Position numbers and translations under genes: made by a program
Shown here: piece by piece, positions 1 to 55,481 of the stretch
Numbering within the stretch: the first letter of the stretch is position 1
How the letters are laid out: each line of letters begins with the position of its first letter
Notes under the pieces: model-generated
What the model was told of the DNA's origin: nothing
The model's database searches: none
What the model saw: the letters and a program-made list of their open reading frames with translations, nothing else
NCBI GenBank assembly: GCA_018241725.1
Contig: JAFEDI010000094.1
Coordinates: 1 to 55,481, forward strand
DNA length: 55,481 bases
Direction: 5' to 3'
Origin: Pseudomonadota bacterium
GTDB lineage: Bacteria; Pseudomonadota; Gammaproteobacteria; Burkholderiales; Rhodocyclaceae

Positions 1-342
1 AGCGGCGGGATCGAGCAGGTCACGCAGGCGGTGGGCCAGATGGACGAGGTGACGCAGCAGAACGCGGCGCTGGTGGAAGAGGCCGCGGCGGCGGCCGAGA
101 GCCTGGAAGACCAGGCCCGCAGCCTTGTCCGTGCGGTGGCCATGTTCCGTCTGCAATCTGGTGCGCAGGTCACCCAGCCGGCTCCGCCGGTGGTGGAGTC
201 TGCTCCGGCCAGTAATGTATCAAGGTTGCCCGAGCGTTCTGCACGGCCTGCCGTGGTGCGTGCCGCACCACCCTTGCCCAAGATCCGTCGTACGGGTGGT
301 GCTGTCGGCAGCGATGTCGATGATGAGTGGGAAGAATTTTAG
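1..342 (+). CDS. Methyl-accepting chemotaxis protein, C-terminal end (partial)
   Basis: This is the last 113 residues of a chemoreceptor whose start lies before the window. The visible part opens with the distal signalling helix (SGGIEQVTQAVGQMDEVTQQNAALVEEAAAAAESL), typical of the end of the MCP signalling domain that contacts CheW and CheA. A linker of about 50 residues rich in proline, alanine and valine follows. The protein ends in DEWEEF, which fits the xWxxF form of the C-terminal pentapeptide that tethers CheR (and CheB) in high-abundance receptors. The cheR gene starts 11 bases downstream, which agrees with this reading. The sensor part is not visible, so the ligand is unknown. Confidence 0.93.
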   Translation, partial: SGGIEQVTQAVGQMDEVTQQNAALVEEAAAAAESLEDQARSLVRAVAMFRLQSGAQVTQPAPPVVESAPASNVSRLPERSARPAVVRAAPPLPKIRRTGGAVGSDVDDEWEEF

Positions 343-353
343 AGAGCTGCTGA

Positions 354-1298
354 ATGTCGGAAAAACCGTTTTCTTCCCGTAGCCCGTTGCCACCAGCGGG
401 CGGGGCGGTATCGCGTCCTGCTGCGGTACGGCCTGCCCCTGCAGGTGTCCCGCACATGCCTGCCGCAGCTAATCCGGAGCGCGAGTTTCAGTTTTCGGCG
501 GCCGATTTTGAACGTGTCCGTGATTTGATCTATCGCCATGCGGGCATCTCGCTGTCGCCGATCAAGCAGGACATGGTGTACAGCCGTCTGGCCCGCCGTC
601 TGAGGGCGAGGGGGGACCGCACGTTCAGTGAATATCTCGATCGAGCCCAGCGCGAGCCGCAGGAATGGGAAACCTTCGTCAATAGCCTGACCACCAATCT
701 GACTTCTTTTTTCCGGGAGGCTCATCACTTCGAGATTCTGGCCGAACGGCTCAAGAAGCACACTGCACACGCGCCATTCCGTATCTGGTGCAGCGCCGCG
801 TCGACGGGCGAAGAGCCATACAGTCTGGCCATTACAGCCTGCGAGGCTTTCAACAGTCTGAGCCCGCCGGTGCATATCGTTGCCACTGACATCGATACCA
901 ATGTACTGGCGACGGCGGCTAAAGGTGTCTATGGGCTGGATCGCGTTGAGCGTTTATCGCGGGAACGTATGCAGCGTTTCTTCCTGAAAGGGACGGGAGC
1001 GCAGGACGGCAATGCCCGGGTGCGGCCGGAATTGCAGCGCCTGATCGAGTTCCGGCGCATCAACCTGCTGGACAAGAGCTGGTCGGTACAGGGCCCCTTC
1101 GACGCGTTGTTTTGCCGCAACGTGATGATCTATTTCGACAAGCCGACCCAGCATGGCATCCTCCAGCGATTCGTGCCGCTGTTGAAGCCGGAAGGCCTGC
1201 TGTTTGCCGGACATTCGGAGAGCTTCCTGCATTCGGCGGATCTGTTCCGCTCTCTTGGCCGGACTGTTTATGAAAGGGCCGACGCTCGTGCACGCTGA
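354..1298 (+). CDS. cheR: CheR chemoreceptor glutamate methyltransferase
   Basis: The 314-residue protein methylates glutamates on chemoreceptors using S-adenosylmethionine, which drives adaptation. An N-terminal extension of about 40 proline- and alanine-rich residues precedes the CheR helical domain (FSAADFERVRDLIYRHAGI, about residues 45-65). The methyltransferase fold follows, with the SAM-binding stretch WCSAASTGEEPYSLA near residues 142-158 and the late motif DALFCRNVMIYFD near residue 252. Length matches the family apart from the extension. It begins 11 bases after the receptor gene and overlaps the start of cheD, so the three are probably co-transcribed. The ATG at 354 has only a weak purine-rich site before it. 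Confidence 0.96.
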   Translation: MSEKPFSSRSPLPPAGGAVSRPAAVRPAPAGVPHMPAAANPEREFQFSAADFERVRDLIYRHAGISLSPIKQDMVYSRLARRLRARGDRTFSEYLDRAQREPQEWETFVNSLTTNLTSFFREAHHFEILAERLKKHTAHAPFRIWCSAASTGEEPYSLAITACEAFNSLSPPVHIVATDIDTNVLATAAKGVYGLDRVERLSRERMQRFFLKGTGAQDGNARVRPELQRLIEFRRINLLDKSWSVQGPFDALFCRNVMIYFDKPTQHGILQRFVPLLKPEGLLFAGHSESFLHSADLFRSLGRTVYERADARAR

Positions 1299-1902
1299 TC
1301 CGGGGTATGTGGAACACCTAGCGCACAATCGTTATTTCGGCCGGACCTTCGACTGCGATGCGGTGAAGGTTTTGCCGGGCGAGTACTTCGTGACTACGTC
1401 CGATATTGTGCTGGTTACCGTGCTCGGCTCCTGTGTAACTGCTTGTGTGAGGGATAGGGATAAAGGCTTGGGGGGTATGAACCATTTCATGCTGCCGGAG
1501 AACGGCGGTGATGGCGGCGTGCTATCGTCGTCGGCGCGCTATGGCGCCTACGCAATGGAAGTGCTGCTCAACCACTTGCTCAAGCTGGGGGCCCGGCGCA
1601 GTAGCCTGGAGGCCAAGGTATTCGGTGGAGGTAAGGTGCTGGCGAGTCTGACGCAGGCTCAGGTTGGGGAAAAGAACGCGGAGTTTGTGCTGAATTACCT
1701 CAAGACTGAACGCATACCGATCGTGGCGCAGGATCTACTCGACATTTATCCGCGTAAGGTCTATTTCTTCCCGGCCAGTGGGCGCGTCATGATGAAGAAA
1801 CTGGTGCGCGTGAAGAATGACACGCTCATCGAACGTGAGCGCGAATATGAGGCCCGCTTGCGGCGTGACAATGTACAAGGTGACGTTGAACTCTTTGGCT
1901 GA
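1270..1902 (+). CDS. cheD: CheD chemoreceptor glutamine deamidase
   Basis: CheD deamidates selected receptor glutamines to glutamates and in some bacteria binds CheY-P phosphatases. The protein is about 210 residues. It carries the family signature LGSCVTACVRD, with the catalytic cysteine at about residue 55, and GGMNHFMLP, with the catalytic histidine at about residue 72. I chose the ATG at 1270, which overlaps the last 29 bases of cheR. A GTG at 1288, with a GAAAGGG stretch nine bases ahead of it, is an equally plausible start. The frame stays open further upstream, but only inside cheR. Position between cheR and cheB fits an adaptation operon. Confidence 0.94.
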   Translation: MKGPTLVHADPGYVEHLAHNRYFGRTFDCDAVKVLPGEYFVTTSDIVLVTVLGSCVTACVRDRDKGLGGMNHFMLPENGGDGGVLSSSARYGAYAMEVLLNHLLKLGARRSSLEAKVFGGGKVLASLTQAQVGEKNAEFVLNYLKTERIPIVAQDLLDIYPRKVYFFPASGRVMMKKLVRVKNDTLIEREREYEARLRRDNVQGDVELFG

Positions 1903-1940
1903 CGGGACGTTGGGGTTCCGTCCTGATCTGGAAGTGAAGC

Positions 1941-3041
1941 ATGACAATCAAGGTTCTCGTCGTCGACGACTCTGCATTGATGCGCAGTCTGTTGTCGGAG
2001 GTGATCAATTCTGCCCCCGACCTGGAGGTTGTGGGCGTGGCCCCCGATCCCATCGCCGCCCGCGAGATGATCAAGACCCTCAATCCGGACGTCCTGACAC
2101 TCGATATCGAGATGCCCCGCATGGATGGTCTCGACTTCCTGGCGCGCCTGATGCGATTGCGTCCGATGCCGGTGGTGATGATTTCGAGCCTCACAAAGCA
2201 TGGGTCCGAAGCGACCCTGCAGGCGCTGGAGCTTGGTGCTGTCGATTTCCTGCCCAAGCCGAAGTTCGATCTGCCGAGCGGCATCGAGGCTTATCGTATA
2301 GATATTTGTGACAAGATCCGGGCTGCTCATGGTGCCCGACTGCAGTCCAGGGTATCGGTGACGCCGGCATCGATGGGAGCCACTTCCTTGCTGAAAGAGA
2401 GTTCCGCGCCTGTCTCGAGCAGCGCAGGCGGGCTGCCTGAAAGGGTTCTCCAGGAACGTCTGGTCCTGATCGGCGCTTCCACGGGCGGCACCGAAGCGAT
2501 CAAGGAGGTGCTATGTTCCTTACCGGCCCAAATGCCGGGTATCCTGCTCGTGCAGCATATGCCCGAGATGTTTACCGCATCTTTTGCCAAACGCCTTGAC
2601 GGCTTGTGCCGGTTAAGAGTCAAGGAGGCGGAACATGGCGAGCGGGTGATGCCGGGAACCGCTTATCTGGCTCCCGGGCATTCCCATTTGTTGGTGCGTC
2701 GTTCTGCAGGTGGTTACGTGTGCGAACTGGCTCAATCGGAACCGGTGAACCGGCATCGACCGGCCGTGGACGTCCTGTTCCATTCGGCGGCAAGTCAAGT
2801 CGGGGCCCATGGCATAGGTGTGATTCTGACCGGGATGGGGAAGGACGGGGCGCAGGGCATGCTGGCCATGCATAAGGCCGGTGCGTGGACGATTGGACAA
2901 GACCAGGATTCCTGCGTCGTTTACGGCATGCCGCGAGAGGCTGCCAGCGTTGGCGCGCTCGATGAGGTCGTTCCCCTGAAGGACGTCGGTCAGCGTGTGC
3001 TGGCTCGCCTGAGGGGCGGCGAGCGGCGCGGAAAAGCTTAA
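1941..3041 (+). CDS. cheB: CheB receptor methylesterase/deamidase response regulator
   Basis: This 366-residue protein has an N-terminal receiver domain with phospho-acceptor Asp at about residue 55 ([12 protein letters not shown]) and acidic residues VVDD near the start. A linker joins it to the C-terminal methylesterase domain. That domain shows the GASTGG nucleophile loop (Ser near residue 180), the histidine motif VQHMPEMF, and the late [13 protein letters not shown] motif carrying the catalytic Asp. When phosphorylated by CheA it removes receptor methyl groups, opposing CheR. It follows cheD by 38 bases. All catalytic motifs appear intact. Confidence 0.97.
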
Positions 3042-3099
3042 AATGCGCTGGCGATAGCTGCAGGCATGTCGCCACAGTGGGCAATAGCAGAGGCATTAC

Positions 3100-3405
3100 A
3101 TGGATACTACAGTCAGCACCCAGCAGAACCAGGCCCGGATCCAGCTTTCGGGCCGCTTCGATTTCAACTCCCATCGGGAGTTTCGCGATGCCGTCGACCG
3201 GGCCTTGAGCAGTCCGGATACCTCGGAAGTGGCGGTGGATCTGGCCAACGTCGCCTATCTCGACAGTTCTGCACTCGGAATGCTGTTGATGCTGCGGGAT
3301 AAGGCCAAGGGGGCCGGCAAGACGGTCCGGTTGGCCAACGCGAAGGGCAGCGTTCATCAGGTTCTCGAGATCGCTAATTTCGGCAAGCTGTTTCCCATCG
3401 ATTGA
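3100..3405 (+). CDS. STAS-domain protein (anti-sigma factor antagonist type)
   Basis: The 101-residue protein is a single STAS domain of the SpoIIAA/RsbV kind. The conserved phosphorylatable serine lies in VAYLDSSALGMLLML, around residues 62-66. Such proteins bind partner anti-sigma factors or kinases in a phosphorylation-dependent way. No cognate switch kinase or phosphatase is present in this window. Its place between cheB and a chemoreceptor suggests a role tied to motility. In Pseudomonas, the STAS protein HsbA binds the anti-sigma factor FlgM, and the same link is a possibility here, not shown by the sequence. The ATG at 3100 has a modest AGAGG ahead of it. Confidence 0.88.
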   Translation: MDTTVSTQQNQARIQLSGRFDFNSHREFRDAVDRALSSPDTSEVAVDLANVAYLDSSALGMLLMLRDKAKGAGKTVRLANAKGSVHQVLEIANFGKLFPID

Positions 3406-3501
3406 GGGGCGTGTTCTACGTTCGGCACCCCGGCGGTGGAATTCTGCAGTTGGTGTTGGAGAGGGTGTGACGGATTTGCGATCTGACGCACCGGGCAATT
3501 T

Positions 3502-3528
3502 TAAAGTTCTGTTTCGGCCAGCCGATAA
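3502..3528 (+). promoter_or_regulatory. FliA (sigma-28) promoter for the chemoreceptor gene
   Basis: TAAA at 3502-3505 is followed by exactly 15 bases and then GCCGATAA at 3521-3528. This is a perfect match to the sigma-28 flagellar consensus. It lies about 135 bases ahead of the receptor start at 3664. The 258-base gap (3406-3663) that holds it has no convincing gene. Within the leader there is also a small GC-rich hairpin at 3611-3624 (AGGCGC, two-base loop, GCGCCT) without a T-run. FliA itself is encoded at 17275. Confidence 0.88.
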
Positions 3529-3663
3529 ATGGGCGACGTTCATGCGACCTGCAGATGACAGGGCATGGGCGGAGGCTCCGGCGCGCGGGGGGCGTGCTGG
3601 TTCCCGGGGGAGGCGCTTGCGCCTGCCCATACCCATTTCAATACACGGGGTTGGCCGGACATC

Positions 3664-5343
3664 ATGCAAATTCAGCTTTTTTCAATCATTGCCGGTCTGA
3701 TCGTTGCGGGAGGCAGCGTCGGCATCGGATTGGCTTTTGGTACTCCTCTGGGTGCGGGTCTTGTCGCCGCGGGGCTAGTCTTTGGCTTTGTGGTCGGCGT
3801 TGTTGTACTGACCGTTATCCGTTCGATGTTCGTGCAGCCCTTGGCAGAGTTGCACGGCACCATCAAGGCGATGCACAAGGATGGGGATCTTTCTCGTCGC
3901 GCACCTGTTTCGAGTGGTAAGGTCGGTGAGGTCGAGGCCGTTTTCAATGAATTGATCGGCAGCTTTCAGGGAATCGTCGGCAAGGTGATTTTCGATGCTC
4001 AACGGGTGTCGGAGGCGGCGGATCTGCTGTCCGGTCATGCGGGTAACGTGGCCGAGGGCTCTGGCAGCCAAAAAAGTGCCGCGGAAAGCATGGTGGTGGC
4101 CATCGAGCAGATGACGGCAGGCGTCAATGCCGTTGCTGACCATGCCAGCCAGACGGCTACCAACGCCCAGGTGGCACGTGAGTTGTCTATCAAGGGGGCG
4201 GAGATCGTGACCAGCGCGTCGCGGGAGATCGAGCAAATTGCCCGCTCGGTCGAGGATTCCGCCCAGGTCATTTCTGCGCTCGGGGAACGTTCCGAAGCTA
4301 TCAGCGGCATCGTCAAGGTCATCCGAGAAATTGCCGATCAGACCAATCTGCTGGCCCTCAATGCTGCCATCGAGGCTGCCCGTGCGGGTGAGCAGGGACG
4401 TGGTTTTGCCGTGGTGGCGGACGAGGTCCGCAAACTGGCGGAGCGGACCTCGTCGGCGACGACCGAGATCAGTACGATGATCTCCGCGATCCAGTCCGAA
4501 ACGAAGACGGCCATTGCCTCCATCGACGCAGGCAGCGCCCAGGCCCACGCAGGGGCGGCGCTGGCCCAGAAGGCGGCAGACTCCCTTCAGCAGATCAATG
4601 AGGGGGCCCAGCAGACGATGGAGAAGGTCGACGCCATCGCCGAGGCGATCAACGCGCATAGCCGCGAGGCCGATCAGATCGTTGGCCATGTGCGGGAAAT
4701 CATGGAAATGGTCGGCCGCAATTCCGTGGGTGCTCAGGAAACCCTCGACGAGGCTTCCAGCCTGAGTGGGCTGGCTGTCAATCTCAAGGAGATCAGCCGC
4801 GTATTCAAGCTCGGTCCCCAGGGCGAGCAGGCGATGAGTGTTCACAAGAAGATGCCCAGCGTGGCACGGGAAGCGGCCCGACAGATCGGTCAACTCCTTG
4901 AGCAGGCCATCGCCTCTGGTCAGGTCAGTGAGGCCGACGCTTTCGACGACAGCTACAAACCGATTCCCAATACCCGTCCGCAGAAGTACAGTACGCGCTT
5001 CGATGCATTGACCGACCGGCTCTTCCCTGCTGTGCAGGAGCGTCTGCTGGATGGCAACGCTGAAATGGTATACGCCATCGGTACCGACCGTAACGGCTAC
5101 GTGCCAACCCACAACAAGCGCTTCAGTCAGGCGCTGACGGGGGATTACGAGAAGGATTTCGTTGGTAACCGGGGCAAGCGGATCTTCGATGATCCAGTTG
5201 GAAAGCAGTGCGGAAAGCACGAAATGCCGTTCCTGATCCAGACGTATCGACGTGATACCGGCGAGATCATGCATGACATTTCTGCACCGGTTTACGTCAA
5301 TGGACGTCACTGGGGAGGCTTCCGGATCGGCTATCGGGCCTGA
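3664..5343 (+). CDS. Methyl-accepting chemotaxis protein with C-terminal sensor-like domain
   Basis: With the ATG at 3664 the protein has 559 residues. Two hydrophobic segments (about residues 4-22 and 28-50) form a short hairpin with almost no periplasmic loop. A HAMP-like stretch follows, then the signalling domain with the conserved hairpin tip ([18 protein letters not shown] near residues 225-245). After the signalling helices comes an extra C-terminal domain (about 405-559) with conserved-looking motifs [40 protein letters not shown] and [10 protein letters not shown] have seen such C-terminal modules in other proteobacterial receptors and regard it as a PAS/Cache-like cytoplasmic sensor. 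The ligand is unknown. There is no CheR-binding pentapeptide. An upstream in-frame ATG at 3565 would add 33 residues with no domain support. Confidence 0.93.
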
Positions 5344-5366
5344 TCCGCAGCGTTCCCGAGAAAGTC

Positions 5367-5390
5367 CGGCTCGCCTGTGCGGGCCGTTTT
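5367..5390 (+). terminator. Rho-independent terminator after the chemoreceptor
   Basis: CGGCTCGC (5367-5374), a CTGT loop and GCGGGCCG (5379-5386) pair over eight positions with one G-T pair, and four T residues follow directly. It lies 24 bases after the receptor stop codon and before the sigma-28 promoter of the cheV genes. Confidence 0.6.
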
Positions 5391-5428
5391 GTCATTATGC
5401 AGAGGCGTGAAATGGTGTTTGACGGTCC

Positions 5429-5455
5429 TCAAGATTGTTTGCACCCCGCCGATAT
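5429..5455 (+). promoter_or_regulatory. Probable FliA (sigma-28) promoter for cheV-cheV-cheY-cheZ-cheA
   Basis: TCAAGATT at 5429 resembles the TAAAGTTT -35 element. Fifteen bases after its first four comes GCCGATAT at 5448-5455, which differs from GCCGATAA only at the last base. It stands 61 bases ahead of the first cheV and just after a terminator, where a new transcription unit is expected. Confidence 0.72.
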
Positions 5456-5515
5456 TGCTTCCAAGTCGAGGCCTGCCCCATCTGGATGGCAGGTGGTCTG
5501 CGACGGAGAGTGAGC

Positions 5516-6484
5516 ATGTCCGAACTTCTCAAGAACATTGATGCGCGTACCCGACTGGCGGGTACAAACAAGCTCGAGATCCTGCTGTTTACCCTCGGGG
5601 TCGATCCCCGTACTGGCCGGCGTGAGACCTTCGGCATCAATGTCTTCAAGGTCCGCGAAGTCATGCGGACGCCGCCGATCACTGCTGCGCCGGAAATGCC
5701 ATCATCGGTGGAAGGGATGGTGAGCCTGCGCGGCGTGTTGGTGCCAGTCGTCGATCTGGCCAAGTATGCGGGCATGGGGAGTGATGGTCCGCGCGACATC
5801 ATGATTGTCACCGAGTACAACGGACACACCCAGGGTTTTCTGGTTGAGGCGGTGGATACCATCCTGCGCCTGGACTGGTCGCAGATGCGGGTGCCGCCGG
5901 AAATGCTGACCGCCAATCTGGGCGGCTTGGTCACTGCGGTGACGGAACTGCCTGGCCCCAAGCTGGTGATGTTGCTGGACGTGGAAAAGGTCCTGTCCGA
6001 AACCACCCGCTACGACGACGAGTTTCTCTTCAAGGGCATTGAGCCGATTGCTGCCGACGAGCCGCCGACGGTTTATTTTGCCGATGACTCCTCCGTGGCC
6101 CGCAAGCAGATCGAGCGTACGCTCGATGCCTTGGGGATCCGCTACGTGGGGGCCGTGAATGGACGCCATGCTTGGGAGGAGCTCGAGAAGCTGGCCAGCT
6201 TCGCCGCCTCGAGTGGGCGCAAGGTCAAGGACCTGCTGGCCCTGATCCTCACCGATGTGGAAATGCCCGAGATGGACGGCTACATCCTGACGAAGCGGAT
6301 CAAGACCGACCCGCGCTTCGAAGGAATTCCGGTGATCATGCATTCGTCGCTGTCTGGCATGTCCAACCAGCAACTTGGCCGCTCGGTAGGCGTCGACGAA
6401 TACGTGGCTAAATTCGAGCCGCAGCGACTGGCCGAAGTCCTGCGCCGTTTGATCATCCTGCGCACCGCAGCCAAGGCGGACTGA
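5516..6484 (+). CDS. cheV: CheV-type coupling protein (CheW-receiver fusion), first copy
   Basis: The 322-residue protein joins an N-terminal CheW-like coupling domain (about residues 20-165, with FGINVFKVREVMRTPPI and GMVSLRGVLVPVVDLAKY) to a receiver domain (about 185-320). The predicted phospho-acceptor Asp lies in LILTDVEMPEMDGYILTKRIK. CheV proteins link receptors to CheA and may act as a phosphate sink or in adaptation. I chose the ATG at 5516, eight bases after a GGAGAG site. An in-frame GTG lies six bases earlier. The second CheV follows after 15 bases. No separate cheW is present in this window, so coupling by these proteins may matter. Confidence 0.95.
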   Translation: MSELLKNIDARTRLAGTNKLEILLFTLGVDPRTGRRETFGINVFKVREVMRTPPITAAPEMPSSVEGMVSLRGVLVPVVDLAKYAGMGSDGPRDIMIVTEYNGHTQGFLVEAVDTILRLDWSQMRVPPEMLTANLGGLVTAVTELPGPKLVMLLDVEKVLSETTRYDDEFLFKGIEPIAADEPPTVYFADDSSVARKQIERTLDALGIRYVGAVNGRHAWEELEKLASFAASSGRKVKDLLALILTDVEMPEMDGYILTKRIKTDPRFEGIPVIMHSSLSGMSNQQLGRSVGVDEYVAKFEPQRLAEVLRRLIILRTAAKAD

Positions 6485-6499
6485 AGGAAGTAGAGGAGC

Positions 6500-7456
6500 A
6501 TGATGAGCATGGATCATGTCGATCGTGGACTGCTTGAAGCCGTTGATGCCCGCACGAAGCTGGCGGGCTCCAACCGCATGGAAATCCTGCTGTTCTCCCT
6601 GGGTACCCAGGAGATCTTCGGGATCAACGTGTTCAAGGTCCGGGAAGTGTCCCGCACCCCCTTCATAACCAAGGCGCCCAACATGCCGATTGGCGTGGAA
6701 GGGCTGATCTCCCTGCGCGGCAACGTCATTCCGGTACTGGCCCTGGCCAAGATCATGGGGATCTCCGCCCCCGGCGATCCGCTGGGCGGCTCGATGATGG
6801 TTACCGAGTACAGCAAGCGCACGCTGGGTTTTCTGGTGCACGAGGTGGACCGCATCATCCGCGTCGAATGGGACAAGGTGCGGGCACCCGACAACGTCAC
6901 GTCGTCCGGCCATCACTTCATCACCGCCATCACCGAACTGCAGGACGGCAAGCTGGTGTCCATCCTCGACGTGGAAACCATCCTCGCCAGCACCTTCGGT
7001 GAGGCCATTGTTGGGCAGATCCACCCGCTGGAAGGCGGGCAGGACGCCACGGTGTTCTTCGTCGATGATTCGGCGGTTGCCCGCAAGAAGATCGTGGAAA
7101 CCCTGGACAAGCTCGGCGTGCGTCACAAGCACGCGCTCAATGGCCTGGAGGCTTGGACCCGCCTTGAAGGGATGGCGACCCATGCCCAGCAGCGTGGTGC
7201 CAGCCTGTCCGATGAACTCAACCTCATTCTGGTCGACGCGGAAATGCCCGAGATGGACGGCTACGTGTTGACCCGCAACATCAAGTCGGACGCCCGCTTC
7301 GAGGGCATTCCGGTTGTCATGCACTCGTCCCTGTCGTCGGAGGCCAACCGCGCGATGGGTAAAAGTGTCGGTGTCGATTCCTACGTGGCCAAATTCGACG
7401 CCGAAGTCCTGGCTGACACCCTGCGCCCCTTGCTGATGCGGGCCTACCGGGATTGA
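6500..7456 (+). CDS. cheV: CheV-type coupling protein (CheW-receiver fusion), second copy
   Basis: This 318-residue paralogue has the same layout as its neighbour: a CheW-like domain with FGINVFKVREVSRTPFI and GLISLRGNVIPVLALAKIMG, then a receiver with LILVDAEMPEMDGYVLTRNIK. The two align along their whole length, including YVAKFDAEVLADTLRPL near the end against YVAKFEPQRLAEVLRRL, so they arose by tandem duplication. They differ clearly in the coupling domain, which suggests different receptor partners. A good AGAGGAG site precedes the ATG at 6500. cheY follows after 15 bases. Confidence 0.95.
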   Translation: MMSMDHVDRGLLEAVDARTKLAGSNRMEILLFSLGTQEIFGINVFKVREVSRTPFITKAPNMPIGVEGLISLRGNVIPVLALAKIMGISAPGDPLGGSMMVTEYSKRTLGFLVHEVDRIIRVEWDKVRAPDNVTSSGHHFITAITELQDGKLVSILDVETILASTFGEAIVGQIHPLEGGQDATVFFVDDSAVARKKIVETLDKLGVRHKHALNGLEAWTRLEGMATHAQQRGASLSDELNLILVDAEMPEMDGYVLTRNIKSDARFEGIPVVMHSSLSSEANRAMGKSVGVDSYVAKFDAEVLADTLRPLLMRAYRD

Positions 7457-7471
7457 ACGGAGATCAACAAT

Positions 7472-7870
7472 ATGTCGGACCCCAAGATGAAATTTCTCGT
7501 TGTCGATGACTTTTCGACCATGCGGCGGATCGTCCGCAATCTCCTGAAGGAACTCGGCTTCACCAACGTGGACGAGGCGGAGGACGGGCAGATTGCGCTG
7601 CAGAAGCTCAACTCCCTGCCGTTCGACTTTGTCGTGACGGACTGGAACATGCCCAACATGGATGGTCTGACCCTGCTGCAGAACATCCGTGCGACCCCGG
7701 CCCTGAAGCACCTGCCGGTGCTGATGATCACCGCCGAAGCGAAGAAGGAAAACATCATCGCGGCGGCCCAGGCCGGAGCCAGCGGCTACATCGTCAAACC
7801 CTTCACGGCAGCAACCCTTTCCGAAAAGCTCGAGAAGATTTTCGAAAAGATGGGCAAGAAAGCTGCCTGA
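7472..7870 (+). CDS. cheY: CheY chemotaxis response regulator
   Basis: The 132-residue single receiver domain is phosphorylated by CheA and then binds the flagellar switch to change motor rotation. The key residues are present: Asp12-Asp13 (VVDD), phospho-acceptor Asp57 in [12 protein letters not shown], Thr in MITAEA and Lys in IVKPF. Length and sequence are those of the enterobacterial CheY type. cheZ, for its phosphatase, follows after 27 bases. Confidence 0.97.
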
Positions 7871-7897
7871 AGGTAGCTGATCAGACGGAAATCCATC

Positions 7898-8734
7898 ATG
7901 GCAAAACGGCTTAAATTCGATGAATCCGGCGACAACGACGACCTGCAAGCCCTTTTCGACAGCATTACCGAAGGCGCCGCGCCAGCGCCGGCTGCTCCGC
8001 CGCCTCGACTCGAGGTGGTGTCTCCGGCCAGCAGCGCCGGAGGGGATGACGAAGAATTGCAGGCCTTGTTCGACTCTGTGTCCAGCGAGTACACCATGGG
8101 CAATGCCGCGGTTGAACCGGAGGCGCGTCCGCACAGCTGTGACGGGGTTTTCAACCGGATTGGCGTGATGACCCGACAACTGCATGACACCCTGCGTGAA
8201 CTCGGTTACGACCGCAGCCTGCAGGAGGCGGCTCACGCGATTCCCGATGCCCGTCAGCGCCTTACTTATATTGCGGAGATGACGGAACAGGCTGCCAGCA
8301 AGGTGCTGAATGCCACGGACATCGCCAAGCCGATCCAGGATAGGGTAGAGGCGGGGGCCACCATGCTGCGGGCTCGCTGGGACCGTCTTTACTCCAACCA
8401 GCTGAGTCCGGACGAGTTCCGCCAACTGGCTGGTGAGACCCGCGATTTTCTCGGAACTGTCGTGAACAGCAGCCGGGATACCAATGCCCAGTTGATGGAA
8501 ATCATGATGGCCCAGGATTTCCAGGATCTGACCGGACAGGTCATCAAGAAAGTTGTCGATCTGGCCCAGAACCTCGAGAAGCAGCTCCTGCAGGTGCTGA
8601 TCGAGACGATTCCGGCAGAGCGCAAGGTGGAAGACAGTCTCCTGAATGGACCAGTGATCAACGCCGTGGGCCGTGATGACGTGGTGTCGAATCAGGAGCA
8701 GGTTGATGACCTGTTGGAGAGCCTGGGTTTCTGA
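7898..8734 (+). CDS. cheZ: CheZ protein phosphatase of CheY-P
   Basis: The 278-residue protein dephosphorylates CheY-P. The catalytic stretch AQDFQDLTGQVIKKVV lies near residues 204-219, with the Asp and Gln expected for the active site. The C-terminal CheY-binding tail DDLLESLGF is present at the very end. The protein is longer than E. coli CheZ (214 residues) because of an N-terminal extension of about 65 residues. That extension carries two copies of the motif LQALFDS (DNDDLQALFDSI near residue 9 and DDEELQALFDSV near residue 49), separated by a proline- and alanine-rich linker. These copies look like the C-terminal CheY-binding peptide. Confidence 0.95.
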   Translation: MAKRLKFDESGDNDDLQALFDSITEGAAPAPAAPPPRLEVVSPASSAGGDDEELQALFDSVSSEYTMGNAAVEPEARPHSCDGVFNRIGVMTRQLHDTLRELGYDRSLQEAAHAIPDARQRLTYIAEMTEQAASKVLNATDIAKPIQDRVEAGATMLRARWDRLYSNQLSPDEFRQLAGETRDFLGTVVNSSRDTNAQLMEIMMAQDFQDLTGQVIKKVVDLAQNLEKQLLQVLIETIPAERKVEDSLLNGPVINAVGRDDVVSNQEQVDDLLESLGF

Positions 8735-8772
8735 CCGGGAGCTAGCGGGCAAGCCCGCAAGGAGCAGAGCAA

Positions 8773-10746
8773 ATGAGCGATTTTGGCGGGATGGAAGACC
8801 TGCTTCAGGATTTTCTGGTTGAGGCCGGAGATCTCCTGTCGGGCGTGGACAACAAACTGGTGGACCTGGAACGAGCGCCCAACGACAAGGGCCTGCTCAA
8901 CGACATTTTCCGCGGATTCCACACCATCAAGGGCGGTGCGGGCTTCTTGAACGCCACCGAACTGGTCACCCTGTGTCATCTCACCGAAAACCTGTTCGAC
9001 AAGTTGCGCAATGGGGAATTGATGGTGACGCCGGAAGTGATGGACGTGATCCTGTCGTCCACGGGGGCGGTCCGCGACATGTTTGGCTATCTGGAGCAAG
9101 GAGTGCAGCCCGCAGCAGCGGCAGGCCACCTGATCGATAGTCTGCGCCTGGCAATTGCAGGCGATCTGTCCCATGAGCCGGCGGCTCCTCCTGCCCCGGT
9201 CGTGACGCAGGTCGTGCCTCCGAAGGCGGCCGTTGCGGCAGCGGTGCCTGCTGCGGCGATGCCGTCTGGCGATGGGCTCGACTGGAATGCTCTGTTCGAA
9301 ACCGTCACGGGGAGCAAATCCGCAGCGGCGTCCGTGGCGGCTCCGCTTCCCGTGACGATTGAGGCGGCGGCGCCGGTCGTCATGCACCAATCCGACGACA
9401 CTCTGGCCCACAAGACGCCCGATCAGGTCATCAAGGCCGCGGTGGGGCGGCGTGCGACCGATAAGCCGGGTGCCTCGGGGCCCGTTGGTCGGCGCGACAG
9501 CGAAAAGACTCGCGACAACTCGATTCGCGTCGATACCTCGCGTCTCGACCAGGTGTTGAACCTGTCCGGTGAGATTGGCCTGACCAAGAACCGTCTGAAT
9601 GCGCTACGCAGCGACATTCTGAACGGCCGCAACGATACCGAAACCCTGCATGCGCTCGATCTGGCGGTCAGTCAGCTCGACCTGCTGGTCTCCGACCTGC
9701 AGAACGCGGTGATGAAGACCCGGATGCAGCCGATCGGTCGTCTGTTTCAGAAGTACCCGCGGATCGCCCGTGACCTGGCCCGCAACTTGGGCAAGGACGT
9801 GGAGTTGGTGCTGGCCGGCGAGGAGACCGAGATCGACAAGACGATGATCGAGGACTTGTCCGACCCGATCATCCACCTGATTCGCAACGCGGTGGACCAC
9901 GGCGTCGAGGATACTCAGGAGCGCCTTGCCAACGGTAAACCCGAGAAATCCATCGTGCGCCTCGAGGCCCGTCAGGAAGGCGATCACATCGTGATCCTGG
10001 TGGCCGACGACGGCCGCGGCATGAACGCCGAGCGCCTGCGTGCGAAGGCGGTGGAGAAGGGCCTCATCACCGATGAGGAAGCCAATACGATGGACGAGCG
10101 CCAGAGCTTCAACCTGGTGTTCCTGCCCGGCTTCTCGATGGCCAGCCAGATTTCCGACGTGTCCGGCCGCGGGGTCGGCATGGATGTGGTACGGACCAAC
10201 ATCCAGAAGCTCAACGGCTCCATCGACATCCGCTCCAGCCTCGGCAAGGGGACGACCTTCGTCATCAGCCTGCCGCTGACGCTGGCGATCCTGCCGGTGT
10301 TGCTGGTGCGACTCGGCGAGCAGCCCTTCGCGGTGCCGCTGTCGATGGTCCGCGAGATCCTGCCGATCGAGCCGGCGGAGGTTCAGGAGGTCGGCGGGCG
10401 GGCGACGATGGTGGTGCGTGGCGAAGTGTTGCCGATCATGCCGCTCACCACACTGCTGGGCTGGGAGCCGGTGCAGACGCCCGAATACGGTGTTCTGATG
10501 CAGAGTGCCGAGCAGAGCTTCATCCTGGCGATCGACAGCTTTGCCGGTCGCGAGGATGCGGTGATCAAGTCCCTCGACGATTTCCGTCCCAAGGGCGTGG
10601 CTGGCGTCACGACGCTGTCCAATGGCCAGATCGTGTTGATCCTCGACATGAAGGAATTGCTCGGAGCCCTCGGTGATGCGCGCGGTGGTGGTGTGTCCCG
10701 TCGGGAACTGTTGGCCAAGCTGGAGGTTCCTGCGCTGGCAGCCTGA
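8773..10746 (+). CDS. cheA: CheA chemotaxis histidine kinase
   Basis: The 657-residue kinase has an N-terminal HPt domain with phospho-acceptor His50 in FHTIKGGAGF. A linker rich in alanine, proline and valine (about 135-240) replaces or hides the usual CheY/CheB-binding P2 domain. Next come the dimerisation domain (SIRVDTSRLDQVLNLSGEIGLTKNRL), the ATPase domain (N box HLIRNAVDHGVED, G1 VADDGRGM, G2 GRGVGMDVV) and a C-terminal CheW-like regulatory domain. It transfers phosphate to CheY, CheB and probably the CheV receivers. It ends the che operon and is followed by a GC-rich hairpin. Confidence 0.96.
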   Translation: MSDFGGMEDLLQDFLVEAGDLLSGVDNKLVDLERAPNDKGLLNDIFRGFHTIKGGAGFLNATELVTLCHLTENLFDKLRNGELMVTPEVMDVILSSTGAVRDMFGYLEQGVQPAAAAGHLIDSLRLAIAGDLSHEPAAPPAPVVTQVVPPKAAVAAAVPAAAMPSGDGLDWNALFETVTGSKSAAASVAAPLPVTIEAAAPVVMHQSDDTLAHKTPDQVIKAAVGRRATDKPGASGPVGRRDSEKTRDNSIRVDTSRLDQVLNLSGEIGLTKNRLNALRSDILNGRNDTETLHALDLAVSQLDLLVSDLQNAVMKTRMQPIGRLFQKYPRIARDLARNLGKDVELVLAGEETEIDKTMIEDLSDPIIHLIRNAVDHGVEDTQERLANGKPEKSIVRLEARQEGDHIVILVADDGRGMNAERLRAKAVEKGLITDEEANTMDERQSFNLVFLPGFSMASQISDVSGRGVGMDVVRTNIQKLNGSIDIRSSLGKGTTFVISLPLTLAILPVLLVRLGEQPFAVPLSMVREILPIEPAEVQEVGGRATMVVRGEVLPIMPLTTLLGWEPVQTPEYGVLMQSAEQSFILAIDSFAGREDAVIKSLDDFRPKGVAGVTTLSNGQIVLILDMKELLGALGDARGGGVSRRELLAKLEVPALAA

Positions 10747-10809
10747 ATGGTGCAGGCTGGCGTGGAGAGCTCCGCCCGGCGGCCTTGTGACATACGGCGC
10801 TCGTAAGTT

Positions 10810-10850
10810 GGGCGGCGGTCGGTTAGGATAGGTCCTGACTGCCGCCGCCC
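10810..10850 (+). terminator. Probable terminator downstream of cheA
   Basis: GGGCGGCGG (10810-10818) pairs perfectly with CCGCCGCCC (10842-10850). The inner part continues as an imperfect stem. A pyrimidine-rich stretch (TTCGCCTTTC) follows, but not a pure T-run, so termination strength is uncertain. Confidence 0.5.
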
Positions 10851-10896
10851 TTCGCCTTTCAGGTGTCGCGCGCCATGTCCGGCAGGGGGAGGGCGT

Positions 10897-11202
10897 GTGG
10901 GTGGCTTCGATTTCGACTACTGGAAACACCTCGCAGAGCATGATCCTGTCGCTTTTTTCCAGGCCAGGGATCTCGCGCTGCGCCAGTGCATCGCCATGCA
11001 TCCCGGCCAGGAGGGGCCGCTCTCCGCGCTGCAGTCCAGGATAGATACGGCCCGTGTGGTTGCTGGCAGCCCGGTGCAGGCCTGCCGCGACATCCTCGAC
11101 ATGATGGAAGAGCGCCTCATTCTGCTCAGCCTCAAGCTGGTCGAACTCCAGCGGGAAACCGACAGCTTGCGAGGTTTGCTTCGGGGCACGTCCCAGCGCT
11201 GA
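10897..11202 (+). CDS. DUF3135 family protein
   Basis: The 101-residue protein matches the small DUF3135 family in its N-terminal pattern FDFDYWKHLAEHDPVAFFQARD, followed by a helical C-terminal half (DILDMMEERLILLSLKLVELQRETDSLRGLL) that may form a coiled coil. Its function is not known. Translation starts at a GTG, seven bases after a strong AGGGGGAGG site. It stands alone between the che operon and flhB, 105 bases before flhB, so a link to motility is possible but rests on position only. Confidence 0.78.
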   Translation: MGGFDFDYWKHLAEHDPVAFFQARDLALRQCIAMHPGQEGPLSALQSRIDTARVVAGSPVQACRDILDMMEERLILLSLKLVELQRETDSLRGLLRGTSQR

Positions 11203-11307
11203 CAAGCAGGTAGGCGTTGCTGCGCAAGTCCCTACTGTTCATTCGCTGTGTTGTGCAGTCCCATCTGCGCGTATCCTGATCACCCTTGAACGACTTCCGG
11301 ATCGTCC

Positions 11308-12459
11308 GTGGCTGAAGACAGCGACGCCGAAAAGACAGAAGAGGCCTCAGGCCGAAGGCTAGAGCAAGCTCGTGAAGAAGGGCAAGTCCCCCATTCTCGC
11401 GAGCTTGCGACCTTCATTCTTCTCATTGTTGGGGTGGTGGGCCTGTACGTGCTCGGCCGTTGGGGCGGACACCGCATGATGGGTGTGGTGAAGTCTGCCT
11501 TGTCCTTTGAGCGCAATGCCGCCTTCGAGCCGGGAGGCATGGGGCGGATCCTGTCGGCCTTGTCCATCGACGGGCTGCTCACCATCGCGCCACTGTTGGT
11601 GGCCTTGGTCGTGGCGACACTGATCACCCCCTTTGTGATGGGCGGCTGGGTGTTCTCCACCAAGGTCTTCACGCCGGATCTGAACCGTCTGAATCCGCTG
11701 CCCGGGCTGGGGCGGATGTTCTCGACCCATGGCCTGGCCGAGCTGGTCAAGGCAAGTCTCAAGGCGGTGCTGGTCGCCAGTGTCGGTGTGTGGGTCGTGT
11801 GGCGGGAGCGGGACCACCTGTTCGGCTTGATGATGCAGCCGCTCGAATCCAGCATGGACGATTTCGCCAATCTGGTCCTGTACTCGACCTTGTTGATCGT
11901 CGCCAGCCTGGCGCTGATCGCCGCGCTCGACGTTCCTTATCAGCTGTGGGAGTACCACCGCAAGCTGCGCATGACGAAGGAAGAACTGCGTCAGGAAATG
12001 AAGGAGCAGGAGGGCGATCCGCAGATCAAGGCGCGCATCCGTGCCGCCCAGCGGGAGATGTCCCGCCGCCGCATGATGGCCAATGTGCCGAAGGCCAACG
12101 TGGTGGTAACCAACCCGACCCACTATGCGGTGGCCCTCAGTTATGACCCTGAGGCAGCAGGGGCACCGATCGTGGTTGCCAAGGGCATGAACCTGATCGC
12201 CCAGAACATCCGCGAGCTTGCCCGGGAGAGTGGGGTGCCGGTGCTGGAGGCGCCCCCGTTGGCGCGCGCCCTGTACGCCCATTGTGAGCTCGACCATCAG
12301 ATCCCGGGGACGCTCTATACGGTGGTCGCGGAGGTCATGGCCTACGTATATCAGCTCAACCACTGGATTGCCGAAGGCGGCTTGCCGCCGGAGGTACCAA
12401 CCCATCTGGAGGTGCCCGCCGGCATGGATCCGGCGGAGGGGCCGCCGGACGAGCCGTGA
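11308..12459 (+). CDS. flhB: FlhB, flagellar type III export switch protein
   Basis: The 383-residue inner-membrane protein belongs to the flagellar export gate and switches substrate class from rod/hook to filament. Four hydrophobic segments span about residues 30-210. The cytoplasmic domain has the autocleavage site NPTH in VVVTNPTHYAVAL near residue 268, which is intact. The GTG at 11308 gives the standard VAEDSDAEKTEEASGRRLEQAREEGQV amino end of the family. flhA follows after 80 bases. The C-terminal tail, rich in proline and glutamate, is slightly longer than in E. coli. Confidence 0.97.
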   Translation: MAEDSDAEKTEEASGRRLEQAREEGQVPHSRELATFILLIVGVVGLYVLGRWGGHRMMGVVKSALSFERNAAFEPGGMGRILSALSIDGLLTIAPLLVALVVATLITPFVMGGWVFSTKVFTPDLNRLNPLPGLGRMFSTHGLAELVKASLKAVLVASVGVWVVWRERDHLFGLMMQPLESSMDDFANLVLYSTLLIVASLALIAALDVPYQLWEYHRKLRMTKEELRQEMKEQEGDPQIKARIRAAQREMSRRRMMANVPKANVVVTNPTHYAVALSYDPEAAGAPIVVAKGMNLIAQNIRELARESGVPVLEAPPLARALYAHCELDHQIPGTLYTVVAEVMAYVYQLNHWIAEGGLPPEVPTHLEVPAGMDPAEGPPDEP

Positions 12460-12539
12460 GCCGGGTTGGCTGTTTGCTCCGAATTGAACGGTAAATCTCT
12501 GTTTCTTCCCGCCTTTCATCGGGCTGGAGGAGGAGGACC

Positions 12540-14636
12540 ATGGCGATCATGAATGGTAGTCTGAACCTGCGAACGCTCTTCGCGCCCAGTAATATCCGCG
12601 CCCTGGCTGGTCCGCTGCTCATCATCCTGATTCTGGCGATGATGGTGTTGCCCTTGCCGGCCTTCGTGCTGGATCTGATGTTCACCTTCAATATCGCTGT
12701 GTCGGTGATTGTCATGCTGGTGGCGATGTATACCCTTAAACCACTGGAGTTCTCGGTCTTTCCGACAGTGCTTCTGGTGACAACCCTGCTGCGCCTGTCT
12801 CTCAACGTGGCGTCTACTCGGGTAGTGTTGTTGGAGGGGCACAAGGGAGCCGATGCCGCCGGCAAAGTGATCGAAGCCTTCGGACACTTCCTGGTCGGCG
12901 GTAATACAGCCGTCGGTCTAGTGGTGTTCATCATCCTCACCGTGATCAACTTCGTGGTGATCACCAAGGGTGCCGGGCGGATCGCAGAAGTGGGCGCGCG
13001 CTTCACGCTGGATGCGATGCCGGGCAAGCAGATGGCCATCGATGCCGACCTCAACGCGGGTCTCATCGACGAGAAGGAGGCCAAGCGCCGGCGCTCTGAA
13101 ACGGCCCAGGAGGCCGACTTCTACGGCGCGATGGACGGTGCGTCGAAATTCGTGCGCGGCGACGCGGTGGCCGGCATCCTGATCATGGCCATCAACGTGA
13201 TCGGTGGTCTGATCGTCGGCGTGCTCCAGCACAACATGGAGTTGGCCCAGGCGGCCAACAATTACACCCTGCTGACCATCGGTGACGGCCTCGTGGCCCA
13301 GTTGCCGGCGTTGATCATTTCGGTTGCCGCGGGCTTGGTGGTATCCCGGGTCGGTGACGAAGGGGATATGGGCTCCCAGCTGATCGGGCAGGTTTTCACC
13401 AACCCGCAAGTGCTGATCCTGGCAGCAGCGATCCTCGGCATTCTGGGCATGATTCCGGGTATGCCCAATCTGGTCTTCCTGCTGCTTGCCGGCGGGTTGG
13501 GTTATCTGGCCTGGCGAGGCGGCAAGCAGCAGGCTGAGGTCGTCGAGGAGCCTCCGCCGGCAGAAGCTCCTGTGGCGCCCATCGAGAGCCAGGAGGCCAG
13601 TTGGGCGGATGTGACGCCAGTCGATGTACTAGGCCTGGAGGTCGGCTACCGGTTGATCCCGATGGTGGATAAGGGGCAGGACGGTGAGCTGCTGAAGCGC
13701 ATTCGCGGGCTCCGCAAGAAGTTCGCCCGTGACATCGGCTTCCTGGCTGCACCGGTACACATCCGCGACAACCTGGAGCTCAAGCCTAATGAATACCGGA
13801 TCGTGCTGAAGGGGGTCGAGGTTGGAACCGGTGCGGCCTTCCCCGGGCAGTTTATGGCGATCAACCCGGGGCGCGTGGCGGGCCCCCTCAACGGCAGGGA
13901 AACCACCGATCCGGCCTTTGGCCTGCCCGCCGTGTGGATCGACGCCAGCCAGCGCGAGCAGGCGCATGCCCTCGGCTACACGGTGGTCGATGCCAGTACG
14001 GTGGTGGCGACCCACCTGAACCATGTGATCCTGAGCCATGCTTCCGAACTGCTTGGCCGCCTCGAAACCCAGGCGCTGCTCGATCACATCGCCAAGGAGA
14101 CGCCGAAGCTGGTGGAAGATCTGGTGCCCAAGCTGCTGCCACTCGCCACGGTCCAGCGGGTGCTGCAGAACCTCCTCGACGAAGGCGTCAATATTCGCGA
14201 CATGCGCAGCATCATCGAGGTGCTGGCGGAGTGTGCGCCACGCATCCAGGACCCGTTGGAGCTCACTACGCGAATCCGCCAATCCCTGGGGCGGGCGATC
14301 GTGCAAGGGCTTTTTCCGGGCAATGGAGAGGTCCAGGTCATGGCCCTCGATCCAGGTCTCGAGCGCGTGTTGATGCAAGCCATGGCCGGCGGCGGGCCAG
14401 AAGGGGGCGCGATCGAACCGGGCCTGGCGGATACCTTGTTGCGCGAGACGGCAGCGGCGGCCCAGCGCATGGAGGACATCGGTCTGCCGCCGGTCCTGCT
14501 GGTGCCGGCACCCCTGCGCTGGTTGCTGTCGCGCTTCCTGCGGCGAGCAGTGCCGAGCCTCAAAGTGGTGGCCAATTCCGAGGTGCCAGAGACCCGCCTC
14601 ATCCGCGTGTCGGCGATGATTGCTGTCACTTCGTGA
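12540..14636 (+). CDS. flhA: FlhA, flagellar type III export gate protein
   Basis: This 698-residue protein forms the nonameric export gate with FlhB, FliP, FliQ and FliR. The N-terminal half has about eight membrane segments and the FHIPEP-family core (LRLSLNVASTRVVLL, DAMPGKQMAIDADLNAGLIDEKEAKRRR). The C-terminal half (about 330-698) is the cytoplasmic chaperone-substrate docking domain. Length equals the family norm. A GGAGGAGGA site sits directly ahead of the ATG at 12540. The order flhB-flhA-flhF-flhG-fliA is that of polarly flagellated gamma- and betaproteobacteria. Confidence 0.97.
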   Translation: MAIMNGSLNLRTLFAPSNIRALAGPLLIILILAMMVLPLPAFVLDLMFTFNIAVSVIVMLVAMYTLKPLEFSVFPTVLLVTTLLRLSLNVASTRVVLLEGHKGADAAGKVIEAFGHFLVGGNTAVGLVVFIILTVINFVVITKGAGRIAEVGARFTLDAMPGKQMAIDADLNAGLIDEKEAKRRRSETAQEADFYGAMDGASKFVRGDAVAGILIMAINVIGGLIVGVLQHNMELAQAANNYTLLTIGDGLVAQLPALIISVAAGLVVSRVGDEGDMGSQLIGQVFTNPQVLILAAAILGILGMIPGMPNLVFLLLAGGLGYLAWRGGKQQAEVVEEPPPAEAPVAPIESQEASWADVTPVDVLGLEVGYRLIPMVDKGQDGELLKRIRGLRKKFARDIGFLAAPVHIRDNLELKPNEYRIVLKGVEVGTGAAFPGQFMAINPGRVAGPLNGRETTDPAFGLPAVWIDASQREQAHALGYTVVDASTVVATHLNHVILSHASELLGRLETQALLDHIAKETPKLVEDLVPKLLPLATVQRVLQNLLDEGVNIRDMRSIIEVLAECAPRIQDPLELTTRIRQSLGRAIVQGLFPGNGEVQVMALDPGLERVLMQAMAGGGPEGGAIEPGLADTLLRETAAAAQRMEDIGLPPVLLVPAPLRWLLSRFLRRAVPSLKVVANSEVPETRLIRVSAMIAVTS

Positions 14637-14792
14637 GAGTGCGCTGACTACGGCGTAGGAATAGCACCCTAAAACCTGTCTTTTCCGCGTCATTGAAATG
14701 CGGCGAACCGGAGATAATCAAGAGTACCGAAGTGCCCGCTGGCGTTTGCATCCGCCCAGACCGTGAGGGCCTTCGTTCCCGGAGACAGGAGC

Positions 14793-16373
14793 ATGAACGT
14801 CAAGCGCTACTTTGCCAAAACCGCTCGCGAAGCCCTTCGCATGCTGAAGGAGGATCTTGGGCCGGATGCGGTGGTGCTTTCCAATCGCGCGGCCAATGGA
14901 GGCGTGGAGATTCTTGCGTTGCCGGCTGGTGATGTGGCCAGCATGCAATCGGCCCAGCGTGCCCGCAGCCAGGCATCGGCTGCGTCGGCCCCCGCAGCGG
15001 CACCTGCGGCGGCTCCGAAGGCCTCGAAGGCTCCGGAGGATTTTTTCGATGACGATTTCCGGGTCAGCCTGTCGAGGGCTGCGGGCAATCGTCAGCAGGC
15101 CCCGTCGGTGGCTCCCGTGCAGGCAGCACCGCGCCCGGCCCCGCAGCGTCCGGCCCCGGCAGTGCAGAGCCCTGCTCCGGCGGTGCAGAGCTTCACGCCG
15201 CCGCGGGTCGAGCTGAACCGCGATGTGTTCAATGCAGCGTCGGCCCAGGTTCGCCGTCCGCTGGCGGAGCATGCGGTGGCGCCGCAGACGCCGGCACCGC
15301 GTTCGCCCTTGCGCAGTGAGCCGACGCCGCCACGGGAGGCAGTGCCGTCCCGCGACAACGCAGCACGCCAGCGTCCGGCGGGTATCGAAGAGGAAGCGCG
15401 TATCCGCGCCCTGGAGAATGCCAATTCCCAGATGGCCAATGAACTGGCTGCGATCCGCGGCATGCTGGAGCGCCAGCTTGCCGGTTTTGCCTGGGGAGAA
15501 ATGGCCCGTACCGCACCGGGACGCACCCGGCTGATCGGTGACTTGCTGGAGGCGGGCTTCTCTGCTGTGCTGGCCCGCGAGCTGGCCGAAGAGGTGCCTG
15601 AAGACGAGGCGCCGGAGGAGGCCCATCGCCTGCTGCAGGCGGCGCTCGATCAGCGCTTCCGTTCGATGGCCAGCGATGTGGACATCATCGACCGGGGCGG
15701 TGTGTATGCATTGGTTGGCCCTACCGGCGTCGGCAAGACCACCACCACGGCCAAGCTCGCCGCACGCTGCGTCGTGCGCCACGGGGCCGACAAGCTGGCC
15801 TTGATCACCACTGACGGCTACCGGATCGGCGCCCACGAACAGCTACGCATCTATGGCCGGATTCTCGGCGTACCGGTCTTTGTCGTGCGTGACGCGACAG
15901 ATCTGCGTGAAACCCTGGCCGGTCTGCGTGACAAGCATATGGTGCTGATCGACACGATGGGCATGAGCCAGCGCGACAAGATGGTGGCCGAGCAGGCCGC
16001 GATGCTGACGGGGGCCGGCAAGGTGTCGCGCCTGCTGCTGCTCAATGCCACCAGCCGTGGCGATACCCTCGACGACGTGGTCGATGCCTATGCTGGCGAC
16101 GATCTGGCTGGGGTGATCCTCACCAAGATGGACGAGGCCATGTCGCTGGCGCCGGTCCTCGACGTGGCAGTCCGCCGTCAGGTGGAAGTCTTCTACGTGG
16201 CCAACGGTCAGCGGGTGCCGGAGGATCTGCATCTGCCCAATCGGGACAAGCTCCTCGGCCAGGCGCTGCGCGAGTTGCCCGCCGCCTCGCCGTTCCGTCT
16301 CGACCCCCTGGAGGCCGGCCTGCTGCTGGCCACGGGCGGCAAGGGGAGTGCCAGTCTGAGGGGAGGCCTCTAA
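14793..16373 (+). CDS. flhF: FlhF, SRP-type GTPase for flagellar placement
   Basis: FlhF is an SRP-family GTPase that directs assembly of polar flagella. The protein has 526 residues from the ATG at 14793, which follows a good GGAGACAGGAGC site. The basic N-terminal B domain (MNVKRYFAKTAREALRMLKEDLG) is followed by a low-complexity alanine- and proline-rich linker (about 60-200). The N domain and the G domain come next, with the P-loop GPTGVGKTTTTAKLAA near residue 309, DTMGMSQRD (G3-like) and TKMDEA (G4-like). It lies one base ahead of the flhG-like gene, a pair normally acting together. Confidence 0.95.
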   Translation: MNVKRYFAKTAREALRMLKEDLGPDAVVLSNRAANGGVEILALPAGDVASMQSAQRARSQASAASAPAAAPAAAPKASKAPEDFFDDDFRVSLSRAAGNRQQAPSVAPVQAAPRPAPQRPAPAVQSPAPAVQSFTPPRVELNRDVFNAASAQVRRPLAEHAVAPQTPAPRSPLRSEPTPPREAVPSRDNAARQRPAGIEEEARIRALENANSQMANELAAIRGMLERQLAGFAWGEMARTAPGRTRLIGDLLEAGFSAVLARELAEEVPEDEAPEEAHRLLQAALDQRFRSMASDVDIIDRGGVYALVGPTGVGKTTTTAKLAARCVVRHGADKLALITTDGYRIGAHEQLRIYGRILGVPVFVVRDATDLRETLAGLRDKHMVLIDTMGMSQRDKMVAEQAAMLTGAGKVSRLLLLNATSRGDTLDDVVDAYAGDDLAGVILTKMDEAMSLAPVLDVAVRRQVEVFYVANGQRVPEDLHLPNRDKLLGQALRELPAASPFRLDPLEAGLLLATGGKGSASLRGGL

Positions 16374-16374
16374 G

Positions 16375-17160
16375 ATGCTGCACGCTTCCGATCAGGCTGC
16401 CGGTCTGCGTCGCCTGTTCCGTCGTACGCCCTCTGCCGTGGTGGCGTTGTTCGCATCGGGCCGCTCGCCTCGCGATCTGGCCGTACAGACCTTGCTGGCG
16501 CTGACCGACGGCGCGCGGCGTGTGGTGGCGATCGACGAACATGCACCCGAGCGGGGCTCTCTGCTGGCTGCTTTCGGCTTTCCGGAAGGGGGTGATCTGC
16601 TCGGAGCGCTGCAGGGGCAGCTCGATGTCACCGAGACGATGCGTGAAGTGGCTGACGGTCTGTGGATCGTGCCGGCCGCGGCTACGGTGCAGGCCGTTCC
16701 TCTCCTTGGCGCCGGCCACCATGCACGGTTGGAGGCCGGTATTGCCGAATTGCAGCGTCGTGCCGATCTGCTGGCCATCCATACGGTCGGCGATGCCCGT
16801 CGTCTGACCCCTTTTGCCCGTGCTGCGGGGCGACGCCTGCTGGTGGTGGAGGCCAGCGGCGTGGGGGCGCGTGGCGCCTGTCAATGGATCAAGGGGTTGG
16901 CCGCCGCCGGGGCGGGCTCCCTGGAGATTGCCGTCAGCGGCGCCCGTGACCGGGCCGATGCGACCGCCCTGTTCGCCAGCCTGCAGGATTTCAGTTCACG
17001 CCACGTCGGTTTGCCGCTCGCATGGCGGGGCGAGGTGGAGCGTGATCCATTGGCCGAGGCAATGACGACGCCCCTGGGCGCCCGTCATCCTGCGGAAGGT
17101 GCCAGCGCCTTCATCCGGCGCCTGCGGGCCTGGTCGGCCCAGGCCGGAATGGCGGGCTGA
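16375..17160 (+). CDS. FlhG/FleN-like protein lacking the Walker A P-loop
   Basis: Position directly after flhF and before fliA is that of flhG (fleN), the MinD-type ATPase that limits flagellar number. The 261-residue protein keeps the N-terminal DQAAGLRRLF, which matches the DQAxxLR activator motif by which FlhG stimulates the FlhF GTPase. The overall MinD-like layout is also recognisable (VVAIDEH at strand 2, LLAIHTVGDARRLTPFARAA). However, where MinD-type ATPases have KGGVGKT, this protein reads ASGRSPRDLAVQTLLAL, with no lysine. The early DxD and later switch motifs are also not evident. It is probably a degenerate FlhG that can bind FlhF but not ATP. The gene is intact, with no frameshift seen. 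Confidence 0.75.
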   Translation: MLHASDQAAGLRRLFRRTPSAVVALFASGRSPRDLAVQTLLALTDGARRVVAIDEHAPERGSLLAAFGFPEGGDLLGALQGQLDVTETMREVADGLWIVPAAATVQAVPLLGAGHHARLEAGIAELQRRADLLAIHTVGDARRLTPFARAAGRRLLVVEASGVGARGACQWIKGLAAAGAGSLEIAVSGARDRADATALFASLQDFSSRHVGLPLAWRGEVERDPLAEAMTTPLGARHPAEGASAFIRRLRAWSAQAGMAG

Positions 17161-17274
17161 TTCGACCTGTTTGTGGATTGTGTCGCACGGGGCGTAGAGA
17201 AGCGTAGCGTTGCCGGTGGCTGTCTCGTAACATGCGGACGGCCCCGGCAACTCAGACCAGAAAGCTGATGAAAG

Positions 17275-18048
17275 ATGTACACCGCCTCCGGCACCCTCGA
17301 TAAAGAACAGCTCGTCGTCCAGTATGCGCCGCTTGTCAAGCGCATCGCCTATCACCTGATGGCCAAGTTGCCAGCCAGCGTTCAGGTCGAGGACATCATT
17401 CAGAACGGAATGCTGGGCCTGCTCGACGCGATCAATCGCTACGAAGAAGGTCTTGGGGCGCAATTCGAGACCTACGCGGTGCAGCGTGTCCGTGGTGCCA
17501 TGCTCGACGGCTTGCGGGAAAACGACTGGCTGCCGCGCAGCCTGCGGCGGGACATGCGGCGCATCGAGGCGGCCGTGCACCAGCTGGAACAACAGAACGG
17601 CCGCCCACCCACGGAGAAGGAGCTGGCTGACTCCCTTGGGCTTCCCCTCTCCGATTATCAGCACATGCTTCAGGAGGCGCGCGGCTACCAGCTGGTGTAT
17701 TTCGAGGATTTTACCAGCGACGGGGAAGACGACTATCTGGAGCGTCACATCACGCTGGAAGGCAACGATCCCCTGACTCTGCTGCTCGAGGGAAGCATGC
17801 GCGACGTGCTGGTGAGGGCTATCGACGACCTGCCGGAGCGGGAGCAGACCGTGATGGGGCTGTATTACGAACAAGACATGAACCTGCGCGAGATCGGCGA
17901 GGTCCTCGGCGTATCGGAGTCGCGCGTATGTCAACTACATAGTCAGGCCATCGCCAGGTTGCGAGCTCGTATCTCGGGCGTGGCGCAGGGCATGGCGAAG
18001 GCCAAGGCCGACGGTCGTGCCCGCGGCCGACGTCCCGCGGCGTCCTGA
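17275..18048 (+). CDS. fliA: FliA, flagellar sigma factor (sigma-28)
   Basis: The 257-residue sigma factor directs late flagellar and chemotaxis genes. Region 2 shows YAPLVKRIAYHLMAKLP, VEDIIQNGMLGLLDAI and FETYAVQRVRGAMLDGLRENDWLPRS. Region 3 shows GRPPTEKELADSLG, and region 4 ends in the helix-turn-helix NLREIGEVLGVSESRVCQLHSQAIARLR. Its likely targets in this window include the promoters at 3502, 5429 and 20586. Its anti-sigma factor FlgM is encoded at 20239 on the other strand. Confidence 0.97.
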   Translation: MYTASGTLDKEQLVVQYAPLVKRIAYHLMAKLPASVQVEDIIQNGMLGLLDAINRYEEGLGAQFETYAVQRVRGAMLDGLRENDWLPRSLRRDMRRIEAAVHQLEQQNGRPPTEKELADSLGLPLSDYQHMLQEARGYQLVYFEDFTSDGEDDYLERHITLEGNDPLTLLLEGSMRDVLVRAIDDLPEREQTVMGLYYEQDMNLREIGEVLGVSESRVCQLHSQAIARLRARISGVAQGMAKAKADGRARGRRPAAS

Positions 18049-18068
18049 ACCACGGCCAGAGGGCACGC

Positions 18069-18809
18069 ATGGACAGCATCAGTCTCATCGGGATCACCCT
18101 TGCTCTGGCGGCGATTCTCATCGGCCAGGTACTCGAAGGCGGGCATGTTGGCTCCTTGATTCAGCCCACTGCCTTCATGATCGTCATTGGGGGTACCCTG
18201 GGGGCGGTCATGCTGCAAAGCTCATTGCAGGTTTTCCGGACAGGGGTTCGGATGATCCGCTGGGTCTTCGTGCCGCCGGCATTGAACCACGCCGAACTGA
18301 TCGCCCAGATCGTCGAGTGGAGCCATGTCGCTCGCAAGGAAGGGCTGCTGTCGCTGGAGGCGCAGATTCCAGCCCTTGAAGACCCCTTCATCCAGAAGGG
18401 CCTGCAGTTGTTGGTGGATGGCGTCGAGCCGGAGCGCCTGAGAGATGTGCTGGAGGTGGATATCGATACCTGGGAGGCCCAGATGAAGCAGGGGGCCAAG
18501 GTTTGGGAGGCAGCCGGCGGTTATGCGCCGACCATCGGTATCCTGGGCGCGGTGATGGGCCTGATCCATGTGATGGAGAACCTGTCCGATCCGTCGCGCC
18601 TCGGTTCGGGGATCGCCGTCGCCTTCGTTGCAACGATCTATGGCGTGGGCTCGGCCAACCTGATCTTTCTGCCGGTTTCCAAGAAGCTCATGGCTGTCAT
18701 CGGCACGCTGATTTCCATGCGCGAGATGCTGCTCGACGGACTGGTCGGGATCGCCAACGGCGACAACCCGCGCATCATCGAACGTCGTCTCAGCGGCTAC
18801 GTGGGTTGA
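18069..18809 (+). CDS. motC: MotA-family flagellar stator protein (MotC/PomA type)
   Basis: The 246-residue membrane protein is the A subunit of a stator ion channel. Four hydrophobic segments are visible, the last two around GGYAPTIGILGAVMGLIHVM and IAVAFVATIYGVGSANLIFLPV, with the large cytoplasmic loop between segments 2 and 3 carrying charged residues. The adjacent fliA gene and the length favour the MotC group known from Pseudomonas, which works with MotD. The B subunit follows after four bases. The coupling ion cannot be told from the sequence with confidence. Confidence 0.93.
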   Translation: MDSISLIGITLALAAILIGQVLEGGHVGSLIQPTAFMIVIGGTLGAVMLQSSLQVFRTGVRMIRWVFVPPALNHAELIAQIVEWSHVARKEGLLSLEAQIPALEDPFIQKGLQLLVDGVEPERLRDVLEVDIDTWEAQMKQGAKVWEAAGGYAPTIGILGAVMGLIHVMENLSDPSRLGSGIAVAFVATIYGVGSANLIFLPVSKKLMAVIGTLISMREMLLDGLVGIANGDNPRIIERRLSGYVG

Positions 18810-18813
18810 GAGC

Positions 18814-19710
18814 ATGGCGCGGCGTGGAAAAAAAGAAGACGAGCACGAGAATCACGAGCGCTGGTTGGTCTCCTACGCCGACTTCATCACCCTGTTGTTC
18901 GCCTTCTTCGTGGTGATGTATTCCCTTTCGTCCCTCAATGAGGGCAAGTACCGGATCATGTCCGACTCTGTGGTGAACGCCTTCCGCAATATCGCCAACA
19001 GCGAGAATCCGCGGATCGTTTCGAATCCAATCTCATCTATCCGCCCGAGTACTGCAACGCCGCCGAATGCCGCCGGCGAGACCGATGAGGCACGCCGCTC
19101 GAAGGCCGAGCGGGTGCGCAATATGGCCGAAGAGATCCGCAAGGTGCTGGCCCCGCTGGTAGCCGATGGACAGGTACGGGTTACCGAAGGGGCGTTTGGG
19201 ATCACCGTCGAGATCAACGCCAGCGTCCTCTTTGCGCCGGGATACGCCCAACTCGGACCCGATGCCGTACGTGCGCTGCGCGCGGTTGCGCAGGTGCTCG
19301 CGGGGGCGGAGTTTCCAATCACGGTCGAAGGGCATACCGACGTGACGCCGATCGCAACCCCCATGTTCCCGTCGAACTGGGAGCTGTCGGCAGTGCGGGC
19401 ATCCAGCGTGGTGCGCTTGTTCGTCGAGAGTGGCGTGCAGCCGGCTCGCCTAACGGCGGCCGGTTACGGCGATCAGCGTCCGGTTGCCGACAACGGGACT
19501 CCGGACGGGCGTGCCCGCAATCGTCGTGTCACCATCCTGATCGAGTCCCGGGTAGCTGAGCCGGAGCCCGGCAAGCCCGTCAAGGCATCGGGCGTGGCTG
19601 ACTCCATCCTGCCGCCGACCGCGCTGCCGCCGCAGCCCCCTGCCGCCATGCCGGGTGCCGCCGCCAGTGAGCCGTCGGTGGTGACTCCAGCTCCGGGCGC
19701 GCGTCGATGA
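18814..19710 (+). CDS. motD: MotB-family stator protein (MotD type) with OmpA domain
   Basis: The 298-residue protein has a short basic cytoplasmic start (MARRGKKEDEHENHERW), one membrane segment (LVSYADFITLLFAFFVVMYSLSS) with the channel Asp in YADF, a plug/linker, and an OmpA-like peptidoglycan-binding domain (about residues 145-245, with EGHTDVTPI and GYGDQRPVADNGTPDGRARNRRV). A proline-rich tail of about 45 residues ends it. It would anchor the MotC stator ring to the cell wall. The gene converges on flgN, with a 42-base gap that contains a small palindrome (19713-19725) but no clear terminator. Confidence 0.94.
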   Translation: MARRGKKEDEHENHERWLVSYADFITLLFAFFVVMYSLSSLNEGKYRIMSDSVVNAFRNIANSENPRIVSNPISSIRPSTATPPNAAGETDEARRSKAERVRNMAEEIRKVLAPLVADGQVRVTEGAFGITVEINASVLFAPGYAQLGPDAVRALRAVAQVLAGAEFPITVEGHTDVTPIATPMFPSNWELSAVRASSVVRLFVESGVQPARLTAAGYGDQRPVADNGTPDGRARNRRVTILIESRVAEPEPGKPVKASGVADSILPPTALPPQPPAAMPGAAASEPSVVTPAPGARR

Positions 19711-19752
19711 GCGGCTGAATCAGCCAAACGGCAGACGTCGAGAACGACCTGC

Positions 19753-20232
19753 TCAGGCCGAGCCGAGGTGTCGTCCTCCCCCCGTTGGCCGCGACTGGCC
19801 GTCCTGCCCGTAGATTTGCGGATGTTCGGCGGCGGCCAGTAGCGTGCTCAGGGCCTGCTGATTGTTCTGCAGGCGTTCAAGGATCAATTGCCCATTGACG
19901 CGATTGCGTTCCTTGGCCTCACTCGCCAAGGCGATCACATCGTCCCAGTTGGCAAGTGCTTCAGGCAGGTTGCCGAGGGCAAGCCGGATGTTCTCGTTGG
20001 TAACCCTGGCGCCAGCCCGCGTGAACATCACCGTTCGGTCATCCGACAGGCGTTGCAGGGCACGGTATTGGCTCGTCTTTTCCTCGGCCAGCAGGGTCAG
20101 TGCGTCGATCTTGCCGGCGACAAGCAATTCTTCCTCCTGCTGCAGCAGTGCGACGAATTGCTGCAAGCCGCTGCGTTCTTCACCGATCAGAAGAGCGAGG
20201 CGATGGATGAAGTTCTGATCGACGGTTGCCAT
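19753..20232 (-). CDS. flgN: FlgN, flagellar export chaperone for FlgK and FlgL
   Basis: The 159-residue, largely helical protein matches FlgN in size, position and sequence (LLIGEERSGLQQFVALLQQEEELLVAGKIDALTLLAEEKTSQYRALQRL). FlgN holds the hook-filament junction proteins FlgK and FlgL for export. Both are encoded in this window at 29453 and 31417. It starts six bases after flgM, so flgA-flgM-flgN or flgM-flgN form an operon. The last 20 residues are glycine-rich and look unstructured. Confidence 0.92.
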   Translation of the reverse strand: MATVDQNFIHRLALLIGEERSGLQQFVALLQQEEELLVAGKIDALTLLAEEKTSQYRALQRLSDDRTVMFTRAGARVTNENIRLALGNLPEALANWDDVIALASEAKERNRVNGQLILERLQNNQQALSTLLAAAEHPQIYGQDGQSRPTGGGRHLGSA

Positions 20233-20238
20233 CTTCTA

Positions 20239-20553
20239 TCAGGCTTTGCCGGTCTGCGTGGAGAGCATCTGGCGGACGCTTTCAATCAGGCCGTCGGCAA
20301 CCTTGCCGGTATCCACCTTGAAACGCCCTTCGCTCATTGCCTGTTTGATTTCGTCGACCTTTGCACTGTCCACCACGGGAGTCCCGGCGATGGTTTCCTC
20401 CATATGCTGCAGGCGTGATGAGAGGGAGGAGATCTCCACCTTGTCGGTATCGCCATTCGATGCCTGGGACTTGGTCGCGTCTTTGGAGGCGCGGGTCCGC
20501 CCGTCGTTGGACGGCAGGCCACCGGCCGATTTGACGGAATTGTCTATCTTCAC
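20239..20553 (-). CDS. flgM: FlgM, anti-sigma-28 factor
   Basis: FlgM binds FliA until the hook is complete and is then exported. With the GTG start at 20553 the protein has 104 residues and begins VKIDNSVKSAGG, matching the usual MKIDN amino end. A GAAAGGG site lies eight bases upstream. An in-frame ATG at 20589 would add 12 residues that do not fit the family. The sigma-binding C-terminal half is visible (VDSAKVDEIKQAMSEGRFKVDTGKVADGLIESVRQML). It has a likely sigma-28 promoter of its own. Confidence 0.93.
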   Translation of the reverse strand: MKIDNSVKSAGGLPSNDGRTRASKDATKSQASNGDTDKVEISSLSSRLQHMEETIAGTPVVDSAKVDEIKQAMSEGRFKVDTGKVADGLIESVRQMLSTQTGKA

Positions 20554-20585
20554 GGTCTTGCCCTTTCTTCCAGAAGTCGTTCGAG

Positions 20586-20612
20586 TCAACGACTCATGGG
20601 GCCAAAACTTTA
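20586..20612 (-). promoter_or_regulatory. Probable FliA (sigma-28) promoter for flgM-flgN
   Basis: Read on the minus strand, TAAAGTTT (20612-20605) is a perfect -35 element. After 11 bases comes GTCGTTGA (20593-20586), which matches GCCGATAA at five of eight positions. It lies 33 bases ahead of the flgM GTG, between flgA and flgM. Autoregulation of flgM by sigma-28 is well known in other bacteria. Confidence 0.6.
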
Positions 20613-20639
20613 ACCCGTTCGGGTGCTATGGGGAACGCC

Positions 20640-21344
20640 TCAAGGCGTGATGATCTCGATGAACCCGCCGTTGCGCGCCACGCCGCGTACCACTTGCCCG
20701 GTGCTCAGGCGGACTTGCGCGCCCTGACCGTCGCTGGCGGTGCTGAGGGCCGTCCCGTCGTTGGCGACTTCGAACCCGGCCCCCCGGGAAATGACCTTTA
20801 CCGGTTGCCCTTGAACGACGGCAGGCGGTAGGCGCAGATGGCTGGCGGCGAGCGGCCTGCCAGCCGCCAGGGAGACCCGGGCGGCGTAACCGATAGCCTG
20901 GGAAGGATCAGTCAGCACATCTGTAGCCTGGGCGCTCAACTCGCCGGTTTCACGACGCAGATCGTTGGGGCCGACGATCTGCCCGGCGACCACGGGCGCT
21001 GCCGTAACCAGATAGACGCCTTTGACCCGAATCTCGGCAGGCACGTAGGCGGACCAGGTGCTTGGTGCAAGACAGCGCACGCCGACGGTCAGGCGGCCCC
21101 ATTGCCGGCTACCGGGCGGCAGGAAGGCTTCCAGTTGGAGGCAGGCCGGCAAAACGTTGTCGGAGGCAAAATCGCCAACTTGGATGCTGACTTCGCCGGG
21201 CAGGCTGTGGCTCTGGATTTTCAGGAAACGGGCAACCTCGGCGCGTACGGGAGCGGGATCCTGGCGCGCGAACGCGGGTTGGGATGGGTGTGCCAGCCCC
21301 AATAGAGCCAGTACGGACAGCAGGTGACAAACGACGGACTTCAT
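20640..21344 (-). CDS. flgA: FlgA, P-ring assembly chaperone
   Basis: The 234-residue periplasmic protein helps FlgI assemble into the P ring. A signal peptide is clear (MKSVVCHLLSVLALLGLAHPSQPAFA, cleavage likely before RQDP). The SAF domain and the C-terminal ChapFlgA region show GQIVGPNDLRRE, AIGYAARVSLAAGRPLAASHLRLPPAVVQGQPVKVI and GQVVRGVARNGGFIEI. It is divergent from flgB. No cysteines beyond the signal peptide and two in the mature part were noted. Confidence 0.94.
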   Translation of the reverse strand: MKSVVCHLLSVLALLGLAHPSQPAFARQDPAPVRAEVARFLKIQSHSLPGEVSIQVGDFASDNVLPACLQLEAFLPPGSRQWGRLTVGVRCLAPSTWSAYVPAEIRVKGVYLVTAAPVVAGQIVGPNDLRRETGELSAQATDVLTDPSQAIGYAARVSLAAGRPLAASHLRLPPAVVQGQPVKVISRGAGFEVANDGTALSTASDGQGAQVRLSTGQVVRGVARNGGFIEIITP

Positions 21345-21502
21345 GGAGCGAAGAGTGGGAAAGTGTGTCCCTATTCGACCACGTTCGGCGCCGAAGTGCG
21401 AAGAAAACAGATGGCCTTGTGCCGATTATGGCTTGAGGTGAGCGGTGTTTGCCGGTTTGGGCGGCAATGTTTGCCGTGACGGCCGAGAGGGGCTGCGTAC
21501 AT

Positions 21503-21517
21503 GCATCAAATTGATGC
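21503..21517. promoter_or_regulatory. 15-bp palindrome between flgA and flgB, candidate activator site
   Basis: GCATCAA (21503-21509), one base, then TTGATGC (21511-21517) make a perfect inverted repeat. It lies in the 325-base flgA-flgB gap, about 55 bases ahead of the sigma-54-type promoter. That is where an enhancer-binding activator such as a FlrC/FleR relative could bind. The assignment is by position only. Apart from this repeat, the promoter and a ribosome site, I see nothing else in the gap. Confidence 0.45.
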
Positions 21518-21571
21518 CGGATTTACCGCCTGTTTGGGCCATCGATGTGGCCCGTTGCCGCGTAGAGTGCT

Positions 21572-21587
21572 TGGCACGGAAGGTGCA
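21572..21587 (+). promoter_or_regulatory. Sigma-54 promoter for the flgB operon
   Basis: TGGCACG at 21572-21578, four bases, then GTGCA at 21583-21587 match the TGGCACG-N4-TTGCW consensus with one mismatch. The invariant GG (21573-21574) and GC (21585-21586) are correctly spaced. Transcription would begin near 21599, about 70 bases ahead of flgB. Confidence 0.83.
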
Positions 21588-21669
21588 TTGAAACGTACGA
21601 AGATCGCGGTGCCTTACTGAACCAACAATGTAACGGCACCGAAGGGAACAAACTTTAAAGGTGAATCGA

Positions 21670-22077
21670 ATGGCCGATCGACTGGACAACGAACTGCGCT
21701 TCCATCAGACGGCGTTGAACGTGCGGGCGTATCGCCAGCAGGTGATCGCCTCCAACATCGCCAATGCCGACACGCCCAACTACAAGGCCCGTGACGTCGA
21801 CTTCCGCGAAGCCCTGAATGGCGCGTTGGGGGGCAAGGCGAGTGGGCTGCCCCTCACCACGACGTCTGTCGCTCACCTGCCGGGCAGCAGTGCCGGCAAC
21901 GTGCTGGATGCCAGCCTCAAGTACCGGACGGAAGAGCAGGGCGCCATCGACGGCAATACGGTGAGCATGGATGCGGAACGCAGCGCGTTTGCCGAGAATT
22001 CGGTCCAGTATCAAGCCAGCATCACGTTCATCAACGGTCTGCTGCGCTCAATGCAGCAAGCCATCCAGGGTCAGTAA
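21670..22077 (+). CDS. flgB: FlgB, proximal rod protein
   Basis: The 135-residue rod protein has the family amino end (LRFHQTALNVRAYRQQVIASNIANADTPNYKARDVDF). This holds the SNIANADTPNY signature shared by axial proteins. I chose the ATG at 21670, which has an AAAGGTG site seven bases before it. An in-frame GTG at 21661 overlaps that site and is less likely. The gene opens the operon flgBCDEF and follows a sigma-54-type promoter. Confidence 0.96.
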   Translation: MADRLDNELRFHQTALNVRAYRQQVIASNIANADTPNYKARDVDFREALNGALGGKASGLPLTTTSVAHLPGSSAGNVLDASLKYRTEEQGAIDGNTVSMDAERSAFAENSVQYQASITFINGLLRSMQQAIQGQ

Positions 22078-22087
22078 GGAGCGCATC

Positions 22088-22492
22088 GTGAGCATGCTCA
22101 ACGTCTTCCATGTGGCCGGCAGTGCGCTGAACGCCCAATCCCTGCGTCTCAACACGACCGCCAGCAATCTGGCCAACGCCGATAGCATTACCTCGAGCAA
22201 TGGCCAGCCCTACAAGGCCAAGCAAGTGGTCTTCGCGGCGACGCCGATGGCCGGGCCGGGTGCCCAGGGCGTGCAGGTCACACAGATTGTCGAAAGCGCG
22301 GCGCCGATGCGCATGGTGTACGACCCCAAAAGCCCGGCCGCCAATGGGGAAGGCTACGTGGCGCTGCCGAATGTGAATGTGGTTGAGGAAATGACCAACA
22401 TGATTTCGGCTTCCCGGGCCTACCAGACCAATGCCGAGGTCATGGGGACGGCCAAGTCCCTGATGGAAAAAACCCTGGCCATCGGCCAGTAA
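22088..22492 (+). CDS. flgC: FlgC, proximal rod protein
   Basis: This 134-residue rod protein carries VAGSALNAQSLRLNTTASNLANADS near its start and the C-terminal axial motif VNVVEEMTNMISASRAYQTNAEV. The start is probably the GTG at 22088, seven bases after an AAGGAG site. An ATG two codons later would leave 13 bases of spacing. It follows flgB by 10 bases. Confidence 0.95.
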   Translation: MSMLNVFHVAGSALNAQSLRLNTTASNLANADSITSSNGQPYKAKQVVFAATPMAGPGAQGVQVTQIVESAAPMRMVYDPKSPAANGEGYVALPNVNVVEEMTNMISASRAYQTNAEVMGTAKSLMEKTLAIGQ

Positions 22493-22507
22493 GCGTAACG
22501 GAGCACG

Positions 22508-23194
22508 ATGATGAGTACCGTCAATTCCAGCACTTCGACCACTGCTGCGGATGCACTGGCTGCGCTGCAAAAGTCCTCGACGACATCCACCAGCAAGACC
22601 GACGATGCGCAGACCCGTTTTCTGAAGCTGCTCACCGAGCAGCTCAAGAATCAGGATCCGCTGAACCCCACCGACAATGCGCAGATGACGTCGCAGCTGG
22701 CCCAGATCAGCACCGTGAGTGGCATCGACAAGCTCAATGCGACGCTGACTTCCCTGCTTGATCAGTCCCAGTCCGGCGACGCGCTGCAAGCCGCAGCGCT
22801 GGTGGGCAAAGGGGTGATGGTCTCGGGCAATTCTTTGGCCCTGTCGAGCAGCAAGGCTTACGGCGGCTTCGAGGTCACCAGCCCCGCCGACAGGGTGACG
22901 GTCACGATCAAGGACTCCAACGGCAACGAGGTGCGCAAGATGGAACTGGGCGCCGTCGATGAGGCCGGGGTCTACAATTTTGCTTGGGATGGCACAACCA
23001 ACAACGGCAGCGTCGCGGCCGACGGCAAGTACACGATCAGTGTCAGCGCGACCCGTGGCGATACCGACGTCAAGCCAACAGCACTGACGCTGACTACGGT
23101 GAATAGCGTGCTGCGCTCCAGCACGGGCAGCGTGTCGCTGGATGTGGGGTCGGGTAATACCGTTGGTTTGTCCGATATCAAGCAGATTCTGTAA
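22508..23194 (+). CDS. flgD: FlgD, hook-capping protein
   Basis: FlgD forms the temporary cap on which the hook protein FlgE polymerises. The 228-residue protein has a serine/threonine-rich start, the conserved N-terminal motif FLKLLTEQLKNQDPLNPTDNAQMTSQLAQISTVSGIDKLN, and a C-terminal FLG_D Ig-like/Tudor-like region (VTVTIKDSNGNEVRKMELG, YNFAWDGTTNNGSVAADGKYTI). ATG codons at 22508 and 22511 are both possible starts. Confidence 0.95.
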   Translation: MMSTVNSSTSTTAADALAALQKSSTTSTSKTDDAQTRFLKLLTEQLKNQDPLNPTDNAQMTSQLAQISTVSGIDKLNATLTSLLDQSQSGDALQAAALVGKGVMVSGNSLALSSSKAYGGFEVTSPADRVTVTIKDSNGNEVRKMELGAVDEAGVYNFAWDGTTNNGSVAADGKYTISVSATRGDTDVKPTALTLTTVNSVLRSSTGSVSLDVGSGNTVGLSDIKQIL

Positions 23195-23206
23195 GCGGAG
23201 ACGAAA

Positions 23207-24898
23207 ATGGGATTCCAACAAGGTTTGAGCGGCCTGTCGATTGCGTCCAAGGCCCTTGAAGCGATCAGCAATAACGTGTCCAACTCCGGGACCGTCGGCT
23301 ACAAGGAAGCCGTTGCCCAATTTTCCGACGTGTTCGCGGCCTCACTGGCAAGTGGTGCGACCCAGGTGGGTATCGGCGCGCAGGTTTCCAAGGTTGCCCA
23401 GCAGTTCGGCCAGGGCAACATCACGACCAGTACCAATGGACTGGATCTGGCGATCAATGGCCAGGGCTTCTTCCGTATGGATAACGCAGGGGCCATTACC
23501 TATAGCCGGAACGGTCAGTTTCAGACCGACAAGAACGGCTACATCGTGAATGCCCAGGGTTTGCGCCTGACCGGCAAGGTTGCCGACGCGAACGGCGTGC
23601 TGACGGGGGCGACCGGCGATCTCAAGCTCAATCTCAGCGATGCCAAGCCCCAGGCGACCGGCAATGCCGGCTACAACGTCAATCTGGACTCCCGTTCGGC
23701 CACGCCAACGTCGCTCACGGCATCGTCGGGTACCAGCGCGGCGATCGATTCGCTGACGGGGCCCGCTCCGTCCTTCACGATCGCTTCGACCGACCAGCTG
23801 ACCTTCCAGCTCGATGGTGAAACCGGCTCCACGGTAGTGAACATGCCGGCGGGAACCTATAACGACGTGGGCTCCCTGGCTGCGGCGATCCAGACCGCAA
23901 TCGATCAGAGTTCCCTCAAGGGGCGTATCAAGGTATCGGGCGATAGTACCCCGGCCATCACGTTCACGTCGGCCCGTACCGGCCGCCTCTCCGGCATCAC
24001 CGTCACTGCTGACCCATTGACGGCCTCCGCCGCATTGACTTCCTTGCTGCCTACGACGAACACTCAGGGCAGCAATGCCAATTTCAGCATCAATGATCCG
24101 TCCAGTTACACGAGCTCCACGTCCCAGACGGTCTACGATTCTCTCGGTAATCCGCACACCCAGTCCCTGTATTTCGTGAAGACCGCCCAGGCCAACACCT
24201 GGGACGTATACAGCAGCCTGGACGGGCTGCCGCCGCAGATCAACGCGGATGCCCAGACCCTGGCCCAGTCCCAGGTTCCTCCTCAGACCACCACTGAAAA
24301 CCGCTGGATGTCGATCAGTTTCGACAGCAACGGTGTCTTCCAGAGTAGCAGCCTCTACCAGATCGATCCGGCCAATCCGACCCAAATGGCCTACGTGCAG
24401 AGTCCGAGCTCCAAGGTCAAGGTCAATTACGACATCACGACGGGTGCAACTACTCAGTTGAGCTTTGATGTCAATCTGGCCGGCACGACCCAGTTCGGCA
24501 ACAGCTACGGGATCAACCAGCTCACCCAGGACGGCTTCACCACCGGCAAACTGTCGGGGCTGAGCGTCAGTGCCGACGGCACGGTGCTGGGCAACTTCAG
24601 CAATGGTCAGTCACGGGTCATGGGGCAGGTGTATCTGGTCAGCTTCCAGAACCCGAACGGCCTCAAGTCCATCGGCGGCAATCAGTGGGTGTCCACCAGC
24701 GACTCCGGGCCGGAGCAGCCCAATGCCCCGGGTACCGGCGTGCTGGGGGTGATCCAGTCTGGCGCCCTGGAAGATTCCAACGTCGATTTGACCGCCGAAC
24801 TGGTCAACATGATCACCCAGCAGCGTGCCTACCAGGCCAATGCCCAGTCCATCAAGACCGAGGATCAGGTGCTGCAGACGCTGGTCAACCTGCGTTGA
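23207..24898 (+). CDS. flgE: FlgE, flagellar hook protein
   Basis: The 563-residue hook protein is longer than the E. coli protein (402) because of enlarged central D1/D2 domains (about residues 150-430), rich in serine and threonine. The N-terminal axial motif (FQQGLSGLSIASKALEAISNNVSNSGTVGYKEA) and the C-terminal one (VDLTAELVNMITQQRAYQANAQSIKTEDQVLQTLVNL) are intact. The exposed middle region often differs in length between species. The start has a GCGGAGACG stretch just ahead. Confidence 0.96.
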   Translation: MGFQQGLSGLSIASKALEAISNNVSNSGTVGYKEAVAQFSDVFAASLASGATQVGIGAQVSKVAQQFGQGNITTSTNGLDLAINGQGFFRMDNAGAITYSRNGQFQTDKNGYIVNAQGLRLTGKVADANGVLTGATGDLKLNLSDAKPQATGNAGYNVNLDSRSATPTSLTASSGTSAAIDSLTGPAPSFTIASTDQLTFQLDGETGSTVVNMPAGTYNDVGSLAAAIQTAIDQSSLKGRIKVSGDSTPAITFTSARTGRLSGITVTADPLTASAALTSLLPTTNTQGSNANFSINDPSSYTSSTSQTVYDSLGNPHTQSLYFVKTAQANTWDVYSSLDGLPPQINADAQTLAQSQVPPQTTTENRWMSISFDSNGVFQSSSLYQIDPANPTQMAYVQSPSSKVKVNYDITTGATTQLSFDVNLAGTTQFGNSYGINQLTQDGFTTGKLSGLSVSADGTVLGNFSNGQSRVMGQVYLVSFQNPNGLKSIGGNQWVSTSDSGPEQPNAPGTGVLGVIQSGALEDSNVDLTAELVNMITQQRAYQANAQSIKTEDQVLQTLVNLR

Positions 24899-24918
24899 TG
24901 AACCCTCCGGGATAAGCC

Positions 24919-25659
24919 ATGGACCGTCTGATCTATACCGCGATGACCGGTGCTTCCTCCACGATGGGGCAGGAGGCGTCCGTTGCCCACAACATGGCCA
25001 ACGCTACCAGCACCGGCTTCAAGGCAGAACTGCATCGCCTGCGTGCGGTGCCGGTCCAGAACGCCTTGTTGCCGACCCGGGCCTTCGTCGTCGACGCCAG
25101 CGTGTCGGACGATTTCTCTTCCGGTTCGCTGCAGAGTACCGGGCGTGGGCTGGACATGGCGATCCAGGGCAAGGGCTGGTTCGCCGTGCAGTTGCCGGAT
25201 GGCACCGAGGGCTATACCCGCAACGGCAGCTTCGAAGTCAGCCCCAACGGCATCCTGCAGACCCGAGGCGGTTTGCCGGTGCTCGGCAACGGTGGGCCGA
25301 TCACGATTCCGCCGGATGTGGAAGTGCAGTTGGGGGCCGACGGCACCCTGTCGACGGTGCAACGCTCGGGCTCCCGCAACAACACCAGCGCCGTGGATCA
25401 GCTCAAACTCGTCAATCCGCCGGAGCAGGATCTGCAGCGCGGTGCCGATGGGCTGTTCCGCCTGGCAAATGGTGCCCAGGCGCCGGCAGATCCTGCCGTC
25501 AAGGTTGCCGCCGGCTATCTGGAGGGCAGCAACGTCAATGTTGTCGAGCAGATGGTGTCGATGATTTCCCTGTCCCGCCAGTACGAAATGCAGACAAAGA
25601 TGCTGACGACCGCCAAGGAGATGGATCAGTCTGCCACGCAGCTTGTTTCCAAGAGCTGA
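24919..25659 (+). CDS. flgF: FlgF, proximal rod protein
   Basis: The 246-residue rod protein begins MDRLIYTAMTGASSTMGQEASVAHNMANATSTGFKAEL and ends with VNVVEQMVSMISLSRQYEMQTKML, both typical of FlgF. The central motif RGLDMAIQGKGWFAVQLPDGTEGYTRNGSFEVSPNG is the shared FlgE/F/G fold. It closes the first rod-hook group. A 137-base gap with a promoter-like site separates it from flgG. Confidence 0.95.
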   Translation: MDRLIYTAMTGASSTMGQEASVAHNMANATSTGFKAELHRLRAVPVQNALLPTRAFVVDASVSDDFSSGSLQSTGRGLDMAIQGKGWFAVQLPDGTEGYTRNGSFEVSPNGILQTRGGLPVLGNGGPITIPPDVEVQLGADGTLSTVQRSGSRNNTSAVDQLKLVNPPEQDLQRGADGLFRLANGAQAPADPAVKVAAGYLEGSNVNVVEQMVSMISLSRQYEMQTKMLTTAKEMDQSATQLVSKS

Positions 25660-25711
25660 ACGGCGCTGACGAAACCGGAATAGAAGGGGCTTTTCTGGTC
25701 TGCTCCGAGGC

Positions 25712-25727
25712 TGGAATACCTCTTGCT
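25712..25727 (+). promoter_or_regulatory. Candidate sigma-54 promoter ahead of flgG
   Basis: TGGAATA at 25712-25718, four bases, then TTGCT at 25723-25727 keep the invariant GG and GC at the right spacing. The -24 box is not perfect (TGGAATA against TGGCACG). The site lies in the only sizeable gap of the flg series before flgK, 70 bases ahead of flgG, which would give flgGHIJ its own promoter. Confidence 0.6.
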
Positions 25728-25796
25728 CTGTCTAGTATCGAATCCACTGCATCGGTCGATCTTGCCGGTGCGGTAACCAGACACTAGGAGCCCTCC

Positions 25797-26582
25797 ATGC
25801 TCATCCGTTCCCTCTCGACCGCCGCTTCCGGCCTCGAGGCCCAGCAGACCCAGTTGGACGTCATCTCCAACAATCTGGCCAACGTCTCCACCAATGGTTT
25901 CAAGCGTTCACGGGCGGTCTTCGAGGATCTGCTGTATCAAAACCTGCGCCAGCCCGGCGCCCAGTCGACGCAGCAGACGACGATTCCGTCCGGCCTGCAG
26001 ATCGGTGTTGGCGTGCGGCCTATCGCGACGGAACGCAACCACACCCAGGGTTCGCTGACGCAGACCGGTAATGCGCTGGATGTGGCGATCAACGGTGAGG
26101 GTTTCTTCCAGATCCTGCTGCCCGACGGCACCACCGCCTACACCCGGGATGGCGCTTTTCAGAAGGATGCCAATGGGCAGATCGTGACCTCCAGCGGCTA
26201 TCCGCTGCAGCCGGCCATCACGATTCCCTCCAACGCACTGTCCCTGACCATCGGCAAGGACGGCGTGGTATCGGTGACCCTGCCCAACCAGACCGCACCT
26301 TCCCAGATCGGCAACATCCAGGTGGCCAGCTTCGTCAATCCCGGCGGCCTGCAGAGTGTCGGTGAAAACCTGTTCCTCGAGACCGCGGCCAGCGGCACGC
26401 CGAATCCGAACACGCCGGGCACCAATGGCGTCGGTGTGCTCAACCAGACCTACGTGGAATCCTCCAACGTGAACGTCGCCGAGGAACTGGTGCTGATGAT
26501 CCAGACTCAGCGCGCCTACGAGCTCAATTCCAAGGCGGTGTCCACGTCCGATGCGATGCTCGGCAAGCTGACCTCCCTGTAA
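25797..26582 (+). CDS. flgG: FlgG, distal rod protein
   Basis: The 261-residue distal rod protein is a full-length match: [48 protein letters not shown] at the start, [32 protein letters not shown] in the middle, and [34 protein letters not shown] at the end. A CTAGGAG site stands before the ATG. flgH follows after 23 bases. Confidence 0.97.
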
Positions 26583-26605
26583 GCCCTGAGCCGCGGAGAT
26601 TGATC

Positions 26606-27283
26606 GTGTTTCTGTCCCGTCCCCTTTTCGTGTTGTTGCTCGCTGGGCTGAGCGGCTGTGCCGCGCTGCAGAGCACGCCGCCGACCGCGGTCCATCAGCC
26701 GATGACCATCCGTCCGGAGCCGCGGACGGCCCAGGCGTCCCAGGGAGGCTCGATCTTCCAGCCGAGCTTCTCGCGTCCGTTGTTCGAAGATCGGCGGGCC
26801 CGCTTCGTCGGCGACGTGATCACCATCAACCTCGTCGAGCAGACTGCCGCAAGCAAGAAGTCGTCGGCAACGGCGGAGCGCAATTCCAGTCTCAGCGCGT
26901 CGCTGTCCGGCCTGGCCAAGGTGCCGCTGGCCGGCGCGCTTAACGGGCTCGGGGCGACGGCATCCGACGCGAGCAAGTTCGGCGGCAAGGGCGACGCGGC
27001 GGCCAACAACGCCTTCACCGGTACGATCACGACGACCGTCATCGAGGTGCTGGCCAATGGCAACCTGCTGGTGTCCGGTGAGAAGCAGATCGCCATCAAC
27101 CAGGGCAACGAGTTCATCCGCTTCTCAGGCATCGTCAATCCGGTGTACATGACTGGCGGTAATACCGTGCAGTCGACCCAGGTGGCCGATGCGCGCATCG
27201 AATACCGGGCCAACGGCTATATCGATGAAACCGAGAACATGGGCTGGCTGCAGCGTTTCTTCGTAAACGTGCTGCCTTTCTGA
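26606..27283 (+). CDS. flgH: FlgH, L-ring lipoprotein
   Basis: FlgH forms the outer-membrane ring around the flagellar rod. From the GTG at 26606, seven bases after a GGAG site, the protein has 225 residues. Its lipoprotein signal ends in LAGLSGC, with the lipid-bearing Cys near residue 19. The family core is present ([91 protein letters not shown]). An in-frame TTG at 26600 is a less likely start. Confidence 0.95.
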
Positions 27284-27294
27284 AGGGCGTGATC

Positions 27295-28404
27295 ATGTCT
27301 TTCCTGTCCCGTCTGTGCCTGGCTCTTGCCGTCGTGGCCAGTCTGGCTGTTGGCACCCCGGCTCGGGCCGAGCGCCTCAAGGATCTGGCGTCGATTGGTG
27401 GCGTACGGCAGAACCAGCTGATCGGCTATGGTTTGGTCGTCGGTCTCGATGGGTCTGGCGACCAGACCACCCAGACGCCCTTCACCGTGCAGAGCATCAT
27501 CAACATGCTCGGCAATCTGGGCATCACGCTGCCGCCCGGGCAGTCCCTGCAGCTCAAGAACGTCGCGGCGGTGATGGTTACTGCCAGCCTGCCGCCTTTT
27601 GCGCGTCCGGGCCAGCAGATCGACGTGACGGTCTCGTCGATGGGTAATGCCCGCTCGCTGAAGGGCGGCACCCTGGTCATGACGCCGCTGAAGGGGGCCG
27701 ACGGACAGATCTACGCGATGGCTCAGGGCAGCCTGGCGGTGAGTGGTGCCGGCGGTTCGGCAGGCGGCGCCAAAGTGACCGTCAATCACCTGTCGGCCGG
27801 ACGCATCCCGGGTGGGGCCACGGTGGAGCGCGCGGTGGCGAGCCCTGTCGGGCAGGGGGATTCCGTATTCGTCGAACTCAACGACGCGGACTTCGGCACG
27901 GCTCAGAACGTGGTCGATGCCATCAACCGCGTCGCGCCCGGTGCCGCCCAGGCTGTCGATGGGCGGCAGATCCAGGTGCTGGCGCCGGAGGATCCCAATC
28001 TCCGCGTGGCTTTTCTCGGCCATCTCGAGAACCTCGACGTGACGCCGGCCGTGCAGGCCGCCAAGGTAATCGTCAATTCGCGGACCGGGTCGGTGGTCAT
28101 GAACCAGAAGGTGGCGCTGCAGAACTGTGCCGTAGCCCACGGCAGCCTGACCGTGACGGTCAATAACGAACAGCAGGTGAGCCAGCCTGGTGCGTTGTCC
28201 GGTGGTCAGACCGCGGTCACCAACAAGGGCTCCGTGGATATCAAGCAAGAGGGCAGCACGCTGTTCAACATCAAGGCCGGCACCAATCTCGCAGATGTGG
28301 TCAAGGCGCTCAATGCTGTCGGCGCCAACCCCCTCGAATTGATCGCCATCCTGCAGGCCATGAAGGCCAGCGGTGCGCTGCGGGCTGAACTCGAGGTGAT
28401 CTGA
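27295..28404 (+). CDS. flgI: FlgI, P-ring protein
   Basis: FlgI builds the periplasmic P ring with help from FlgA. The protein has 369 residues from the ATG at 27295, which lies seven bases after GAAGGG. An in-frame GTG two codons earlier overlaps that site. A signal peptide is clear (SFLSRLCLALAVVASLAVGTPARA). The mature part opens with ERLKDLASIGGVRQNQLIGYGLVVGLDGSGDQTTQTPFT, the family hallmark. Its stop overlaps the flgJ start by one base (ATGA), so the two are translationally coupled. Confidence 0.97.
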   Translation: MSFLSRLCLALAVVASLAVGTPARAERLKDLASIGGVRQNQLIGYGLVVGLDGSGDQTTQTPFTVQSIINMLGNLGITLPPGQSLQLKNVAAVMVTASLPPFARPGQQIDVTVSSMGNARSLKGGTLVMTPLKGADGQIYAMAQGSLAVSGAGGSAGGAKVTVNHLSAGRIPGGATVERAVASPVGQGDSVFVELNDADFGTAQNVVDAINRVAPGAAQAVDGRQIQVLAPEDPNLRVAFLGHLENLDVTPAVQAAKVIVNSRTGSVVMNQKVALQNCAVAHGSLTVTVNNEQQVSQPGALSGGQTAVTNKGSVDIKQEGSTLFNIKAGTNLADVVKALNAVGANPLELIAILQAMKASGALRAELEVI

Positions 28405-29372
28405 TGGCGGATTTCAGCCAGATCAATGCCCTTGATCCGAACACGCTGTCCGGTCTGAAGCGCCTGTCGAAGGACAATTCGCCGGAAGCCATAAAGGAAG
28501 CATCCCGCCAGTTCGAGGCTCTGTTCGTGCAACAGGTCATGAAGTCGATGCGCGATGCGACACCCAAGGGCGGCATGTTCGATAGCGAAGAGACGCGAAT
28601 GTACCAGTCTCTGCTCGACCAGCAGATGTCCATGCAGCTTTCCACCCGCGGCCGTGGTTTTGGGCTCGCTAAAGTCATTGAACGGCAGATGACCCAGGGG
28701 CGGGAGTCGGTGACCCTGCCGGACGGTCCGGTGCCTCTGGAGCCGACGATCCGGCGGAACTTCGATGCCGCAGTATCGCCAGCGGCAAAGGTCGGTGGTG
28801 AAGCGGCAAATCCTGCCGTAAGCTTGCCGGCTGCGGATGCATCGAGTGCCGTTGCCCCGCAACTGTCGGGGCTGCCGGCCGGCAGCCGGGCCCGGGCCTT
28901 TGTTGACAAGGTTTGGCCACAGGCCGTCGAGGCCAGTAAGGCCACCGGTATTCCGGCCCGTTTCCTGGTTGCTCAGGCGGCCCTCGAGACCGGTTGGGGC
29001 AAGCACGAGCTGAAGAATGCTGACGGCACGCCCAGCTACAACCTTTTCAACATCAAGGCGGGGCGTAGCTGGACCGGGGCCACGGTGAGTACCTCCACCA
29101 CGGAGCACCGCAATGGGCAGGCGACGACGGAGAGTGCCCGCTTCCGCGCCTATGGCTCCTACGCGGAGTCTTTCCGCGACTATGCCCGCCTGATCGGCGG
29201 CAATCCGCGCTATGCGGCAGTGGTCGGCCAGACGGATGCGACCCGCTTTGCCCGAGGCTTGCAGGCCGCCGGTTACGCCACCGATCCCATGTATGCGGAG
29301 AAGCTCGCCCGCATCATCAACGGCACTACCCTCAAGGTCGCGCTTGCGGCAGGTTCCACCCCCAGCGCCTGA
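28404..29372 (+). CDS. flgJ: FlgJ, rod cap protein with peptidoglycan hydrolase domain
   Basis: The 322-residue protein has two parts. The N-terminal rod-capping domain (about 1-100) carries ASRQFEALFVQQVMKSMRDATPKGGMFDSEETRMYQSLLDQQMSMQLS. The C-terminal glucosaminidase domain (about 165-315) has ARFLVAQAALETGWGKHEL with the catalytic-type Glu, YNLFNIKAG, and FRAYGSYAESFRDYARLI. This two-domain form occurs in beta- and gammaproteobacteria. It drills the cell wall for the growing rod. It is the last gene before the flgK promoter. Confidence 0.96.
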   Translation: MADFSQINALDPNTLSGLKRLSKDNSPEAIKEASRQFEALFVQQVMKSMRDATPKGGMFDSEETRMYQSLLDQQMSMQLSTRGRGFGLAKVIERQMTQGRESVTLPDGPVPLEPTIRRNFDAAVSPAAKVGGEAANPAVSLPAADASSAVAPQLSGLPAGSRARAFVDKVWPQAVEASKATGIPARFLVAQAALETGWGKHELKNADGTPSYNLFNIKAGRSWTGATVSTSTTEHRNGQATTESARFRAYGSYAESFRDYARLIGGNPRYAAVVGQTDATRFARGLQAAGYATDPMYAEKLARIINGTTLKVALAAGSTPSA

Positions 29373-29397
29373 GCGGCGGTGTTTGCCGCTTCGTGGC

Positions 29398-29413
29398 TGG
29401 CAAAGTTCTTGCG
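29398..29413 (+). promoter_or_regulatory. Sigma-54 promoter for flgK-flgL
   Basis: TGGCAAA at 29398-29404, four bases, then TTGCG at 29409-29413 match the sigma-54 consensus with correct GG/GC spacing. It lies in the 80-base flgJ-flgK gap, about 40 bases ahead of the flgK ATG at 29453. Confidence 0.75.
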
Positions 29414-29452
29414 TAGTCTGCCGTAGATACCTCCGAATCAGGGACGCGGATC

Positions 29453-31405
29453 ATGGGCAGCAGCATCTTCAATATTGGCCTCACCGGACTCAACGCCGCC
29501 CAGGCGGGGCTCATCACGACCAGCCACAACATCTCGAATGCGGGAACGGCCGGTTACAGCCGTCAGTCGACGGTCCAGAGCACCAACCCGGCGATGTTCA
29601 GCGGCGCCGGTTTCTTCGGTGAAGGGACCAAGATCGATACGATCAAGCGAGCCTACGATAGCTTCCTGACCAACCAGGTGATGTCCGCCGACACCAAGTA
29701 CAACGAGTACAACACCTACAGCGTGGAGATCAGCCAGATCGACAACATGCTGGCGGATTCCACCGTAGGTCTCGAGCCGGCGGTGGACTCCTTCTTCCAG
29801 GGCGTGCAGGAAGTGGCAGCCAACCCGTCCAGTATTCCCGCCCGCCAGTCGATGATCTCCACCGCACAGAGCCTGGTGGACCGTTTCAAGAACCTGGCCA
29901 CCCGCCTCAATGACATCCGCTCCGGCGTCGAGGGACAGATCAAGGATACGGTGACCTCGATCAGCACTTACGCGCAGGAAATCGCCGACGTCAATCGCCA
30001 GATCGCTATCGCTCAGCAGGCCGGCTCGTCCCAGCCGGCCAACGATCTGCTCGACAAGCGTGATCAATTGGTGAAGGAGCTCAATCAGCTGGTGCGGGTG
30101 TCCACCACGACTGCCAGTGATGGTTCCATGTCGGTCTTCATTGGTACCGGCCAGCCGTTGGTAGTTGGTATCAATGCCACCAAGCTGGAAGCCCGTCCGT
30201 CCACCACCGACCCGACCCGCCTCAACGTCAATATCATCACGCCAAGCGGCGCTCCGCTGACTGTACCGGAGAGCCTGCTTGGAGGCGGCAAGCTCGGAGG
30301 CCTGCTTGCGATGCGTTCCGAATCTCTGGATGCAACCCAGAACCAGCTCGGTCTGATCGCCGTCGGCCTGAGCTCCGCCTTCAACGCCCAGCATGCGCTG
30401 GGCCAGGATCTCAACGGGAATCTGGGTACATCCTTCTTCACTGTACCCGGTGCCACTGTTCTTGGTGATTCCAGCAATACGACGACTCCGCCGACCGTGC
30501 AGTTCAACGATGTCTCCAAGCTGACCGGTGACGACTACAAGCTCGTCTTCACGGACGCTATCGGCAACTATTCGCTGACCCGCCTTTCCGATGGGATGTC
30601 GGTCAGCCCAGCTACGGTCGGCCTGTCGATCACCCCGCCGGCGGCATCGAAGGCGGGGGATAGTTTCGTCATCCAGCCCACCCGCAATGCCGCGGCCAAC
30701 ATCGACGTTGCCATTACCGATACCCGCATGATCGCGGCTGCGGCGCCGGTGACCGCATCGTCCACCAGTTCCAATCTGGGGTCGGCCAGCATCACTGCGC
30801 CAGTGGTGTCGAGTACGGCCGATCTGGCCAGTTTTGGTACCGCTGCAGCACCGCTGAAACTGACCTATACGGCAGGTACATTGACCGGTTTCCCGACAGG
30901 TCTGCCGGTAACCTATACGCCGGCAGGAGGCTCGGCGGTAACGGTGACCGCGCCGGTTGCCTCCATCCCGTACTCCAGCGGGATGACGATCAGCGTGGGG
31001 GGCGTCTCCTTCGCAATGAATGGTGCCCCACAAGCCAACGATACTTTCACACTGGCTCCTAATGTGGGGGGCGTGTCGGACAGCCGCAATGCGGTTCTGT
31101 TGGGCAATCTCCAGACGAGTAAGCTGCTGCTTTCCGCGAGCGGCCAGCCGTCGGCGACTTTTCAGTCGGTTTACGCCCAGTTGGTCAGCTCGGTGGGCAA
31201 CAAGGCCCGCGAAGTCAGCGTGAACAGCGACGCGCAGAAAAGCCTGGTGGATCAGGCGACTCAGGCCCAGCAGTCGGTGGCGGGGGTCAATCTCGATGAA
31301 GAAGCGGCCAATTTGATCCGTTATCAGCAGGCATACCAGGCGGCGGGCAAGGTCATGAGCATTGCCTCCAAACTCTTCGACCAAGTGCTGGCCCTCGGCC
31401 AGTAA
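29453..31405 (+). CDS. flgK: FlgK, hook-filament junction protein 1
   Basis: The 650-residue protein links hook to filament. Axial ends are intact: IFNIGLTGLNAAQAGLITTSHNISNAGTAGYSRQST at the start and EEAANLIRYQQAYQAAGKVMSIASKLFDQVLAL at the end. The middle (about residues 340-560) is a long variable insert compared with the 547-residue E. coli protein. It is rich in threonine, alanine and proline, and contains a tract FAMNGAPQANDTFTL similar to one in FlgL (LTLSGAPAAGDSYSV). FlgN at 19753 is its expected chaperone. Confidence 0.96.
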   Translation: MGSSIFNIGLTGLNAAQAGLITTSHNISNAGTAGYSRQSTVQSTNPAMFSGAGFFGEGTKIDTIKRAYDSFLTNQVMSADTKYNEYNTYSVEISQIDNMLADSTVGLEPAVDSFFQGVQEVAANPSSIPARQSMISTAQSLVDRFKNLATRLNDIRSGVEGQIKDTVTSISTYAQEIADVNRQIAIAQQAGSSQPANDLLDKRDQLVKELNQLVRVSTTTASDGSMSVFIGTGQPLVVGINATKLEARPSTTDPTRLNVNIITPSGAPLTVPESLLGGGKLGGLLAMRSESLDATQNQLGLIAVGLSSAFNAQHALGQDLNGNLGTSFFTVPGATVLGDSSNTTTPPTVQFNDVSKLTGDDYKLVFTDAIGNYSLTRLSDGMSVSPATVGLSITPPAASKAGDSFVIQPTRNAAANIDVAITDTRMIAAAAPVTASSTSSNLGSASITAPVVSSTADLASFGTAAAPLKLTYTAGTLTGFPTGLPVTYTPAGGSAVTVTAPVASIPYSSGMTISVGGVSFAMNGAPQANDTFTLAPNVGGVSDSRNAVLLGNLQTSKLLLSASGQPSATFQSVYAQLVSSVGNKAREVSVNSDAQKSLVDQATQAQQSVAGVNLDEEAANLIRYQQAYQAAGKVMSIASKLFDQVLALGQ

Positions 31406-31416
31406 GGAGCACCATC

Positions 31417-32607
31417 ATGCGAGTCACCACCGGCATGATTTTTGACAGCGGCGTTTCGCAGATTCAGTCGCAGAACAGCCAACTGATCAAGAGCCAGAAA
31501 GAGGTTGCCACCGGGCGCCGGGTGTTGGCGCCGTCGGATGATCCCGTTGCCTCGGCCCGGGCGCTGGAGGTGACCCAGTCGAAAAGCGTCAATGCGCTAT
31601 ATACGTCCAACCAGGGCTATGCTGCGGACCAGCTCAAGCTCGTGGACAGCAAGTTGAGTGCGGTCACGGATCTGGTGACCTATGTGCGTACCCGTGCCGT
31701 CGAATCCGGCAACGGCGCTTACTCGACCAATGAGCAGCGGATCATTGCTGCCGACATCACTCAGCAGTATTCCTCGCTGCAGGGGCTGGCCAATAGCCAG
31801 GACTCCACCGGCGAGTTCATTTTCGGCGGCTATACCAGCAACACCCAACCCTTCGTGGGCAGCCTGACGACCGGCATGACCTACCAGGGTGATCAAGGGG
31901 CGCGCACGCTGCAGATTTCCTCGTCACGCAACCTGCCGGTCACCAGCTCCGGCGACGAGATCTTCAACACCCTGCGGGCGCCGACCGGTTCGGCTTTTGC
32001 GCTCAGTACGGCTGGCAACACCGGTTCGGCACTGGTTTCCGGCATGAGCTTGAGCGCCTACAACAACCATGCATACGATATCAGCGTGGGGGCGGGGCCG
32101 ACCTATCAGGTCTTCGACTCCACCGCCGACCCCACCCATTCCGCGCCGATTACGCCGACCGTGACGACCAGTGGTTCGGATACGACCCTCAATTTCGGCG
32201 GCGTCACCCTGACGCTGAGCGGTGCGCCGGCTGCCGGCGACAGTTATTCGGTCAGCACGGTGGCCAGCGCTTTCGACATCGTGGGCAACTTCGCGACGGC
32301 CCTGCAATCGGGCAACTCCGCCGTGACCCGCTTCGGCGGTCTTCAGGCGATTGCCGGCATGGACGCGGCACAGGACAGCGTTTCCCGCGTACAGGCCGGG
32401 GTTGGTTCCCGTATGGTGGAAGTGGAGACACAGCAGAACATTGGCAGCAGCCTGGATCTGCAGTACAGCGAAACCCTGTCGCGCCTTCAGGATGCGGACT
32501 ACGCTTCGGCCGTGAGCAACCTTTCTCAACAACAGATCTACCTGCAGGCGGCCCAGCAGAGTTTCATGAAGGTCAGCAATCTGTCCCTCTTCAATTACAT
32601 CAATTAA
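31417..32607 (+). CDS. flgL: FlgL, hook-filament junction protein 3
   Basis: The 396-residue protein starts with the flagellin-like helix MRVTTGMIFDSGVSQIQSQNSQLIKSQKEVATGRRVLAPSDDPVASARALEV and ends with LDLQYSETLSRLQDADYASAVSNLSQQQIYLQAAQQSFMKVSNLSLFNYI. A central insert of about 130 residues makes it longer than E. coli FlgL (317). It follows flgK by 11 bases, with a TAAGGAGC site. Confidence 0.96.
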   Translation: MRVTTGMIFDSGVSQIQSQNSQLIKSQKEVATGRRVLAPSDDPVASARALEVTQSKSVNALYTSNQGYAADQLKLVDSKLSAVTDLVTYVRTRAVESGNGAYSTNEQRIIAADITQQYSSLQGLANSQDSTGEFIFGGYTSNTQPFVGSLTTGMTYQGDQGARTLQISSSRNLPVTSSGDEIFNTLRAPTGSAFALSTAGNTGSALVSGMSLSAYNNHAYDISVGAGPTYQVFDSTADPTHSAPITPTVTTSGSDTTLNFGGVTLTLSGAPAAGDSYSVSTVASAFDIVGNFATALQSGNSAVTRFGGLQAIAGMDAAQDSVSRVQAGVGSRMVEVETQQNIGSSLDLQYSETLSRLQDADYASAVSNLSQQQIYLQAAQQSFMKVSNLSLFNYIN

Positions 32608-32611
32608 GCCA

Positions 32612-33073
32612 ATGCGGGTAAGTTTGCCATCTTGGGGGATGGTCGGGCTGAGCCTGAGCTTGGTTGCCTGCAGCAGCGCCCCTCCAAAAGAGTGGGCCCT
32701 GGGCCCGGCGGCGGTGCTAATGGCTTCGGATGCGGGCTACCTGAACGCCTCGATGCTTGCGGGGGCCCTGATTTTCTATATTGTCAGTGATCCCTTCGCG
32801 CCCAACTGGAGCATCGAGGAAGCCCGCAAGGGCGACGATCGTTACCTGCTGGCCTTGCGCCTGAAGGCCATTCATTCGGGGGGGGACGGGGAGGCGCGCC
32901 AGGTATTCACGCGTCGGGCCGCGCAACTGGCCGGACAGCCGGGCTTCGCGTCCTACGAGGTGGTTTCCTGGCAGGAAGGGCTCGAAAGCACCCGTCCGTT
33001 CGCCCAGCGGGTCGCGTACGGCGAGCTGCGTCTTGTTCGGACGGAACCGGCGCCGGGCACTCCGGTGAGATAA
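32612..33073 (+). CDS. Putative lipoprotein of unknown function downstream of flgL
   Basis: The 153-residue protein has a lipoprotein signal with lipobox LVAC (Cys near residue 20), followed by SSAPPKEW. A short hydrophobic stretch (ASMLAGALIFYIVSDPFAPNW, about residues 47-68) comes next, then a charged C-terminal half. I do not recognise the family. It begins four bases after the flgL stop, so it is likely co-transcribed with flgKL. The predicted location is the envelope. Whether it serves the flagellum is open. Confidence 0.7.
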   Translation: MRVSLPSWGMVGLSLSLVACSSAPPKEWALGPAAVLMASDAGYLNASMLAGALIFYIVSDPFAPNWSIEEARKGDDRYLLALRLKAIHSGGDGEARQVFTRRAAQLAGQPGFASYEVVSWQEGLESTRPFAQRVAYGELRLVRTEPAPGTPVR

Positions 33074-33167
33074 GCGTCACGCCGCGATGCCTGCAAGCGT
33101 TTCTGAGCCTTGCGGGATGGGGCCGAGTTTCGTAAGGTGCGCGCTTCGACCGCTGGAATTTGCTGAT

Positions 33168-33473
33168 ATGGACCGAATGACCGAAAGACGGAAGGATCGC
33201 CGCATTCCGCTGGGCTGCAAGGTGGGTATCCGGCCCTACGGCGGCGGGCCGACGGTGGTCGGGACCTGTGTCGAATTGGGCGTTGGCGGCATGACCATCC
33301 ACTCCAGCCACGTACCGAGAATGGATGAGGTCTTTGAGGTCGCCGTGCTGCCTCCCGACAGCGGGGGTAGCTACATGCCGCTGCATGCGCGGGTGCGCGT
33401 GCGACGCTGCCACGGGCTCGAGCAGGCCGGCGTTTACGAAATGGGTGTGGAGATCATCGAGATCATCCGCTGA
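33168..33473 (+). CDS. Small PilZ-like protein
   Basis: The 101-residue protein resembles a stand-alone PilZ domain. It has the arginine motif ERRKDRRIPL at residues 6-15, as in the RxxxR c-di-GMP-binding motif, followed by strands CKVGIRPYG and LHARVRVRRCHGLEQAGVYEMGVEIIEI. The second motif, normally D/NxSxxG, reads ELGVGGMTI, so the Asp and Ser are replaced and ligand binding may be weak. An ATG three codons later (33177) is a possible start. The neighbouring gene on the opposite strand encodes a c-di-GMP synthase/phosphodiesterase. Confidence 0.78.
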   Translation: MDRMTERRKDRRIPLGCKVGIRPYGGGPTVVGTCVELGVGGMTIHSSHVPRMDEVFEVAVLPPDSGGSYMPLHARVRVRRCHGLEQAGVYEMGVEIIEIIR

Positions 33474-33503
33474 GACTGGGCCCCTTATCGTCTCCAGCTG
33501 TCG

Positions 33504-36077
33504 TCAGTTGGCAGTGGCCTGCATCAGGCTGGTTGCCGGATTGCCGGCAAGAAACGGCAGTCTTTCAAATTCCTCCGCCGGGCAGGGCTTGCCCAGGTGG
33601 TAGCCCTGCAGGACATCCACTTCCAGCTGCATGAGCGTCGAGGCCGTGGCTTCGTCTTCGACGCCTTCTGCCACCGTGCGCAGGCCAAGGGCCCGGGCCA
33701 GGTTGACGATGGCCTGCAGGATACGCAGGCCGTCCGGCGTATGGACCCGCTGCACGAAGGAGATGTCGACCTTGAGTTCGCCGACCGGTAGTTCGTGCAA
33801 CTGGGACAGGGACGCGTAGCCGGTGCCGAAATCGTCGATGGACAGCGTGAAGCCGGCCTGCACCAGCTGGCGCAGGCGTTCCTCGGCACACTCCACTTCC
33901 ATCAGCGCCACCGATTCGGTGACCTCCAGGATCAGCGCAGAAGCCGGCAGGCCGTAGTGGCCCGCATCGGCCTGCAGGGTATCGACGAAATCCGGTGCGA
34001 ACAGCTGGCGCTTGGAGATGTTCAGGGACAATTGAAGATCGGGGCGCAGCCTATACCAGTGGGAGAACTGCTCAAGGGCCTGGCGGCGTACCAGTTGGCC
34101 GAGGTCGTGGATCAGGCCGAGGGTTTCCGCCATCGGGATGAAGGTGCCAGGTGAGATCCAGCCCAGGTCTGCGTCGTGCCAGCGGGCCAGCGCTTCGGCA
34201 CCGGTCAGCGGGCGCTTGCCGGTGGCGTCCGGCGTGGCGGCGAACTGGGGCTGGAACCAGCTGGTGATGCGTCCATCGCGGATCGCCTGGGCCAGCCTTG
34301 ACTGGATGTAGAGCTCCTTTTTGCCCAGCCCGCGGGCCGACATGTCGGAGAACAGCTGGAAGTTGTTGCGACCCTGGGATTTGGCGTAGAACATCGCCCG
34401 GTCGGCGTGGGCCAGTAGCGTGTCCACGCTGTCGCTGTCGTCCGGGAACAGGGATATGCCCATGCTGAAGGTGGCGTTGATGGGCTGGCCTTCCAGTTCA
34501 TAGGTTTGCTGCATCACGCTGACCAGCTTGCGCGCCACGTTGCGGGCGTCATCGGCACCAGCGAGGCCGGGCAGCAGGGCCACGAACTCGTCGCCGCCCC
34601 AGCGGGCGATGGTGTCCCCGTCGCGCAAGCTTTTCTCGAGCGTCTTGGCCATGCCCAGCAGCAGCGCATCGCCGGTCTTGTGGCCGTAGGCATCGTTGAT
34701 GTTCTTGAAGTGGTCGAGGTCGATGAAGCACACGGCAACCCGTGTGTTGGTGCGCCGCGCCAGCTGTACCGTCTTCTTGATGCGGTCTTCCAGCAGCACC
34801 CGGTTGGGCAGACCGGTGAGGGCGTCGTGCAAGGCCATGTGGGCGATGTGGCGCTCCTGCAGGTAGGTCTTGGTAATGTCGCGCAGCACGCCGCGGATGC
34901 CGATCAACTGGCCCTCGTCGTTGCGTTCGGCAACGAAGCGGTATTCGGTCCATTGTTCGTAGGCGGCTTCGGCCATGATGCGGAATCGGCCGTGGAACTC
35001 GTCCTTGCGGCCAATCTGCAGGTCGCCGAGGCATTTCAGGAAAGCACTGCGGTCGTCGGTGTGGATCGCCTCGGCCAGCGGTCCGCTGTCCGGTGCTTTG
35101 CCGGTCAGGTGCCACCAGCCGCTGTTGGCGCTGGCGATGCGGCCGTCGGGCTGCAGCTCGAGTACGGCCTCGTCGAGCATGTCCAGGGTACGGACGAAGG
35201 AGTGCTGCTCCGCCGCCCACAGCTTCTCCTTGGCAAGTGCCCGGTTGAGGGCCGCAAAGGGTTGATGCACGCTGTCCACGAACACGGCCCGATAGATGAA
35301 GCCGTAGGAGATGACCTTGTAGATGTGGCCGGCGAAATTGAAGATGTCGCTGACCGACGCATACAGGGTGAAGCACAACTCGGACAGGGCGGCGACCCCG
35401 GCGGCTGCGAACAGGTCGGCGGCATTGTGGGCGACGCCCCGGCGGGCCTGCCGGTAGAACAGCATGGCCACAAGTCCGTAGAGGACGATCAGCACGTACT
35501 CGCTGTCGATCTTCAGCTGTGTCAGGCCGCTTTCCTGAGAGAAGAGTATCGGCAAGCTGGCTGCATTGAACAGTTCCAGCCAATACACCGCGCCGACATA
35601 GCTGCATACCGCCACGAGCAAGCCGTAGCGGGAATGGCCGTGCAGCATGGGCTGCCATGCGCGGGTGGCGCTGATCAGCAGGCCGATGGCCACCAGGGCC
35701 CGTGCGGCCAGCCAGAAGACGATGGCTTTCTGGGAACTCGACGGGGTGATGAAATCCGGCATGCCGCGGTAGCCGAGCATGTGGCCGAAATCGAGCAGTG
35801 CAGTGCCCAGAAGTACGGTGCCGAGCAGGACAACATTGCCAGGCCGGGTGTGGGAATACGCATTCCAGGCAATCCCGAAGACCAGCATCGACATGATGAT
35901 CGATGCAGTTTCCATTGCCGAATGCAGTGGGAGGAAGCGAGCGAGTCCCAGGTCGAGGCCGCCGTCCTGCTGCCACAGCAGGAGATAGAGCAGTGTGAGC
36001 GCTCCCAGCCAGTAAAAGGCCCGGGTCAGATCCTGGGGACGGGATGGAAGAGCTTGGGGCGGATTCTCAATGTGCAT
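33504..36077 (-). CDS. MASE3-PAS-GGDEF-EAL cyclic-di-GMP signalling protein
   Basis: The 857-residue membrane protein makes or breaks cyclic-di-GMP. An N-terminal MASE3-type sensor with about seven membrane segments (about residues 15-250, including LLDFGHMLGYRGMPDFI) is followed by a PAS-like domain (about 285-410). The GGDEF domain has an intact RWGGDEF near residue 494 and the inhibitory RxxD site RDGD five residues before it. The EAL domain has TGAEALARW near residue 625, DDFGTGYASL, KVDISF and AEGVED. Both catalytic halves look active, so the balance probably depends on the sensor. I chose the ATG at 36077. A GTG at 36092 would add five residues. Confidence 0.93.
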   Translation of the reverse strand: MHIENPPQALPSRPQDLTRAFYWLGALTLLYLLLWQQDGGLDLGLARFLPLHSAMETASIIMSMLVFGIAWNAYSHTRPGNVVLLGTVLLGTALLDFGHMLGYRGMPDFITPSSSQKAIVFWLAARALVAIGLLISATRAWQPMLHGHSRYGLLVAVCSYVGAVYWLELFNAASLPILFSQESGLTQLKIDSEYVLIVLYGLVAMLFYRQARRGVAHNAADLFAAAGVAALSELCFTLYASVSDIFNFAGHIYKVISYGFIYRAVFVDSVHQPFAALNRALAKEKLWAAEQHSFVRTLDMLDEAVLELQPDGRIASANSGWWHLTGKAPDSGPLAEAIHTDDRSAFLKCLGDLQIGRKDEFHGRFRIMAEAAYEQWTEYRFVAERNDEGQLIGIRGVLRDITKTYLQERHIAHMALHDALTGLPNRVLLEDRIKKTVQLARRTNTRVAVCFIDLDHFKNINDAYGHKTGDALLLGMAKTLEKSLRDGDTIARWGGDEFVALLPGLAGADDARNVARKLVSVMQQTYELEGQPINATFSMGISLFPDDSDSVDTLLAHADRAMFYAKSQGRNNFQLFSDMSARGLGKKELYIQSRLAQAIRDGRITSWFQPQFAATPDATGKRPLTGAEALARWHDADLGWISPGTFIPMAETLGLIHDLGQLVRRQALEQFSHWYRLRPDLQLSLNISKRQLFAPDFVDTLQADAGHYGLPASALILEVTESVALMEVECAEERLRQLVQAGFTLSIDDFGTGYASLSQLHELPVGELKVDISFVQRVHTPDGLRILQAIVNLARALGLRTVAEGVEDEATASTLMQLEVDVLQGYHLGKPCPAEEFERLPFLAGNPATSLMQATAN

Positions 36078-36221
36078 CGGGACGCCAGGCACGCGGACAA
36101 GAGCTGAAAACGGGTATCAGGCGACACTAATATCACAAAGTGCTGACATGGCCGCGAAGTGCGCCGTCCGTGATGTGAAATATGACGTTATCTGCTTGAG
36201 AATATAGCGAAGGCAGGAAAT

Positions 36222-37004
36222 TCAATGCGGTTGGTGTGCTTCCGGCAGGCCGATTTCGCTGGCGGTCAGGGGGCCGATGAGGGTCTGTGCAAGCTTGTCG
36301 GGAATCCTGGTCTTGTCGTCGGCGAGCGGGATGCGCCCGGCCATGATCTCGGCGGCCGGTTGTGGGTAAAGCGGCTGCCGTTGGGGTTCCGCATAGCCAT
36401 CGGGAAAGCGCGGAGCCAGGCTGTGGAGATCGTACTTGTCGGTGGCGCCAAGGGTGTGCAGCAACTCGTGGGCGATGACTACCGCATTGCGCTGGCGCTC
36501 GCTGCGGCTGGCGAAGACCTTCACGACGCCGAGCTTGCCTTTTTCGAGGCCGACCGAATGGTCCAGCGACGGGGTCAGGGCCGGATCGTGGTAGAGCAGG
36601 AACAGGCGCACGTCGGGCCGCGGCCCGGGGGCGGCATCGTGCCGCCAGGCCCAGAAGCGCAACTGCAGGCTCCAGCCCATCATCGCCAGCGCGTTGCCGC
36701 CGGCCGGGAAGGGCGGCGGCTGGCTGTTCAGCGGTGGGGCCAGGTTGATCGCCAGGGGCCGTAGCAGTGAATGTCCGTGGCGCTGCAACTCATCCTCCAG
36801 CCAGTCGCCGATGACCGTGAAGTCTTCGGGCTTCAGGTCGGCCACGATGCGCCGGCTCGTATCGGAAGGATCGGCGGCGATCGGATAGACCGTCACATGC
36901 AGGGTGCTGTCCCACGCGGAGCTGCGGGCGCTGGATTTCCAGCTGCCGACGGCGACGGTGGCGAGGATGAACAGCAGGATGGCGATGCGGAGCTTGCGGA
37001 ACAT
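36222..37004 (-). CDS. Putative membrane-anchored zinc metalloprotease
   Basis: The 260-residue protein starts with a basic stretch and one hydrophobic segment (MFRKLRIAILLFILATVAVGS), a signal anchor or uncleaved signal peptide. The rest would be periplasmic. The motif AHELLHTLGATDKYD (about residues 175-189) is an HExxH-type zinc site, with a further histidine or aspartate available downstream. The rest matches no family I can name. A conserved-looking MAGRIPLADDKTRIPDKLAQTLIG lies near the end. The ATG at 37004 is chosen because the frame upstream runs into the fumarase gene and its terminator. The gene is 144 bases upstream of the GGDEF-EAL gene on the same strand. Confidence 0.72.
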   Translation of the reverse strand: MFRKLRIAILLFILATVAVGSWKSSARSSAWDSTLHVTVYPIAADPSDTSRRIVADLKPEDFTVIGDWLEDELQRHGHSLLRPLAINLAPPLNSQPPPFPAGGNALAMMGWSLQLRFWAWRHDAAPGPRPDVRLFLLYHDPALTPSLDHSVGLEKGKLGVVKVFASRSERQRNAVVIAHELLHTLGATDKYDLHSLAPRFPDGYAEPQRQPLYPQPAAEIMAGRIPLADDKTRIPDKLAQTLIGPLTASEIGLPEAHQPH

Positions 37005-37078
37005 GGGAATCGCTGGGGTACCGCGGGGGCGGTTTCCGGAAAGAGTCCGGATTATGCCAAAAGATTTTATGCGGACCG

Positions 37079-37106
37079 AAAAAAAGCCCGGCCAACGGGC
37101 CGGGCT
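37079..37106 (-). terminator. Rho-independent terminator of the fumarase gene
   Basis: On the minus strand AGCCCGGCC, a four-base loop and GGCCGGGCT are followed by seven T residues (plus-strand A run 37079-37085; stem 37085-37093 with 37098-37106). It begins 23 bases after the fumarase stop codon. This is a textbook intrinsic terminator. Confidence 0.9.
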
Positions 37107-37128
37107 CGGGGGCTGCGACAGGGCGTGA

Positions 37129-38664
37129 TCAGGCGACGGTGACCGGGATCTTGCCGATCTTGGCCTGCCATTCCTTCGGGCCGGTGTTGTGCACGCTGGT
37201 GCCGGAGGAGTCCACTGCCACGGTGACGGGCATGTCCTGCACGTCGAACTCGTAGATTGCTTCCATGCCAAGGTCGGCGAAGCCGACGACCTTGGCACTC
37301 TTGATGGCCTTGGCTACCAGGTAGGCGGCGCCGCCGACGGCCATCAGGTAGGCGGAGTTGTTGTCCTTGATCGCCTCGATGGCCACGGGGCCGCGCTCGG
37401 ACTTGCCGATCATGGAGATCAGGCCAGTCTTCTCGAGCATCATGCGGGTGAACTTGTCCATGCGGGTGGCGGTGGTCGGGCCGGCGGGGCCGACGACCTC
37501 GTCACGCACCGGGTCCACAGGGCCGACGTAGTAGATCACGCGGTTGGTGAAGTCGACGGGCAGCGACTCGCCCTTGGCCAGCATGTCGGCGATGCGCTTG
37601 TGGGCGGCGTCGCGGCCGGTCAGCATCTTGCCGTTGAGCAGCAGCTTCTGGCCCGGCTTCCAGGCGGCGACTTCTTCCTTGGTCAGGGTGTCGAGATTGA
37701 CGCGGGTGGCCGACTTGAGGTCCGGCGTCCAGGTGACGGCGGGCCAGTCTTCCAGCTTCGGCGGCTCGATCTTGGCCGGACCGGAGCCATCCAGGTGGAA
37801 GTGGCAGTGGCGGGTGGCGGCGCAGTTGGGCACCAGCGCGACCGGCAGGTTGGCGGCGTGGCAGGGGTAGTCCAGCACCTTCACGTCGAGCACGGTGGTC
37901 AGGCCGCCGAGGCCCTGGGCGCCGACGCCCAGCGCATTGACCTTCTCGTACAGCTCCAGGCGCAGCTCTTCGGCACGGGTGAGGGCGGCGCCGGAGGCCG
38001 CCTTTTCCTTCAGCTCATGGATATTCACCGGCGCCATGATGGATTCCTTGGCGAGCAGCATGGCCTTCTCGGGCGTGCCGCCGATGCCGATGCCGATGAT
38101 GCCCGGCGGACACCAGCCGGCGCCCATCTCGGGGATCTTGTGGAGGACCCAGTCCACCAGGTCGTCGGACGGGTTGAGCATCGCGAACTTGGACTTGGCT
38201 TCGGAGCCGCCGCCCTTGGCCGCGCAGATCACTTCCACGTGGTGGCCTTCGACGATCTCGAAGTGCACCACGGCCGGGGTGTTGTCCTTGGTGTTCTTGC
38301 GGGCGCCGGCGGGGTCGGACAGCACGGAGGCGCGCAGGGGGTTTTCCGGGTTGCTGTAGGCGCGGCGCACGCCTTCGTTGATCATCTCCTGGATGCTCAT
38401 CGTGGCGTCCGGCCAGCTGACCTGCATGCCGACCTTGATGAACACCATGCCGATGCCGGTGTCCTGGCAGATCGGGCGGTGGCCTTCGGCGGCCATGCGG
38501 GAGTTGGTCAGGATCTGGGCGATGGCGTCCTTGGCGGCGGCGGATTCCTCGCGCTCGTAGGCTTCACCCAGGGCCTTGATGTAGTCCAGCGGGTGGTAGT
38601 AGCTGATGTACTGGAAGGCGTCCGCGACGGACTGGATCAGGTCTTCCTGTTTGATGGCGGTCAT
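37129..38664 (-). CDS. fumA: Fumarate hydratase, class I (iron-sulfur type)
   Basis: The 511-residue enzyme interconverts fumarate and malate in the citric acid cycle. It is of the oxygen-sensitive [4Fe-4S] class I family, with candidate cluster cysteines in RPICQDTGIG, PNCAATRHCHFHLDG and further along. The N-terminal alpha region and C-terminal beta region are fused, as in FumA/FumB. The C-terminal part shows GPAGPTTATRMDKF and GKSERGP. The gene is 27 bases downstream of the yqhA-like gene on the same strand, so they may share a transcript. Confidence 0.95.
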   Translation of the reverse strand: MTAIKQEDLIQSVADAFQYISYYHPLDYIKALGEAYEREESAAAKDAIAQILTNSRMAAEGHRPICQDTGIGMVFIKVGMQVSWPDATMSIQEMINEGVRRAYSNPENPLRASVLSDPAGARKNTKDNTPAVVHFEIVEGHHVEVICAAKGGGSEAKSKFAMLNPSDDLVDWVLHKIPEMGAGWCPPGIIGIGIGGTPEKAMLLAKESIMAPVNIHELKEKAASGAALTRAEELRLELYEKVNALGVGAQGLGGLTTVLDVKVLDYPCHAANLPVALVPNCAATRHCHFHLDGSGPAKIEPPKLEDWPAVTWTPDLKSATRVNLDTLTKEEVAAWKPGQKLLLNGKMLTGRDAAHKRIADMLAKGESLPVDFTNRVIYYVGPVDPVRDEVVGPAGPTTATRMDKFTRMMLEKTGLISMIGKSERGPVAIEAIKDNNSAYLMAVGGAAYLVAKAIKSAKVVGFADLGMEAIYEFDVQDMPVTVAVDSSGTSVHNTGPKEWQAKIGKIPVTVA

Positions 38665-38691
38665 GGGTGAGGCTCCCTCTACGTGATGTCT

Positions 38692-39222
38692 TTAGTGTTT
38701 GGACAGCAGGACGGTCTGGTTCATGATCTTGTCGACCATCGCCATCGCGAGGGCCGAGAACAGGAACACGACATGGATGATCACCTGCCACTGGATCGTG
38801 TGCTCGGGCAGGTTGCCGGCGTTGATGAAGGTCTTCAGCAGGTGGATCGACGAGATGCCGATGATGGCTGTGGACAGCTTGATCTTCAGCACGCCGGCGT
38901 TCACGTGGGACAGCCATTCCGGCTGGTCCGGATGGTTGTCCAGGTCGAGGCGCGACACGAAGGTCTCGTAGCCGCCGATGATGACCATGATCAGCAGGTT
39001 GGCGATCATCACCACGTCGATCAGGCCGAGGACCACCAGCATGGTCTCGGTTTCGCTGATGTGGCCACCGGCCTCGAAGACCGAGCTCACCAGGTGGAAG
39101 AGTTCGGCCATGAACAGGTAGACATAGATGCCCTGGGCGACGACCAGGCCGAGATAGAGCGGGGCCTGGAGCCAGCGGCTCCAGAAGATGAAGCGTTCGA
39201 GTTGTTGAGGACCGTTGCTCAT
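38692..39222 (-). CDS. yqhA: YqhA family (UPF0114) membrane protein
   Basis: The 176-residue inner-membrane protein has four hydrophobic segments and the family signatures [70 protein letters not shown] and [12 protein letters not shown]. Its function is not known. I chose the ATG at 39222, because the longer upstream frame adds residues without similarity. It is transcribed divergently from purB across a 104-base gap. Confidence 0.9.
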
Positions 39223-39287
39223 GATGATGGGCTGCAATTCGGGAACCCCGGATTTTATCATCGGCGAACGGCTCTCCAAGACGCTAA

Positions 39288-40694
<1,407 letters not shown>

Positions 40695-40704
40695 GGACAC
40701 GGAC

Positions 40705-41022
40705 ATGGCTTTTGCCGACAAGCTGAAGACCCTGCCGGGTGTGTCCCACCTCGCCGCAATGCAGTTGATCGACGCCGCCGATGTGGTGGTCGCCACCATT
40801 GAGAACAAGCCCGGCCAGGCCGGCTCGCTGGCGGTGTACAACCACCTGGCGCAGATCCACGGCGCGATCACCCCCGAAGCGGCGACCCAGGGCATCGCGA
40901 TCTACGAGGAGCACAGCGAGGATGCGCGCCTGAATCCGGGCAAGCATCCCAACATCGATCGCCTGATCGGCCTCGTCGAGCGCGGTGAAACCCTGCGCGT
41001 GAAGCACGTCTTCGCGACCTGA
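40705..41022 (+). CDS. DUF2322 family protein
   Basis: The 105-residue protein resembles the DUF2322 family of small soluble proteins, with KPGQAGSLAVYNHLAQIHGAITPEAATQGIAIYEEHSEDARLNPGKHPNIDRLI as the conserved part. No function is known. It lies 10 bases after purB and before a strong terminator, so both are probably on one mRNA. The family name is from memory of its pattern and is less certain than the gene call. Confidence 0.78.
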   Translation: MAFADKLKTLPGVSHLAAMQLIDAADVVVATIENKPGQAGSLAVYNHLAQIHGAITPEAATQGIAIYEEHSEDARLNPGKHPNIDRLIGLVERGETLRVKHVFAT

Positions 41023-41072
41023 GCGACGGTGTTGTGCGGGGCGTCCTCGAGCGCCCCGTCGGCAGTCCCCAA

Positions 41073-41108
41073 AAAGCAAAACCCCCGGCCAACCGGGGGT
41101 TTTGCTTT
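41073..41108. terminator. Two-way intrinsic terminator between purB-DUF2322 and cysN
   Basis: A 16-base left arm (41073-41088, AAAGCAAAACCCCCGG), a CCAA loop and a perfectly complementary right arm (41093-41108) form a strong hairpin. Its A-rich and T-rich ends serve both directions. The genes on either side converge here. Confidence 0.93.
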
Positions 41109-41153
41109 ATAGCGTTCCCGGCCTGAGCCGGGAATGACTGTCTACGCGTCGGC

Positions 41154-42437
41154 TCAGGCGTTCAGGCTGGTGATCATGCCCGCGCCCACCGTGTTGTTGG
41201 TGGACTCGTCGATCAGGATGAAGGCGCCGGTGGCACGGGAGTCGGTGTAGTTGTCGGCGAAGATCGGCTGGGCCAGCTTGAGGGTCAGGCGGGCGATGTC
41301 GTTCATGGCCAGCGTGGTCGTCGCTTCCTTCTCCAGCGTGTTGATGTCCAGGCGGTGGGTGATGCTCGCCACCTTGGCCTTCACCTCGCGGGTGGTGTGG
41401 CGCAGCCAGTAGGTGCGCGCCGGCGACAGCGGGGTTTCCGACAGCCAGCACACGATGGCCTCGGCCTGCTTGGTCTGGGCCGGCACTTCCTCGCTGCTGA
41501 CGATCATGTCACCGCGGGAGATGTCGATCTCGTCTTCCAGCAGCAGGGTCACGGACTGCTCGTGGATCGCCTTGGGCAGGGACTCGCCGTACAGCTGGAT
41601 GTCCTTGACCTTGGTGGTCAGGCCGTTGGGCAGAACGGTGACGCTGTCGCCAACCTTGATCTCGCCGGACTCGACGCGGCCCATGAAGCCGCGGTAGTCG
41701 TGCAGCTCGGGGTTGTCCGAGGCCTGCGGGCGGCACACGTACTGGACCGGGAAGCGGAAGCTCTCGGCCTGTTCGGTGTGGGCGGCCGGGGCGGCTTCGA
41801 GGATGTCGATCATCGTCGGGCCGTCGTACCAGCCGAGGCGTTCGCCGCGGTCCACGATCATGTCGCCGTTGAGGGCCGACAGCGGGATGAAGCGCACGTC
41901 GGTGAGGCCGATCTGGTCGGCGAAGGCCTTGTATTCGGCAACGATCCGGTCGTAGGTGGCCTGGTCGTAATCGACGAGGTCCATCTTGTTGACGGCCACC
42001 ACCACGTGGGGAATGCCCACCAGCTTGGTCAGGTAGCTGTGGCGGCGGGTCTGGGTCAGCACGCCCTTGCGCGCGTCGATCAGGATGATCGCCAGGTTCG
42101 CGGTGGAGGCGGCAGTCACCATGTTGCGGGTGTACTGCTCGTGGCCCGGCGCGTCGGCGATGATGTACTTGCGGGTACCGGTCGAGAAGTAGCGGTAGGC
42201 CACGTCGATGGTGATGCCCTGTTCGCGCTCGGCCTGCAGGCCGTCGGTGAGCAGGGACAGGTCGACGGCGGTCATGCCACGCTTGCTGGAGGTGCGCTCG
42301 ATGGCGGTGAGGGTGTCGGCCAGGATGGCCTTGGTGTCGAACAGCAGACGGCCGATCAGGGTGCTCTTGCCGTCATCGACCGAGCCACAGGTCAGGAAGC
42401 GCAGCAGGCCGCGGTCTTCAACGTGTTGGGCGCTCAT
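41154..42437 (-). CDS. cysN: CysN, sulfate adenylyltransferase GTPase subunit
   Basis: The 427-residue protein is the GTP-driven partner of CysD in ATP sulfurylase, activating sulfate to APS. GTPase motifs are G1 GSVDDGKST, G3 DAPGHEQYTRNM and G4 NKMDLVDYD, followed by two beta-barrel domains. There is no fused CysC (APS kinase) domain at the C terminus. Its start directly abuts the cysD stop, and it is the last gene of the sulfur operon. Confidence 0.96.
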   Translation of the reverse strand: MSAQHVEDRGLLRFLTCGSVDDGKSTLIGRLLFDTKAILADTLTAIERTSSKRGMTAVDLSLLTDGLQAEREQGITIDVAYRYFSTGTRKYIIADAPGHEQYTRNMVTAASTANLAIILIDARKGVLTQTRRHSYLTKLVGIPHVVVAVNKMDLVDYDQATYDRIVAEYKAFADQIGLTDVRFIPLSALNGDMIVDRGERLGWYDGPTMIDILEAAPAAHTEQAESFRFPVQYVCRPQASDNPELHDYRGFMGRVESGEIKVGDSVTVLPNGLTTKVKDIQLYGESLPKAIHEQSVTLLLEDEIDISRGDMIVSSEEVPAQTKQAEAIVCWLSETPLSPARTYWLRHTTREVKAKVASITHRLDINTLEKEATTTLAMNDIARLTLKLAQPIFADNYTDSRATGAFILIDESTNNTVGAGMITSLNA

Positions 42438-43373
42438 TTAGAAGTAACCCTCTTTCTTGCGTTGTTCCATGGAGGCTTCGCTGGTCTGGTCGTCCAGACG
42501 GGTCGCGCCGCGCTCGGTGATCGTGGTGGTGGCGGTTTCGAGCACGATCTTCTCGACGTTGTCGGCGTCGGACTCCACCGGGGCCGTGCAGGAGATGTCG
42601 CCGACGGTGCGGAAGCGCACCTGCAGGTCGATGATTTCTTCGCCGGCCTTCGGCAGGTTGGTCAGCTCGCCGTTCATCAGCGGCACGTTGACCGGCACGA
42701 TGGCGCCGGAGCGCATCACCACCGGGCGGGTGTGGGCGAAGTAGATGCTGGGCAGCTCGAGCTTCTCGCGCTCGATGTACTGCCACACGTCCATCTCGGT
42801 CCAGTTGGAGATCGGGAAGGCGCGGATGTTCTCGCCCTTGTGGCTGCGCGCGTTGTAGAGGTTCCACAGCTCGGGGCGCTGGTTCTTCGGGTCCCATTGG
42901 CCGAACTCGTCGCGGAAGCTCATGATCCGCTCCTTGGCGCGGGCCTTTTCCTCGTCCCGGCGGGCACCGCCGATACAGGCGTCGAAGCCGAATTCCTCGA
43001 TGGCCTCCAGCAGCGTCACGGACTGGTGCTTGTTGCGCGATTCGTTCTCGTTCTTGAGGACGACGGTGCCGCGCTTCATGGAGTCTTCGACGGAGCGCAC
43101 GATCAGGCGCTCGCCCAGCTCGGCGGCGCGCTTGTCGCGGAATGCGACCACTTCCTTGTAGTTGTGGCCGGTGTCGATGTGCATCAGCGGGAAGGGGAAC
43201 TTGCCGGGGCGGAAGGCCTTTTCGGCCAGGCGCAGCATGCAGATGGAGTCCTTGCCGCCGGAGAACAGCAGCACGGGGTTGCTGCACTGGCCGGCCACTT
43301 CACGCATGATGTGGATGGCTTCGGATTCGAGCCAGTCCAGGTGGCTCAGGGTCTGTTTGGTGAGCGTCGACAT
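42438..43373 (-). CDS. cysD: CysD, sulfate adenylyltransferase catalytic subunit
   Basis: The 311-residue subunit forms APS from ATP and sulfate. It has the PP-loop motif LFSGGKDSICMLRLAEKAF near residue 36 and the family stretches PLMHIDTGHNYKEVVAFRDK and AFPISNWTEMDVWQYIERE. It belongs to the PAPS reductase-like ATP pyrophosphatase fold but lacks the cysteine clusters of CysH. It lies between cysH and cysN on the same strand. Confidence 0.96.
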   Translation of the reverse strand: MSTLTKQTLSHLDWLESEAIHIMREVAGQCSNPVLLFSGGKDSICMLRLAEKAFRPGKFPFPLMHIDTGHNYKEVVAFRDKRAAELGERLIVRSVEDSMKRGTVVLKNENESRNKHQSVTLLEAIEEFGFDACIGGARRDEEKARAKERIMSFRDEFGQWDPKNQRPELWNLYNARSHKGENIRAFPISNWTEMDVWQYIEREKLELPSIYFAHTRPVVMRSGAIVPVNVPLMNGELTNLPKAGEEIIDLQVRFRTVGDISCTAPVESDADNVEKIVLETATTTITERGATRLDDQTSEASMEQRKKEGYF

Positions 43374-43406
43374 TGCTTTACTCGTTTTATGGTTCCTGGG
43401 TGCCCG

Positions 43407-44132
43407 TCACTTCTTGACGTGCAGGCCGCATTCCTTGGTTTCCGGATTTTCCCACCACCAGCGGCCGGCGCGGACATCCTCGCCGATCGACACCGGGCGG
43501 GTGCACGGGGCGCAGCCGATGCTCGGGTAGAACTTGTCGTGCAGCGCGTTGTACGGAACCTTGTTGAGGCGGATGTAGGCCCACACTTCCTTCTCGGTCC
43601 AGTCGGAGAGCGGGTTGAACTTGACCAGGCCGTTGCCCTCGTCGAACTGGCGCTTGGGCAGGTCGGTGCGGGTGGTGGACTGCTGGGCGCGCAGGCCGGT
43701 GATCCAGGCCTGCTTGCCGGCCAGCGCACGGCCCAGCGGTTCGACCTTGCGGGCGTGGCAGCAGGCCTTGCGCAGCTCGACGCTGTCGTAGAAGGCGTTG
43801 ATGCCGTTTTCCCGCGTGAAGGTCTCGATCGCCTCGTGGTTCGGGTAGTAGAACTTCAGCTTGAGGCCGTAGCGCTTCTGCACCTCGGCCATCAGGTCGT
43901 AGGTTTCCAGCGGCAGGCGGCCGGTGTCCAGCGAGAAGATCTCGATCGGCAGCTGGCTGGTGGCGATCACGTCGGTGAGCACCATGTCCTCGGCGCCGAG
44001 GCTGTTGGCCATCGTGATGGCCGGCAGTTCGGCGGCCCAGGCGGCCAGGTCGGCCTTGAGCTGGGTGACCTTGGCTTCCAGGCTGGCGAGCAGCGCCGGA
44101 TCGTCGAGCTTGGGGTTCTGGTTCGGATGCAT
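43407..44132 (-). CDS. cysH: CysH, adenylylsulfate (APS) reductase type
   Basis: The 241-residue enzyme reduces activated sulfate to sulfite with thioredoxin. Two cysteine pairs (KACCHARKVEPL and IGCAPCTRPV) are those that hold a [4Fe-4S] cluster in APS-specific reductases. The C-terminal catalytic cysteine is present in KECGLHVKK. Enterobacterial PAPS reductases lack these pairs. Together with the absence of cysC nearby, this indicates direct reduction of APS. A 33-base gap separates it from cysD. Confidence 0.95.
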   Translation of the reverse strand: MHPNQNPKLDDPALLASLEAKVTQLKADLAAWAAELPAITMANSLGAEDMVLTDVIATSQLPIEIFSLDTGRLPLETYDLMAEVQKRYGLKLKFYYPNHEAIETFTRENGINAFYDSVELRKACCHARKVEPLGRALAGKQAWITGLRAQQSTTRTDLPKRQFDEGNGLVKFNPLSDWTEKEVWAYIRLNKVPYNALHDKFYPSIGCAPCTRPVSIGEDVRAGRWWWENPETKECGLHVKK

Positions 44133-44148
44133 GGAGGACTCTCCTCGC

Positions 44149-44673
44149 TCAGGCGGCGCGCGGAACGCGGCGGAACAGGGGTTCAGGCTGGTCGATGGCG
44201 GCCTGGTAGGGCGTCGAGAAGTCTTTCAGGCTGGTCAGCGCTTCTTCAAGCTGGGTGTCGCTGTACTTGCCGGCCTTCGGCTGGATGGCATCGAAGCCGC
44301 AGCGCTGCATGAAGAAGAACTGGTCGCGCAGCACCTCGCCGATGGCGCGGATCTCGCCCTTGAAGCCGTAGCGGCTGCGCAGCAGCGCGGCGGCGGAGTA
44401 GGCGCGGCCGTCGGTGAACTTGGGGAAGTTCAGCGCGATGGCGGAGATGCTGTCCAGGTTGCCGTCCAGCTCCTCAACGTTCTCGTTGCTGTCCAGCCAC
44501 ACGCCGAGGCCGGCGCGGCCGGAAAGGGCGCCGCGGTGGGCCTGCCACACGGCCAGGGGCACGAACAGCGGGCCGTCGGGCAGGGTCAGCGCCTCGGGGC
44601 CCTGGCCTTCGTCGAGAACCAGGAATTGCGCGGCGTCGTCGATCACGCGGCCATTCTTGATGAGCTTAGGCAT
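44149..44673 (-). CDS. DUF934 family protein of sulfite reduction clusters
   Basis: The 174-residue soluble protein matches the DUF934 family, commonly found beside cysI in betaproteobacteria and pseudomonads. Recognisable parts are LPDGPLFVPLAVWQ, GVWLDSNENVEELDGNLDSISAIALNFPKFTDGRAYSAAALLR and GEIRAIGEVLRDQFFFMQRCGFDAI. Its biochemical role is unknown. A part in sulfite reductase function is inferred from constant proximity. The ATG at 44673 overlaps the end of cysI by eight bases, so translation is probably coupled. Confidence 0.88.
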   Translation of the reverse strand: MPKLIKNGRVIDDAAQFLVLDEGQGPEALTLPDGPLFVPLAVWQAHRGALSGRAGLGVWLDSNENVEELDGNLDSISAIALNFPKFTDGRAYSAAALLRSRYGFKGEIRAIGEVLRDQFFFMQRCGFDAIQPKAGKYSDTQLEEALTSLKDFSTPYQAAIDQPEPLFRRVPRAA

Positions 44674-46348
44674 GTTGCTTCCTTTCCTTGAGTGCGGCTT
44701 CGCCATACACGCCGAGCTTGAAGGGGTCGAGGCCGGTGCGGCGGACGGTGTCGATGAAGCGCTCGCCGTTCTGGCGCTGGGCCCGGTAGACGTCGATGAT
44801 CTTGCTGATCACATCGGGCATTTCGGCGGCGGCGAACGAGCGGCCGATCACCTTGCCGATGCTGGTGTCGTTGCCCTGGCTGCCGCCGAGGCTGACCTGG
44901 TACCACTCCTCGCCGTTCTTGTCGACGCCGAGGATGCCGATGTGGCCGACGTGATGGTGGCCGCAGGAGTTCATGCAGCCGGAGATGTTGAGCTCGATGT
45001 CGCCGATGTCGTAGAGGTAGTCCAGGTCGTCGAAACGGGCCTGGATCGCATTGGCGATGGGGATCGACTTGGCGTTGGCGAGCGCGCAGAAGTCGCCGCC
45101 CGGGCAGCAGATGATGTCGGTCAGCAGGCCGAAGGTCGGCGTCGCCAGGCCGGTGGCACGAGCCTTCTCCCACAGCGCGAAGAGGTCGGCCTGCTTGACG
45201 TCGGCCAGCACCAGGTTCTGCTCGTGGGTGGCGCGCACTTCGCCGAAGCTGTAGGCGTCGGCCCATTCGGCAACCAGGTCGAGCTGCTCGGCGGTGATGT
45301 CGCCGGGAGCGGTGGTCGGGTTTTTCAGGGACAGCACCACGATCGCGTAGCCGGGCACCTTGTGGGCCAGCACGTTGCGGCGGGCCCAGGCGGCGAAGGC
45401 GGTGTTGGCGGCGCGCTGGCCGGCGTAGCCGGCGTCCTCGCCCGGCAGCGTTTCATAGGCGGGCGTGGTGAAGTGGGCGGCGACGCGGGCCACTTCGGCT
45501 TCCGTCAGGGTGTTGGCGCCATCCTTGCCGAAGGCCCATTCCTCCTCGACCTGACGCTTGAACTCGGCGACGCCGAGGGCCTTGACGAGGATCTTGATGC
45601 GCGCCTTGTAGAGGTTGTCGCGGCGGCCGTAGCGGTTATAGACCCGCAGGATCGCCTCGTTGTAGGTGATGATGTGCTGCCAGGGCACGAAATCGCTGAT
45701 TTCCTCACCGATGATCGGGGTGCGGCCCATGCCGCCGCCGACCAGCACGCGGAAGCCGATCTCGCCGGCCGCATTGCGCTTCAGCTCGAGGCCGATGTCG
45801 TGGCACTGGATGACCGCGCGATCCTGCTCGGCGCCATTCACGGCGATCTTGAACTTGCGCGGCAGGAAGGCGAATTCCGGATGGAAGGTGCTCCACTGGC
45901 GCAGCACCTCGCACCACGGGCGCGGGTCCAGGTACTCGTCACCGGCCACGCCGGCGAAGGGGTCGGAGGTGATGTTGCGGATGCACGCGCCGGAGGTCTG
46001 GATGGCGTGCATCTGGACCTGGGCCAACTCGCCGAGGATCTCGGGCACCACCTTCAGTTCGGGCCAGTTGAACTGCACGTTCTGGCGCGTGGTGATGTGG
46101 GCGTAGCCCTTGTCGTAACTGCGGGCGATGTGGGCGAGCTTGCGGACCTGCGTGGACGACAGCAGGCCGTAGGGCACGGCGATCCGCAGCATCGGTGCGT
46201 GGCGCTGGATGTACAGGCCGTTCTGCAGGCGCAGCGGGCGGAACTCGTCGTCGGTCAGCTCACCGGCCAGATAACGCCGGGTCTGGTCGCGGAACTGGGC
46301 GACGCGCTCGTCGACGATCTTCTGGTCGTAGGGGTCGTAACGGTACAT
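44666..46348 (-). CDS. cysI: CysI-type sulfite reductase hemoprotein
   Basis: The 560-residue enzyme reduces sulfite to sulfide at a siroheme coupled to a [4Fe-4S] cluster. The cluster ligands are in ICCPGGDFCALANAKSIPIA (near residue 414) and ELNISGCMNSCGHHHVGHIGI (near residue 455). Two ferredoxin-like half domains and the two nitrite/sulfite reductase repeats are visible (GLLSSTQVRKLAHIARSY at the start). No cysJ flavoprotein gene lies in the cluster, so the electron donor is probably a ferredoxin or another protein. Confidence 0.94.
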   Translation of the reverse strand: MYRYDPYDQKIVDERVAQFRDQTRRYLAGELTDDEFRPLRLQNGLYIQRHAPMLRIAVPYGLLSSTQVRKLAHIARSYDKGYAHITTRQNVQFNWPELKVVPEILGELAQVQMHAIQTSGACIRNITSDPFAGVAGDEYLDPRPWCEVLRQWSTFHPEFAFLPRKFKIAVNGAEQDRAVIQCHDIGLELKRNAAGEIGFRVLVGGGMGRTPIIGEEISDFVPWQHIITYNEAILRVYNRYGRRDNLYKARIKILVKALGVAEFKRQVEEEWAFGKDGANTLTEAEVARVAAHFTTPAYETLPGEDAGYAGQRAANTAFAAWARRNVLAHKVPGYAIVVLSLKNPTTAPGDITAEQLDLVAEWADAYSFGEVRATHEQNLVLADVKQADLFALWEKARATGLATPTFGLLTDIICCPGGDFCALANAKSIPIANAIQARFDDLDYLYDIGDIELNISGCMNSCGHHHVGHIGILGVDKNGEEWYQVSLGGSQGNDTSIGKVIGRSFAAAEMPDVISKIIDVYRAQRQNGERFIDTVRRTGLDPFKLGVYGEAALKERKQHA

Positions 46349-46378
46349 TTCGTTTTCCTGGTTTATTCGTAAGCCCGG

Positions 46379-47158
46379 TCAGGCCGCAATCAACTTGCTG
46401 CCCACCAAGACCAGCATGGTTGCCAGAATCGGACGCAGCACCCGGTCGGGGACGCGGGTGGAAATGTGGCTGCCCAGCCAGATGCCCGGCAGGGAGCCGA
46501 TCAGCAGGCTGCCCAGCAAGGCCCAGTCGACGCTGCCGAGGAACCAGTGGCCGATGCCGGCCACCAGCGTCAGGGGCACCGCGTGGGCGATGTCGCTGCC
46601 GACGATGCGCAAGGTCGCCAGCCGCGGGTACAAAAAGAACAGGGCGCTGACGCCCAGGGCGCCGGCACCCACCGACGAGATCGAAACCAGTACGCCCAAC
46701 ACGGCACCGGTCAGGATCGTCAGCAGCTTGGTGCGCTGCGGATTTTCCTGGCCGCCGGAGTGCTGCAGCGCATAGGCCTGGATCTGCTTGCGAAACACGA
46801 TCGCCACCGCCGTGAGGAGCAGCGCGACACCCAGCGAAACCTTGATCAGGCTGCCGGCGCCGCCGATGCCGCCGGGAGCGAAATAGCCCACCAGCACCAG
46901 GGTGATCGTCGAGGCGGGGATGCTACCCGTGGCCAGGCGGCGCGTCACCGTCCAGTCCACCGTGCCCTTCATGCCGTGGGCGACGGTTCCGGTGGCCTTG
47001 GTGATGGCGGCGTAGAGCAGGTCGGTCCCGACGGCCACCGACGGGTTGATGCCGAACAGCAGGACGAGCAGTGGCGTCATCAGGGAGCCGCCCCCTACGC
47101 CGGTCAGACCGACGATGGCACCCACGGAGAAGCCGGCAATCGTGTAAGCGATACTCAT
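46379..47158 (-). CDS. TauE/SafE family sulfite/anion exporter
   Basis: The 259-residue membrane protein has about eight hydrophobic segments and the two-fold TauE/SafE pattern (FSVGAIVGLTGVGGGSLMTPLLVLLFGINPSVAVGTDLLYAAITK near the start, VSISSVGAGALGVSALFFLYP in the second half). Members move sulfite, sulfoacetate or other organic sulfur compounds. As first gene of the cys operon it may export excess sulfite or import a sulfur source. The direction cannot be told from sequence. It is divergent from the cysB-type regulator. Confidence 0.88.
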   Translation of the reverse strand: MSIAYTIAGFSVGAIVGLTGVGGGSLMTPLLVLLFGINPSVAVGTDLLYAAITKATGTVAHGMKGTVDWTVTRRLATGSIPASTITLVLVGYFAPGGIGGAGSLIKVSLGVALLLTAVAIVFRKQIQAYALQHSGGQENPQRTKLLTILTGAVLGVLVSISSVGAGALGVSALFFLYPRLATLRIVGSDIAHAVPLTLVAGIGHWFLGSVDWALLGSLLIGSLPGIWLGSHISTRVPDRVLRPILATMLVLVGSKLIAA

Positions 47159-47222
47159 GATAAGCCCAAATTCCTTGTGCGGCGCATCGTAGAACGTGTT
47201 TTTAGAGCAAAGAAGGTGTTTC

Positions 47223-47250
47223 AGGTTAAACCTTTAGAACTTATAGTTCT
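47223..47250. promoter_or_regulatory. Twin inverted repeats in the tauE/cysB divergent promoter region
   Basis: Two palindromes stand in the 134-base AT-rich gap between the divergent genes: AGGTT-A-AACCT at 47223-47233 and AGAACT-TAT-AGTTCT at 47236-47250. A run of ATTATTCTAT follows. LysR-type regulators such as CysB usually bind their own divergent promoter, so these are candidate operators. No standard promoter boxes are clear enough to call. Confidence 0.5.
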
Positions 47251-47292
47251 ATTATTCTATTTCGCGGTTCTTCCCCAGGGGGCGGTGCGTCG

Positions 47293-48234
47293 ATGAACAT
47301 CCAGCAGTTGCGCTATGTATTCGAAGTGGCCCGCCATGGCCTCAACGTGTCGGAGGCCGCTGAGGCACTGTTTACGTCCCAGCCAGGCGTGTCCAAGCAG
47401 ATCCGCGTGCTGGAGGAGGAGTTGGGCGTGGAGATCTTCGTGCGCCACGGCAAGCGCCTGGTGGACATCACGGAACCCGGCAAGCAGGTGCTGACCATCG
47501 TCGGGCGCATTCTCCAGGAAGTGGACAACCTGCGCGAAGTCGGTGCGGAGTTCAGCAACGAGGCGAGCGGCAGTTTGTCGATCGCCTTTACACATACCCA
47601 GGCCCGCTATGCGCTGCCGAAAGTGGTGCAGGCCTTCATGGCGCGTTACCCCAACGTGCGCCTGTCCTTCCACCAGGGCAATCCGCGCCAGGTCTGCGAA
47701 TACGTGTTGTCCGGCGTGGCCGACATCGCCATCGCCACCGAGGCGATCGCCGAGCACGAGGACATCGTGATGCTGCCCTGTTACCAGTGGAACCGCTGCG
47801 TCGTCGCGCCTCTGCGCCATCCCATCCTGTCCACGCAGCCGCTCACGCTGGAGGCCATCGCCCGCTATCCGCTCGTGACCTACGACTTCGCCTTCACCGG
47901 CCGCAACCGCATCAACGAGGCCTTCACCGGTCGGGGCCTGAAGCCCAACGTGGTGCTCACTGCCATCGATTCTGACGTGATCAAGACCTACGTGGCGATG
48001 GGCCTCGGCGTTGGGATCATCGCCAAAATGGCCTACGATCCGGTGGCGGACAAGGATCTCGGTATGCTCGACGCCGCCCACCTGTTCGCATCGAGCACGA
48101 CGCGCATCGGTCTGCGCAAGAACGCCTGGCTGCGTGGATATATCTACGCCTTCATCGAGTGCTTCGCCCCGCACCTGAGCCGGCGGGTGGTGGATGCGGC
48201 GCTGGCGGGAGGTGGGGAGGATCCGGGTTTGTAG
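47293..48234 (+). CDS. cysB: CysB-type LysR-family regulator of sulfur assimilation
   Basis: The 313-residue regulator has the CysB-specific N-terminal helix-turn-helix (MNIQQLRYVFEVARHGLNVSEAAEALFTSQPGVSKQIRVLEEELG) and a periplasmic-binding-like effector domain (TEAIAEHEDIVMLPCYQWNRCVVAPLRHPI, GVGIIAKMAYDP). In enterobacteria CysB senses N-acetylserine and activates the cys genes. Its position, divergent from the tauE-cysI-DUF934-cysH-cysD-cysN operon, supports the same role. Gammaproteobacterial CysB is slightly longer. Confidence 0.92.
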   Translation: MNIQQLRYVFEVARHGLNVSEAAEALFTSQPGVSKQIRVLEEELGVEIFVRHGKRLVDITEPGKQVLTIVGRILQEVDNLREVGAEFSNEASGSLSIAFTHTQARYALPKVVQAFMARYPNVRLSFHQGNPRQVCEYVLSGVADIAIATEAIAEHEDIVMLPCYQWNRCVVAPLRHPILSTQPLTLEAIARYPLVTYDFAFTGRNRINEAFTGRGLKPNVVLTAIDSDVIKTYVAMGLGVGIIAKMAYDPVADKDLGMLDAAHLFASSTTRIGLRKNAWLRGYIYAFIECFAPHLSRRVVDAALAGGGEDPGL

Positions 48235-48280
48235 GGGCGTTGTCCGTCAACCACCGGCTTGACGGGGCGAGGAAGGCGAA

Positions 48281-48307
48281 AGAGCCGGAGCGGGGCGTTC
48301 CGGCTCT
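48281..48307. terminator. Hairpin terminator between cysB and the PEP-CTERM gene
   Basis: AGAGCCGGA (48281-48289) pairs perfectly with TCCGGCTCT (48299-48307) across a nine-base loop. The T-run is short in both directions. The two flanking genes converge on it. Confidence 0.62.
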
Positions 48308-48333
48308 CTCATGAGGTAGGCGTTGTCTGTCGA

Positions 48334-49500
48334 TCAGGACTGACGCTGTCGACAATAGAGGCCGCCGAGCAGGCCCAGAGCTGCGAGGGCTAGTGTGGTG
48401 GGCTCGGGAACCTGGGTCGTCATTTCCGCGCCGCCCATGATGTATACGTCACCGAAACCGCCGCTGTCGCATTGGGTCGTTTGGCCGGATGACAGGTAGC
48501 CCTGACCGGTGGTGCTGTCGTTGGGGTTCCCGAAACAGCCCATCAGCATGCGCACGGAGATCGTGTCGTAGCCTTGCGCGATGTAGCTTTCCAGGTTGGC
48601 GTTCAACTCGGGGAAGAAGGCCGCGAACTCGGTGGCGTTGGTGCCCTGGGCGTTGTCTATGGTCTGCAGCAGCGGGCCGGTCGCGCCCGTGGCCGTCGGA
48701 CAGGAACCGCCGGCGTTCGGGAAGGTCGTGTTCTGGTAGATACAGATCGTGCCCGACACAGTTTCGAAGTCGCTGGCTGACGGTTGGCTGAAGAAAGTCT
48801 TGTTGCTGGTGAAGCTGTTGTAGGGGGTGTTGCCGGTTTCCTTGAACTCGTAGTTGATGTCCGCCAGGTTGCCGCTGGAGTCGCGTACGGTGATCAGGCT
48901 CCAGATGTTCATCGAGGTCGTCGCGCTTTGCGGCTGGTTGTAGTCGAACATCACCATCAGTTCGTGGCGCTTGCCGTCGGCGGTCGTCAGCGCGTCGCGC
49001 AGCCAGGTGGTGCTGACGTCCCAGGTGCCGAGGTTGTCCTGGGCGGCGGTCAGGTTGTTGTTCGTCGGGTCGGTCATGTTGCCGGCCGCCATTGTTGTGC
49101 CGTTGGCCTTGCCAGTGGCCAGATATTGGTCGCTGCCGGAGTTGGACTTGAAGCCGTTCTCGACGCTGGCAGGGGTCGGGGTGGTGTCGCTGTTGTCGAG
49201 CGCCGCAGCACCGCCGGCCTGGATGACGATGGAGTCCTTCAGCAGGCCTTGGGAGGAAGGTTGCACATAGCCGGGATTCGGGCTCGCGTCCGTCTGGCGG
49301 GTTTCGCTGTACCCGGCCAGCACGTTCAGCCAGGGCAGCGAGCAACTGACCGCATCGCCAAAGTTGCCGCACGCGATCGAACTGCTCCAGTTGATGGCCG
49401 GGCCCTGGTAGATGGCGATCGGACCAGCGCTGGCGGCAGGCGTAAAAAATGCCGAAGCCATGGCGGCTGCAGTCAAAGCACTGATTTTGGCGATTTTCAT
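48334..49500 (-). CDS. PEP-CTERM sorted extracellular protein
   Basis: The 388-residue precursor has a signal peptide (MKIAKISALTAAAMASAFFTPAASA) and a C-terminal sorting signal. That signal is VPEPTTLALAALGLLGGLYCRQRQS, with the VPEP motif, a hydrophobic segment and a basic end as recognised by exosortase. The mature part is rich in serine, threonine, asparagine and alanine, with several cysteines (IACGNFGDAVSC, GTICIYQN, GGSC, MGCFG, TQCDSGGFG) that may pair. Its function is unknown. Such proteins usually go with exopolysaccharide and floc formation. The ATG at 49500 follows a perfect AGGAGG site, and a sigma-54-type promoter lies 62 bases upstream. Confidence 0.93.
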   Translation of the reverse strand: MKIAKISALTAAAMASAFFTPAASAGPIAIYQGPAINWSSSIACGNFGDAVSCSLPWLNVLAGYSETRQTDASPNPGYVQPSSQGLLKDSIVIQAGGAAALDNSDTTPTPASVENGFKSNSGSDQYLATGKANGTTMAAGNMTDPTNNNLTAAQDNLGTWDVSTTWLRDALTTADGKRHELMVMFDYNQPQSATTSMNIWSLITVRDSSGNLADINYEFKETGNTPYNSFTSNKTFFSQPSASDFETVSGTICIYQNTTFPNAGGSCPTATGATGPLLQTIDNAQGTNATEFAAFFPELNANLESYIAQGYDTISVRMLMGCFGNPNDSTTGQGYLSSGQTTQCDSGGFGDVYIMGGAEMTTQVPEPTTLALAALGLLGGLYCRQRQS

Positions 49501-49561
49501 GGCGAACCTCCTAGGTGTTTGAAGAATCGATCCTGTGTTTTTGTGATTCTCGCCAGTATCC

Positions 49562-49577
49562 AGCAGGGAATGTGCCA
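49562..49577 (-). promoter_or_regulatory. Sigma-54 promoter for the PEP-CTERM gene
   Basis: On the minus strand TGGCACA, four bases, then CTGCT keep the invariant GG and GC at sigma-54 spacing (plus coordinates 49577 down to 49562). Transcription would begin near 49550, about 50 bases before the start codon. Regulation of PEP-CTERM genes by RpoN with the PrsK/PrsR pair is known from floc-forming bacteria. Confidence 0.7.
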
Positions 49578-49637
49578 AATTACCTTTGTTTTCGTTAATT
49601 GGTTTTGTTATATGAATTTTTTTGAGAATCGTAGTTT

Positions 49638-49718
49638 TTTGGCATATTGCCAAATTAGGCGATTGTAAAGATTCCTGACACGCCCATAAGGCGAGTCCCT
49701 ATGGAACTACTCCCATAG
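49638..49718. promoter_or_regulatory. Inverted repeats in the PEP-CTERM/antiporter divergent gap
   Basis: The 309-base gap 49501-49809 is AT-rich in its middle part and carries no gene. Besides the sigma-54-type site it contains a perfect 17-bp palindrome TTTGGCA-TAT-TGCCAAA (49638-49654) and a second repeat CTATGG (49699-49704) with CCATAG (49713-49718). The first lies about 75 bases ahead of the sigma-54-type box, the usual place for an enhancer-binding protein. Either could also serve the antiporter promoter. Confidence 0.5.
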
Positions 49719-49809
49719 TTTCTGTCGTATTGTTTCCTTATCCTTCCACGGGCATCCGGGTCTCCGGTTTGTGAGAGACTCGGCATTCCATTGTTGTGCA
49801 TCGAAATCC

Positions 49810-51594
49810 ATGCAATCCCTGACCACTCTTGCCGCCCTGCTGCTGGCCTCCGTGCTGCTCGTTCCCTTCTTCAAGCGGGCTGGGCTGGGCACGGTGCTGG
49901 GCTATCTGGCGGTCGGGGTGTTGATCGGTCCGTTCGGGGTGAAGCTGGTGCGCGACCCGGACAACCTGCTCCACACCGCCGAACTGGGCGTGGTGCTGCT
50001 GCTCTTCGTGATCGGTCTGGAACTCAAGCCCTCGCGGCTGTGGGCCCTGCGGCGCTCGGTGTTCGGCCTGGGGGCGCTGCAACTGTTCGGCGTGGCCGCG
50101 GCGCTGGCCGGCGCCGGGCGCTATCTGGGCCTGTCGTGGCCGGCGGCGACGGTGGTGGGGATCATCCTGGCCTTGTCGTCGACGGCCTTTGTGCTGCCGA
50201 CCCTCGCCGAGCGGCGCGAACTTTCAACCCGTCATGGGCGCGAAGCTTTCGCGATTTTGCTGTTTCAGGATTTATCTGTCATTCCGCTGCTGGCCTTGAT
50301 TCCGCTGTTCGGTACCGGGCGGCCGACGGCGCTGACCCACCCGGCGGTGGGCCTCGGCTTGCTGGCAGTGGTGGCGGTGATCGGCCGGCCGACGCTGGAC
50401 ATGTTGTTCCGCCATGTGGCGCGGGTGAACAGCCGGGAAATGTTCACCGCTGCCGCACTGGCGACGGTGCTGGGCCTGGCGCTGCTGATGCAGGCGGGCG
50501 GCTTGTCCATGTCCCTCGGCGCTTTCGTGGCGGGCGTATTGCTGGCCGACTCCGAATTCCGCCATGAACTGGAAGCGGCCATCGCGCCTTTCCAGGGTTT
50601 GCTGCTGGGCCTGTTCTTCATGGCCGTCGGGATGTCCACCAACATCGAGCTGCTGCTCAAGTTCCCCTGGCAGATCATCCAGCTCACCGCCGGGCTGATC
50701 GTCGTGAAGGGTGTGGTGTTGTTCGTGCTGCGGCGCCTGTTCGGCGGCACGACGGGGGACGCGCGCCTGCTGGCGCTGGCGCTGGCCCAGGGCGGTGAAT
50801 TCGCCTTCGTGCTGTTCGATGCGGCCCAGTCCTTCCGCGTGCTCGGCGAGGTGCAGGCCGACAAGCTGACGCTGGTGGTGGCGATGTCGATGGCCGTGTC
50901 GCCGCTGCTCTTGATGTTTGGCGACTGGCTGGCCAGGTCGGCCAGGAAGAATGAAGTGCCGCGGGACTTCGACGAGATGCCGGCGGAGGGGAGCGAAGTG
51001 GTGATCGCGGGCTTCGGGCGTGTCGGGCAGGTCGTCGGGCGCCTGTTGCTGGCGCGGGGCATCAGCTTCACGGCGCTGGATTCCGATGCTGGCCAGGTGG
51101 ATACCGTGCGCCGTTTTGGCCTCAAGGTTTTCTACGGCGATGCGGCCCACCTGGATCTGCTGCATGCGGCGCAGATCGGCCAGGCCAAGGTCTTCGTGCT
51201 GGCCATCGACGATGTGGAAGCATCGCTGCGTACCGCCGAGCTGGTGCGCAAGCATTTCCCACATGTGCAGATCGTCGCGCGGGCGCGCAACCGCTTCCAT
51301 GCCGGCCGCCTGATGGACCTGGGCATCGAGCGGCAGATCCGTGAGGCGCTGCCGTCCAGCCTGGAAATGGCCAAGTGGACGCTGGAACTGCTCAACGAGC
51401 CGCCGGCGCTGGCCGAGCAGATGGTCAATCGCTTCGCCCGCCACGATGCCGAGGTGCTGGCCCGCCAGCAGGCCATCGGCCACGACGAGCACAAGCTCAT
51501 CCAGTCTTCGATGGAGGCCCGCGAGGAGCTGGCCCAGGTGCTGGAGGAGGCCCGCGTGGCCTTCACCCGCAAGGGGCGCGGCGCCACGTCCTGA
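49810..51594 (+). CDS. Kef-type monovalent cation:proton antiporter (CPA2) with RCK domain
   Basis: The 594-residue protein has an N-terminal membrane domain of about twelve segments (about 1-385), beginning MQSLTTLAALLLASVLLVPFFKRAGLGTVLGYLAVGVLIGP. A cytoplasmic TrkA-N/RCK domain follows (about 398-520), with Rossmann motif VVIAGFGRVGQVVGRLL. The organisation is that of glutathione-gated potassium efflux systems KefB/KefC. The extended glutamate- and glutamine-rich helix of KefC around the pore is not evident, so gating may differ. I chose the ATG at 49810, because upstream residues have no membrane-domain similarity. Confidence 0.91.
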   Translation: MQSLTTLAALLLASVLLVPFFKRAGLGTVLGYLAVGVLIGPFGVKLVRDPDNLLHTAELGVVLLLFVIGLELKPSRLWALRRSVFGLGALQLFGVAAALAGAGRYLGLSWPAATVVGIILALSSTAFVLPTLAERRELSTRHGREAFAILLFQDLSVIPLLALIPLFGTGRPTALTHPAVGLGLLAVVAVIGRPTLDMLFRHVARVNSREMFTAAALATVLGLALLMQAGGLSMSLGAFVAGVLLADSEFRHELEAAIAPFQGLLLGLFFMAVGMSTNIELLLKFPWQIIQLTAGLIVVKGVVLFVLRRLFGGTTGDARLLALALAQGGEFAFVLFDAAQSFRVLGEVQADKLTLVVAMSMAVSPLLLMFGDWLARSARKNEVPRDFDEMPAEGSEVVIAGFGRVGQVVGRLLLARGISFTALDSDAGQVDTVRRFGLKVFYGDAAHLDLLHAAQIGQAKVFVLAIDDVEASLRTAELVRKHFPHVQIVARARNRFHAGRLMDLGIERQIREALPSSLEMAKWTLELLNEPPALAEQMVNRFARHDAEVLARQQAIGHDEHKLIQSSMEAREELAQVLEEARVAFTRKGRGATS

Positions 51595-51635
51595 GCCTGC
51601 GTCGCCCTGCGGGGCGGCGCGGAGGCGCCGACGGG

Positions 51636-51935
51636 ATGATTTTTTCCCGCGAAAAAATCGTTTTTCCGGATGAAAAAAGTCTTTTGTCACATGACAAAAA
51701 GCTCGGGGCACGTCACTCGATGATCGAGTGGCCTGTCAAAACCGTTTTGTCACGCCGCCCGGTAATTTTTTGGCATGTCCCGCCGATCCGGTGGTGTGGC
51801 GCAACGATTCCGTCTGGTCACCGGGCGATTCCTCGGCGTGAAAAATCCAGTTTTTCCCATGAAAAAACGGATTTTTCGCCCGAAAAAATGATTTTGTGGC
51901 TCCACCGGATGATTCCGCGGCGCCACAAAATCATT
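51636..51935. repeat. Tandem array of about 14 degenerate 21-bp palindromic units
   Basis: From 51636, the sequence divides into consecutive 21-bp units with no insertion or deletion. They begin at 51636, 51657, 51678, 51699, 51720, 51741, 51762, 51783, 51804, 51825, 51846, 51867, 51888 and 51909, with a part unit at 51930. The approximate core is ATTTTTTCG-CRT-GAAAAA. Positions 5-6 are T in nearly all units, and the last codon-like triplet is mostly AAA, CGG or CCG. Many units fold on themselves with different but matched arms (TTTTTC with GAAAAA; TTTTGTCA with TGACAAAA). One plus-strand frame stays open through the array as seven-residue repeats such as IFSREKI, VFPDEKS, LLSHDKK. The 336-base gap 51595-51930 holds no recognisable gene. 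Confidence 0.85.
51887..51935. terminator. 14-bp inverted repeat at the array end, possible two-way terminator
   Basis: AATGATTTTGTGGC (51887-51900) pairs perfectly with GCCACAAAATCATT (51922-51935) across a 21-base loop. It is made by units 13-15 of the array. The right arm overlaps the asparaginase stop codon (51931-51933). It lies between the convergent antiporter and asparaginase genes, so a termination role is possible, though no long T-run follows. Confidence 0.5.
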
Positions 51936-52866
51936 CTTCCAGCTGCAGAAAGCTCTGGGTTTCGCCGCCACGGGCGAGGGCCAGCATCAGCGCGATGCGG
52001 GCCTTGGCGGGGGGCAGGTCGCCGGCGGTGAGCCAGCCTTCCCGGTCGTCGTCGGCGTTGGCGTTGTGGATCACCGGGCCGGCGCAGCGGCTGGCACGCA
52101 GGATCGCCACGCCGTGTTCTCGGGCCCGGGCGAGGGCCGGCTGCCAGGCCGCGGGCACGCTGCCGTGGCCGGTGAGGGCCAGCACCAGGCCGCGGGCGCC
52201 GGACGCGATGCAGGCGTCCACCAGCTCGGGCGGCGCACCGGCGTAGCCCATCAGCACATCCACCCGTGGCAGCGTGGCCGGGCTCAGGTCGGCGCAGCGC
52301 CCGTCGGGGCGGCCGTCGGTCCACGGGCGGGGCGATTCGAAGGCGTCCAGCCCCGTCGTACGGGCCTTGGTGAGCCAGCGCGCCGGGTAGGCCGTCCGGT
52401 TCATCACCGCCAGCACGCCCTTGCCCCGGGCGCTCGGGCTGGCGGCCAGACACACCGCGGCGCGGAGGTTGGCCGGGCCGTCGGGCTGCGGGTGGTCGGC
52501 CGGGCGCATCGCGCCGGTCAGCACCACCGGTTTGTCGCCGGGCAGCGTGAGGTGCAGGAAATAGGCGCTCTCTTCCAGGGTGTCGGTGCCGTGCAGGATC
52601 ACGATGCCGGCGATGGCCGGGTCGGCCAGCGCGCGGCGCGCGGCGGCGAGGACCACCAGCCAGTCGGCCGGCGTCATGTCCTTGCTGTCGAGGGACAGGA
52701 TCTGCTCGGCACTCAGTTCGGCGGTGGCGTCCAGTCCGGGGACTGCCGCCAGCAGTTGCTCCACCGGCCGCACGCCGGCCCGGTAGCGGGGGCTGTCGGC
52801 GGCGGGATCGGCTTCGCCGGCGATGGTGCCGCCGGTGGCCAGCAGGTGGATGCGTGGGCGGGTCAT
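51931..52866 (-). CDS. L-asparaginase/glutaminase family amidohydrolase
   Basis: The 311-residue enzyme would convert asparagine to aspartate and ammonia. Both active-site threonine motifs are present: LLATGGTIAGEA (residues 8-19) and IVILHGTDTLEESAYF (near residue 88). Lysine and aspartate of the second site are in the usual places (SLDSKDMTPADW). No signal peptide is seen, so it is probably cytoplasmic. It starts 21 bases after the ABC transporter ATPase gene, forming the last gene of an acidic amino acid uptake operon. Confidence 0.92.
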   Translation of the reverse strand: MTRPRIHLLATGGTIAGEADPAADSPRYRAGVRPVEQLLAAVPGLDATAELSAEQILSLDSKDMTPADWLVVLAAARRALADPAIAGIVILHGTDTLEESAYFLHLTLPGDKPVVLTGAMRPADHPQPDGPANLRAAVCLAASPSARGKGVLAVMNRTAYPARWLTKARTTGLDAFESPRPWTDGRPDGRCADLSPATLPRVDVLMGYAGAPPELVDACIASGARGLVLALTGHGSVPAAWQPALARAREHGVAILRASRCAGPVIHNANADDDREGWLTAGDLPPAKARIALMLALARGGETQSFLQLEE

Positions 52867-52887
52867 GTGGGGGCGGAGGGGCGGCTG

Positions 52888-53616
52888 TCAGTGGGTGAGG
52901 ATCTTGGCGAGGAACTGGCGCGCTCGCTCGGAGCGCGGGTTGCCGAAGAAGGCGTCCTTGGCGTCGTCTTCGACGATCTGGCCCTTGTCCATGAAGAGGA
53001 TGCGGTTGGCGACCTTCTTGGCGAAGCCCATCTCGTGGGTCACGCACATCATCGTCATGCCTTCCTGGGCCAGCTCGACCATCACGTCGAGGACCTCGTT
53101 GATCATCTCCGGGTCGAGGGCCGAGGTGGGCTCGTCGAAGAGCATGCAGATCGGGTCCATCGCCAGCGCGCGGGCAATCGCCACGCGCTGCTGCTGGCCG
53201 CCGGAGAGCTGGCCGGGAAACTTGTCCGCGTGGGCCTTGAGGCCGACCCGGTCGAGGAGCTTGAGGCCCTTGTCGGTGGCGGCGTCCCTGCCGCGCCCGA
53301 GCACCTTGATCTGGGCGATGGTCAGGTTGTCGGTGATGCTCATGTGCGGGAACAGCTCGAAGTGCTGGAAGACCATGCCGACGCGGCTGCGCAGCCTGGG
53401 CAGATCGGTCTTCGGGTCACCGACGGAGATGCCGTCCACGGTGATGGTGCCACTCTGGAAGGGCTCCAGGCCGTTGACGCACTTGATCAGCGTGGACTTG
53501 CCGCTGCCGGAGGGCCCACAGACGACGATCACTTCGCCTTTCTTGACCTCGGTGGAGCAGTCGGTGAGGACCTGGAAGGCCCCGTAATGCTTGGAAACGT
53601 TCTGGATGGAAATCAT
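52888..53616 (-). CDS. gltL: Glutamate/aspartate ABC transporter ATPase (GltL type)
   Basis: The 242-residue ATPase powers polar amino acid uptake. It has Walker A GPSGSGKST (residues 34-42), the signature LSGGQQQRVAIARAL, Walker B MLFDEPTSALDPE and the switch histidine in MCVTHEMGFA. Sequence and length fit the GltL/GlnQ group. It follows gltK by 15 bases. Confidence 0.94.
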   Translation of the reverse strand: MISIQNVSKHYGAFQVLTDCSTEVKKGEVIVVCGPSGSGKSTLIKCVNGLEPFQSGTITVDGISVGDPKTDLPRLRSRVGMVFQHFELFPHMSITDNLTIAQIKVLGRGRDAATDKGLKLLDRVGLKAHADKFPGQLSGGQQQRVAIARALAMDPICMLFDEPTSALDPEMINEVLDVMVELAQEGMTMMCVTHEMGFAKKVANRILFMDKGQIVEDDAKDAFFGNPRSERARQFLAKILTH

Positions 53617-53631
53617 CTCGGGCTCCGGGAG

Positions 53632-54321
53632 TCAGTGCGCCGCGTGGGCGTTGAGCTTTTTCTGGTAATGGCGGACCGCCTGGGAGGCCGCGAAGCAGAT
53701 CAGGAAATAGACCGCGCCGGCGAACAGAAGCAATTCGACCAGCCGTCCGTCCCGGTCGCCGACCTTGTAGGCGGCGCCGAAGAAATCGGCCAGCGCCGAC
53801 ACATAGACCAGGGACGTATCCTGGAACAGCACGATGGCCTGGGTCAGCAGCAGCGGCACCATGTTGCGGAAGGCCTGGGGCAGCACGACCAGGCGCATCG
53901 CCTGCGCATAGCTCATGCCCAGCGCGGAGGCGGCGGAGATCTGCCCCTTGGGCACCGACTGGATGCCGGCGCGGATGATCTCCGAGTAGTAGGCCGCCTC
54001 GAACAGCGCGAAGCCCACCAGCGCCGAGGCCAGGCGCACGTCGGTGTTCGGGTCGAGATTGAAGAAGCCGCGCAGTACCTGCGGCACGATCAGGAAGAAC
54101 CACAGCAGCACCATCACCAGCGGGATGGCGCGGAACAGATTGACGTAGCCGGCGGCCAGCCAGGCCAGGGGTTTGATGGAGGACAGGCGCGCCATCGCCA
54201 GCAGCGTGCCCCAGGCGATGCCGAACAGCACCGCGCAGGCGGTGATCCCGAGGGAGACCTTCATGCCCTCCCACAGGAAGGGCAGCGCGCCGGGAATCGA
54301 GGACCAGTCGAATTCGTACAT
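53632..54321 (-). CDS. gltK: Glutamate/aspartate ABC transporter permease (GltK type)
   Basis: The 229-residue inner-membrane permease has about five segments and the amino acid permease motif [51 protein letters not shown], the ATPase-coupling loop. It pairs with GltJ encoded just upstream, one base separating the two genes. The amino end [20 protein letters not shown] is that of GltK. Confidence 0.94.
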
Positions 54322-54322
54322 G

Positions 54323-55063
54323 TCACTTGCCTCCCAGGTAGCCGGGCACTCGCGTGCGCGCCTCGACGATGCGCATCAGGCCCATCACGACGACGTTGAT
54401 GACGAGGTAGAGCAGCGTCACGGCGATGAAGGACTCGTAGGGCTGGGCGGTGTAGTCCACCAGCTGGCGGCCCTGGGCGGCCAGTTCGAGCAGGCCGATG
54501 GTCGAGCACACCGCGGAGTTCTTGAAGATGTTGAGGAACTCCGAGGTGAGCGGCGGCACGATGAGGCGGAAGGCCATCGGCAGCAGCACGTGGCGGTAGG
54601 TTTGCGGCAGCGTGAAGCCGAGGGCCAGGCCGGCGGCCTTCTGGCCGCGGGGCAGGGCGTTGATGCCGGCACGGACCTGCTCGGCGACGCGGGCGCTGGT
54701 GAAGAAGGCCAGGCACAGCATGGCCGCCAGGAACTGCTGGGTGAGCGGCGAGAGCTGCTGCTTGAAGGCGTCGCCGAGGCCGAAGGGCAGGATCTCGGGG
54801 AGTACGAAATACCAGCTGAACAGCTGCACCAGCAGCGGGATGTTGCGGAAGACCTCCACATAGGTGGCGGCCAGGCCGGACAGGGCCTTGCCGGGCACCG
54901 TGCGCAGCACGCCCACCAGGCAGCCCAGGGCCAGCGCGACGAGCCAGGCCGACAGGGACAGCAGCACCGTGGTCTGCAGGCCCGATAGCAGCCAGGCCAG
55001 GTAGGTGGTCTCACCGGTCGGGACCGTACTGCCGAAGATGCTCCAGTTCCATTGGTAACCCAT
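54323..55063 (-). CDS. gltJ: Glutamate/aspartate ABC transporter permease (GltJ type)
   Basis: The 246-residue permease begins [44 protein letters not shown], typical of GltJ. Its coupling loop is [49 protein letters not shown]. About five membrane segments are visible. A 100-base GC-rich gap with weak inverted repeats (GGCGGC 55082-55087 and GCCGCC 55118-55123) separates it from the binding-protein gene. Such gaps often lower expression of the membrane parts relative to the binding protein. Confidence 0.94.
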
Positions 55064-55163
55064 ACGGGTCTCCTTTCGGGGGGCGGCGGCGAAGGCCTGC
55101 CTCTACGTGGAACGGAGGCCGCCGGTGTGCCCGGCCCGGTCTCCGTCGCCTGCCGTCACGCGC

Positions 55164-55481
55164 TCATTCGAAGGGCTTGTCGTTGGGGGCCTTGTAGAGC
55201 TTGATCATCGCGTCGGAGAGCGGGAAGTTGAGGTTCAGCCCCTTGGGCGGGATGGGTTGGGTGAACCACTTCTTGTAGATTGCCTCGGCCTCGCCGGAGG
55301 TCATGGTTTTGGCGAGGGCGGCGTCGACAACCTTCTTGAAGCCGGGGTCGTCCTTTCTGAGCATGCAGCCGTAGGCCTCGAAGCTCTGGGGCGTGCCGGT
55401 GACGACCCAGTCGGTCGGGCGCTTGGCCTTGGCCATTTCGCCGTAGAGCAGGGCGTCGTCCATCATGAAGGCGACGGCGCG
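55164..55481 (-). CDS. gltI: Glutamate/aspartate ABC transporter substrate-binding protein (partial)
   Basis: Only the last 105 residues are in the window; the gene runs off its right edge. The visible part (RAVAFMMDDALLYGEMAKAK, VVTGTPQSFEAYGCMLRKDDPGFKKVVDAAL, IYKKWFTQPIPPKGLNLNFPLSDAMIKLYKAPNDKPFE) is the C-terminal lobe of a family 3 solute-binding protein. It matches the GltI end in particular, with IPPKGLNLNFPLS. It is the first of the five genes gltI-gltJ-gltK-gltL-asparaginase seen here. Confidence 0.92.
   Translation of the reverse strand, partial: RAVAFMMDDALLYGEMAKAKRPTDWVVTGTPQSFEAYGCMLRKDDPGFKKVVDAALAKTMTSGEAEAIYKKWFTQPIPPKGLNLNFPLSDAMIKLYKAPNDKPFE

What the first reader, a model, noticed from the sequence alone, without database searches (positions are those of the whole stretch)
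51636..51935. Hidden 21-bp tandem array with perfect register between two convergent genes
About fourteen consecutive 21-bp units, with no insertion or deletion between them, fill the gap after the antiporter gene. Individual units have diverged strongly, yet phase is kept over nearly 300 bp, and T at unit positions 5-6 plus an AAA or CGG/CCG end recur. No spacers separate the units, so it is not CRISPR-like. It resembles no REP, ERIC or attC element I know. Twenty-one bp equals seven codons and about two DNA turns, so a coding origin, a protein-binding array or a multi-hairpin RNA are all possible.
Basis: seen in the sequence. Interest (0 to 1): 0.85.

Follow-up and report, generated by a model that had tools for sequence, protein, structure and literature searches.

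The report
Mobile phased 21-bp palindrome array
Between two genes of a Zoogloea bacterium lies a 300-base insert made of palindromic 21-base units kept exactly two DNA turns apart, with several relatives elsewhere in this and related genomes, which looks like an undescribed DNA element shaped by a protein that coats it.

Summary
Fifteen 21-bp units (51636-51950) follow each other without an indel; lag-21 self-match is 0.523 (z 10.1; 0 of 500 shuffles reach it at any lag from 5 to 44). It is one of a family: 27 places in 8 Zoogloea genomes share the lattice and a self-complementary, degenerate unit, about ATSATTTTKTCRYRTGAMAAA. The arrays are insertions: empty junctions exist in relatives at two loci, and one genome holds much the same array at three loci. 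Out-of-phase gaps are about four times rarer per substitution than in control intergenic DNA (this depends on gap cost), most larger gaps are 21 or 42 bp, and six symmetric unit positions change 2.3 times less than the rest. No frame reads as coding. Base pairing explains little overall, since positions 11/16 and 6/21 vary independently, although some arrays, this one included, fold better than half-site shuffles. G+C is not 10.5-bp periodic. Best reading: a mobile, non-coding element selected as a cooperative binding array for a dimeric DNA-binding protein, one dimer per two helical turns. Protein, movement and purpose are unknown. Three aimed literature searches listed no such element.

The parts
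51636..51950 (.). array of 15 contiguous 21-bp units, no indel; self-complementary, so no strand
   Evidence: phase start taken from the shared unit of all arrays
51630..51635 (.). partial unit at the left margin (GACGGG)
51636..51698 (.). units 1-3, T-type (TTTTTTC..GAAAAA) and TTTTGTCACATGACAAA type at the left end
   Evidence: T at position 9 is enriched at both ends of arrays (p 2e-7)
51699..51824 (.). units 4-9, mixed, mostly G+C-richer half-sites
51825..51887 (.). units 10-12, T-type from the right half of unit 10 on
51883..51890 (.). approximate place where two relatives carry 42 bp (two units) more
   Evidence: ortholog alignment
51890..51932 (.). long inverted repeat, 11-bp perfect arms 51890-51900 and 51922-51932
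   Evidence: seen in sequence; stem in folds of both strands
49771..51594 (+). cation/proton antiporter gene with TrkA-N domain, convergent left neighbour
51931..52866 (-). asparaginase gene, convergent right neighbour; its stop codon lies in unit 15

Best explanation
The array is one copy of a non-coding insertion element of Zoogloea, mostly 220-450 bp, built of alternately inverted half-sites of about 10 bp so that a dyad recurs every 21 bp, two helical turns. Shown: several inserted copies per genome, conserved phase, symmetric slow positions, no coding frame, empty sites in relatives. Inferred: a dimeric DNA-binding protein sits on every unit on one face of the helix and neighbours touch across the second dyad, giving a cooperative coat or wrapped particle, so that a shift by a few bases breaks contacts while base changes within two-letter classes are tolerated. 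Most speculative: the coat serves as a chromosomal anchor, silencer or centromere-like site, or serves the spread of the element itself.
For: 27 places in 8 genomes hold the lattice: 12 of 27 without any phase slip, 7 with a single one-base slip, 6 with other slips near the left margin only, 2 with slips inside. In 14 orthologous or paralogous array pairs 12 gaps that are not multiples of 21 stand against 909 substitutions, versus 34 per 619 in 23 intergenic control segments aligned alike (Fisher p 1e-5); of the 6 array gaps longer than 2 bp, 5 are 21 or 42 and the sixth is 19, in a pair whose length difference is a multiple of 21; 0 of 34 control gaps are multiples of 21. Slow unit positions are 6, 9, 11 and their mirror partners 16, 18, 21 (0.10-0.13 changes per site; pooled 103 of 929 against 583 of 2325 elsewhere, 11 pairs, 3254 of 3410 aligned columns in the same phase). 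Most of the strongest dependences between positions lie inside one half-site (the arm pair 9/18 ranks 13th). Letters are kept by class: G or T at 9, C or A at 18, G or C at 11 and 16. Empty junctions: locus A in 9 of 9 other orthologous loci, locus B in 4 of 4 array-free genomes with both flanking genes in the fetched locus. Much the same array at three loci of genome G018.
Against: No binding protein was found, and no co-distributed gene was looked for. Neighbouring genes are ordinary and differ between loci. Two-letter classes are unusual for one protein. Facing arms are somewhat more complementary than permuted arms (0.524 against 0.467, 0 of 1000 permutations), though nearly as much so between arms two steps apart (0.512). 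Some arrays, the window's among them, fold better than their own half-sites shuffled (mean z -1.4 over 20 arrays and both strands; window + strand -2.8), which a pure protein-site model does not predict. With cheap gaps the gap depletion disappears. Arrays in G009, G018 (locus C) and G005 keep the lattice less well. The 14 pairs share members, so its p value is optimistic.
Confidence: 0.58

Rival explanations
1. The array works as RNA or single-stranded DNA: a row of hairpins, for instance a two-way terminator or mRNA end between convergent genes.
For: Both strands fold far better than dinucleotide shuffles (z -8.0 and -6.2); excess over half-site shuffles in several arrays, e.g. L112 z -3.9, L102 -3.2, window -2.8 on the + strand; facing arms more complementary than permuted ones and position 9/18 covaries; loci A and B lie between convergent genes.
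Against: 11/16 pair 0.521 observed, 0.527 expected; 6/21 0.622 and 0.621. The excess is small or absent in others (L103, L105, L111, L115). Hairpins do not need a 21-bp lattice. Loci C and D lie upstream of genes. Rfam gave two weak hits, far below gathering scores and both outside the array.
Confidence: 0.15
2. The array is a DNA-architecture signal without a dedicated protein: phased bendability that wraps DNA round gyrase or another general factor.
For: Unit length is two turns; A and T tracts recur in phase; purine/pyrimidine and keto/amino classes do have 10.5-bp power (5.7 and 6.2); the E. coli gyrase motif is degenerate, 130 bp and has a 10.75-bp G+C rhythm (PMC6379681, passages).
Against: G+C has almost no 10.5- or 10.75-bp power here (1.4 and 1.2, white noise 1), against 5.8 at 21 and 5.3 at 7. 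8.5 of 14.3 bits per unit are not S/W information, and positions 9 and 18 carry K/M information with no G+C bias.
Confidence: 0.13
3. The array is a neutral relic: an old minisatellite or MITE-like repeat whose units decay without function, kept in phase only because it is young.
For: Arrays are inserted and patchy, and change about as fast as fourfold sites of neighbouring genes at locus A and faster at locus B; with cheap gaps no gap depletion was seen.
Against: Units differ by about half their bases yet keep phase; out-of-phase gaps are depleted with a costlier gap; slow positions are symmetric.
Confidence: 0.1
4. A heptapeptide-coding repeat or decayed gene.
For: 21 is seven codons and one frame runs open through the arrays of the window and of C120.
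Against: Stops in all six frames over 21 arrays (25 of 2279 codons in the most open frame) and slowest change at its third codon position; no Pfam match for the two open frames tested.
Confidence: 0.02

Closest known systems
REP, BIME and REPIN elements (palindromic intergenic repeats)
   Same: Short, intergenic, palindromic, several copies, non-coding
   Different: Here some 9-20 dyads are fused without spacers at 21 bp and diverge by about half; no shared stem sequence; a handful of copies per genome, not hundreds (REP features recalled, and from the listing)
Plasmid centromere-like arrays (parC of ParMRC, heptad parS of pSM19035)
   Same: Contiguous short repeats, some inverted, where contiguity matters for a dimeric protein coat (PMC9499535 and PMC5016525, passages)
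   Different: Probably chromosomal, several loci per genome, more degenerate, no par genes among the 30 neighbours scanned
Gyrase binding motif and strong gyrase sites
   Same: Long degenerate phased signal
   Different: No 10.5-bp G+C rhythm; base classes beyond G+C are constrained
MITEs
   Same: Small non-coding inserts with empty sites
   Different: No clear terminal inverted repeat or target duplication was seen by eye; nearly the whole element is the array
CRISPR, attC, minisatellites
   Same: Repeated units
   Different: No spacers, no conserved repeat, units diverged but phase kept; attC features recalled, not tested

Membership tests
CRISPR array | near-identical repeats separated by unique spacers | tested here: not met
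   contiguous 21-bp units without spacers, about half-identical
REP/BIME | conserved GC-rich 20-40 bp palindrome in many copies, RAYT nearby | tested here: not met
   no fixed stem sequence; 1-6 arrays per genome among those read; no REP transposase in 30 scanned neighbour proteins; REP size from the abstract in the listing, the rest recalled
MITE | insertion with empty site in relatives | tested here: met
   locus A 9 of 9, locus B 4 of 4 empty junctions
MITE | terminal inverted repeats and target duplication | tested here: inconclusive
   read by eye only; no consistent terminus or duplication seen
Minisatellite/VNTR | similar units made by duplication, copy number variable | tested here: inconclusive
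   gaps of 21 and 42 bp between orthologs but units too diverged for ordinary slippage
Structured RNA | compensatory base pairing | tested here: inconclusive
   arm positions 6/21 and 11/16 independent, 8/19 and 10/17 nearly so; 9/18 and less so 7/20 covary; arms together exceed permutations; residual fold excess in some arrays
Gyrase motif | about 10.75-bp rhythm of G+C | tested here: not met
   mean power 1.39 at 10.5 and 1.20 at 10.75
Partition centromere (parS/parC array) | contiguous phased repeats | tested here: met
Partition centromere (parS/parC array) | bound by a ParB/ParR/omega-type protein encoded by a par operon | not tested
   no par gene among 30 scanned neighbours; genomes not searched for par families
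Protein-coding repeat | open frame with third-position variability | tested here: not met

The most novel reading that the evidence does not exclude
A categorically new bacterial element: a small mobile DNA that consists of little but a phased lattice of protein-binding dyads, with T-type units at both ends and G-type units in the middle, whose host-encoded coat protein selects every copy for exact two-turn phase while the letters drift within fixed base classes, and whose copies exchange segments within a genome.
Probability: 0.33. Interest if true: 0.88.

Novelty: new variant of a known kind. Interest (0 to 1): 0.7.

Why it matters
If right, a family of bacterial intergenic DNA is selected for helical phase rather than for its letters, which ordinary repeat finders can miss: Tandem Repeats Finder saw 2.2 of 15 units. 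It would point to an unknown DNA-coating protein in an activated-sludge genus, give a ready set of natural variants for testing phase rules, and show that gap statistics can reveal nucleoprotein arrays from genomes alone.

Tried and rejected
Rfam search of the region gave two hits far below gathering scores, neither in the array. Plasmid search gave one weak 53-base hit in a Bacillus plasmid, phage search none. The match in another family of the order (G477) is a 29% G+C contig with a local three-copy repeat, and the segment around it needs 51 slips; judged unrelated. A first gap count from BLAST alignments with cheap gaps showed no depletion in arrays (0.03-0.07 gaps per substitution against 0.04-0.06 intergenic); I judged part of those gaps to be cancelling artefacts and repeated both sides with one costlier-gap aligner, so the result depends on that choice, though the phase reading agrees. 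In one search I trimmed the arrays of locus C and kept pairs that share members. For some searches six of 27 arrays were dropped as near-duplicates or fragments (L108, L113, L097, L094, L095, L090; some of them return in the pair counts), also L098, and there only the longest slip-free run of each array was folded. The palindrome pattern matched 10 places outside the 27 arrays; I read 8 of the 10: 3 lie in further lattice stretches (the left part of the split array in G018, one each in G009 and G005), 5 look unrelated, of which two were checked for open frames. A J-domain gene beside a 58-bp fragment on C76 led nowhere. An asparaginase tree places the array-free L127 inside the array-bearing group with support of 0.088 only, so loss there is possible.

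Full report
What is there. The intergenic stretch between a convergent antiporter gene and an asparaginase gene holds 15 contiguous 21-bp units, 51636-51950. The period is far above chance and gives the strongest 250-bp self-match of all lags from 15 to 44 in the 55-kb window. The last unit overlaps the end of the asparaginase gene.

Relatives in the genome. A DNA search of the window's own genome gave three further places at E below 0.001, on contigs C129, C120 and C91; a register model built from the window's units showed that they share the same lattice. A three-unit profile added a 58-bp fragment on C76. The profile found arrays in 8 of 23 genomes of the genus at E 0.01 or better, in 7 of 297 genomes of the family at E 0.001, all in one genus of 68, and in 2 of 300 genomes of the order, one being the window's and the other an A+T-rich match judged false. 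Two further lattice-like stretches turned up in G005 and one clear and one weak one in G009.

Anatomy. After re-estimation on all loci, 27 places were read in register: 25 of 27 are longer than 200 bp; 12 have no slip, 7 one single-base slip, 6 other slips near the left margin, 2 slips inside. A+T-rich non-arrays score only with many slips, for example window 49520-49657 with 9 in 138 bp. The unit is a dyad about positions 13/14 and again about position 3: W at 1 and 5, Y at 6, G or T at 9, C or G at 11, R Y R Y at 12-15, C or G at 16, C or A at 18, R at 21. T at position 9 makes up 0.55, 0.27, 0.16, 0.31 and 0.52 over the five fifths of the arrays (ends against middle p 2e-7), so the array as a whole has an organised shape.

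Insertions. At the antiporter/asparaginase junction (locus A) the array is present in the window genome, G016 and G020 and absent in 9 of 9 other orthologous loci read, where the gap between the genes is by eye about 150 bp or less; in L127 it holds a different palindromic repeat. At a LysR/sigma-54-regulator junction (locus B) four genomes carry an array and four others with both genes in the fetched locus have, by eye, 10-30 bases between the stop codons. Six genomes share an array upstream of an uncharacterised gene, locus C. In G018 much the same array occurs at three loci, one of them split by an insertion with an integrase-core gene, I take it an IS3-family element; the shared stretch is mostly the array but reaches over 100 bp further left in two of the three. 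In G021 the array of locus B resembles another array of the same genome in reverse orientation, while none of its positional counterparts is among the 45 best pairs; this suggests exchange or replacement within a genome. How copies move is unknown.

Selection. Positional orthologs mostly align unit by unit. The window lacks 42 bp present in its counterparts in G016 and G020. Counted with one aligner, arrays show 12 out-of-phase gaps per 909 substitutions and intergenic controls 34 per 619; a cheaper-gap count showed no difference, so this test depends on the gap cost, while the register reading does not use those alignments. Change per site, over 11 pairs, is lowest at 6, 9, 11, 16, 18, 21 (0.10-0.13) and highest at 2-4, 13, 14, 17 (0.28-0.37); the low set is symmetric about the dyad, as a bound dimer would impose.

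What it is not. Not coding: all six frames have stops across 21 arrays and third positions of the most open frame change least. Not mainly a hairpin: of six arm pairs 9/18 and, less so, 7/20 covary, while 6/21 and 11/16 are independent; the arms as a whole exceed permutations for facing arms (0 of 1000) but almost as much for arms that do not face each other directly, as expected from patches of like units. Against half-site shuffles the folds are on average 1.4 s.d. more stable, strongly so in some arrays and not at all in others, so a role of pairing in some copies is not excluded. Not a gyrase-type G+C rhythm (motif from PMC6379681, passages).

Mechanism. I take it that a dimer binds each 21-bp unit and neighbours cooperate across the second dyad. 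Phase and symmetry are shown; the protein, the coat and the purpose are inferred. Contiguous repeat arrays whose contiguity matters are known for plasmid partition (PMC9499535, PMC5016525, passages); this is how the array may work, but membership in that class is untested.

Literature. Three full-text searches were aimed at such arrays (listings read, 20 of 47 papers listed) and three at comparison systems; three papers were opened for passages. I saw no description of such arrays. The library lacks most subscription papers.

Noticed in passing
L127 after 5924; L105 near 4090 and 4506; L106 near 3660: A different palindromic repeat, GGGCGAATGAATTCGCCCC or part of it, lies in the array-free junction of locus A and beside two arrays, possibly another repeat family that uses the same intergenic sites.
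   Followed up: no
L095 2374-3855: An insertion with an integrase-core (rve) gene, taken to be IS3-like, interrupts one array of genome G018.
   Followed up: partly
L093 4490-5563: A YhcG-type PDDEXK nuclease gene (DUF1016) stands beside the array in G018; in G019 another gene (MFS transporter) stands there.
   Followed up: no
L094 1191-3683: A type I restriction R-subunit-like gene lies beside array F2 of G018.
   Followed up: no
L138 (G477): Three identical 21-bp copies of AGACTTTTTTGGTGTGAAAAA in a 29% G+C locus, without a longer lattice.
   Followed up: partly
window 15143-15191: A G+C-rich 21-bp tandem repeat of 2.3 copies with another unit.
   Followed up: no
L100 4719-5471 and orthologs: The gene downstream of the locus C arrays (MAKSYY... 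proteins): no Pfam match for the G018 ortholog (L091 1911-2591) and no NCBIfam match for L100 4719-5471.
   Followed up: no
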